Of a stretch of DNA of 34,921 nucleotides, positions 1 to 34,921 are shown one piece after another. This stretch comes from an uncultured Anaerovibrio sp. (lineage in GTDB: Bacteria > Bacillota > Negativicutes > Selenomonadales > Selenomonadaceae). A program made the translations under genes and the position numbers. The notes below the pieces were generated by a model. That model was not told where the DNA came from, did no database searches, and saw only the letters and a list, made by a program, of their open reading frames with translations. Each line of letters starts with the position of its first letter. The stretch's first letter is position 1. Location of the stretch: NCBI RefSeq assembly GCF_947302755.1, contig NZ_CAMYWM010000012.1, positions 1 through 34,921 of the forward strand, written 5' to 3'.

Positions 1-1
1 G

Positions 2-751
2 ATCGACCTGGGAGCTGATTATCGCTTTGATAATACAGATGTGTATGAGGCCTGGTACAAGGTGGAGCATACCCACAAGGATGCCCCTCGGGTATATGGT
101 CTGGCCGAGTTGTACAGGGACCAAATAAAGGATGCCAAGATTATCGGTAATGCAGGCTGCTATACCACGGCCAGTATTTTGGCCCTGGCTCCATTGGCCA
201 AGAATAACCTTATTGATATGGATACCATCGTAATCGATGCCAAGTCGGGGGTCTCCGGGGCCGGGCGTGGTGCCAAGCTGCCAAATCATTTTCCAGAGCT
301 GTACGACAGCTTTAAGGCCTATGGGGTGGCTGCCCATCGTCATACCCCGGAAATTGAGCAGGCCCTGACGGAGCTGTCCGGTAAAGAAACAGTGCTTAAT
401 TTCACTCCACATTTGGTGCCCATGTCCCGGGGCATTCTGAGTACCTGCTACGCCAAATTGCAGGCCGGTGTAACGCCAGAGCAGGTGGATAAGGCCTATG
501 AGGACATGTTTGGCAGGGAATTTTTCATCAGGCTGTTGGGACGAAATGGTTATCCGGCCACCAAGAATGTACGGGGCTCCAATTACTGCGAGCTGGGCTG
601 GCACATTGACCCGCGTACCCATCGGGTAATCGTCCTGTCCGCCATTGATAATTTGGTGAAGGGGGCGGCTGGTCAGGCCGTGCAGAATTTCAACATTGCC
701 TGTGGCTTTGATGAAAAGCTGGGGCTGGATGTTGTGCCGATGTACCCTTAA
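2..751 (+). CDS. argC: N-acetyl-gamma-glutamyl-phosphate reductase, 5' partial
   Basis: ArgC reduces N-acetyl-glutamyl-phosphate to the semialdehyde with NADPH, the third step of arginine synthesis, in the cytosol. The reading frame is already open at the window edge and reads DLGADYRF then VYEAWYKVEH, a segment internal to ArgC, so roughly the first 100 residues (the NADP-binding part) lie outside the window. The GTG at 41 is an internal codon, not a start. Visible family landmarks are the catalytic cysteine in GNAGCYTT (bases 157-180), the glycine-rich SGVSGAGRGAK and the active-site histidine region HRHTPEIEQ. The C-terminal part is intact to the TAA stop. It is the first visible gene of the arginine cluster and is followed by argJ after a short repeat-filled gap. 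Identification is firm; only the N-terminus is missing. Confidence 0.96.
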   Translation: MDLGADYRFDNTDVYEAWYKVEHTHKDAPRVYGLAELYRDQIKDAKIIGNAGCYTTASILALAPLAKNNLIDMDTIVIDAKSGVSGAGRGAKLPNHFPELYDSFKAYGVAAHRHTPEIEQALTELSGKETVLNFTPHLVPMSRGILSTCYAKLQAGVTPEQVDKAYEDMFGREFFIRLLGRNGYPATKNVRGSNYCELGWHIDPRTHRVIVLSAIDNLVKGAAGQAVQNFNIACGFDEKLGLDVVPMYP

Positions 752-752
752 G

Positions 753-784
753 TTAATGCGGAATTTAGATTAATGCGGAATTTA
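753..784 (+). repeat. two 17-bp direct repeats in the argC-argJ gap
   Basis: Two head-to-tail copies of TTAATGCGGAATTTAGA (753-769) and TTAATGCGGAATTTATA (770-786, running into the argJ ribosome binding site) fill the gap. The same words make up the longer 38-bp array before argB, so the two arrays belong to one family. No function is evident. Confidence 0.8.
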
Positions 785-800
785 TATGGGAGGAATAAAT

Positions 801-2012
801 ATGTTTTCTGAGAAAAGTGCAAAGGCCGGTGTAACCTTTCCAAAGGGGTTTAAGGCAGCTGGTGTTAAGGCTGGTATAAAAAAGAGTGGTAATCTTGATT
901 TGGCATTGATTTATACTGAGCAGGAGGCGGCTGTGGCCGGTGTATTTACGAAAAACGCTGTGGCTGCAGCTCCTGTCATTGTGGACAGAGAGCATATAAA
1001 AAACGGCAAGGCCCATGCCATTGTGGCCAATGCAGGCTGCGCCAACGCCTGCACCGGTGAGGTGGGATTGAAGAATGCCCAGGAAATGGCCAAGCTGGCC
1101 GCTCAGGAGCTGGGCTGTGACCCTTATGATGTGCTGGTAGGTTCCACCGGTATTATTGGCGTAAATCTGCCAATGGACAAAATGGCGGCCGGAATTAAGG
1201 CTGCTGCTGCCGAGCTGTCCGAGGAGGGCAGTGAGAATGCCGGTAATGCCATTATTACCACTGATACTTATTCCAAGGCCTGCTCCTTTGCCGTACAGAT
1301 CGGCGGCAAGGAGGTACGCTTCGGGGCTATTGCCAAGGGCTCCGGCATGATTCAGCCAAATATGGCCACCATGCTGTGCTATATTTCCACTGATGCTAAA
1401 ATCGGAGCACCTCTTTTACAGAAGACCCTGTCGGAGCTTGTGGAGGTTTCCTTCAATATGATTTCCGTGGACGGGGATATGAGCACCAACGACACGGTGC
1501 TGGTACTGGCCAACGGGGCCGCCGGCAATGAGGAAATCAAGGAGGGTACCGAGGATTATCAGGTTTTCTATGACTCCCTGAAGACCATTTGCCAGGAGCT
1601 GTCCAAGCGGATTGCCGCTGATGGTGAGGGAGCCACCAAGTTCCTGACCATTAATGTACACGGTACCAAGAGCTTTGAGGATGCCAAGACCGTGGCCATG
1701 AGCATCGCCAAATCCCCATTGGTTAAGACTGCCTTCTTTGGTGAGGACCCAAACTGGGGACGGGTAATCTGCGCTGTGGGCTATGCCGGTGTACCAATGG
1801 TGCCGGAAAAGACGGTTATCAAATTTGGCGATATCACCGTTTATGCCAATGGCCTGGGGGCAGACTTCGACATGGAGGCTTTGGGCAAGGTTATGGCGGA
1901 GCATGATATTGTGATTGATGTGGAAATGGGCCTGGGAGAGGCTGAGGCTACCGTATGGAGCTGTGACTTCTCCTATGAATATGTGAAGATCAATGGCGAA
2001 TACCACACCTGA
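801..2012 (+). CDS. argJ: bifunctional ornithine acetyltransferase / N-acetylglutamate synthase
   Basis: ArgJ moves the acetyl group from N-acetylornithine to glutamate and may also use acetyl-CoA, so arginine synthesis runs as an acetyl-recycling cycle. The start is set at ATG 801 because GGGAGGA (788-794) sits six bases upstream; the in-frame ATG at 786 would overlap that ribosome binding site. This gives 403 residues, the usual length. Family hallmarks are VGSTGIIGV in the oxyanion region and the self-cleavage site in MIQPNMATMLCY, where Thr190 becomes the N-terminal nucleophile of the beta chain. PNWGRVICAVGY in the C-terminal half is also typical. It sits between argC and argB in the same direction. 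Whether it has both activities or only transacetylation cannot be read from the sequence; no separate argA is visible in the window. Confidence 0.96.
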   Translation: MFSEKSAKAGVTFPKGFKAAGVKAGIKKSGNLDLALIYTEQEAAVAGVFTKNAVAAAPVIVDREHIKNGKAHAIVANAGCANACTGEVGLKNAQEMAKLAAQELGCDPYDVLVGSTGIIGVNLPMDKMAAGIKAAAAELSEEGSENAGNAIITTDTYSKACSFAVQIGGKEVRFGAIAKGSGMIQPNMATMLCYISTDAKIGAPLLQKTLSELVEVSFNMISVDGDMSTNDTVLVLANGAAGNEEIKEGTEDYQVFYDSLKTICQELSKRIAADGEGATKFLTINVHGTKSFEDAKTVAMSIAKSPLVKTAFFGEDPNWGRVICAVGYAGVPMVPEKTVIKFGDITVYANGLGADFDMEALGKVMAEHDIVIDVEMGLGEAEATVWSCDFSYEYVKINGEYHT

Positions 2013-2021
2013 TGGCAATGG

Positions 2022-2166
2022 GGAATTTAGATTAATGCGGAATTAGGAATTCGGAATGCGGAATTTGGATTAATGCGGAATTAGGAATTCGGAATGCGGA
2101 ATTTGGACTAATTCGGAATGCGTAATTCGGAATGCGGAATTTAGATTAATGCGGAATTTGGAATGC
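2022..2166 (+). repeat. 38-bp tandem repeat array between argJ and argB
   Basis: Three consecutive 38-bp units (2022-2059, 2060-2097, 2098-2135) and a fourth shortened to 31 bp (2136-2166) fill nearly the whole gap. Each begins GGAATTTRGAYTAAT and ends GGAATGC. Units 1 and 2 differ by one base; unit 3 has several changes. The internal words (GGAATT, GGAATGCGGAATT) are themselves repetitive. The array ends just before the argB ribosome binding site GGAGTGAGG (2174-2182). It is not a recognised operator, although its position within the arginine cluster leaves a regulatory role open. Confidence 0.9.
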
Positions 2167-2186
2167 TTAATTTGGAGTGAGGCCGT

Positions 2187-3074
2187 ATGATAGATGCAGA
2201 AAAAAAAGCGGGGATTTTAGTGGAGGCCCTGCCTTATATTCAGGAATTTTACGGTAAGACCATCGTTATCAAGTACGGTGGCAATGCCATGATAAATGAG
2301 GATTTAAAGCATAAGGTCATGGAGGATGTGAGCCTCCTGAAATACGTGGGGATGCGCCCGGTTATTGTTCATGGCGGTGGCCCGGATATTACCCAGTTTT
2401 TGCGAAAGGTGGGCAAGGAATCCGCCTTTGTCAGTGGACTGCGAGTTACTGACCAGGAAACGGTGGAGATTGCCGAAATGGTATTGGATGGCAAGGTGAA
2501 TTCCGATATTGTAAATATGCTGAATTGCCGTGGTGTAAAGGCAGTGGGCCTTAGCGGCAAGGATGCAGGGCTGATAAGGGCCACGAAAAAGCTGGCTACC
2601 GTCTATGATGAGGCGGGAAAGCAGGCCAATGTGGATATCGGCTATGTGGGGCAGGTGGATTCAATTGATACCTCCATATTGGATACCCTGCTGGATAATG
2701 GCTATATTCCGGTTATTGCTCCAATTGGCGTAGGAGATGACGGCGAAAGCTACAATATCAATGCTGATTATGTGGCGGCGGAAATTGCCGGAGCCCTGCA
2801 GGCAGAAAAGCTGCTGCTGCTGACTGATACTGAGGGAGTTTATAAGGATTTTGAGGACAAGGATACCTTTATATCCACCCTTACAGTGGCTGAAGCCAAG
2901 GACTATATTAAAACCGGAATAATTTCCGGGGGCATGATTCCAAAAATTGAGGCCTGTCTGAAATCCATTGAAGGGGGTACCAACAAGGTGCATATTATTG
3001 ACGGCCGTCAGCCCCATTCCATAATTTTGGAGCTGATGACCTCCAGCGGTATCGGTACTCAGGTGATTAGGTAA
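2187..3074 (+). CDS. argB: acetylglutamate kinase
   Basis: ArgB phosphorylates N-acetylglutamate with ATP, the second step of arginine synthesis. The 295-residue product is of normal length for the amino acid kinase family. It shows the nucleotide/phosphate motif IKYGGNAM (Lys29), the substrate glycine loop HGGGPDI (residues 62-68), and the C-terminal ATP-site region TGIISGGMIPKIEA with its catalytic lysine. The N-terminus has a helix (about residues 3-22, ending PYIQEFYGK) of the type found in hexameric, arginine-inhibited enzymes. With a recycling ArgJ next door, feedback at ArgB would be expected, but this is inference. The ATG is preceded by GGAGTGAGG four bases upstream. argD follows after 33 bases. 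Confidence 0.97.
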   Translation: MIDAEKKAGILVEALPYIQEFYGKTIVIKYGGNAMINEDLKHKVMEDVSLLKYVGMRPVIVHGGGPDITQFLRKVGKESAFVSGLRVTDQETVEIAEMVLDGKVNSDIVNMLNCRGVKAVGLSGKDAGLIRATKKLATVYDEAGKQANVDIGYVGQVDSIDTSILDTLLDNGYIPVIAPIGVGDDGESYNINADYVAAEIAGALQAEKLLLLTDTEGVYKDFEDKDTFISTLTVAEAKDYIKTGIISGGMIPKIEACLKSIEGGTNKVHIIDGRQPHSIILELMTSSGIGTQVIR

Positions 3075-3107
3075 TGGCATTGAGCACAGGTAAAGGGGTG
3101 TATATAA

Positions 3108-4301
3108 ATGACTGATGAACAGATTTATGAAATGGATGCCCGGGATTATATGCCCGTCTTTGCCCGGTACAAGATTGTACTGGATCATGGTGATGGGGTA
3201 TATGTTTATGATACCCAGGGCAAGAAATATATTGATTTTTTAGGTGGTATTGCGGTAAATGTGCTGGGGCATAATCATCCCCAGCTGGTACAGGCTGTGG
3301 CTGAGCAGGCCGGGAAGCTGATACATTGCTCCAATCTGTACTATACCCAGGTGCAGGCTGATGCAGCGGAAAAGCTCACTAAATTAAGTGGCCTGGACAA
3401 GGTGTTTTTCGGCAATTCCGGGGCAGAGGCCAATGAGGGGGCCATAAAGCTGGCCCGCAAATATGCCCACAGTATTTCCGGGGATAAATCCCAGATTATT
3501 ACAGCACTTCACAGCTTTCATGGCCGGACCATTGCCACTTTGACGGCAACGGGGCAGACCAAATATCAGGAGGGCTTCGGCCCATTGCCTGAGGGCTTTG
3601 ATTATGTTCCATACAATGATATAGTTGCCCTTGAAAAGATGATGAGTGATAAGACCGCAGCAGTGATGCTGGAGCCTATTCAGGGCGAAGGCGGCGTGCA
3701 TGTTCCAGATGGTGCTTATTTAACCAAGGTCCGTGAGCTTTGTAATAAGTACAACGCCCTGCTGATATTTGATGAAATCCAGACAGGTATCGGTCGCAGC
3801 GGTAAATTCTTCACTTATGATAAATTTGGCGTTAAGCCGGATATTGTGACCCTGGCCAAGGGCTTGGCCGGTGGGGTGCCAATCGGTGCCTTTATTGCTT
3901 CTGACAAGGTGGCAGCCGTATTCCATGCCGGAGACCACGGCTCCACCTTCGGTGGCAATCCGCTGGCCTGTGCCGCGGCCAATGTAGTGCTTGATTTGGT
4001 GGGTGATGACAGGTTCCTCAATAAGGTAGATGCTATGGGGGAATACATGAAATCCCGCCTGGAGAAAATTCAGAAAAAATTCCCGGCTCTTATAAAAGAG
4101 GTGCGGGGCATGGGCCTGATTTTAGGCATGGAACTTACCAAGCCAGGCCGGGATATAGTGAATGCCTGCCTGGAAAAGGGGGCCATCATTAACTGTACTG
4201 CCGGCAATGTGTTGAGATTCGTGCCACCCCTTATTGTGACCAAGGAACATATTGATGAGGTGTGCGACATATTAGAGGGCGTATTACCTGATTTTGCATA
4301 A
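3108..4301 (+). CDS. argD: acetylornithine aminotransferase
   Basis: ArgD is a class-III PLP aminotransferase converting N-acetylglutamate semialdehyde to N-acetylornithine with glutamate as donor. The 397-residue product has the PLP phosphate motif GNSGAEANE (from residue 102), the cofactor aspartate in IFDEIQTGIGRSG (Asp222), and the Schiff-base lysine in TLAKGLAGGVPIGA (Lys251). The length fits ArgD rather than longer ornithine or GABA transaminases, and the cluster context supports it. The start is preceded by AAGGGGTG. The last ~60 bases of the gene are duplicated downstream at 4571-4632 as part of a ~332-bp tandem duplication, so a second, headless argD tail lies before argF. The intact gene is the first copy. 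Confidence 0.96.
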   Translation: MTDEQIYEMDARDYMPVFARYKIVLDHGDGVYVYDTQGKKYIDFLGGIAVNVLGHNHPQLVQAVAEQAGKLIHCSNLYYTQVQADAAEKLTKLSGLDKVFFGNSGAEANEGAIKLARKYAHSISGDKSQIITALHSFHGRTIATLTATGQTKYQEGFGPLPEGFDYVPYNDIVALEKMMSDKTAAVMLEPIQGEGGVHVPDGAYLTKVRELCNKYNALLIFDEIQTGIGRSGKFFTYDKFGVKPDIVTLAKGLAGGVPIGAFIASDKVAAVFHAGDHGSTFGGNPLACAAANVVLDLVGDDRFLNKVDAMGEYMKSRLEKIQKKFPALIKEVRGMGLILGMELTKPGRDIVNACLEKGAIINCTAGNVLRFVPPLIVTKEHIDEVCDILEGVLPDFA

Positions 4302-4307
4302 TATTAT

Positions 4308-4514
4308 GACAGTGAATGTTACCTCTCACGACGACTTCGTCGCTAAAACCATTTTTTTCGTTATTTAAATATCAGAAAAAATCATAACTCGCTTCGCCCT
4401 TGCAGGACTAGCTTCGCGTCGCTCAAACAAATGATTTTTTCAGCTAATGCAGGTATGAAAAAAATAGTTTCTTAACGCGTCTCAGTCTAAGTGTTCAAGG
4501 TAATCATTCACTGC
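4308..4514. repeat. MITE-like nested palindromic element, copy A
   Basis: The ends form an imperfect terminal inverted repeat, GACAGTGAATGTTACCT (4308-4324) against AAGGTAATCATTCACTG (4497-4513). Inside, a second inverted pair (AAAACCATTTTTTTCG and TGAAAAAAATAGTTT) and a third (GAAAAAATCAT and ATGATTTTTTC) are nested around a short GC-rich centre with CTCGCTTCG and AGCTTCGCGTCGC. The whole ~207 bp could fold into one long hairpin. No open reading frame of note lies in it. Confidence 0.8.
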
Positions 4515-4639
4515 CTTATTCCACGTAATCGGATGAAATATCCGAAAACTGTAGTGTAACAGGAATTGTTACCAAGGAACACATTGATGAGGTGTGCGAC
4601 ATATTAGAGGGCGTATTACCTGATTTTGCATAATATTAT

Positions 4640-4846
4640 GACAGTGAATGTTACCTCTCACGACGACTTCGTCGCTAAAACCATTTTTTTCGTTATTTAA
4701 ATATCAGAAAAAATCATAACTCGCTTCGCCCTTGCAGGACTAGCTTCGCGTCGCTCAAACAAATGATTTTTTCAGCTAATGCAGGTATGAAAAAAATAGT
4801 TTCTTAACGCGTCTCAGTCTAAGTGTTCAAGGTAATCATTCACTGC
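4640..4846. repeat. MITE-like nested palindromic element, copy B
   Basis: It is identical to copy A over the element itself and was produced by the 332-bp tandem duplication. It lies about 40 bases upstream of the presumed argF -10 box. Confidence 0.8.
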
Positions 4847-4887
4847 CTTATTCCACATAATCGGATGAAAATGCCAAGAAATTGTAG

Positions 4888-4893
4888 TATAAT
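4888..4893 (+). promoter_or_regulatory. putative argF promoter -10 box
   Basis: TATAAT stands 50 bases before the argF start. No convincing -35 hexamer is found at 16-18 bases (the region reads ATGAAAATGCC), so an activator or weak -35 would be needed. The matching position in the upstream duplicate reads TGTAAC, which would be inactive. Confidence 0.4.
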
Positions 4894-4942
4894 ATATACC
4901 GTTGGTGTACAAAAGTATTTCATTGGTTGGGAGGTCAGATAG

Positions 4943-5875
4943 ATGTTAAAAGGCAAGGATTTACTTTCCATTCACGATTTGTCCGTGGATGAGGTAAATG
5001 AAATATTGGCCCTGGGCCATGAGCTTAAGGCCAAACAAAAGGCGGGCATTGAGCATCACCTGTTAAAGGGCAAGACCCTGGGCATGATTTTTGAGAAATC
5101 CTCAACCCGTACCCGGTTATCCTTTGAGACGGGTATGTATCAGCTGGGGGGGCAGGCCCTGTTCCTGTCCAACAGGGATTTGCAGCTGGGCCGGGGCGAG
5201 CCGATTAAGGACACCGCCCGGGTAATGTCCCGCTATTTGGATGGCATTATGATTCGGACCTTTGGCCATGATCGGGTGGAGGAATTCGCCCAGTGGTCCG
5301 ATGTACCGGTTATCAATGCATTGACTGACCTGTTACACCCTTGTCAGGTGTTGACTGATCTTCTTACCATTCAGGAGCATAAGGGCAAGAACCTTAAGGG
5401 CCTGAAGATGGCCTATGTGGGGGATGGCAACAATATGACCAATTCCTACATGTATGGCTGTGCCAAGGCCGGAATGGATTTTGTGGCCGCTACCCCGGAG
5501 GGCTATGAGCCGGATGAACAGGTGTATAAAAATGCAGTGGAGGATGCCAAGGCAACTGGTGCCTCCATCAAGCTGGTAAGGGACCCATTTGAGGCGGCCA
5601 AGGATGCTGACATCGTGGTGACCGATACCTGGGCCAGCATGGGACAGGAAGCGGAGCACGATGAGCGCAAGAAAATATTCAAGGATTATCAGGTTAATGC
5701 CGAGCTTCTCAAAGAAGCGGACAAGCGGGTTATCGTAATGCATTGCTTACCGGCCTATCGGGGTGAGGAAATCACCGATGAAATCATGGAGGCCTATGCA
5801 GATGTGATTTTTGACGAGGCAGAAAATCGTCTTCACACCCAGAAGGCCATTATGGCCCTTCTTATGGGTGATTAA
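4943..5875 (+). CDS. argF: ornithine carbamoyltransferase
   Basis: ArgF joins carbamoyl phosphate to ornithine to give citrulline. The 310-residue protein has the usual length of the anabolic enzyme. It shows the carbamoyl-phosphate loop SSTRTRLSFE (about residues 53-62), HPCQVLTDLLT (from residue 132), the ornithine-binding DTWASMGQE loop and the catalytic HCLPAYRG (residues 267-274). The start ATG follows GGGAGGTCAG. It is flanked by palindromic elements on both sides and probably has its own promoter (TATAAT at 4888). No carbamoyl phosphate synthetase genes are in the window. A catabolic role is unlikely because no arginine deiminase or carbamate kinase is near and the gene sits within the biosynthetic cluster. 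Confidence 0.97.
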   Translation: MLKGKDLLSIHDLSVDEVNEILALGHELKAKQKAGIEHHLLKGKTLGMIFEKSSTRTRLSFETGMYQLGGQALFLSNRDLQLGRGEPIKDTARVMSRYLDGIMIRTFGHDRVEEFAQWSDVPVINALTDLLHPCQVLTDLLTIQEHKGKNLKGLKMAYVGDGNNMTNSYMYGCAKAGMDFVAATPEGYEPDEQVYKNAVEDAKATGASIKLVRDPFEAAKDADIVVTDTWASMGQEAEHDERKKIFKDYQVNAELLKEADKRVIVMHCLPAYRGEEITDEIMEAYADVIFDEAENRLHTQKAIMALLMGD

Positions 5876-5901
5876 TGAAGTATTGTATTATTGTATTTTT
5901 A

Positions 5902-6083
5902 GACAGGAAATGATTTCCTTGAACAATTAGACTGCGAAACGTGTAGAAAATATTTTTTTATACCTGCATTAGCAAGAAAAATCATTTGTCTGAGCGTAAG
6001 CGAGTTATGATTTTTATTGCTATTGAAATCGATAAAAAATATTTTTAGTGATGCAGTCGATGTGAAAGGAAACATTTCCTGTC
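5902..6083. repeat. MITE-like nested palindromic element, copy C
   Basis: The ends GACAGGAAATGATTTCCTT (5902-5920) and AAAGGAAACATTTCCTGTC (6065-6083) are inverted repeats. Nested inside are GACTGC...GCAGTC, AAAATATTTTTTTAT...ATAAAAAATATTTTT and AAAAATCAT...ATGATTTTT. The inner part ATACCTGCATTAGC followed by AAATCATTTGTCTGAGCG is the reverse complement of the corresponding part of copies A and B, with the GC-rich centre shortened. It is therefore a diverged copy in the opposite orientation. It fills the argF-argG gap and may act as a transcription barrier or hairpin. Confidence 0.8.
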
Positions 6084-6116
6084 GAATGAAGAACATATAA
6101 AAAGGAGATAATGATT

Positions 6117-7328
6117 ATGGCAGAGTTTAAGAAGGTTGTATTGGCGTATTCCGGTGGTCTGGATACCTCCGTTATTATTCCTTGGTTAAAGGAAAATTAT
6201 GGTGGCTGTGAGGTTATTGCCTGCTGCGCTGATATCGGTCAGGGGGATGATATGCAGGCTATTCACGACAAGGCCCTGCGTTCCGGTGCCTCCAAGTGCT
6301 ATATTGCCGACCTTACTGAGGAATTCCTCACCGATTATGTATGGCCAACCCTGAAGGCTGGTGCCGTATATGAGGGCAAATATCTCCTTGGTACCTCCTT
6401 TGCCCGTCCATTGATTGCCAAGAAGCTGGTGGAGATTGCCAAGGAGGAGGGCGCAGATGCTATTGCCCATGGTGCCACCGGCAAGGGTAATGATCAGGTT
6501 CGCTTTGAGCTTACCGTAAAGGCGTTGGCCCCTAATATGGGTATCATTGCTCCATGGCGTGAGTGGGAGCTGTTGTCCCGTACTCAGGAAATTGAGTATG
6601 CCAAGGCCCATAATATTGATATTCCTACGGATAACAAGAAGTATTCCATGGATAAGAATATCTGGCATCTGTCCCATGAGGGCTCTGATTTGGAGGACCC
6701 TTGGAATGCACCGCAAAACGAAATGTTCCTGGTATCCAAGGCACCTGAGGATGCTCCGGATAAGCCGGAGGAGCTGTCTGTTTGCTTTGAAAAGGGTGTA
6801 CCTGTAGCCGTAAATGGCGAGCGCATGGGTGCAGTAGACCTTCTTAATAAGCTCAATGAAATCGGTGCCCGCAACGGTGTAGGTATCGTGGATATCTGCG
6901 AGAACCGTCTCGTTGGCATGAAGTCTCGTGGCGTATATGAGAACCCAGGCGGAGCAATTCTCTACTATGCTCATCGTGAGCTGGAGTATCTGTGCCTGGA
7001 TCGGGCTACCTACCACTTCAAGGAGGGCGTAGCCATTCGCTTTGGCGAGCTGGTATATGATGGAATGTGGTTCTCCCAGCTTCGTGAGGCACTGTCTGCC
7101 TTTGTGGACAGTACCCAGGAAAGTGTTACCGGTACGGTTAAATTGAAGCTCTATAAGGGCAATATCATGAGTGCCGGTGCCAAGTCTCCATATTCCCTCT
7201 ACAATCAGGAATTCGTAACCTTTGAGGAAGACCATGTATACAATCAGGCTGATGCCGAGGGCTTCATTAACCTCTTTGGCCTCCCATTGAAGGTTCGGGC
7301 ACTTATGCAGGAAAAGGCAGGTAAATAA
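6117..7328 (+). CDS. argG: argininosuccinate synthase
   Basis: ArgG couples citrulline and aspartate using ATP to give argininosuccinate. The ATP-binding signature AYSGGLDTS lies at residues 10-18, and [14 protein letters not shown] and [19 protein letters not shown] are further family signatures. The start at ATG 6117 (MAEFKKVV) is preferred over ATG 6111 because AGGAG (6103-6107) is nine bases from 6117 but only three from 6111. The 403-residue length is normal. It directly precedes argH with a one-base gap, so the two are translated from one message. The 5' gap contains palindromic element C; no clear promoter could be assigned there. Confidence 0.97.
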
Positions 7329-7329
7329 T

Positions 7330-8760
7330 ATGGCGGAACAGCTCTGGGGGGGACGGTTTTCCAAGTCCACCGACGAGATGATAAATGATTTTCAGGCGTC
7401 CATTGCTTTTGATAAGCGGATGTATACCGAGGATATAGCCGGCTCCATGGCCCATGCCACCATGCTGGCCAAGGTGGGGATTATATCTGAGGCGGATCGG
7501 GATGCCATTATCGCTGGGTTGAAGGACATATATAAGAAGATAGAAGAGGGGAATTTCTCCTTTGAGGTGGCTCTGGAGGATATTCACATGAATATCGAAA
7601 AGCGGCTTACCGAAGCCATCGGCGAGGCTGGCGGCCGTCTCCATACCGCCCGCAGCCGCAATGATCAGGTGGCCCTGGATACCCATATGTTTATCCGCCG
7701 TCAGGTGGTGGAGGTCCAAAGGCTGATTTTGGATATGCAGAGGGCCCTGGTGGAAACGGCAGAAAAATACAGCGATGTTATTATGCCGGGGTATACCCAT
7801 CTTCAACGGGCCCAGCCTATTCTCTTTTCCCATCACATGATGGCCTATTTCTCCATGCTGAAGCGGGATTTTGACCGGTTTAACGGCGTTTATGAGCGGT
7901 GTGATATTATGCCGCTGGGGGCCGGGGCCCTGGCTGGTACCACCTTCCCTATTGACCGGGAATTTGTGGCGGAGCAGCTGAATTTTGAAAACATTTATTC
8001 CAATAGTCTGGATGCGGTTTCTGACCGTGACTACATTATGGAATTTCTCTCAGCCGCCTCCATTTTAATGGTTCATCTGTCAAGACTCAGTGAGGAAACT
8101 ATTCTGTGGTGCTCCCGGGAGTTCTTCTTCATTGAACTGGATGATGCCCATTGTACCGGTTCCTCTATGATGCCCCAGAAGAAAAATCCGGATGTGTCCG
8201 AGCTGGTTCGGGGCAAGACCGGCAGGGTAGTGGGCCACCTTATGGCGATGCTCAGCACCGTAAAGGGGTTGCCCCTGGCCTACAACAAGGATTTGCAGGA
8301 GGACAAGGAGGGTATCTTTGATACCATTGATACCATTAAGTTCAGCCTGGCAGTGTATGCCCGTATCCTGCGGGGCATGAAGGTTCGTCCGGAGGTAATG
8401 CGCCGGGCCGTGGCCGAGGATTTCTCCAATGCAACGGATTTGGCTGATTATCTGGTAAAGAAGGGAATGCCCTTCAGACAGGCCCATGCTATATCCGGCA
8501 AGGCAGTTCATCACTGCATTGAGGAAAACAAGTGGCTGGCTGATATGTCCATCCAGGAGTTCAGGGAGCTGTCAGAGCTGTTTGAGGATGACATCTATGA
8601 TGCCATCAGCCCGGAGACCTGTGTGAAGAACCGCAATTCCTATGGCGGTACCTCCTATAATCAGGTGGAAATGCAGCTTAATCAGGCCCACGGAATCATG
8701 AATCTGGAGGCTGCCGTGGTGGAGGACAGAACAAATAAACAGGTTACTGTGAAGCAATAA
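7330..8760 (+). CDS. argH: argininosuccinate lyase
   Basis: ArgH splits argininosuccinate into arginine and fumarate, the last step of the pathway. The 476-residue product starts MAEQLWGGRFSK, typical of the family. It has the HTARSRNDQV segment, TYSTHLQ-like GYTHLQRAQP (which carries the acid/base histidine) and the fumarase/lyase signature GSSMMPQKKNPD (residues 277-288), whose serine (about 279) is the catalytic base. The length is slightly above the usual ~460 because of a short C-terminal tail. The start lies one base after the argG stop and uses purine-rich sequence inside argG as ribosome binding site. A strong terminator follows 17 bases after the stop, closing the arginine unit. Confidence 0.97.
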   Translation: MAEQLWGGRFSKSTDEMINDFQASIAFDKRMYTEDIAGSMAHATMLAKVGIISEADRDAIIAGLKDIYKKIEEGNFSFEVALEDIHMNIEKRLTEAIGEAGGRLHTARSRNDQVALDTHMFIRRQVVEVQRLILDMQRALVETAEKYSDVIMPGYTHLQRAQPILFSHHMMAYFSMLKRDFDRFNGVYERCDIMPLGAGALAGTTFPIDREFVAEQLNFENIYSNSLDAVSDRDYIMEFLSAASILMVHLSRLSEETILWCSREFFFIELDDAHCTGSSMMPQKKNPDVSELVRGKTGRVVGHLMAMLSTVKGLPLAYNKDLQEDKEGIFDTIDTIKFSLAVYARILRGMKVRPEVMRRAVAEDFSNATDLADYLVKKGMPFRQAHAISGKAVHHCIEENKWLADMSIQEFRELSELFEDDIYDAISPETCVKNRNSYGGTSYNQVEMQLNQAHGIMNLEAAVVEDRTNKQVTVKQ

Positions 8761-8777
8761 ATAATTCAGATAATGAA

Positions 8778-8804
8778 ACCCGTCAGCTCCTGCTGACGGG
8801 TTTT
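8778..8804. terminator. intrinsic terminator after argH
   Basis: A perfect 10-bp stem ACCCGTCAGC / GCTGACGGGT with loop TCCT is followed by TTT. The mirrored A-rich side could also stop opposite-strand transcription. Confidence 0.9.
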
Positions 8805-8829
8805 ATAGTGCGCCCGGCATGAGCGCATT

Positions 8830-8976
8830 ATAACGAGGTGAAGATGTCCCCCTCCTCTTTAGGTGGGGGTGAAAACAAACTTCAACAGGTGGTGAGCATA
8901 TCTCCCACCTCGTTGAAACGCTAATTGGAAGATTTTTCTTCTAAAGAAGAAAAATTTGAACAATGGCGTTATAACG
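8830..8976. repeat. composite hairpin repeat, module A plus module B (copy 1)
   Basis: Module A begins ATAACGAGGTG (8830-8840), holds a hairpin CCCCCTCCT/AGGTGGGGG (8848-8869), then AGGTGGTGAG (8887-8896) pairing with CTCCCACCT (8902-8910), and ends CACCTCGTTGAAACG. Module B (8911-8976) runs from CGTTGAAACGC to GCGTTATAACG around an ATTTTTCTTC/GAAGAAAAAT hairpin. A second copy of both modules lies at 14145-14288, and module B alone occurs twice at 10917-11058. The 327-base gap between argH and the next gene holds the terminator, this repeat and a promoter. Confidence 0.85.
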
Positions 8977-8996
8977 AGCCATTAGTATTTTCCCTG

Positions 8997-9025
8997 TTGA
9001 AAGTTTGAGGGCTTTAGATGATAAT
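8997..9025 (+). promoter_or_regulatory. putative sigma-A promoter of the GH13 gene
   Basis: TTGAAA (8997-9002), a 17-base spacer and GATAAT (9020-9025) stand about 60 bases before the ATG at 9088. Confidence 0.55.
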
Positions 9026-9087
9026 ATGGGTAATGATATAAATGATGTATGTTTTATCCTATGTAAAGAAACAGGGGAGCAGCTATT

Positions 9088-10851
9088 ATGAAACAGGGTA
9101 TTGATATGTTTTCTTTTTGGAGCATTATCGTTTTGGTCTGTGTATGTGAATTTTTTGTTGCGTCGGCTGCCTCAGCCCAGGACCATGGGAAAAAGGATTT
9201 AAAATGGTGGCAGAAGACTACGGTGTACCAGATTTATCCAAGGAGCTTTGCGGATACCACAGGTAATGGCATTGGTGATCTTGCTGGTATTACCAATCAT
9301 TTGGAGCATATACAGCAATTAGGCGTGGGAGCCATTTGGCTTACGCCAATATATCCGTCACCGATGGTCGATAACGGCTACGATATTGCTGACTATAAGG
9401 CTGTTGATCCTTTATATGGAACAATGGAGGATTTTGACCGATTGACAGCCGAGGCGAAAAAGCGTGATATCCGCATTGTAATGGATTTGGTGTTTAATCA
9501 CAGCTCTGATCAACATGAATGGTTTCAGGAATCAAGAAAAAGTCGTACTAATCCTAAGGCAGATTGGTATATTTGGCGGGACGCCAAGCCGGATGGCAGT
9601 GCACCAACTAACTGGCGCAGCTTTTTCGGCGGAAGTGCCTGGACCTGGTGTGAGGAACGTGGCCAATATTATCTTCATACCTTCGCTGCCCAACAGCCTG
9701 ACCTTAATTGGGAGAATCCTGAGGTCAGACATGCACTGTATGCAGCTGCCCAATTTTGGCTGGATAAAGGTGTTGGCGGCTTCCGGATTGACGCCATTCC
9801 TTATATTAAAAAGCCAGTCTTCCAGGATGGTACACCAGATGGTGCAGACGGTATGGTAAGTATTCATAAAATGACTGCTAATACCCCGGGAATTTTAGAT
9901 TTTCTCCATGAATTTAAAAATGAGGTATTTGTGGGACGGGATATTTTCACTGTAGGTGAAGCAAATGGTGTACAGCCCAAGGATTTGCCACAATGGGTAG
10001 GCGATGATGGGGTATTTGATATGGTGTTTGAGTTTAGCCACTTGAATCTTAGCCTTAAAAATGGCGAAATATGGCATCGGCCCACCTCATGGACACTGCA
10101 AGAGCTGAAATCCGCTCTGTCAGCTACTCAGGAAGTCACCAAGGACAATGGCTGGTGCCCGGTCTTTTTTGAAAATCATGATCAGCCCCGTTGTGTCAAT
10201 CATTTTTTCCCGGTTACGGCCAATCAGGATAAGGCTGCCAAGGTTATTGCAGCTGTGCTGCTGACTTTACGGGGAACGCCGTTTATCTATCAGGGACAGG
10301 AGCTGGGCTATTCCAATGTTGCGTGGTCATCTATAGAGGAATATGATGATATTTCCTCCCATGGACAATACCAAAATGCCTTGCAGGAGGGCTTCTCCAA
10401 CGAACAGGCTATGGATTTCGTTCATTTTTTTAGTCGGGATAACGCCAGAACACCAATGCAATGGGATAATAGTAAAAATGCGGGGTTCACCACTGTAAAG
10501 CCATGGTTGCCCATTCATGATGATTACGCTCAGCAAAATGTCGCGTTCCAGGAGCAGGATGAGACCTCTGTGCTCAAATGGTATCATCGCCTGGCTGAAT
10601 TTCGTAAAACTAATCCAGCGTTGACCGAAGGGGACTATGAGGTGCTTTTGCCGGATGATGAGCAAATTTTTGCCTTTACGCGCACCTCGGCTAAGCAACA
10701 GCTTACGACTATAGCGAATTTTTCCACGGAAGCTGTAAGGATTCCGAGGGAAGCCGTTTCTGGCAAGAGAGTGGTATTAAGCAGTGAAGATAATCCAGAT
10801 GAGATGCAGCTTAAGCCATTGGAAGCCCGTATTTATGAAAGGGTGAATTGA
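9088..10851 (+). CDS. exported GH13 alpha-glucosidase (oligo-1,6-glucosidase type)
   Basis: A glycoside hydrolase family 13 enzyme that probably releases glucose from short alpha-glucosides. A signal peptide is visible: hydrophobic core about residues 11-24, likely cleavage after ASA (residue 30). The mature part begins near KWWQKTTVYQIYPRSF, the usual start of cytosolic oligo-1,6-glucosidases. Conserved GH13 regions are DLVFNHSSDQHEWF, GFRIDAI with nucleophile Asp235, TVGEANG with acid/base Glu291, and FFENHDQPR with Asp365. QPDLNWENP and ARTPMQWD are typical of the alpha-glucosidase branch. The 587-residue length equals the usual catalytic unit plus leader. It has its own promoter and terminator. 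Substrate (isomaltose, trehalose-6-phosphate, sucrose) cannot be fixed; export argues against a phosphorylated substrate. Confidence 0.88.
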   Translation: MKQGIDMFSFWSIIVLVCVCEFFVASAASAQDHGKKDLKWWQKTTVYQIYPRSFADTTGNGIGDLAGITNHLEHIQQLGVGAIWLTPIYPSPMVDNGYDIADYKAVDPLYGTMEDFDRLTAEAKKRDIRIVMDLVFNHSSDQHEWFQESRKSRTNPKADWYIWRDAKPDGSAPTNWRSFFGGSAWTWCEERGQYYLHTFAAQQPDLNWENPEVRHALYAAAQFWLDKGVGGFRIDAIPYIKKPVFQDGTPDGADGMVSIHKMTANTPGILDFLHEFKNEVFVGRDIFTVGEANGVQPKDLPQWVGDDGVFDMVFEFSHLNLSLKNGEIWHRPTSWTLQELKSALSATQEVTKDNGWCPVFFENHDQPRCVNHFFPVTANQDKAAKVIAAVLLTLRGTPFIYQGQELGYSNVAWSSIEEYDDISSHGQYQNALQEGFSNEQAMDFVHFFSRDNARTPMQWDNSKNAGFTTVKPWLPIHDDYAQQNVAFQEQDETSVLKWYHRLAEFRKTNPALTEGDYEVLLPDDEQIFAFTRTSAKQQLTTIANFSTEAVRIPREAVSGKRVVLSSEDNPDEMQLKPLEARIYERVN

Positions 10852-10856
10852 TTAAG

Positions 10857-10888
10857 GCCCGTCAGTATTTCAGTATACTGGCGGGCTA
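10857..10888 (+). terminator. hairpin terminator after the GH13 gene
   Basis: The stem GCCCGTCAGTAT / ATACTGGCGGGC has one mismatch and is followed only by a weak TATT tract, so its efficiency is uncertain. Confidence 0.6.
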
Positions 10889-10916
10889 TTGAGGTGAAAG
10901 GCTGTTATGGTTGTTG

Positions 10917-10982
10917 CGTTGAAACGCTAATAAGGAATATTTTCCATTAAAATGGAAAATATTGAACAATTGCGTTATAACG
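10917..10982. repeat. module-B hairpin repeat, copy 2
   Basis: It runs CGTTGAAACGC ... GCGTTATAACG. The inner hairpin is AATATTTTCCATT / AATGGAAAATATT, so the stem tip differs from copies 1 and 4 while pairing is kept. Confidence 0.85.
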
Positions 10983-10997
10983 CTCTTATCATTGCTG

Positions 10998-11058
10998 CGT
11001 TGAAACGCTTATAAGGTATATTTTGCCGGTGGCAAAATTTGAACATCTGCGTTATAAT
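10998..11058. repeat. module-B hairpin repeat, copy 3
   Basis: It runs CGTTGAAACGC ... GCGTTATAAT with the inner hairpin TATTTTGCC / GGCAAAATTT. Its right end creates a TATAAT (11053-11058) that could serve as a -10 box for the following small membrane-protein gene, although no good -35 is present. Confidence 0.85.
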
Positions 11059-11117
11059 TACATAGTATCTGTGTTCGTGATGGGCATGGGATTATCTTGT
11101 TTGTTTGGAGGTTGCTT

Positions 11118-11300
11118 ATGAAGATAGACGGGATGAATAAATCCGATTGGCTTATGCTGGTGCTTATTGTGGCAGTAATGGCCTTGACTGATTTCAGTAA
11201 TTTACAGACTATTGATTATGTGCTTATAGTCAGTGTAATTGCCTGGGTGATTATGCTGGGTATCAGATTGTATGTGGTAAATGTGCGTAATAAACGGTGA
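11118..11300 (+). CDS. small two-helix membrane protein
   Basis: A 60-residue product with two hydrophobic segments, about residues 11-25 (WLMLVLIVAVMAL) and 34-52 (VLIVSVIAWVIMLGIRL), and a basic C-terminus VNVRNKR. The start at ATG 11118 follows GGAGG (11107-11111) by six bases; the longer frame from TTG 11097 would run through that site. The stop lies 13 bases before the ATG of the next gene, suggesting the first gene of an envelope operon. I do not recognise the family. The real ribosome binding site and operon position make it a likely true gene rather than a chance frame. Confidence 0.7.
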   Translation: MKIDGMNKSDWLMLVLIVAVMALTDFSNLQTIDYVLIVSVIAWVIMLGIRLYVVNVRNKR

Positions 11301-11313
11301 GGTGGATGTGAAC

Positions 11314-12273
11314 ATGGTAAAAAAATTTTCTGCTTATCTTGTGGTCATGATATTGACCTTGACCATGCTGGTGGCCGGCTGTGGCAGCGGGGGGAAGGGT
11401 GCTTCTTCCTCAGGCAGTCCGGACAATGGGGCCCCGGCAGAGGTTCAGGGACCCCTTACGGTAAAGGTGCTGGACGTAGGCCAGGGTGATGCAATTTTAA
11501 TAAACACCGGGGCCCAGGTTATTCTCATTGATACCGGTGATGACAAATACCGGGAGGAGAGCCGCAAAAATGAGGAGAATACCCAGTTGTTTGCCGCCCT
11601 GGACAAGGCCGGTATAACCCATATTGATAAGCTGATTATGACCCATGCCCATGCTGATCATATCGGCAAGGCCGCCAAGGTCATCAAAAAATATGGTGTA
11701 ACGGAGCTGATCCATAATGGAATCCCTTCGGCCAGCGGAGCCTTCCGGAATGCGCTTAAGGCGGCCAAGGATCAGGGCACGAAGCAGGTAAAGGTAAAGG
11801 CCGGCGATGAGCTGGATTTTGGCAATGGAGTAACCTTTGAGGTTCTTAGCCCAACCAAAGAGATTATTGCAGAGGACACCAAGGATTTACAGGCTGACAA
11901 GAAGGTCAATGTAAATAATGAATCCATTGTGGGTATATTAAAGCTGGGTCAGTTCTCCATGCTGCTTACCGGAGATGCGGAGAAGGAAATTGAGAAGGAG
12001 CTGCTGGCCGCCTATGGTGACAGACTGAAATGTAAGATATACAAGGCACCTCATCACGGCAGTCATACCTCATCCACCAAGGCCTATGTGGAAAGGGTTC
12101 AGCCGGAATATGCCATTATTTCCTGTGGTACCAATAATTCCTATGGTCATCCCCACAAGGAAACCATGCAGCTGTTCAAGAAGCTGAACATCAAGGTCCT
12201 GGAAACCGATAAGAATGGTACAGTGACTGTTACCACCGATGGCAAGGCATATTCTGTAAAGGGAGAGAGATAA
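11314..12273 (+). CDS. ComEC/Rec2-like metallo-beta-lactamase-fold lipoprotein
   Basis: A secreted hydrolase of the metallo-beta-lactamase fold, of the group resembling the C-terminal domain of the competence protein ComEC. The N-terminus is a lipoprotein signal with lipobox LVAGC and a Ser/Gly-rich linker. Metal-site motifs are LIMTHAHADHIG (the HxHxDH box), LLTGDAEKE, and APHHGSHTSS, with VLDVGQGDAILI at the domain start, as in ComEC. The start is taken as ATG 11314 (MVKKFSAYL); GTG 11308 is possible because GAGG lies five bases before it. The gene is followed one base later by a DUF3006 gene, a pairing often seen in Firmicutes. A nuclease or phosphodiesterase role at the cell surface is likely, but the substrate is unknown. 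There are no ComEC membrane segments, so it is not the DNA channel. Confidence 0.88.
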   Translation: MVKKFSAYLVVMILTLTMLVAGCGSGGKGASSSGSPDNGAPAEVQGPLTVKVLDVGQGDAILINTGAQVILIDTGDDKYREESRKNEENTQLFAALDKAGITHIDKLIMTHAHADHIGKAAKVIKKYGVTELIHNGIPSASGAFRNALKAAKDQGTKQVKVKAGDELDFGNGVTFEVLSPTKEIIAEDTKDLQADKKVNVNNESIVGILKLGQFSMLLTGDAEKEIEKELLAAYGDRLKCKIYKAPHHGSHTSSTKAYVERVQPEYAIISCGTNNSYGHPHKETMQLFKKLNIKVLETDKNGTVTVTTDGKAYSVKGER

Positions 12274-12274
12274 T

Positions 12275-12475
12275 ATGATTTCAGCCTATGTAGACCGGAT
12301 AGAAGAGGATTTGGCCGTTATCCTGTTAGGGGATGAGGAATATCAGATTGAAATTCCCTGCAGCATGCTGCCGGATGATATCAACGAGGGTAACTACATA
12401 ACCTTGGATATTAAAAAGGATAAGAGTACAACCCAGGCGGCCCTGCAGGAAGCCATGGCACTTATGGAAGATTAG
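12275..12475 (+). CDS. DUF3006 family protein
   Basis: A 66-residue protein beginning MISAYVDRIEEDLAVILL, the characteristic opening of DUF3006, and continuing as a small acidic beta-rich domain (EEYQIEIPCSMLP) with an Ala-rich helical tail. Its start is one base after the stop of the ComEC-like lipoprotein gene, implying coupled translation. Proteins of this family are commonly encoded beside such metallo-beta-lactamase proteins, but their role is unknown. It has no signal peptide, unlike its neighbours. Confidence 0.8.
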   Translation: MISAYVDRIEEDLAVILLGDEEYQIEIPCSMLPDDINEGNYITLDIKKDKSTTQAALQEAMALMED

Positions 12476-12491
12476 TTGGGAGCGAACATTA

Positions 12492-13568
12492 TTGAAAAAA
12501 ATATGGTGTAAATTACTTATATTGGTTTGTTGTGTGATGGGCCTTATGACCATGGGTACCATGAATTCCCATGCCGCATCGGTTCATCATACCTTGAATT
12601 ATTTTCATTACAATACCTACAAGGATGATGACGGGCGCAATTGGGTCCGCATCGAAATGGGTATGAATAAGGATAAGCTGGAATACGAGGCCGGCCAGCA
12701 TCCTGACAAGCCCCATCAGCTGCTGTTAAGGCTAAAGGATACGGATCGTGGTGAGGTAAAGAAGAGTATTGGCCTTGACCGCAAGATTGCCCGCTATATG
12801 AACCTGAAAAATGACCGCAGGGATCTGGTGGTTGCCATTGGAGTAACCGATTCCCTGGATGAGCATGAATATAAGGTATATACTGCAGAGGCGGATAAAA
12901 AGGCCAGAAAGCCCTATCGGCTGATTATTGAAATCGCCGAGGACAGGGGCCAGACCAATACTGTTACGGAGGAGGAGCTCCTGGAGGGAATCGATGGGCG
13001 CACCGTGGTGGTGGATCCGGGCCATGGGGGCACCGATACCGGGGCTATTGGACCAAGCTATGTACGGGAAAAGGACATTACCCTGAAAATATCCCTGGAG
13101 GTGGCCCGTATCCTTCAGGCCAATGGGGTAAATGTATTTATGACCCGTACGACGGATGTGGATGTGTACGGGCCGGAGGCAACGGATACCCAGGAGCTTC
13201 AGGCCAGGGTAAATGTGGCCAGACGGCATCCTGAGGCGGATATTTTTGTCAGCATTCACTGTAATGCCTTTACCAATCCCTCCGCCCGGGGAACCGGAAC
13301 ATATTATTATGGCCACAGCTCCAGGGATTCACTGCTGGCCCAGAGTATTCAGGATGAAATGGTGGCAGCCACCGGCCTGTATGATCGGGGCATAAACAGT
13401 GCCCGCTTCTATGTGTTGAGAAATTCATGGATACCGGCAACTCTGGTGGAAACAGCCTTTATTTCCAATCCTTATGAGGAAAAATTATTGGATAGTGCTG
13501 AAATGCAGCATACTATGGCATTGGCCATATGCAGGGGGATAAGAAATTACTTCCATAGTATGGGGTAA
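12492..13568 (+). CDS. N-acetylmuramoyl-L-alanine amidase (Amidase_3)
   Basis: A zinc amidase that cuts the bond between N-acetylmuramic acid and the stem peptide in peptidoglycan. The signal peptide occupies about residues 1-29 (KLLILVCCVMGLM, ending SHAA). Residues ~30-150 form a beta-rich region resembling an AMIN localisation domain. The catalytic domain starts at about 170 with VVVDPGHGGTDTGA (zinc His), then REKDITLKISLEVARIL (zinc Glu), SIHCNAF (zinc His) and the catalytic Glu in ATLVETAFISNP. The start codon is TTG 12492, supported by GGGAG nine bases upstream and by the clean signal sequence MKKIWCKL. It lies in the envelope cluster between DUF3006 and GerMN genes. A role in daughter-cell separation or wall turnover is inferred. 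Confidence 0.92.
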   Translation: MKKIWCKLLILVCCVMGLMTMGTMNSHAASVHHTLNYFHYNTYKDDDGRNWVRIEMGMNKDKLEYEAGQHPDKPHQLLLRLKDTDRGEVKKSIGLDRKIARYMNLKNDRRDLVVAIGVTDSLDEHEYKVYTAEADKKARKPYRLIIEIAEDRGQTNTVTEEELLEGIDGRTVVVDPGHGGTDTGAIGPSYVREKDITLKISLEVARILQANGVNVFMTRTTDVDVYGPEATDTQELQARVNVARRHPEADIFVSIHCNAFTNPSARGTGTYYYGHSSRDSLLAQSIQDEMVAATGLYDRGINSARFYVLRNSWIPATLVETAFISNPYEEKLLDSAEMQHTMALAICRGIRNYFHSMG

Positions 13569-13583
13569 GGGAGGATTTTTAAG

Positions 13584-14141
13584 ATGAAAATAACCAGGAT
13601 TATCGCTGTCATGATGATAATGCTTATGACATTGGCCTTGGCCGGCTGTGACCAGGAAAATAAGCCACAGCAGCCCAAGGAGGCACCTAAGGCTGTGGCA
13701 GAGCAGAAGCCTGAAAAAACGGCAGAGGACAAGCTTACCATCAAGCTGTATTTTCCCAACAATGATGCAACCAAGCTCATAGCCGTGGAAAAGACCATAA
13801 AGGTCAAGGGGGAGGACAAGTACAGGGCTGCTGTGGAGGCCCTTATGGAAGGCACTGATGACAGCAAATTGACCGTGGTAATACCAAAGCAGGCAAAGCT
13901 GTTGGGCGTCAGCGTCAAAGGAGATACAGCCCAGGTTGACTTTGACAAGGGCTTGATAAAGCACTTTAATGGTGGTTCCACCGGCGAGGAATTTTTGGTT
14001 GGCTCCATTGTAAACACCCTTACGGAATTTCCGGAAATAAAGAAGGTGCAGATTACCATTGAGGGCAAAAGGGTGGAGACCATAAAGGGTCATATGGATA
14101 CCAGCAAACCATTGTCCCGGATGACTGAGCTGATTAAATAG
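13584..14141 (+). CDS. GerMN-domain lipoprotein
   Basis: A 185-residue lipoprotein with lipobox LALAGC (Cys at about residue 21), a charged Pro/Glu/Lys linker, and one GerMN domain from about residue 50: LTIKLYFPNNDATKLIAVEKTI, then RAAVEALMEG, GDTAQVDFDKG and VGSIVNTLTEFPEIKKVQITIEGK. GerMN domains occur in the spore germination protein GerM and in lipoproteins of non-sporulating bacteria, often with cell-wall amidases. Here it directly follows an amidase gene with a 15-base gap and an AAGGGAGG-type ribosome binding site. A joint role in peptidoglycan remodelling is inferred. One GerMN repeat is present, whereas GerM itself has two. Confidence 0.88.
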   Translation: MKITRIIAVMMIMLMTLALAGCDQENKPQQPKEAPKAVAEQKPEKTAEDKLTIKLYFPNNDATKLIAVEKTIKVKGEDKYRAAVEALMEGTDDSKLTVVIPKQAKLLGVSVKGDTAQVDFDKGLIKHFNGGSTGEEFLVGSIVNTLTEFPEIKKVQITIEGKRVETIKGHMDTSKPLSRMTELIK

Positions 14142-14144
14142 CAT

Positions 14145-14288
14145 ATAACGAGCTTTAAGATGTCCCCCACCTCTTTAGGTGGGGGAAAATAAACTACAAC
14201 AGCTGGCGAGCATATCTCCCAGCTCGTTGAAACGCTAATTGGAAGATTTTTCTTCTAAAGAAGAAAAATTTGAACAATGGCGTTATAA
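14145..14288. repeat. composite hairpin repeat, module A plus module B (copy 4)
   Basis: It has the same layout as the copy at 8830-8976: ATAACGAGCT (14145-14154), hairpin CCCCCACCT/AGGTGGGGG (14164-14185), AGCTGGCGAG (14201-14210) with CTCCCAGCT (14216-14224), then CGTTGAAACGC ... GCGTTATAA (14225-14288). Where copy 1 has GGTGG/CCACC this copy has GCTGG/CCAGC, so pairing is preserved. The 336-base gap to the next gene holds this repeat, a terminator and a possible promoter. Confidence 0.85.
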
Positions 14289-14313
14289 AAAACTGATACT
14301 AAGATATGGGAGG

Positions 14314-14362
14314 CTGCTCTTTGTGATTGCGTCATGGCAATCGGCGAAGGGCAGTTTTTTTT
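14314..14362 (+). terminator. intrinsic terminator
   Basis: A long stem CTGCTCTT..GATTGC / GCAATC..AAGGGCAG with loop GTCATG is followed by eight T (14355-14362). It would end transcripts from the envelope cluster after passing through the hairpin repeat. Confidence 0.85.
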
Positions 14363-14388
14363 GCGAGGCTGATACTATAGTCATATTT

Positions 14389-14416
14389 TTGATAGATAAA
14401 AGGATTTTTTTAATAA
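14389..14416 (+). promoter_or_regulatory. possible promoter of the SPFH operon
   Basis: TTGATA (14389-14394), 16 bases, then TAATAA (14411-14416). The region is very AT-rich, so this is only a candidate. Confidence 0.3.
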
Positions 14417-14477
14417 ACATCGAATAACAAATATAGGATTGAATTTAGATTGATATTATTTGTAGGGAGGTATAGTT

Positions 14478-15842
14478 ATGGGTCTTATTAAAGCAGCTAT
14501 GGGTGCTGTAGGTGGTACACTGGCGGACCAGTGGAAGGAATTTATTTATTGTGACAGTATCCCGGCGGATTTGCTTATTGTAAAAGGACAAAAGAGAACC
14601 AGCAGTCAGGGGCGCAGCTCCAATACCAGCGGGGAGGACAATGTAATTTCCAATGGCTCAGTGGTAGCCGTCAATACGGGACAGTGCATGATTATTGTGG
14701 AGCAGGGCAAGGTAGTGGATATTTGCTCTGAACCGGGCGAGTATCGTTATGATACCTCCTTGCAGCCATCTGTATTTACCGGTGGCCTTGCAGATAATGT
14801 AAAGGCTATATTTGGAGAAATTGGCAAGCGTTTTACCTTTGGCGGGGATCCGGGGAAGGATCAGCGGGTGTATTTCGTAAATACCAAGGAAATTATTGGC
14901 AATAAATACGGTACCCCAAGCCCGATTCCCTTTGATACCTATGACAAGCGCAGCGGACTGAGTATGACGGTTTCCCTGCGTTGCTTTGGTGAGTACAGCT
15001 ACCGGATAACCAATCCGATTTTATTCTACACCAATGTTTGCGGTAATATTTCTGATTCCTACAGCCGTGAGGAAATTGACAGCCAGCTTAAGAGTGAGCT
15101 TATGACCAAGCTGCAGCCGGCTATGGCCAAGCTGTCGGAGCTGGAAATCAAATACAGCAGCATTCCGGCCCATGTGGATGACTTGGCTAATACCCTAAAT
15201 GATCTGTTGAGTCAGAAATGGGGGCAGCTCAGAGGAATTGAAATAGTCTCCTTCGGTGTCAGCAGCGTTAAGGCCAGCGACGAGGATGAGGAGAAGATTA
15301 AGGATTATCAGCGGTATGCCAGCATGGGCAATGCCCACATGGCCGGCTTGCAGATGGCCGGTTCTACCGCTGACAGCATGAAGATGGCCGCTTCCAATGA
15401 AGGCGGTGCCGGGGCAATGGGTGCCTTTATGGGCATGGGCATGGCCGGTGGCATGGGCGGTGGTCAGGCCGCGCAGATGATGCAGATGGGGGCAGCTCAG
15501 CAGGCCCAGCAGGCTCAATTCCAGCAGCAGGCTCCGCAGGCCCCACCACAGCAGGCTGCTCCGGCTAGTGCAGGCAATACCTGGAAGTGCTCCTGTGGTC
15601 AGGAAAATACGGGGAAATTCTGTACCGCCTGTGGCGGCAAAAAGCCGGAGCCACAGGGCTGGACCTGCAGCTGTGGCAGCGTAAATCAGGGGAAATTCTG
15701 TCCGAACTGCGGTGCCAAGAAGCCAGCAGATGCTCCTCTTTACAAGTGTGATAAGTGTGGGTGGCAGCCGGAGGATCCACATCATCCACCTAAATTCTGC
15801 CCTGAATGTGGTGATGTATTTGATGAAAACGACATCCAGTAA
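14478..15842 (+). CDS. SPFH/band-7 domain protein with C-terminal zinc ribbons (YdjI-like)
   Basis: A 454-residue protein related to the Bacillus YdjI group. Residues ~25-290 form an SPFH (band-7-like) domain: AVNTGQCMIIVEQGKVVDICSEPG, the TVSLRCFGEYSYRI strand, and an extended helix SQLKSELMTKLQPAMAKLSELE. A Met/Gly/Gln-rich low-complexity linker follows (about 300-370). Three zinc ribbons end the protein, with pairs CSCG..CTACG, CSCG..CPNCG and CDKCG..CPECG. It has no signal peptide or clear transmembrane segment. It is the first gene of a three-gene unit with a zinc-ribbon membrane protein and a TPM protein, matching the Bacillus ydjG-ydjH-ydjI partners that recruit PspA to the membrane under stress. 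No pspA is seen in the window, so the membrane-stress role is inference by neighbourhood. Confidence 0.85.
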   Translation: MGLIKAAMGAVGGTLADQWKEFIYCDSIPADLLIVKGQKRTSSQGRSSNTSGEDNVISNGSVVAVNTGQCMIIVEQGKVVDICSEPGEYRYDTSLQPSVFTGGLADNVKAIFGEIGKRFTFGGDPGKDQRVYFVNTKEIIGNKYGTPSPIPFDTYDKRSGLSMTVSLRCFGEYSYRITNPILFYTNVCGNISDSYSREEIDSQLKSELMTKLQPAMAKLSELEIKYSSIPAHVDDLANTLNDLLSQKWGQLRGIEIVSFGVSSVKASDEDEEKIKDYQRYASMGNAHMAGLQMAGSTADSMKMAASNEGGAGAMGAFMGMGMAGGMGGGQAAQMMQMGAAQQAQQAQFQQQAPQAPPQQAAPASAGNTWKCSCGQENTGKFCTACGGKKPEPQGWTCSCGSVNQGKFCPNCGAKKPADAPLYKCDKCGWQPEDPHHPPKFCPECGDVFDENDIQ

Positions 15843-15890
15843 GGATGGCTGATGAAGTTTAGTTGAAATAACATATTGAGGGGGATGGAT

Positions 15891-17036
15891 ATGGCAGATA
15901 CCTCGGTAAACTATAAGTGTCCCAACTGTAGTGGGCCCCTTGCCTATACTCCTGGCAGTGGCAGTAAGATAAAATGTGAATACTGCGAGGCGGAATTTAC
16001 AGTAGAGGAACTGGAAAAGCTTTACGCAGAGCAGGAAGCTGCGGCAGCTCAGGCCAATAAGGTCAAGGATGCGAAAATTGAGAAAAAGCAGTTTGAGATG
16101 GAGGCGGCAGGAGGAGCCTGGGATGCGGAAGAAATTGCCATCCTGAAGGCCATGACCTGTTCCTCCTGTGGTGCGGAAATAGTTTGCGATAACAATACAA
16201 TGGCCACGGAATGTGTTTATTGTGGCAATCCTACCATGGTTCCGGGACGTTATGAACAGCAGCTTCGCCCTGATATGGTAATTCCTTTCCAAAAGAACAA
16301 GCAGGATGCCAAGCTGGCCTTTGCAGAATATCATAGGGGCAAATGGCTCCTTCCAAGCAATTTTGCTTCCAAAGCCAGAGTAGAGGCCATTCAGGGTATG
16401 TATGTACCATATTGGCTCTTTAATGAATCCGTAGAGGCCGAGGCTGAGTACAGTGCCACCAAGACCCGTAGCTATACCGATGGTGACTACGATGTTACGG
16501 AAACTGATCACTACAAGGTTCACCGCGCCGGTACTATGAATTTTTACAATGTACCGGTGGATGGCAGTGTGAAAATGGACGATACCTGGATGGAAAGCAT
16601 TGAGCCATTTGATTATAGCCAGCTGGTTCCTTTTAATACGTCCTATATGGCAGGCTTTTTGGCAGACAAATATGATGTTGATGCCGAGGCGGCTTTGCCA
16701 AATGCTGAGGTGCGTATAAAAGAATCGGCAGATGGAGTGCTGCGGTATACAGTGGATGGCTATGACTCCTGCAGTACCGAGCATTTGAGTGTCATCAGAA
16801 CCGATGGCAAGGAACAATATGCCATGGCCCCTGTATGGATTTTGACCACCAAGTATGAGGACAAACCCTATACCTTCGTTATGAACGGTCAGACCGGAAA
16901 GCTGGTGGGCGAGCTGCCAGTGGATGAAAACAAGGCCAAGATGTATTGGGGACTGGCAAGCCTCATTACATTGCCTATAACCTATTTCATCTGCAAGTGG
17001 ATAGTGTTGATTATCATGGAAGCTATGGCGGATTAG
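15891..17036 (+). CDS. zinc-ribbon membrane protein (YdjG-like)
   Basis: A 381-residue product with an N-terminal zinc ribbon (YKCPNCSGPLAY ... IKCEYCEAEF), a charged Ala/Glu/Lys helix, a second ribbon (CSSCGAEIVC ... ECVYCGNP), then a beta-rich body and one or two C-terminal hydrophobic segments (LASLITLPITYFI, WIVLIIMEAM). The start at ATG 15891 is chosen because GAGGGGG (15878-15884) lies six bases upstream; the frame from TTG 15876 would include that site. The arrangement resembles Bacillus YdjG. It sits between the SPFH and TPM genes with short gaps, so the three products probably work as one membrane-associated complex. The exact function is not established here. Confidence 0.8.
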   Translation: MADTSVNYKCPNCSGPLAYTPGSGSKIKCEYCEAEFTVEELEKLYAEQEAAAAQANKVKDAKIEKKQFEMEAAGGAWDAEEIAILKAMTCSSCGAEIVCDNNTMATECVYCGNPTMVPGRYEQQLRPDMVIPFQKNKQDAKLAFAEYHRGKWLLPSNFASKARVEAIQGMYVPYWLFNESVEAEAEYSATKTRSYTDGDYDVTETDHYKVHRAGTMNFYNVPVDGSVKMDDTWMESIEPFDYSQLVPFNTSYMAGFLADKYDVDAEAALPNAEVRIKESADGVLRYTVDGYDSCSTEHLSVIRTDGKEQYAMAPVWILTTKYEDKPYTFVMNGQTGKLVGELPVDENKAKMYWGLASLITLPITYFICKWIVLIIMEAMAD

Positions 17037-17052
17037 GACAGGGGGCAGAGAA

Positions 17053-17931
17053 ATGAAAAAAATATTTACAATTTTTATGTCCCTGTTGCTTTTGCTGGCA
17101 TTTTCCATGCCGGTTATGGCAGAGACTACCAAGGTTAAAAAGGTAACGAATACTGTAACCCAGACGGAAAAACAGGTTGATATCAATACGGGCTTGCCCG
17201 CTGATCTGGCAGCCTACAGTGTCCATGATATGGAAGGTCTAATAACACCTGAACAGGCGGCGGCTTTGGATAAAAAGCTGGAGGGGATTGAGCAGAAGCA
17301 CAACGTCCGGGTGGTTGTAATGACTGTACCAAAGGATTCACGCACGGGAACTGAGAAGGGAATCAAGGCATTTGCTGATGATGTTCTCAACAAGTATTAT
17401 CGTGACGAGGCCAATAACAACGGCAGTATTATGCTGGTAATTTGTCCAAGTGCCAGAAAATGGGCTGTTACCACGGACAATAACATGCGCCAGCGCATTA
17501 CCGATGAGAATGGTTTCCCAGCCATAAAGGAAGTTTTCCTGGATAAGATAAAGGACCACAAGGACGACTATAATGCAGCTTTTAATAATTATGCCGACAA
17601 GGTGGATGAGCTTTTGACCTACTATGAGGCAGAAGGAGAGCCTTGGGATCCGGCCAATGAGTTCAGCATTATGGGATTAATGCTTGGTGCCCTGTGCTCC
17701 TTTGGCTTGGGGTATCTGTTTGTCAGCTATTTGCGGGGCAGGATGAGCAACGTGCAGCATGTGAGTCAGGCGGATGATTATCTGGACCGCAACTCGGTGA
17801 ATATTACCCATCAGTCCGATACCTTCCTGCGTACTACAGTAAGCAGAACCAAGCGGGAAAGGAGCGAAAGCAGAAGCTCCAGCTCCAGTGGCGGCTCTAG
17901 AAGCAATGGCGGCGGCAGTGGCAGCTATTAA
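17053..17931 (+). CDS. TPM-domain membrane protein (YgcG/YdjH-like)
   Basis: A 292-residue exported membrane protein. The signal peptide is residues 1-24 (FTIFMSLLLLLAFSMPVMA). A TPM_phosphatase (YgcG) domain follows at about 55-200: VHDMEGLITPEQAAALDKKL, VRVVVMTVPK, NNGSIMLVICPSARKWAVTT and a final helical part. One transmembrane helix (IMGLMLGALCSFGLGYLFVSYL) is at about 217-238. The tail is basic, then Ser/Gly-rich (SSSSGGSRSNGGGSGSY). The domain would face outside and the tail the cytosol, where the zinc-ribbon and SPFH partners are predicted. It is the last gene of the unit, with a terminator 25 bases after it. The name TPM_phosphatase does not prove phosphatase activity. Confidence 0.88.
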   Translation: MKKIFTIFMSLLLLLAFSMPVMAETTKVKKVTNTVTQTEKQVDINTGLPADLAAYSVHDMEGLITPEQAAALDKKLEGIEQKHNVRVVVMTVPKDSRTGTEKGIKAFADDVLNKYYRDEANNNGSIMLVICPSARKWAVTTDNNMRQRITDENGFPAIKEVFLDKIKDHKDDYNAAFNNYADKVDELLTYYEAEGEPWDPANEFSIMGLMLGALCSFGLGYLFVSYLRGRMSNVQHVSQADDYLDRNSVNITHQSDTFLRTTVSRTKRERSESRSSSSSGGSRSNGGGSGSY

Positions 17932-17955
17932 AAATAATCTATAGAATATCTTATG

Positions 17956-17988
17956 GCGGGATGCGGCTTCGTGTCCCGCTGTATTTTT
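17956..17988 (+). terminator. intrinsic terminator after the SPFH/TPM operon
   Basis: Stem GCGGGA / TCCCGC with a 12-base loop, followed by GTATTTTT. Confidence 0.75.
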
Positions 17989-18029
17989 GTCTAAATCATT
18001 TTTCAGTAGAAAAATCCCTAAAATAGGGG

Positions 18030-18035
18030 TATAAT
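18030..18035 (+). promoter_or_regulatory. putative uppP -10 box
   Basis: TATAAT stands 38 bases before the uppP start. The -35 position (18007-18012, TAGAAA) is poor, so only the -10 is reported. Confidence 0.4.
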
Positions 18036-18072
18036 ACAAAGGTTAAATCGAATTTGAGGAGAGATAATAAAT

Positions 18073-18918
18073 ATGGATTTAAGCTTTATGGAACTTATTA
18101 AGACTGTCATATTAGGTATAGTGGAGGGCCTTACGGAGTGGCTTCCTATCAGCAGCACCGGCCACATGATTTTGGTGGACGAGTTTATCAAGCTGGATGT
18201 TTCCAAATCATTTATGGATATGTTCCTCGTAGTTATTCAGCTGGGAGCTATTCTGGCAGTTGTGGTGTTGAATTTTGATAGGCTGAACCCATTTTCCAGT
18301 CACAAATCCAGCATTGAAAAGAAGGAAACCTATCAGCTGTGGTACAAGGTAATATTTGCCTGCCTCCCGGCGGCCGTTATTGGTCTGATGTTCAACAAAT
18401 ATATGGAGGAGCATTTTATGACGGCTCCTGTGGTGGCCTTTACCCTGATTTTCTACGGTATCATGTTCATATTGGTGGAAAATTACAATAAAAAGCGTAA
18501 GCCAATGGTCAGTGATTTGAACAAGCTGAGCTATAAGCTGGCGTTTATCATCGGCCTTTTCCAGGTGCTTTCTTTGGTTCCGGGCACCTCCCGTTCCGGC
18601 TCTACGATTTTGGGCGGTATTCTTTTCGGTGCTTCCCGTTATGTGGCAGCTGAGTTTACCTTCTTTTTGGCCATTCCGGTTATGTTTGGGGCCAGCCTGC
18701 TGAAAATTGTAAAGTTTGGCATTCATTTCACCGGGGCAGAAATGCTGATTTTGGTTATAGGTATGGCCACCGCCTTTGTGGTTTCCATTATTTCTATAAA
18801 ATTCTTGCTTAGATATATCAAGAATAATGACTTTAAAGCCTTTGGCTATTACCGTATCGTCCTTGGTATTATTGTATTGGCGTATCTCCTGATGGTTGGT
18901 GATCCAACCCAGGGCTGA
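18073..18918 (+). CDS. uppP: undecaprenyl-diphosphate phosphatase
   Basis: UppP (BacA) dephosphorylates undecaprenyl diphosphate, regenerating the lipid carrier for peptidoglycan and other wall polymers; overproduction of the family is known to give bacitracin resistance. The 281-residue integral membrane protein has both family signatures: [19 protein letters not shown] (residues 15-33, with the catalytic Glu and Ser) and [12 protein letters not shown] (about residues 174-185, with the essential Arg). Multiple hydrophobic helices cover the rest. The ATG is preceded by AGGAGAG nine bases upstream. The exonuclease III gene starts 13 bases after the stop, so uppP, exoA and the DEDDh exonuclease may share a message. 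Confidence 0.95.
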
Positions 18919-18931
18919 TGGGGGGATATAT

Positions 18932-19684
18932 ATGCGTTTTGTTTCATGGAATGTTAATGGATTGAGAGCCTGTCTGACCAAGGGGTTTATGGAGTCCTTC
19001 AGGGACATGGATGCAGATGTTTTCTGCCTGCAGGAAACAAAGATGCAGGAGGGACAGGCTATTCTTGATTTGTCCGGCTACAAGCAGTTTTGGAACAGTG
19101 CGGAAAAGAAGGGGTATTCCGGCACCGCTATTTTCACCAGGGTGGAGCCTGTAGATGTAACCTATGGCCTTGGCATTGAGGAGCATGATCATGAGGGACG
19201 GGTCATCACCATGGAGTTTGAGGACTATTATCTGGTGACGGTGTACACCCCAAATTCCCAAAAGGAGCTGGCCCGCTTGGCTTATCGTATGACCTGGGAG
19301 GAAGCCTTTAAGGATTATGTTTGCGGTTTGGACAAGAAAAAGCCGGTGATTATCTGCGGTGACTTAAACGTGGCCCATAAGGAAATTGACTTAAAAAATC
19401 CAAAGACAAATCATAAGAACGCCGGCTTTATCGACGATGAGCGTCAGAAATTTACGGAGCTTTTGCAGGCTGGTTTTACTGATACCTTTAGAAAGGTGTA
19501 TCCGGATGTAACCGGGGCATACACCTGGTGGTCTTATCTCAGAAAGGCCAGAGCCAACAACGCCGGATGGCGCATTGACTACTTCCTGATATCCAATCGC
19601 CTGGATGATAAAATCGAGTCCGCTACCATTTATAATGAAATTTTCGGCAGCGACCACTGCCCAGTAGGGTTGGAGCTGAAATAA
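18932..19684 (+). CDS. exodeoxyribonuclease III / AP endonuclease
   Basis: An exonuclease III family enzyme that cleaves DNA 5' of abasic sites in base-excision repair and also acts as a 3'-5' exonuclease. The start ATG 18932 ([13 protein letters not shown]) follows GGGGGGA by five bases; a longer frame from TTG 18896 overlaps uppP and is rejected. Catalytic residues are Asn7 in WNVNGLRA, Glu35 in LQETKMQ, Asp144/Asn146 in GDLNVAH, and the terminal His in [20 protein letters not shown] is also conserved. At 250 residues it matches the Bacillus ExoA size. It probably shares a transcript with uppP upstream and the DEDDh exonuclease 24 bases downstream. Confidence 0.95.
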
Positions 19685-19708
19685 GAAATCATAATAGAAA
19701 GAGGTTTT

Positions 19709-20284
19709 ATGTTAGGAAAAACTAAGGGGAAGCAGTTATTGGAATATGTGCCGGACTATGTGGTATTCGATTTGGAAACCACGGGAATTAACTGCTATAA
19801 GGATAGTGTAGTAGAAATTTCTGCGGTGAAGGTTATTGGGGGACGGGTGGAGGAGGAATTTTCCAGTTTGGTAAATCCCCAGTGCAGTATTTCTTATGGG
19901 GTTTCCAGGGTGCATGGCATTACGGATGCCATGGTGGCGAATGCACCGACTTTTGACAAGGTTTTGGCTAAGTTTGTTGATTTTACTGAGGGGATGACCC
20001 TGGTAGGGCACAATATCCATAGCTTTGATTTGAAGTTTATCTATCGGGACAGCGAAAGGTTTTATGGCGGTATACCCGGAAATAATTATGTGGATACTCT
20101 GAGATTGGCCAAAAAATATTTGCCCCAGCTAAAGCGGCACAGCCTTACCGTATTGGCAGAGTATTATGGTATTTCCACTCAGGGGGCCCACCGGGCTTTG
20201 AATGATTGCCGCATGAACCAGCAGGTCTATGAGCAGCTGGGACTTGTTATAAATAAGGGATGTATGCCCCTGTTTTCCTTTTAG
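19709..20284 (+). CDS. DEDDh 3'-5' exonuclease (DnaQ/PolC-epsilon-like)
   Basis: A stand-alone exonuclease domain of 191 residues, related to the proofreading epsilon/PolC exonuclease. Motif I is VVFDLETTG (Asp21, Glu23), motif II HNIHSFDLKFI (Asp107), motif III HRALNDCRMN (His161, Asp166), so it is the DEDDh type. The sequence RVHGITDAMVANAPTF is typical of the PolC-like group. No polymerase, helicase or UvrC-like domain is attached. The ATG follows AGAGG by six bases. It lies just after the exonuclease III gene, suggesting a DNA-repair pair. The substrate may be DNA or RNA ends and cannot be decided from the sequence. The gene ends before the promoter of the ileS leader. Confidence 0.9.
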   Translation: MLGKTKGKQLLEYVPDYVVFDLETTGINCYKDSVVEISAVKVIGGRVEEEFSSLVNPQCSISYGVSRVHGITDAMVANAPTFDKVLAKFVDFTEGMTLVGHNIHSFDLKFIYRDSERFYGGIPGNNYVDTLRLAKKYLPQLKRHSLTVLAEYYGISTQGAHRALNDCRMNQQVYEQLGLVINKGCMPLFSF

Positions 20285-20305
20285 TGGGGCTGTCATACAT
20301 TTTTA

Positions 20306-20334
20306 TTGCAGAAAAATACAATATATGGTACAAT
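20306..20334 (+). promoter_or_regulatory. promoter of the ileS T-box leader
   Basis: TTGCAG (20306-20311), 17 bases, then TACAAT (20329-20334). The predicted start, near 20341, lies about 20 bases before the T-box stem I. Confidence 0.65.
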
Positions 20335-20360
20335 TTCAGACAGTTTAAGAAATAAAAAAC

Positions 20361-20599
20361 AATGATGAAGAAAGTAATCTGTAGGTGAACCTTTCAGCGA
20401 GTGGGGATATGGTGCAAGCCCTGTAGAAGTAACGACAGATGAAAATCACTTCGGAGTCGCAGGTCAAAATGCGGTTTGTATGTGGCAGAGTAGGCTGAGC
20501 CGGGATCTCCCGTTACAGAGATAGTATATGCTGGTATACGAAATAGGTGGTATAGTGAAGCTAGGCTTCATCCTGTTTTGGGGTGAAGTCTTTTATTTT
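20361..20599 (+). ncRNA. T-box riboswitch, isoleucine specific
   Basis: A tRNA-sensing leader. Stem I shows CAGCGAGTGGGG and the distal GGTGCAAGCCC (GNUG-type) loop. The specifier loop near 20441-20450 reads GAAAATCACT; ATC (20445-20447) is an isoleucine codon followed by a purine, which fits the downstream ileS. The T-box proper is AAATAGGTGGTATAG (20541-20555); TGGT (20548-20551) would pair with the tRNA ACCA end. The terminator is GGCTTCATCCT (20564-20574) / GGGGTGAAGTC (20580-20590) followed by TTTTATTTT. Uncharged tRNA-Ile should favour the antiterminator and read-through. The odd part is that a second terminator-like hairpin and two repeat units separate it from ileS. Confidence 0.9.
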
Positions 20600-20608
20600 A
20601 CATTGCAG

Positions 20609-20637
20609 CTCCCGTCCTATTTTGGGCGGGAGTTTTA
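20609..20637 (+). terminator. second terminator-like hairpin downstream of the T-box
   Basis: Stem CTCCCG / CGGGAG with inner CC/GG pairs and a short loop, followed by TTTTAT. It does not overlap the T-box antiterminator, so T-box control alone would not prevent it from forming. Confidence 0.6.
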
Positions 20638-20640
20638 TAC

Positions 20641-20735
20641 TATGAAATCTTAGTGAGTCAAATCCGAAGGATGCAGATGAGCTTTAGATTTCGTGTAAGG
20701 GCGTGTGGACACCGTCAGGTGTCCAGTAAGTTTAC
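20641..20735. repeat. 95-bp structured repeat, unit 1
   Basis: It runs TATGAAATCTTAGTGAG to AGTTTAC. Stem 1 is GAAATCT / AGATTTC with inner hairpin ATCC-GAA-GGAT, then the constant GTAAGGGCGT, then hairpin GGACACC-GTCA-GGTGTCC. It abuts unit 2 head to tail. Confidence 0.85.
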
Positions 20736-20830
20736 TATGAACACTTAGTGAGCACAAGCCTACGGCGCAGTGGGAACTTAGTGTTCGTTGTAAGGGCGTA
20801 GTGCGAAATAACGTTTCGCACGGAGTTTAT
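20736..20830. repeat. 95-bp structured repeat, unit 2
   Basis: It has the same layout and length as unit 1 but different stems: GAACACT / AGTGTTC, GCC-TAC-GGC, and GTGCGAAA / TTTCGCAC. Constant parts are TATGAA, CTTAGTGAG, TTCGTTGTAAGGGCGT and AGTTTA. It ends 28 bases before the ileS ribosome binding site. The 587-base gap between the exonuclease gene and ileS is fully accounted for by promoter, T-box, hairpin and these two units. Confidence 0.85.
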
Positions 20831-20871
20831 TATGATGGCTGCCAGTACAGCAAAAACAGGAGGTAATCATT

Positions 20872-23800
20872 TTGTACAACAAGGTTGACACAAACCTGAA
20901 TTTCGTTCAGCGGGAAAGAGAAATCCTGAAGTTTTGGAAGGAAAATGACATTGCCAAGAAGTGTATTGATATCCGTGAGGGCTGTGATACCTTTACATTC
21001 TACGATGGACCGCCAACTGCCAACGGCAAGCCTCATATCGGTCACGTATTGACCCGTGTAATCAAGGATATGCTTCCACGTTACCAGTCCATGAAGGGCA
21101 AAAAGATTCTTCGTAAGGCCGGTTGGGATACCCATGGTCTCCCGGTAGAGCTGGAGGTAGAGAAAAAGCTGGGTCTGGATGGCAAGGAGCAGATTGAAAA
21201 ATATGGCATTGAGCCATTTATCAAAGAATGCCGTGAGTCTGTGTGGAAGTACAAGAGTATGTGGGAGGAATTTTCCGATGTTGTCGGCTTCTGGGCAGAT
21301 ATGGATGATCCCTATATTACTTATGAAAATAACTACATTGAGTCTGTTTGGTGGGCACTTAATGAAATTTGGAAGAAGGGCCTTCTCTATAAGGGCCATA
21401 AGGTAGTTCCATATTGCCCTCGTTGTGGTACCCCTCTTTCTTCTCACGAGGTAGCTCAGGGCTATAAGGATATCAAGGAGCGTTCTGCCATTGTTCGTTT
21501 CAAGGTGAAGGGTGAGGAGAATACCTCCTTCCTGGCCTGGACAACCACCCCTTGGACCTTGCCTTCCAACCTGGGCCTGGTAGTAAATGCCGATGTGGAT
21601 TATGTAAAGGTAAAGTGCAACGGCGAGTACCTGATTTTGGCTGAGGCTTTGGTAGAAAGCGTATTCTCCGGTGTTAAGTCCAAGGATAATCCGGAGGAAG
21701 CTGCCAAGGTAGAAATTGTGGAGCGGTTCAAGGGTAAGGCATTGGAGCATAAGGAATATGAGCCGCTTTATGACTTTGCTGTTGGCAAAATCAAGAAAAA
21801 GTGCTTCTATGTAATGTGTGATGATTATGTAACCACCTCTGATGGTACTGGTATCGTTCATACTGCACCAGCCTTTGGTGAGGACGATGCCCGGGTTTGC
21901 CGCAAATATGATATGGACTTTGTTCAGTTTGTGGACAGCAAGGGCGGCATGACCGAGGACACCAAGTGGCCTGGGGTATTTGTCAAGGAGGCAGACCCAT
22001 TAATTCTGGATGACTTGAAGGCTTCCGGAGCCCTCTTTAAGGCTCCTAAGTTCGAGCACAGCTATCCGCATTGCTGGCGTTGCGATACTCCGCTTATCTA
22101 CTATGCCCGGGAGTCCTGGTTCATTAAGATGACTGACGTAAAGGAAAAGCTCATCGCCAACAACAAGACCATTAAATGGATGCCTGATTCCATTGGGACC
22201 GGCCGCTTCGGTGAGTGGCTGGAGCACCTTCAGGATTGGGGCATCAGCCGTAACCGTTATTGGGGAACTCCGCTGAATATTTGGGAGTGCTCCTGCGGCT
22301 GTCAGCATTCCATCGGTTCTATTGAGGAGCTGAAGTCCATGTCGGATAACTGCCCGGATGATATTGAGCTTCATCGTCCATATATTGATGATGTGACCAT
22401 CAAGTGCCCGGATTGCGGCAAGGAAATGCATCGTGTGCCAGAGGTAATCGACTGCTGGTTCGATTCTGGTTCCATGCCATTTGCCCAGTGGCATTATCCA
22501 TTTGAAAACAAGAAAATTTTTGAGGAGCGCTATCCAGCTGACTTCATTTCTGAGGCAGTAGACCAGACACGTGGCTGGTTCTATTCTCTGCTGGCAATTT
22601 CCACCCTGCTCTTTGATAATTCATCCTATAAGAACGTAATCGTTCTGGGCCACGTTCAGGACAAGGACGGCAAGAAGATGAGCAAGTCCAAGGGTAACGC
22701 CGTTGATCCTATGGAGGCCCTTAATAAGCATGGTGCCGATGCTATCCGTTGGTACTTCTACGAAAACAGTGCTCCTTGGCTGCCAAACCGCTTCCACGAT
22801 GATGCAGTGCAGGAGGGGCAGCGCAAGTTCATGGGTACCCTGTGGAATACCTATGCCTTCTATGTGCTTTATGCCAACATTGATAATTTTGATGCCACCA
22901 AGCATGAGCTGGATTATGACAAGCTGTCCGTAATGGACAAGTGGGTGCTGTCCCGTCTTAATACCCTTATCAAGACCGTAGACAACAATCTGGCTAATTA
23001 TAAGGTTACAGAGACTGCCAAGGCTCTCCAGGAATTTGTGGATGAGCTGTCCAACTGGTATGTTCGCCGCAGCCGTGAGCGGTTCTGGGGCAAGGAAATG
23101 AACCAGGATAAGATTAACGCTTACATGACGCTGTACACCGCCTTGGTTACCGTTATTAAGCTGTCGGCCCCAATGGTTCCATTCATCACCGAGAGCATTT
23201 ACCGCAATCTGGTTTGCAGTGTTGACGACAAAGCTCCTATTTCCGTACATCTTACCGACTTCCCAGTGGCAAATGAAGTATTTATTGATGCTGAGCTGGA
23301 GAAGAACATGGAGCTGGTGCTGGAGGTTGTCGTTCTTGGCCGTGCTGCCCGTAATGCCTCCAATATTAAAAATCGTCAGCCTATTGGCAATATCTTTGTT
23401 AAGGCTGACAGCCAGCTGGATGATTTCTTTAAGGAAATCGTGGCCGGTGAGCTGAATGTGAAGCATGTGGAATTCAAGGATGATATGGGGGAATATCTCT
23501 CCTATACCCTGAAGCCACAGTTCAAGGTCCTTGGCCCTAAGGTAGGCAAGCAGATGGGCGAGGTTAAGGCTGCTCTGGCAACGCTGGATGGTGCTGCGGC
23601 CAAGGAGGAGCTGGACAAGACCGGCAAGCTGAAGCTGTCCTTAAAGAGCGGCGAGGTAGAGCTGCTGCCTGAGGATATTGAGATTATCATGACCCAGACG
23701 GAGGGCTTTGCCACCCAGCGTTATGGCAAGGTTACTATCGCTCTGGAGACTACCCTGACACCGGAGCTCATTGAGGAGGGCTTCGTTCGGGAGATTATCT

Positions 23801-24018
23801 CCAAGCTTCAGACCATGCGTAAGGAGAATGGCTTTGAGGTTACGGACCGCATTAATGTATTTGCGGCCGGCAACGACAAGCTCACCGATATCCTGTCCCG
23901 CAACGAGGACATGGTAAAGGGGATTGTCCTTTGTGATGGCATTACCTATGGCTCCACCGATGGCTTTACCAAGGAGTGGAATATCAACGGCGAAACCATT
24001 ACCCTGGGTGTAAAATAA
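20872..24018 (+). CDS. ileS: isoleucyl-tRNA synthetase, type 2
   Basis: It charges tRNA-Ile with isoleucine and edits valine. The 1048-residue product is longer than the ~920-940 of the type-1 enzyme. Its HIGH region [20 protein letters not shown] (HIGH at 55-58) and C-terminal extension are of the eukaryote-like type 2, a class known for low sensitivity to mupirocin. KMSKS is at 602-606. The CP1 editing domain carries the [11 protein letters not shown] motif, and cysteine pairs (CPRCG, CWRCD, CPDCG) suggest bound zinc. The start is TTG 20872, with AGGAGG (20858-20863) eight bases upstream. Expression is expected to depend on the upstream Ile T-box, possibly modified by the intervening hairpins. 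A bidirectional terminator follows. Type assignment is from motif and length only. Confidence 0.96.
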   Translation: [1048 protein letters not shown]

Positions 24019-24043
24019 AAAATAATCCTTTTCAGACGCAAAA

Positions 24044-24084
24044 ACAGACGCAAGCTGCGACATGCTTTTGCGTCTGTTTTTTTT
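24044..24084. terminator. bidirectional terminator between ileS and the YjbR gene
   Basis: ACAGACGCAAGC / GCTTTTGCGTCTGT with a TGCGACAT loop, followed by a T-run on the plus strand and preceded by an A-run that serves the minus-strand gene. Confidence 0.85.
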
Positions 24085-24141
24085 ACAACGTATTATCAAT
24101 TCAGTATGACAAGCCTGTTTGGTACCCAATACAGTACTATC

Positions 24142-24504
24142 CTACAAATCCTTCTTCATTGCTGTGGCCTTATAGCTCATATCCATCAGCACCTCCAGCA
24201 TCCGCTTATCGGCCTTGCGAAGGTCCAGGCTGATCCAGTGCCGTTTATTCATATGGTAGGCGGGATATATGCCCTCCTCCCACAGAAGGTCATCACGCAT
24301 GGCTTTAGGCACCTTTAGGTTAATGACGGTGATGGAGGTGTCCTCCTCCAAGCCCAATCGGTTGGCCGGTATATCCATAAACAGACAAAACCATTTCTGG
24401 CTCACCCTATGGCGAAATACAAATGCATCCAGCTCCTCCCAGGGATAGTCCTCATCTACACCATATGTACCCTTTATGTATTCCAGGGCCTGCTTTTTCG
24501 TCAT
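24142..24504 (-). CDS. MmcQ/YjbR family DNA-binding-like protein
   Basis: A 120-residue protein with the YjbR/CyaY-like fold features: EYIKGTYGVDEDYPWEELDAF at the start, FRHRVSQKWFCLFMDI in the middle, and YPAYHMNKRHWISLDL with the conserved HWI. The start is set at 24504 (MTKKQALEY), preceded on the minus strand by AGGTGAT; the frame upstream to 24564 lacks a ribosome binding site. It is transcribed against ileS, with a shared bidirectional terminator between them. Family members are often annotated as DNA-binding, but the function is not established. It stands alone in the opposite orientation to its neighbours. Confidence 0.85.
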   Translation of the reverse strand: MTKKQALEYIKGTYGVDEDYPWEELDAFVFRHRVSQKWFCLFMDIPANRLGLEEDTSITVINLKVPKAMRDDLLWEEGIYPAYHMNKRHWISLDLRKADKRMLEVLMDMSYKATAMKKDL

Positions 24505-24593
24505 AATAATCACCTGCTTCACTGGTTTTTCATTCAGTATACCACTAAAAACATTATTGTTCACCTGCTTACATAGGAAAATAAATAGCCATA

Positions 24594-24623
24594 TTTACAT
24601 TCTTTCGTTTGTTGGTGTAAAAT
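24594..24623 (+). promoter_or_regulatory. putative promoter of the acetyltransferase gene
   Basis: TTTACA (24594-24599), 18 bases, then TAAAAT (24618-24623), 44 bases before the ATG at 24667. Confidence 0.55.
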
Positions 24624-24666
24624 TTACTTAGTATTCAAAATCAAAAGAGAGTTTGGGGATATTATC

Positions 24667-25566
24667 ATGAAAGAAACCGTAGTGGATTTACGCAAAATAA
24701 GTGATGAGGATAGAAATAAAGCCATTGAATTGGAAAAAATGCTATTTAAGCTCAACCATACCATGCCGCGGACCGAGGAATATATGGCGGCTCTCAGGGA
24801 TATCTTTGGCGACCGGTTTGGTGAAGGCAGCTATATAGTGGCTCCTTTATCGGCGGTTTGTGCCCACAATATCCTTATCGGTAAAAATGTGTACATTAAC
24901 AGCAATTTCCTGGCCATGGCCCGGGGGGGCATTACCATTGAAGACGATGTACAGATTGCCGGTAATGTGTCGATATTGTCCAATAATCATGATCCCTACG
25001 AGCGGATGGTATTGACCTGTAAACCCGTTCTTATTAAGCAGGGAGCGTGGATAGGGGCCGGTGCCACCATATTGCCGGGAATAACGGTAGGCAAGCATGC
25101 CATTGTAGGTGCCGGTTCAGTGGTTACGAAGAACGTGCCCGATTATAGTGTGGTGGTGGGCAATCCCGCCCGGGTGGTGAAGGAGCTGGAGGCTCACAAG
25201 TTTCCTGATATGACCGCCCCATCTATAAAAAACAGCTATATGGGCAGCTACAATTTTCAGGGGGGAGAAACCGGTTATTTCAGCCTGATTCCTTATGGCG
25301 AAAAAGACAGTCTGGCCGAAATCCGCTTTTTGGCACCTGATGGAGCAGAGAAGCTCACCTTTGACAACGGGGAGGTTGGCTGGAGGCTGGCTGATGGTAC
25401 TGAATTGAATATTAGTCGGGGAATGTTTACCAGACGGCTGGGGGATATAATTGAACCGGTGATTAAGGATCCCCACGTTCCGGGGAAGATGATTGCCATT
25501 GGCTACGAGGTAACAGACGGTGATATGACATTAGAGGCTGAATGGTCATTCTTAGATGATTTTTGA
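24667..25566 (+). CDS. hexapeptide-repeat acetyltransferase with unassigned C-terminal region
   Basis: Residues 1-180 form a left-handed beta-helix acyltransferase of the maltose/galactoside O-acetyltransferase group: an N-terminal helical part, then hexapeptide turns (NILIGKNVYINSN, ITIEDDVQIAGNVSI, AWIGAGATILPGITVGKHAIVGAGSVVTKNV) and the closing VVVGNPARVVKEL. The likely catalytic His is His108 in SNNHDPYE. Such enzymes move acetyl groups from acetyl-CoA to sugars. Residues ~185-299 are an extra ~115-residue beta-rich region (FSLIPYGEKDSLAEIRFL, EVGWRLADGTELNISRGMF) that I do not recognise; the total of 299 exceeds the usual ~190-200. The start follows GAGAGTTTGGGG. The natural acceptor is unknown. 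It is 26 bases before the nucleoside phosphorylase gene and may be co-transcribed. Confidence 0.82.
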   Translation: MKETVVDLRKISDEDRNKAIELEKMLFKLNHTMPRTEEYMAALRDIFGDRFGEGSYIVAPLSAVCAHNILIGKNVYINSNFLAMARGGITIEDDVQIAGNVSILSNNHDPYERMVLTCKPVLIKQGAWIGAGATILPGITVGKHAIVGAGSVVTKNVPDYSVVVGNPARVVKELEAHKFPDMTAPSIKNSYMGSYNFQGGETGYFSLIPYGEKDSLAEIRFLAPDGAEKLTFDNGEVGWRLADGTELNISRGMFTRRLGDIIEPVIKDPHVPGKMIAIGYEVTDGDMTLEAEWSFLDDF

Positions 25567-25592
25567 TTATTCAATGAAGGGGGGAGGAGGCT

Positions 25593-27053
25593 ATGCGTCA
25601 GTTGATGCTTTGCCTGTTAGTGATTTATATGGTGTCACTTTCTTCAGTGTGCTTTGCCGGTAATGACCTTCATAAGGAGGACAAGGGATATGGCTTGGGG
25701 GGAGCAGATTATATGCCGAAGGAAAAACAGTTTAGAATGGTGGATATTATCAGCAAAAAGCGGGATGGAGCCAGCCTAAGCAAGGAGGAAATACAGTACT
25801 TTATTGATGGCTGCGTGGATGGCTCTATTCCTGACTATCAGACCTCAGCCCTGTTGATGGCTATTTATTTCAAGGGGATGGAGGACCAGGAGCTGGCTGA
25901 TTTTACCATGGCCATGGCCCATTCCGGAGAGATGATAGATTTGTCACCTATTAGAGGCGTCAAGGTAGATAAGCACTCTACCGGTGGTGTGGGTGACAAA
26001 ACCACCATGGCGATAGCCCCTATTGTGGCCTCCTGTGACGTAAAAATTGCCAAAATGAGCGGCCGGGGATTAGGCCATACCGGAGGTACGGTGGACAAGC
26101 TGGAATCCATACCAGGATATCGTACTGTGCTGGACAAGGATGAATTTTTTAATCAGGTAAATGAAATAGGGGCCAGTGTCATCGGCCAAAGCGGCAATTT
26201 GGCTCCGGCCGATAAAAAGCTTTACGCCTTGCGGGATGTAACAGGCAGTGTGCCCAGCATTCCCCTTATTGCATCCTCGATTATGAGCAAAAAGCTGGCT
26301 GCCGGGGCGGATTGCATTTTACTTGACGTAAAGTGCGGCAGCGGAGCCTTTATGAAAAATGTGGCTGATGCGGTTACCTTGGCAGAAAAAATGGTGACTA
26401 TCGGCGAGCACAACGGGAAAAGAACCATGGCCTACGTCACCAATATGAATATGCCCCTGGGGCAGAATATTGGTAATGCCCTGGAAGTAAAGGAGGTCGT
26501 CGATGTACTCAATGGTAAGGGGCCGGAGGACCTGACCAGGGAGTGCGAGGAATTATCCGCCACCCTTTTAATGATGGCCGGCAAAGGAAGCCGGGCTGAT
26601 TGCCTTGCCATGGTACAGCAGGCTGTAAAAAGCGGCCAGGCCATGAACAAATTCAAGGAAATGGTGGCTGCTCAGGGCGGTGATATTTCTGTATTTGATA
26701 ATATGGAAGAATTTACCAGGGCGGCTGTGCGTTACGAGGTCAAGGCCGACAGAGAAGGATATATTGCTGATATGAATACTGAAGCCATCGGTATAGCCTC
26801 CACCATGCTGGGGGCCGGGCGGGAGACCCTGGACAGCGTTATCGACCCAATGGCCGGTATAACAATATGCAAAAAAACCGGGGATAAGGTCAATGCCGGA
26901 GATGTGTTGGCTGTATTCTATACCTCCAGGGAGGAGCTGCTGCCACCGGCGGTGAAGCGGTATCTTGAAGCTCTGACCTACAGTCAGCAGACACCAAAGG
27001 AGTCCAAGCTGGTATATGCCCTTGTGGAAAAAAATGGAGTGAAAATGTTTTAG
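25593..27053 (+). CDS. pyrimidine-nucleoside phosphorylase with N-terminal signal-like extension
   Basis: It cleaves uridine, thymidine or deoxyuridine with phosphate to base and (deoxy)ribose-1-phosphate. The phosphate-site KHSTGGVGDKTT and the family signature SGRGLGHTGGTVDKLE (from residue 156) are clear, and the C-terminal domain is intact. The normal family start corresponds to FRMVDIISKKRDG. Here about 47 residues precede it, beginning MRQLMLCLLVIYMVSLSSVCFA, a convincing signal peptide with a likely cut after residue 22. GGGGGAGGAGG precedes ATG 25593, but a second in-frame ATG at 25713 (MPKEKQFRMVD) also has its own GGGGGGAG (25697-25704) eight bases upstream. Two products, exported and cytosolic, are therefore possible. 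Family members are cytosolic, so the leader is unusual. deoA-type and pdp-type cannot be separated with certainty. Confidence 0.9.
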   Translation: MRQLMLCLLVIYMVSLSSVCFAGNDLHKEDKGYGLGGADYMPKEKQFRMVDIISKKRDGASLSKEEIQYFIDGCVDGSIPDYQTSALLMAIYFKGMEDQELADFTMAMAHSGEMIDLSPIRGVKVDKHSTGGVGDKTTMAIAPIVASCDVKIAKMSGRGLGHTGGTVDKLESIPGYRTVLDKDEFFNQVNEIGASVIGQSGNLAPADKKLYALRDVTGSVPSIPLIASSIMSKKLAAGADCILLDVKCGSGAFMKNVADAVTLAEKMVTIGEHNGKRTMAYVTNMNMPLGQNIGNALEVKEVVDVLNGKGPEDLTRECEELSATLLMMAGKGSRADCLAMVQQAVKSGQAMNKFKEMVAAQGGDISVFDNMEEFTRAAVRYEVKADREGYIADMNTEAIGIASTMLGAGRETLDSVIDPMAGITICKKTGDKVNAGDVLAVFYTSREELLPPAVKRYLEALTYSQQTPKESKLVYALVEKNGVKMF

Positions 27054-27111
27054 CTGACGACTTGTAAAGCTTAACCTCCAGTATATTTGTCAGACATAAT
27101 TTATTTGAAGT

Positions 27112-27157
27112 GGGCTTGCATCATAATTGATTTTTATGGTGTGAGCCCTTTATTTTA
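27112..27157 (+). terminator. terminator after the nucleoside phosphorylase gene
   Basis: An imperfect stem GGGCTTGCATCAT / ATGGTGTGAGCCC is followed by TTTATTTTA. Confidence 0.65.
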
Positions 27158-27240
27158 TTTCGCGGTTATTAAAGATTTCCCACAGCTTATCGAATCAGAA
27201 AAAAAATTCAAAAAAAATAATTTTAAAAGAAGGAATATTT

Positions 27241-27384
27241 ATGTATTTGTCGAATAAATTTAAAGTAGGATTTTATCCGAAGCTGTCTGGTGCAAAAATT
27301 GCATCCTCTGTGGAGGAAGTTATGCACCGGCAAGGCGACGGGAAAGTTCGGCTAAGTTCGGATAAGGCTGATGGCTTTGTCTGA
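27241..27384 (+). CDS. possible 47-residue leader ORF upstream of glcD
   Basis: An ATG at 27241, preceded by AAGGA about eight bases upstream, opens a 47-codon frame (MYLSNKFKVGFYPKLSG...) ending TGA at 27384. It matches no family I know. The same DNA can fold: GGTGCA (27290-27295) pairs with TGCACC around a TCCTC-TGTG-GAGGA hairpin. The stretch may therefore be a structured 5' leader of the glcD-glcF unit rather than a gene. The 382-base gap between the phosphorylase gene and glcD contains only the terminator and this segment. Confidence 0.3.
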   Translation: MYLSNKFKVGFYPKLSGAKIASSVEEVMHRQGDGKVRLSSDKADGFV

Positions 27385-27435
27385 GCAGGTGTTCATTTTA
27401 TCGGTTAATTTGGTTTATTATAAAGGAGAGTAAGT

Positions 27436-28821
27436 ATGGAAAAAGATCAATTAATTGCCGAGATGAAGAAAATCGTCGGGGAGGAAAACGTTCTTCATTC
27501 TAAGGAGGCTCTTTATGCCTATTCCTATGATGCAACACCTGGACATATTTATATGCCTGATGTGGTTGTATCGCCTGGTAATGTTCAGGAAGTCTCCGCT
27601 ATTATGAAGTTTGCCAATGAGCACAAAATTCCAGTTTATCCCAGAGGCTCCGGCACCAACCTGTCAGCCGGTACCGCACCGCTTAAGGGTGGTATAGTAC
27701 TGCTGATGCTCCGCTTCAACAAGATTCTTGACCTTGATTTGGAAAATCTCATTGCAGAGGTTGAGGTTGGCGTTGTGGTTCAGGATATTAACGACTATGT
27801 GGCACCACATGGCCTTATCTATCCTCCTGATCCTGGTACTGTAAAGACGGCCAGCTTAGGAGGAACTATTTGTGAAAATTCCGGAGGCCTGCGCGGACTG
27901 AAATATGGTATTACCAAGAATTATGTTCAGGGTCTGGAGGTAGTTCTGGCCAATGGTGATATTATTCATACCGGTGGTAAAAATGTAAAGGATGTTTCCG
28001 GCTATGATATGACCAAGCTCTTTACCGGTTCCGAGGGTACCCTTGGCATTGTTACCAAGGCATATCTGAAGCTGGTACCAAAGCCTGAGGCTCAGGCCAG
28101 CATGATTGCAGTATTCAACACCCTGGAGGATGCCGGTAACGCCGTATCTGATATTATTGCAGCCAAGATTATTCCTGCAACCATGGAAATTCTTGACAAT
28201 TCTTCTATCCGTACAGTTGAGGACTTCATGCATGTAGGTCTGCCAACGGAGGCAGCTGCTATTCTGCTTCTGGAGGTAGACGGTCATCCGGTTATTGTGG
28301 CTGACGAGAAGGAAAAGGTTCTGGAGGTATTGAAGAAAAATAATGCTGCCGAGGTTACCCTGGCCAAGTCTCCTGAGCACAAGGAGCAGCTTTGGACGGC
28401 CCGCCGTATGGCCCTGCCATGTCTGGCCAAGCTTCGTCCGACTACTTTTGTTGAGGACGCCACTGTTCCAAGAAGCAAGCTGACCCAGTTCCTGAAGATT
28501 GTTACCAAGGCTGCCAAGGATTTCAATGTTACCATTGGTACCTTTGGCCATGCCGGTGACGGCAATATGCATCCGACCATTGTGTGTGACCTTCGTGATA
28601 AGGAGGAAATGGAGCGGGTACATAAGGCCATGGATGTTATCTTCCGTGGTGCCGTTGAATTGGGCGGTACTCTGTCCGGCGAGCATGGTATTGGCCTTGG
28701 AAAGCTGCCTTGGATGGAACTCCAGCATGGCAAGGAAGGTATGAACGCCATGAAGGCTATCAAGCGGGCTCTTGATCCAAATCTGATTTTGAACCCTGGT
28801 AAGCTGATAGGAGAGTGTTAA
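27436..28821 (+). CDS. glcD: FAD-linked lactate/glycolate dehydrogenase subunit
   Basis: A 461-residue flavoprotein of the GlcD/D-lactate dehydrogenase family that oxidises a 2-hydroxyacid (glycolate or lactate). The N-terminal FAD_binding_4 domain (about residues 35-175) has VYPRGSGTNLSAGT, PDPGTVKTASLGGTICENSGG and SGYDMTKLFTGSEGTLGI. The C-terminal oxidase domain has PTTFVEDATVPRS, GTFGHAGDGNMHP (near residue 371) and LSGEHGIGLGK. No signal peptide is present. The start follows AAGGAGAG. The FeS partner gene starts one base after its stop, so the two form one enzyme. In lactate-using Negativicutes such a pair would feed electrons from lactate, possibly through an electron-transfer flavoprotein, but no etf genes are in the window, so the substrate remains open. 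Confidence 0.9.
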   Translation: MEKDQLIAEMKKIVGEENVLHSKEALYAYSYDATPGHIYMPDVVVSPGNVQEVSAIMKFANEHKIPVYPRGSGTNLSAGTAPLKGGIVLLMLRFNKILDLDLENLIAEVEVGVVVQDINDYVAPHGLIYPPDPGTVKTASLGGTICENSGGLRGLKYGITKNYVQGLEVVLANGDIIHTGGKNVKDVSGYDMTKLFTGSEGTLGIVTKAYLKLVPKPEAQASMIAVFNTLEDAGNAVSDIIAAKIIPATMEILDNSSIRTVEDFMHVGLPTEAAAILLLEVDGHPVIVADEKEKVLEVLKKNNAAEVTLAKSPEHKEQLWTARRMALPCLAKLRPTTFVEDATVPRSKLTQFLKIVTKAAKDFNVTIGTFGHAGDGNMHPTIVCDLRDKEEMERVHKAMDVIFRGAVELGGTLSGEHGIGLGKLPWMELQHGKEGMNAMKAIKRALDPNLILNPGKLIGEC

Positions 28822-28822
28822 T

Positions 28823-30136
28823 ATGGCTAATGAATTAACTGCAGAGGAAATTAACAAGCATGATGCAACCCTGCTTAAGGATATAGACGATGCCCTGGCC
28901 AACTGCATGAAATGCGGTAACTGCCAGGCCGGTTGCCCAATTTATCGGGAGACCAGAAAGGAATTTTCCGTTGCCAGAGGTAAAATATCCCTGATGCAGG
29001 CTATTCTCAGTGGCAAATTGGAGATTACCAAGGAATTTGATGGTATGATGGCCCAGTGCCTGAGCTGTAAGACCTGTGCGGCCAACTGCCCATGCGGCGT
29101 AAAGGCTGATGAGCTGATACTCCGTGGCCGTCACGCTACCATCAAGGCCCGGGGACTTAATCCTATTAAAAAGACGGTATTCAGCCTCCTGTCCAATCGT
29201 CCGCTCTTTAATACAGTGCTGCGTATGGGTGGTATGTTTGGCTGGCTGACCTTTAAGGATATACCGGATAAAAACGCCGTGCTTTCCCGTCTGCCAATGC
29301 CGGGTATGGATCCAAACAGAGCAACGGCTCCATTGGCTTCCACTCCCCTGAGATCTGAGTATCCTCCTGTAATCAAGGTAGATAATCCTAAGCGCAAGGT
29401 GGCCTTCTTTACCGGCTGTACCATTAACTTCATGTACACCGATATGGGTAAGGCGGTCATCGAGGTACTGAAGGAGAATGGCAACGAGGTAATCCTGCCG
29501 GGTGCCCAGCATTGCTGCGGAACTCCGGTTCATGTATCCGGAGCCTTTGAACTGGCCAATGAAATGGCCAAGCACAATATCGAGGTTTTTGAACGCTATG
29601 AATGCGATTACATTGTAGGGGCCTGCGGCTCCTGCGTGGAGGCGTTGCTTGATTATCCTAAATGGCTGGAAAATGAACCTGATTGGGCAGCACGGGCCCA
29701 AAGCCTGGCCAACAAGGTTCGGGAAATCAGCCAGTTCCTGGTGGAGACCGGCTATAGAACCGATAATCTGGGGGCTATCAACAAGACGGTAACCATGCAT
29801 GATCCTTGTCACATGGTTCGCGGTATTCATGTAACCGAGCAGCCTAGAGAAATACTGAAATCCATTCCAGGTCTTAATTTTGTGGAAATGAAGGAGCATG
29901 ACCGCTGCTGCGGCTCCGGTGGTTCCTTCAGCTTGGCCCACTATGAGCTGTCCCGTAAGATTAATGACCGGAAGTGTGAAAACATAAAGGCCACCAATGC
30001 TGATTATGTATGTGCCAGCTGCCCAAGCTGCCGTATGCATATAACAGATGGTATCATACAGAACAAGATGCCACAGGTGGTTTATCACCCGATACAGCTT
30101 TTGGCAGAGTCCTATAAGCGGGGTAAGCAAAAGTAA
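28823..30136 (+). CDS. glcF: FeS subunit of lactate/glycolate dehydrogenase
   Basis: A 437-residue partner of the flavin subunit that passes electrons onward. Two ferredoxin-type 4Fe-4S clusters are at the N-terminus: CMKCGNCQAGC (Cys28, 31, 34, 38) and CLSCKTCAANC (Cys79, 82, 85, 89), each followed by Pro. Two CCG domains follow: FFTGCTINFMYTD with GAQHCCGTPV, and HDPCHMVRG with HDRCCGSGGSFSL, plus ASCPSCRMHI near the end. This is the GlcF/LutA-like layout. The gene starts one base after glcD and ends before a strong terminator. The coding is intact, with no sign of fusion. Confidence 0.92.
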   Translation: MANELTAEEINKHDATLLKDIDDALANCMKCGNCQAGCPIYRETRKEFSVARGKISLMQAILSGKLEITKEFDGMMAQCLSCKTCAANCPCGVKADELILRGRHATIKARGLNPIKKTVFSLLSNRPLFNTVLRMGGMFGWLTFKDIPDKNAVLSRLPMPGMDPNRATAPLASTPLRSEYPPVIKVDNPKRKVAFFTGCTINFMYTDMGKAVIEVLKENGNEVILPGAQHCCGTPVHVSGAFELANEMAKHNIEVFERYECDYIVGACGSCVEALLDYPKWLENEPDWAARAQSLANKVREISQFLVETGYRTDNLGAINKTVTMHDPCHMVRGIHVTEQPREILKSIPGLNFVEMKEHDRCCGSGGSFSLAHYELSRKINDRKCENIKATNADYVCASCPSCRMHITDGIIQNKMPQVVYHPIQLLAESYKRGKQK

Positions 30137-30154
30137 AAAATAGGGATATATGGA

Positions 30155-30195
30155 AAAGCCAGTGAGAAGCAATTTGTCTCTCACTGGCTTTTTAT
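30155..30195. terminator. bidirectional terminator after glcF
   Basis: Stem AAAGCCAGTGAGA / TCTCACTGGCTTT with a nine-base loop, followed by TTTATT; the A-rich left arm serves the convergent metallophosphoesterase gene. Confidence 0.9.
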
Positions 30196-30290
30196 TATGA
30201 AATCTTAGTAAATCAAATCCGAAGGATGCAGATGAGCTTTAGATTTCGTTGTAAGGGCGTAGTGCGAAATAACGTTTCGCACGGAGTTTT
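30196..30290. repeat. 95-bp structured repeat, unit 3
   Basis: It lies directly after the glcF terminator. The left half matches unit 1 (GAAATCT / AGATTTC, ATCC-GAA-GGAT) and the right half matches unit 2 (GTGCGAAA / TTTCGCAC), so it looks like a mosaic of the two units before ileS, about 9.5 kb away. Confidence 0.85.
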
Positions 30291-30319
30291 CTGTGGGTAA
30301 TATTTTGATTTCAGGCCTG

Positions 30320-31627
30320 TTATTTTTGTACCTTGGTTTCATCAATCTTCGTGCCATCAGGCAGGAAGCAGCGGATCGTTATTACATTTCCTTCCACATC
30401 CATGGTCATATAATTATCGGTTTCCGGCTGGGGTGCCACCACCTCATCCAAGGCATGATCGGTCCACAGTCGGTCATAGCGCACATTACCGGCTAACCCG
30501 CACAAAATATACAGCGGACCCTTCGGGTCGTGCCTTCCCTGTATTATATGCCCACGATTTCTATAGGTATGGAGGTGCCCGGTCAATACAATATCTACAT
30601 TATATTTTTCAAAAATAGGCATAAACAGCTGTCCCTCCTCCGAAAAGCCCTCCTTGCGCTCCGGCATTCTGGCAATGCGATATTGAAGCACATCCTTGTG
30701 CATAAGGACAATTTTCCATGGCTTGGTTGTACGCTGCAAATCCTTTTCCAGCCAATCCGCCTGTTCCTCCATTAATCCTGATTTAAAATCCTTAATCTCC
30801 TTTTCCACGGTTCCTAATACAGCAAAATGAACCTGCCCATAATCAAAGGAGTAATAGTAGCGATTAAAATTCCTGCTGTTATTATCGGGAACATTGAAAT
30901 AGCGTAAATAGGCCATAGGAAGCTGCTCCTTCCAGTCCCGGTTATAGCATTCATGGTTGCCTACTACAGGTGCAAAGGGTAGTTGGTCAATAATGCCATC
31001 CAGGGCCCAAAACCAGGCCCGCCATTGACTGCTGTCCTCGCCATTATCCACCAGATCACCCAAATCAGTGAAAAGCTCCGCCTCTGGATGACGTTTTATG
31101 GCATTTTGGGCCACATTTCGCCAATCACTGTAATCACTGGACTGGGAGTCCGTAAAAATCAGCATGGAAAACTTATTTTTATGCTCTGCGGCAGTCTGCA
31201 AGGGAAACCATTTACTGGTCTTGCTGCCGTCCTCCACAGCAAATTCATATTTAGTATCTGGTTCCAGCTTATCCAGCAGGGCGGAATATTGAATGTGATT
31301 TTCTCCATCATCAAAAAAGGAATCATCCTGAACCGGCATGACCATTTCCCGGCTAGTATCCTCCTGCAGACGCAGACGGATTTGAGGATTGCCCATGTAT
31401 TCCGAAGCCTGCCACATTATTCTGCGACTCCTTGAATTATCGGCGGTTACCATCTGCCGAAGGTATTGAATTTGTTTATCCTGTAAAAGCTCCCGGGCCT
31501 GATTTTCTATATCCCGGCCAAGGGAGGTCCTTCGCAAAGTAAAGATGCCGCCTCCGGCCGCCAATACACCAATTCCGGCCATGGCCTTCAGGAAATTCCG
31601 GCGTGAAATCTTGTTTTTTTCTGTCAT
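30320..31627 (-). CDS. Tat-exported metallophosphoesterase (purple acid phosphatase-like)
   Basis: A 435-residue phosphoesterase exported folded by the Tat system: the N-terminus has SRRNFLK (residues 8-14) followed by a hydrophobic stretch AMAGIGVLAAGGGIF. Residues ~55-150 form a fibronectin-like domain as in purple acid phosphatases (RIMWQASEYMGNPQIRL, LLDKLEPDTKYEFAVED). The metallophosphoesterase domain follows: LIFTDSQSSD, FTDLGDLVDNG, VVGNHECYN, VLMHKDVL and LTGHLHTYRNRG supply the metal ligands. The first motif has TDSQ instead of the usual DxH, so one metal ligand may differ. The start ATG lies after AGGATTGATG. It is convergent with glcF and stands alone. The substrate is a phosphomonoester or diester in the envelope. 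Confidence 0.87.
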   Translation of the reverse strand: MTEKNKISRRNFLKAMAGIGVLAAGGGIFTLRRTSLGRDIENQARELLQDKQIQYLRQMVTADNSRSRRIMWQASEYMGNPQIRLRLQEDTSREMVMPVQDDSFFDDGENHIQYSALLDKLEPDTKYEFAVEDGSKTSKWFPLQTAAEHKNKFSMLIFTDSQSSDYSDWRNVAQNAIKRHPEAELFTDLGDLVDNGEDSSQWRAWFWALDGIIDQLPFAPVVGNHECYNRDWKEQLPMAYLRYFNVPDNNSRNFNRYYYSFDYGQVHFAVLGTVEKEIKDFKSGLMEEQADWLEKDLQRTTKPWKIVLMHKDVLQYRIARMPERKEGFSEEGQLFMPIFEKYNVDIVLTGHLHTYRNRGHIIQGRHDPKGPLYILCGLAGNVRYDRLWTDHALDEVVAPQPETDNYMTMDVEGNVITIRCFLPDGTKIDETKVQK

Positions 31628-31669
31628 TTTTCATCAATCCTATTTTGTATCTATTTTTTCCATTTTCCT

Positions 31670-31700
31670 ATTCTATCAGTAACAGTAGGCTGCAAGTCAA
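31670..31700 (-). promoter_or_regulatory. putative promoter of the metallophosphoesterase gene
   Basis: On the minus strand TTGACT (31700-31695) and TAGAAT (31675-31670) are separated by 19 bases, about 43 bases before the start codon. The spacer is long, so confidence is limited. Confidence 0.4.
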
Positions 31701-31731
31701 GTATTTTATTGAAATGATATCCCGAAATACG

Positions 31732-31770
31732 AAAAAATGCTCACAGGGGTTATACAATCCCTTGTGAGCA
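31732..31770 (-). terminator. terminator of the HTH regulator gene
   Basis: On the minus strand, stem TGCTCACA / TGTGAGCA with inner AGGGA/CCCCT pairing is followed by TTTTTT, 17 bases past the stop. Confidence 0.8.
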
Positions 31771-31786
31771 CCTTGCACATAAGCTG

Positions 31787-32020
31787 TTAATCATTGTTGG
31801 GCGGTATGTACTCAATTAAATCGGTAATGTTACAATCCAATGCGTAGCACAGTCTGGCCAACACAGCAGTGTCCAGCCTTTGTACGGTATTGTTGCAGTA
31901 GCTCCGTACCTGGGAACGCTGCAGCTCGGCCCTAAAGGCCAGCTTATTTATACTGATATTCTGCTCTTTTCGTATATCTTCCAGCTTAATGCGAATTTCT
32001 CCAAAATTTATTTCCTTCAT
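31787..32020 (-). CDS. small XRE-family HTH regulator
   Basis: A 77-residue single-domain Cro/C1-type DNA-binding protein. The helix-turn-helix is NISINKLAFRAELQRSQVRSYCNN, followed by LDTAVLARLCYALDCNITDLIEYIPP, a typical ending for this small family. The start is taken as ATG 32020 (MKEINFGEIRIKL), which has GGTGATAGG just upstream; ATG 32032 would add MVIG but has no ribosome binding site. The gene has its own terminator and no close partner. It faces away from the structured non-coding segment and exported-protein gene at 32.1-33.7 kb, so it may control the divergent region, but no operator is evident. Confidence 0.85.
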   Translation of the reverse strand: MKEINFGEIRIKLEDIRKEQNISINKLAFRAELQRSQVRSYCNNTVQRLDTAVLARLCYALDCNITDLIEYIPPNND

Positions 32021-32084
32021 GCCTATCACCATAAAATGATAACTTATTCAGGTGGAGTTTTAACTACACCTGAATTTAGTTGAA

Positions 32085-32260
32085 TTTTACCCAGGGCTTT
32101 GCGGACGAATCCAAGAGGCAACGCCTATTGGTTAATACGTCCCATGCGAAAGTGTCCTGCAAAGCAAGACCATGGTCTTAGCTGAGCAGCTGACACTGAC
32201 CGCTACGGGTGCTTAACTCCCACCTTAGAGGAGGGAGTCTTAGCACCCGTTAGCATCGGA
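32085..32260 (+). ncRNA. structured non-coding segment, possible IS200/IS605-type end or guide-RNA remnant
   Basis: This ~175-base stretch has no credible ORF but strong nested pairing: GCTTTGCGGAC (32096-32106) with GTCCTGCAAAGC, CCAAGAGGC with GCCTATTGG, small hairpins GACCATGGTC and AGCTGAGCAGCT, and a long terminal hairpin CGGGTGCTTAACTCCC / GGGAGTCTTAGCACCCG. Compact multi-stem DNA ending in a strong hairpin resembles the right end of IS200/IS605-family elements, where a TnpB-associated RNA is encoded, but no tnpA or tnpB is present and I cannot confirm this by alignment. It could equally be an unrelated small RNA. It lies in the 427-base gap between the HTH gene and the next exported-protein gene. 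Confidence 0.4.
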
Positions 32261-32303
32261 TAAAAACAAAACTACTATATATTTTATTATTTTCATTGGT
32301 AGT

Positions 32304-32332
32304 TTGTAATGGGTAAAATATTATGGTAATAT
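32304..32332 (+). promoter_or_regulatory. putative promoter of the exported-protein gene
   Basis: TTGTAA (32304-32309), 17 bases, then TAATAT (32327-32332). The following leader contains a hairpin, ATGGGTA / TACCCAT, near 32337-32355. Confidence 0.55.
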
Positions 32333-32447
32333 TGATATGGGTAGATATATACCCATGTATATTGTGCCACCATTTTACTCGTAAATGGCGTGAAATAAAA
32401 ACATGGTTGTTACAGAAGACCTTTTGTTGGATAGGAGGAAATGGGAT

Positions 32448-33677
32448 ATGTTTAAAAATCATATTTCAGCAGGGATAGCGTCCTTTCTTTTGTGTTCGGG
32501 CATGATGCTTGGCTTATCCGGCGTGGCGGATGCTTCCAGTACAGTAAACATTGACCGGGACGATGTGGCTTACCATCGGGAGATGGATAATAAATCCAAG
32601 AATTATGATTTTCAATATGAGCCTCAGCAAGGTATAAAGGTGGGATACATTATCACTGGTGATTGTGATGCCTTATTGGATGATAACACTATGGAATATA
32701 TTCGTCGTGTTCTCCATACTAAATTTCCTGGAGCCCGTTATCCCATGGAGAGAATGGAAAATATTGATGGGCATATACACGTTGGGCGACGCAATACTGG
32801 AGATACCTTTATATTAAGTGAAGCCCATGACGTGTTGGCTTTGGAATTTGAAAAGTTAGAGAATATGTATCAAAGAATACCTAGGCGTGTGATTACTCGC
32901 AATGGCAGCAAAGCTGAAACGAGTAATGGATTGTCTTTTGGTGTTGATTTTGATAGGTGGGGTTATGGAAACTATTATGACAAAGATTACGATCGATATG
33001 GTATTAATAGCGGTATTACTTTTGGTTCAAAGTCTACGTCCAGACAGGATGTTGTTTCGGATGAGATAGATTCTTTAGGATCTGATAACACCTATGATTT
33101 TACGTCTCATCTCACAACTCTTCCTAAAGAGGACTATGTACAGTTTGTTCGTGAATTGGAGGAAGAAGGATTAGGCGGTTATGATTACCTTATAATGTTT
33201 AATATCAAGCCACTTAAAAGTGAGGTTAAGGGAAAATTATTTGGTTCTACCCGCCAAAGTGATTTCAGGCTTTCGGTTCGTGCAATTGATGTAGCCACTG
33301 GACGGTATATTGATCGTGGAGAATATTTATCAAGAGGCACTTCGTCTAGTGCCAGGCTATCACTGCCAGTTATTGGTGATTTAGGACCAGGTCCTAGCTG
33401 GCGACGGGCAATGAGAAAGTCCCTTATTGATGCCATGATAAAGAGCTTTGACCATATGCCAATAGGCAAGTATTCCGTTTGTGATAATCCATATTGTGTC
33501 AGACGTCAGGATGAAATTCGCATGGAAAATGTATTTGGCAAGAACCACCGCCATTGCGTAAAGCACTGTAACGATAGGACCTTCTGTGGTGATCATATGG
33601 TAGATTATCAGATTGACGCCGATTTACCATCAGGTTATGCAAAAGGCCAGAAGGATGAACTCTATATCCGTGATTAA
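32448..33677 (+). CDS. exported protein of unknown function with Cys/His-rich C-terminus
   Basis: A 409-residue protein starting at ATG 32448, nine bases after AGGAGG (32433-32438). The signal peptide is about residues 1-31 (GIASFLLCSGMMLGLSGVADA). The mature part is acidic and aromatic; the middle reads VGYIITGDCDALLDDNT and later DYLIMFNIKPLKSEVKGKLFGSTRQSDF, LSVRAIDVATGRYIDRGEY and SWRRAMRKSLIDAMIKSFDHMP. This resembles the general plan of bacterial exported proteins with a nucleotide- or lipoprotein-like alpha/beta core, but I recognise no family. The last ~70 residues contain CDNPYC, HRHCVKHC and CGDHM, a possible metal or disulfide module. It has its own promoter and a terminator-like hairpin after it, so it is probably a single-gene unit. 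Confidence 0.75.
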   Translation: MFKNHISAGIASFLLCSGMMLGLSGVADASSTVNIDRDDVAYHREMDNKSKNYDFQYEPQQGIKVGYIITGDCDALLDDNTMEYIRRVLHTKFPGARYPMERMENIDGHIHVGRRNTGDTFILSEAHDVLALEFEKLENMYQRIPRRVITRNGSKAETSNGLSFGVDFDRWGYGNYYDKDYDRYGINSGITFGSKSTSRQDVVSDEIDSLGSDNTYDFTSHLTTLPKEDYVQFVRELEEEGLGGYDYLIMFNIKPLKSEVKGKLFGSTRQSDFRLSVRAIDVATGRYIDRGEYLSRGTSSSARLSLPVIGDLGPGPSWRRAMRKSLIDAMIKSFDHMPIGKYSVCDNPYCVRRQDEIRMENVFGKNHRHCVKHCNDRTFCGDHMVDYQIDADLPSGYAKGQKDELYIRD

Positions 33678-33772
33678 GTGATTGTTGTTCTTTAACAAAT
33701 TCTAAACTCATAACTGTTGGTGATGAAATGCTTGAAACAACTGTAAATACGAAACGTTAATAGTTGGTGATT

Positions 33773-33806
33773 ATGAGGCTTTGCTTTTTGTAAGGCCTCA
33801 TAGTGG
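33773..33806 (+). terminator. terminator-like hairpin after the exported-protein gene
   Basis: ATGAGGCT / GGCCTCAT encloses a T-rich loop, followed within eight bases by GGTTTTT. Confidence 0.55.
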
Positions 33807-33840
33807 TTTTTGGCTATTTTTTGATGCGGAGATGATATTT

Positions 33841-34173
33841 GTGAATATCGTTAATAATGATATGGCCAATATGTCCTTGGGGACGCTAAATAAAAATATT
33901 TCTCAGGCTTCCTTACGGTTGGCAAGGCTGGCTTCAGGGGCAAAAATAAGAGGGGCTTCTGATGGGGCATCAGAGTTTGCAATTTCCAGGAAAATGCAGG
34001 TAAAAATTCGGGCCTTGGATCAGGATAAAGAGAATGTCCACAATGGCATGTCTTTGTTAAAGGTGGCCATGGGCGGTGTTCAGGAACAGATAGACTTGAT
34101 GAAAACGGTCAAGGAACGGGTATTGGATCGACCATCCTGTCTTGGTTTTACAAAACAATCCAAGAAATTATGA
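33841..34173 (+). pseudogene. truncated flagellin (N-terminal D0/D1 fragment)
   Basis: A 110-residue product from GTG 33841 (MNIVNNDMANMSLGTLNKN), with GGAG nine bases upstream. It matches the flagellin N-terminus: NMSLGTLNKNISQASLRLARL, SGAKIRGASDGASEFAISRKM, VKIRALDQDKENVHNGMSLLKVA and QEQIDLMKTVKERVLD. After that the similarity stops abruptly, and 14 unrelated residues lead to a TGA; the variable domain and C-terminal D1/D0 helices needed for filament assembly are missing. The usual RxxSAxDDAAG motif is altered to KIRGASDGAS. It is therefore probably a broken or decayed gene, though a short stand-alone product remains possible. The sequence after the break in another frame (about 34121-34215) stays open but is not flagellin-like to my eye. 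Confidence 0.72.
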
Positions 34174-34263
34174 ACTATATCTTGATGGCATTGGCAATGT
34201 GCTAAAAAGGTGTATCCGTGTTCACTAATCGATTAAAAAAGCATTTGCGGGGGAGTGATTGTG

Positions 34264-34752
34264 ATGATTAGGCGGCAGCTATTGATGTTATGCAGAATTG
34301 TCGTTTTAGTGATGATACTGATTTTTGCAGGAAATATTAGTGTTGATACAGGTGAAGCAGCTGCATGGGGGAAGGCGTTTACCTATAAGGGGGATGTGTA
34401 CAGCATAGATAATTTTCGTACCAGTGTAGTAAAATTCCCCCAGTCAGGTAAGGCCTTGGTTTCCTGGTGGCGGATAGAGCATGAGGATGGCACCTACTCT
34501 ATTGAAAAATGGGCGTATAAGGGTAATCTGCCCAGAGGTACAGCCAAGGGGTGTATTCTGGCAGTGGCTCATTATGATCCTGTAGGCGATACAGAGAACA
34601 GCAAAACTATAACGGATAATCCATTGGATAGCGATTTTGAAGTGCTTTTTCCGGACTCTATTGGTGAAGAAAAATATCGGACGGCTATAAAGGTGTATTG
34701 TGACAGACGAGGCATATATCAGGCAGAGGAAATATCTGCGGTTTGGGATTAA
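34264..34752 (+). CDS. small exported protein of unknown function
   Basis: A 162-residue product from ATG 34264; GGGGGAG (34249-34255) lies eight bases upstream, and GTG 34261 is an alternative. The signal peptide spans residues 1-34 (LLMLCRIVVLVMILIFAG, likely cleavage after GEAAA). The mature domain is about 125 residues, rich in aromatic and charged residues (GKAFTYKGDVYSIDNF, ALVSWWRIEHEDGTYSIEKWAYKGN, YRTAIKVYCDRRGIYQAEE), suggesting a compact beta-sandwich. I do not recognise the family. It follows the flagellin fragment by 90 bases in a region of exported and broken genes. Confidence 0.7.
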   Translation: MIRRQLLMLCRIVVLVMILIFAGNISVDTGEAAAWGKAFTYKGDVYSIDNFRTSVVKFPQSGKALVSWWRIEHEDGTYSIEKWAYKGNLPRGTAKGCILAVAHYDPVGDTENSKTITDNPLDSDFEVLFPDSIGEEKYRTAIKVYCDRRGIYQAEEISAVWD

Positions 34753-34921
34753 TTTCCTTCATAGAGGTATGGAGGTGATGAGCTTTTTTTCTATGACTAT
34801 GCCAATGGCGTTATAATGTAGATGTGAAAAGAAGGTTTTCACCTCGATTGTTGATGAAATAAAACAAACCTCCAAAAGAAATAATGTCTGCGCTGCAATA
34901 ACTAAAAAGAGGAGTCGCTTG
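34753..34921. other. window-end intergenic segment with partial module-B repeat end
   Basis: CAATGGCGTTATAATG (34804-34819) matches the right end of the module-B hairpin repeat, without the left part. It is followed by a small hairpin GTGAAAA-GAAGG-TTTTCAC. The last bases AGAGGAGTCGCTTG look like a ribosome binding site and TTG start of a gene beyond the window. Confidence 0.45.

Follow-up and report, generated by a model that had tools for sequence, protein, structure and literature searches.

The window, by which is meant the whole 34,921-nt stretch of DNA analysed here, comes from a 2.66-Mb Anaerovibrio genome (Selenomonadaceae, Negativicutes) and carries a hairpin repeat, module B, at 8911-8976, 10917-10982, 10998-11058 and 14225-14288, the positions at which a sequence-only reading of this DNA had placed it. 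The borders CGTTGAAACGC and GCGTTATAA are present at all four copies, and the differing hairpin tips described in that reading (CTTC/GAAG, CCATT/AATGG and GCC/GGC) are real. A covariance-model search, which the same reading had proposed, recovered 4 of 4 copies when seeded with 32 diverse module-B sequences, window copies among them, and found exactly four plus-strand module-B copies in the window (62.8-79.6 bits, E 5e-13 to 4e-17). Only three distinct sequences are present in the window, as the 8911 and 14225 copies do not differ over 64 nt. Chance is excluded as the origin of module B by the 27 occurrences of the bordered pattern in the window's genome, compared with 0 for a reversed-pattern control, and by the RNA folding of the full window copies (z = -6.6 for copy 1 and -9.1 for copy 3).

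When 8825-8990 was compared with its own genome by BLAST, approximately 20 copies aligned over ~146 nt, together with many partial ones, so that the repeat unit must be larger than module B. The sequence-only reading had overlooked module A, which lies in the same unit as module B (8832-8914 and 14147-14228), the tandem pair with shortened module A at 10898-11053, and the dispersal of the A+B unit through the genome and across the family. Module B is very probably the right half of a short non-autonomous (gene-less) mobile element built of two adjacent hairpin modules. The element is usually ~140 nt long and has the form AT|AACGAG–module A–CTCGTT–GA–AACGC–module B–GCGTT|AT. Its copies and parts in the window are as follows.

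8832..8970, plus strand: full-length element copy 1 (module A, GA linker and module B), from length-wise alignment to ~20 genome copies, with boundaries from filled and empty sites in relatives.
8832..8914, plus strand: module A of copy 1 (fold z -6.6; outer stem covaries among variants), with hairpin H1 CCCCCTCC/GGTGGGGG and hairpin H2 AACAGGTGG..CCACCTCGTT; an alternative pairing of its 5' end AACGAGGT with ACCTCGTT is possible.
8915..8916, plus strand: GA linker at the A/B boundary, the centre of GTTGAAAC, invariant in 32 aligned module-B sequences.
8917..8970, plus strand: module B of copy 1, AACGC..GCGTT with an apical hairpin (cmsearch 79.4 bits; covariation).
8971..8972, plus strand: AT at the right junction of copy 1 (flank logo, filled/empty comparison); its left-junction counterpart is the AT at 8830-8831.
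10898..10976, plus strand: tandem short copy 2a, with a decayed short module A (10898-10920), GA and module B (10923-10976; cmsearch 74.8 bits).
10977-10978: single AT between tandem copies 2a and 2b.
10979..11053, plus strand: tandem short copy 2b, with a 23-nt module A hairpin AACGCTCTTATCATTGCTGCGTT (10979-11001), GA and module B (11004-11053), from cmsearch (62.8 bits) and sequence.
14147..14284, plus strand: full-length copy 3, with module A (14147-14228), GA and module B (14231-14284; fold z -9.1; cmsearch 79.6 bits), absent from the orthologous site in relatives.

The assignment of copy 2a is underlain by an in-register repeat (10888-10943 and 10969-11024). Directly after copy 1, the stretch AACGAGCC..CCTGTTGAAAG at 8973-9003 resembles the decayed module A of a former tandem copy.

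The usual module A consists of two hairpins, CCCCCACC/GGTGGGGG and AACAGCTGG/CCAGCTCGTT, and recurs in Selenomonas and related genera. Its short versions are plain hairpins of 23-31 nt in which the only common letters are AAC..GTT, with the variants AACGAGGTGTGG../..CCACACCTCGTT, AACTCGA../..TCGAGTT, AACAAGG../..CCTTGTT and AACGCTC../..GCTGCGTT. Further variation is seen at L022, L023, L024, L315, L318 and L278, where some copies have one or two ~26-nt units (GCGACGCGAAGCTAGTCCTTTAGGGA) in place of the GA linker and others have a 100-nt GTGCGGACGTATC.. insert inside module A. At L191 (1-400, G002), the apical hairpin of module B is precisely deleted (AACGCTGAACAATGGCGTTATAA).

The suggestion that both arms of module B change together was upheld by covariation and by arm-swap folding. 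Among 32 distinct module-B sequences, 90.1% of cells pair, compared with a shuffled mean of 82.6%; pairing was counted on one register, and the value is an underestimate since some Selenomonas-type copies are shifted by one base. Both sides are changed in 28 cells, against 9.2 in shuffles, and the covariation score of 0.206 (0.088 shuffled) was reached by 0 of 500 shuffles. Native pairs of arms fold at a mean of -20.1 kcal/mol and mixed pairs at -13.4, an average swap cost of 6.7 kcal/mol. Covariation involves both helices of the module, with base variants AACGC/GCGTT, AAGGC/GCCTT and AACGT/ACGTT and apical stem variants GATTTTTC/GAAAAATT, GATTTTGCC/GGCAAAATT, AGCTTTGTC/GACAAAGCT and GGTTTTCC/GGAAAACTT. 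Outside the helices, the 5' side keeps mostly GG(A)AG and the 3' side GAACAATGG, and GTTGA ahead of the module and AT AA behind it are also constant. Most of 35 end combinations allow the outer stem of module A to pair, compensatory types included, a count that leans towards pairing because the left end was chosen partly by stem score. The covariation of stems in both modules indicates that the hairpins are under structural constraint and, as far as aligned sequences can tell, the structure of the element is selected, whether it acts as DNA or as RNA.

The conserved linkers TATAAC and TTGAAA, previously read as protein or polymerase contact sites, have a different origin. TATAAC is the insertion junction, composed of host target plus the first bases of the element, and TTGAAA is the boundary of modules A and B (GTT-GA-AAC). 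The two boxes look promoter-like, but the gap from TTGAAC to TATAAC is 8 nt (from sequence), which is the wrong spacing for a promoter. The TATAAT at 11053-11058 is a special case, as relatives have retained it together with a conserved leader ahead of the same small ORF, both preceded by a decayed module-B-like sequence. Here an old copy of the element may have become part of the promoter region of the small ORF. In the window, the leader and the small ORF (start at 11119) occupy 11053-11301, downstream of the tandem copies.

Boundaries of the element were mapped by comparing the flanks of 22 copies from two A. lipolyticus genomes with relatives lacking the copy, which gave approximately ten readable pairs. 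These filled and empty sites place insertion precisely between T and A of a host (T/A)AT|AA, with a TATAA-like sequence at both junctions. In five pairs (L130/L164, L129/L137, L127/L166, L124/L163 and L112/L172), the host pentamer TATAA occurs once in the empty site; in element orientation, the filled site of L130/L164 reads CTAC-TAT|AACGAG..GCGTT-AT|AATCACTC and the empty site CTAC-TATAA-TC(T)CTC. Three others (L113/L167, L121/L162 and L128/L143) have host AATAA on the left and TTAT at the right end of the element, and L075/L170 has a host TATCA site, with TATAACGAG at the left and GCGTTATCA at the right. The AT|AA parse, in which the element is AACGAG..GCGTT with AT on both sides, is adopted as the only one that fits TATAA, AATAA and TATCA sites alike. 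A TA duplication of the IS630 type was ruled out by the AATAA host sites. The extra AT is compatible with a 2-bp duplication or with one end after a T|A single-strand cut, and the sequence fits both. The flank logo is in agreement, with T at -3 in 93% and AT in 100% on the left, and AT in 100% followed by A in 94% and A in 98% on the right, and with near-random composition farther out. A later logo with more loci is partly biased by the inclusion of loci selected with a TATAA-containing pattern.

Four genomes lack copy 3 at the orthologous site: A. lipolyticus DSM 3074 (G007), JC8 (G012), RM50 (G013) and A. lipolyticus LB2005 (G015). In RM50 regions, 37 of 38 full-length copies fall into two near-identical groups and 20 have an identical sibling. 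The family is real, structured and recently active, and it very probably represents a mobile element with a (T/A)AT|AA insertion rule. None of 62 checked copies in RM50 and JC8 lies inside an ORF of at least 90 aa. Head-to-tail chains with a single AT between copies are present at 10898-11053 and at L057, L262, L376 and L404; each junction regenerates TATAA and so offers a neighbouring landing site for a further copy, which would explain such chains. Of the 62 RM50 and JC8 copies, 45 have their top strand on the G-rich (leading) side and 17 do not (p = 5e-4); in a wider set the split is 115 to 49. This bias is suggestive of a single-strand route but does not prove one, because the direction of genes runs almost parallel to skew (r = 0.90) and the bias, strong in one recent RM50 subfamily (14 to 2), is not so in the other (10 to 8).

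At least 28 module-B copies lie in the window's genome, where BLAST gave 79 matches (full, partial and self-complementary), and nine other genomes of the genus have at least 20 BLAST matches, all copy counts being lower bounds. By covariance model, the element is present in 65 of 189 genomes of the order (16 of 30 genera), all of them in a single family of gut and rumen bacteria, and it can reach dozens of copies in a genome; BLAST also gave six matches with the same architecture in a genome of the class that belongs to another family (L066, L080). It is absent by the same model from 6 of 16 Anaerovibrio genomes (G001, G003, G005, G006, G011 and G014), of which G003 has one divergent BLAST match (L069). 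In plasmid and phage collections, one 70% copy was found on the Selenomonas ruminantium plasmid pSRC1, along with a short chance-like match in Borreliella; phage records held no similar DNA and IMG/VR no exact-pattern match. Rfam gave no match at the gathering score and nothing relevant up to E = 5, and no description of the repeat in Selenomonadaceae was found in the open-access literature.

The search for a mobilising enzyme was negative, in that the distribution of the element is not matched by that of Y1 (IS200/RAYT), TnpB, IS110, serine recombinase or reverse transcriptase profiles. The IS110 transposase domain (PF02371), for example, is absent in G000, G009, G010, G012, G013 and G015. 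Decayed ends of a known insertion sequence had been named in the sequence-only reading as an observation that would count against it; none of the copies seen with these ends bears an ORF, and among full and partial matches in G000, G012, G013 and Selenomonas loci there is no ORF flanked by module ends that would make an autonomous copy. Two candidates were rejected because their ends are unrelated to the element: in G007 a truncated Y1 gene joined to a phage-like ORF, and in G002 a Y1 fragment close to a decayed module B. A scan of 780 kb of RM50 and JC8 sequence for repeated genes gave one transposase-like pair, IS3-like by eye, in addition to overlaps among the regions compared. IS605-type TnpA/TnpB genes are almost confined to Anaerovibrio without or nearly without the repeat (G001, G003, G005, G006 and G014), possibly because those genomes form one clade.

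In the mechanism envisaged here, an enzyme supplied in trans would recognise the folded unit, chiefly through what is constant in module B, namely its base AACGC/GCGTT, the AT|AA junctions and two unpaired stretches, GGAAG and GAACAATGG. After a cut between T and A, it would paste the element and join the element's ends to AT|AA sites; the substrate may be single-stranded DNA that becomes exposed on the template of the lagging strand. A symmetric double-strand cut fits less well with the structure and with the asymmetry of the target than does recognition of a single strand or an oriented site, and a single-strand mechanism has a somewhat less than even chance of being correct. It is a rather speculative proposal that the mover is an enzyme type new to small bacterial repeats, which would read folded DNA or RNA, cut T|A in TATAA and need the shape of module A but not its sequence.

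Among known ways of moving such a unit, single-strand transposition of an IS200/IS605-type or REP/RAYT derivative, in which a Y1 (HUH) transposase binds the LE/RE hairpins, makes single-strand cuts and inserts 3' of a fixed short target, would account for the subterminal hairpins, the absence of an unambiguous target duplication, the asymmetric short target and the suggestive leading-strand orientation bias. IS605 in G006 and G014 also has a similar left-end hairpin (AGAAGTCCCCCACCTCTTAGGTGGGGGA) at a comparable distance from the end, and IS605 right ends bear a CTCGTTGAAGCAGGAAGC-hairpin like CTCGTTGAAAC..GGAAG; these local resemblances, to the first module-A hairpin and to the GTTGAA..GGAAG-hairpin, are taken as a lead only. 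The REP-type transposase for which the sequence-only reading had proposed a search did not appear, however, as a profile search detected no Y1 transposase/RAYT domain (Y1_Tnp, PF01797) in five genomes with many copies (G008, G010, G012, G013 and G015), and intact Y1 and TnpB genes are mainly in genomes without the element. No GTAG guide adjoins the hairpin foot or occurs in the invariant positions of module B, and the host AA 3' of the cut is conserved too, which is not known for IS608. This origin is considered unlikely. Similarly low probability attaches to a classical MITE whose mover is a DDE transposase that duplicates a 2-bp AT target: AT is found once in empty and twice in filled sites and there is a short terminal inverted repeat (ATAACG/CGTTAT), but the ends have just 6 bp in common, and matching transposase-binding repeats are thus lacking. 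Nor is the target (T/A)AT|AA symmetric (+4 A in 98% versus -4 T in 45%), in contrast to that of a symmetric DDE dimer; a TA duplication is excluded by AATAA sites, and no DDE element of full length was seen to have such ends.

A site-specific recombinase (tyrosine or serine, perhaps host Xer-like) that exchanges circular copies, with the joint CGTT-AT-AACG, with TATAA sites, as suggested for bcr1, is a reading to which about one chance in several might be given. AT|AA is common to the left junction, the right junction and the target, the joined ends would give a perfect 10-bp palindrome, and tyrosine recombinases are universal, so that their presence or absence is uninformative. Against this, a 5-bp target is short for a recombinase, and the serine recombinase domain PF00239 was undetected in G010 (83% complete) and its presence does not track the element. 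Retention for a host function as a cis-acting regulatory RNA (terminator, attenuator or mRNA-stability structure) would agree with the strong folding, the intergenic location and the more frequent co-direction with genes, and the copy at 10979-11053 may be exapted, its counterpart in relatives being a related sequence that ends in TATAAT and likewise precedes the small ORF. Such a role is nevertheless improbable for the family, given that close relatives carry different copies, that neighbouring genes may also be convergent or divergent, and that gain occurs at TATAA sites. The RNA-like conserved fold and some 5'-truncated copies could also suggest a retrotransposed small RNA, mobilised in trans by a group II intron or a retron-like reverse transcriptase. 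This reading is largely refuted and hardly credible, with no RVT_1 (PF00078) in G000, G004, G009, G010, G012, G015, G017, G018, G021 and G040 and with truncations at either end (L316, L313). Target-primed reverse transcription, at which the 5'-truncated copies hinted, was set aside because the search favoured intact right ends and a 3'-truncated copy exists.

The family is of a known general kind, nearest in kind to bcr1 of Bacillus cereus and nearest in modular make-up to BOX. bcr1, present in the B. cereus group at tens of copies per genome, is a folded, intergenic repeat of ~150 nt with TTTAT-tied insertion, for which a mechanism like site-specific recombination has been proposed (PMC6542083, PMC3446304). 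The present element is alike in its approximate length, high copy number, folding, intergenic location and AT-rich 5-base insertion motif, but is set apart from bcr1 as described by its host class, by its flanking motif (TATAA instead of TTTAT) and by a two-module architecture with a freely changing module A. BOX of Streptococcus pneumoniae is a composite of modules in which two end modules can enclose a tandem internal unit (PMC3049150), similar to the 0-2 copies of GCGACGCGAAGCTAGTCC.. between modules A and B, whereas its ends, its host and its proposed ISSpn2 link, which has no counterpart here, differ. Like non-autonomous IS200/IS605 derivatives and REP/RAYT (single-strand transposition features from PMC6006769), the element has subterminal hairpins, a short asymmetric target, no unambiguous duplication and a suggestive bias towards the lagging-strand template; unlike them, it occurs in several carriers without Y1, has no GTAG guide and has conserved target bases 3' of the cut. 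Membership of these groups is not claimed, since the expected association with Y1 was tested and did not hold.

With classical MITEs (RUP, Correia, ERIC) the element shares being short, AT-rich, gene-less, intergenic and folded, and as a short gene-less dispersed element gained at defined sites it fits the broad sense of MITE in this respect. It differs from them in a terminal repeat of only 6 bp, a target of AT|AA and not TA, and the failure to find a parent insertion sequence: the ends share ATAACG/CGTTAT only, with no long terminal inverted repeats matching one, and no ORF-bearing copy with such ends occurs in G000, G012 and G013. Structured small repeats like bcr1 are without an established mobiliser in the literature cited here. 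The present family makes the question testable, as it offers recent copies, a sharp insertion rule, a family-wide alignment and sister genomes without the element, and carriers include the sequenced isolates A. lipolyticus DSM 3074 and LB2005 and Anaerovibrio RM50 and JC8. Hairpins of this type are best read as mobile insertions first and as regulatory RNAs second.

Other repeats are present in the window. A 300-nt direct duplication with 99% identity (4233-4532 and 4565-4864) lies ahead of an ornithine carbamoyltransferase gene, with inverted relatives at 5947-6086, and contains GCAGGACTAGCTTCGCGTCGC, the reverse complement of the extra unit inside longer element copies. A 38-nt tandem array (AATGCGGAATTTAGATTAATGCGGAATTAGGAATTCGG) is found at 746-782 and 1979-2206, and a related stretch is located beside an element copy on G000 contig C71 (L316). 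A second structured dispersed repeat (GAAATCTTAGT..GGATGCAGATGAGC..TTGTAAGGGCGTAGTGCGAAATAACGTTTCGCAC) occurs at 20634-20828 and 30189-30289; one copy, which has an extra related unit inside, lies directly 5' of an isoleucyl-tRNA synthetase-like gene.
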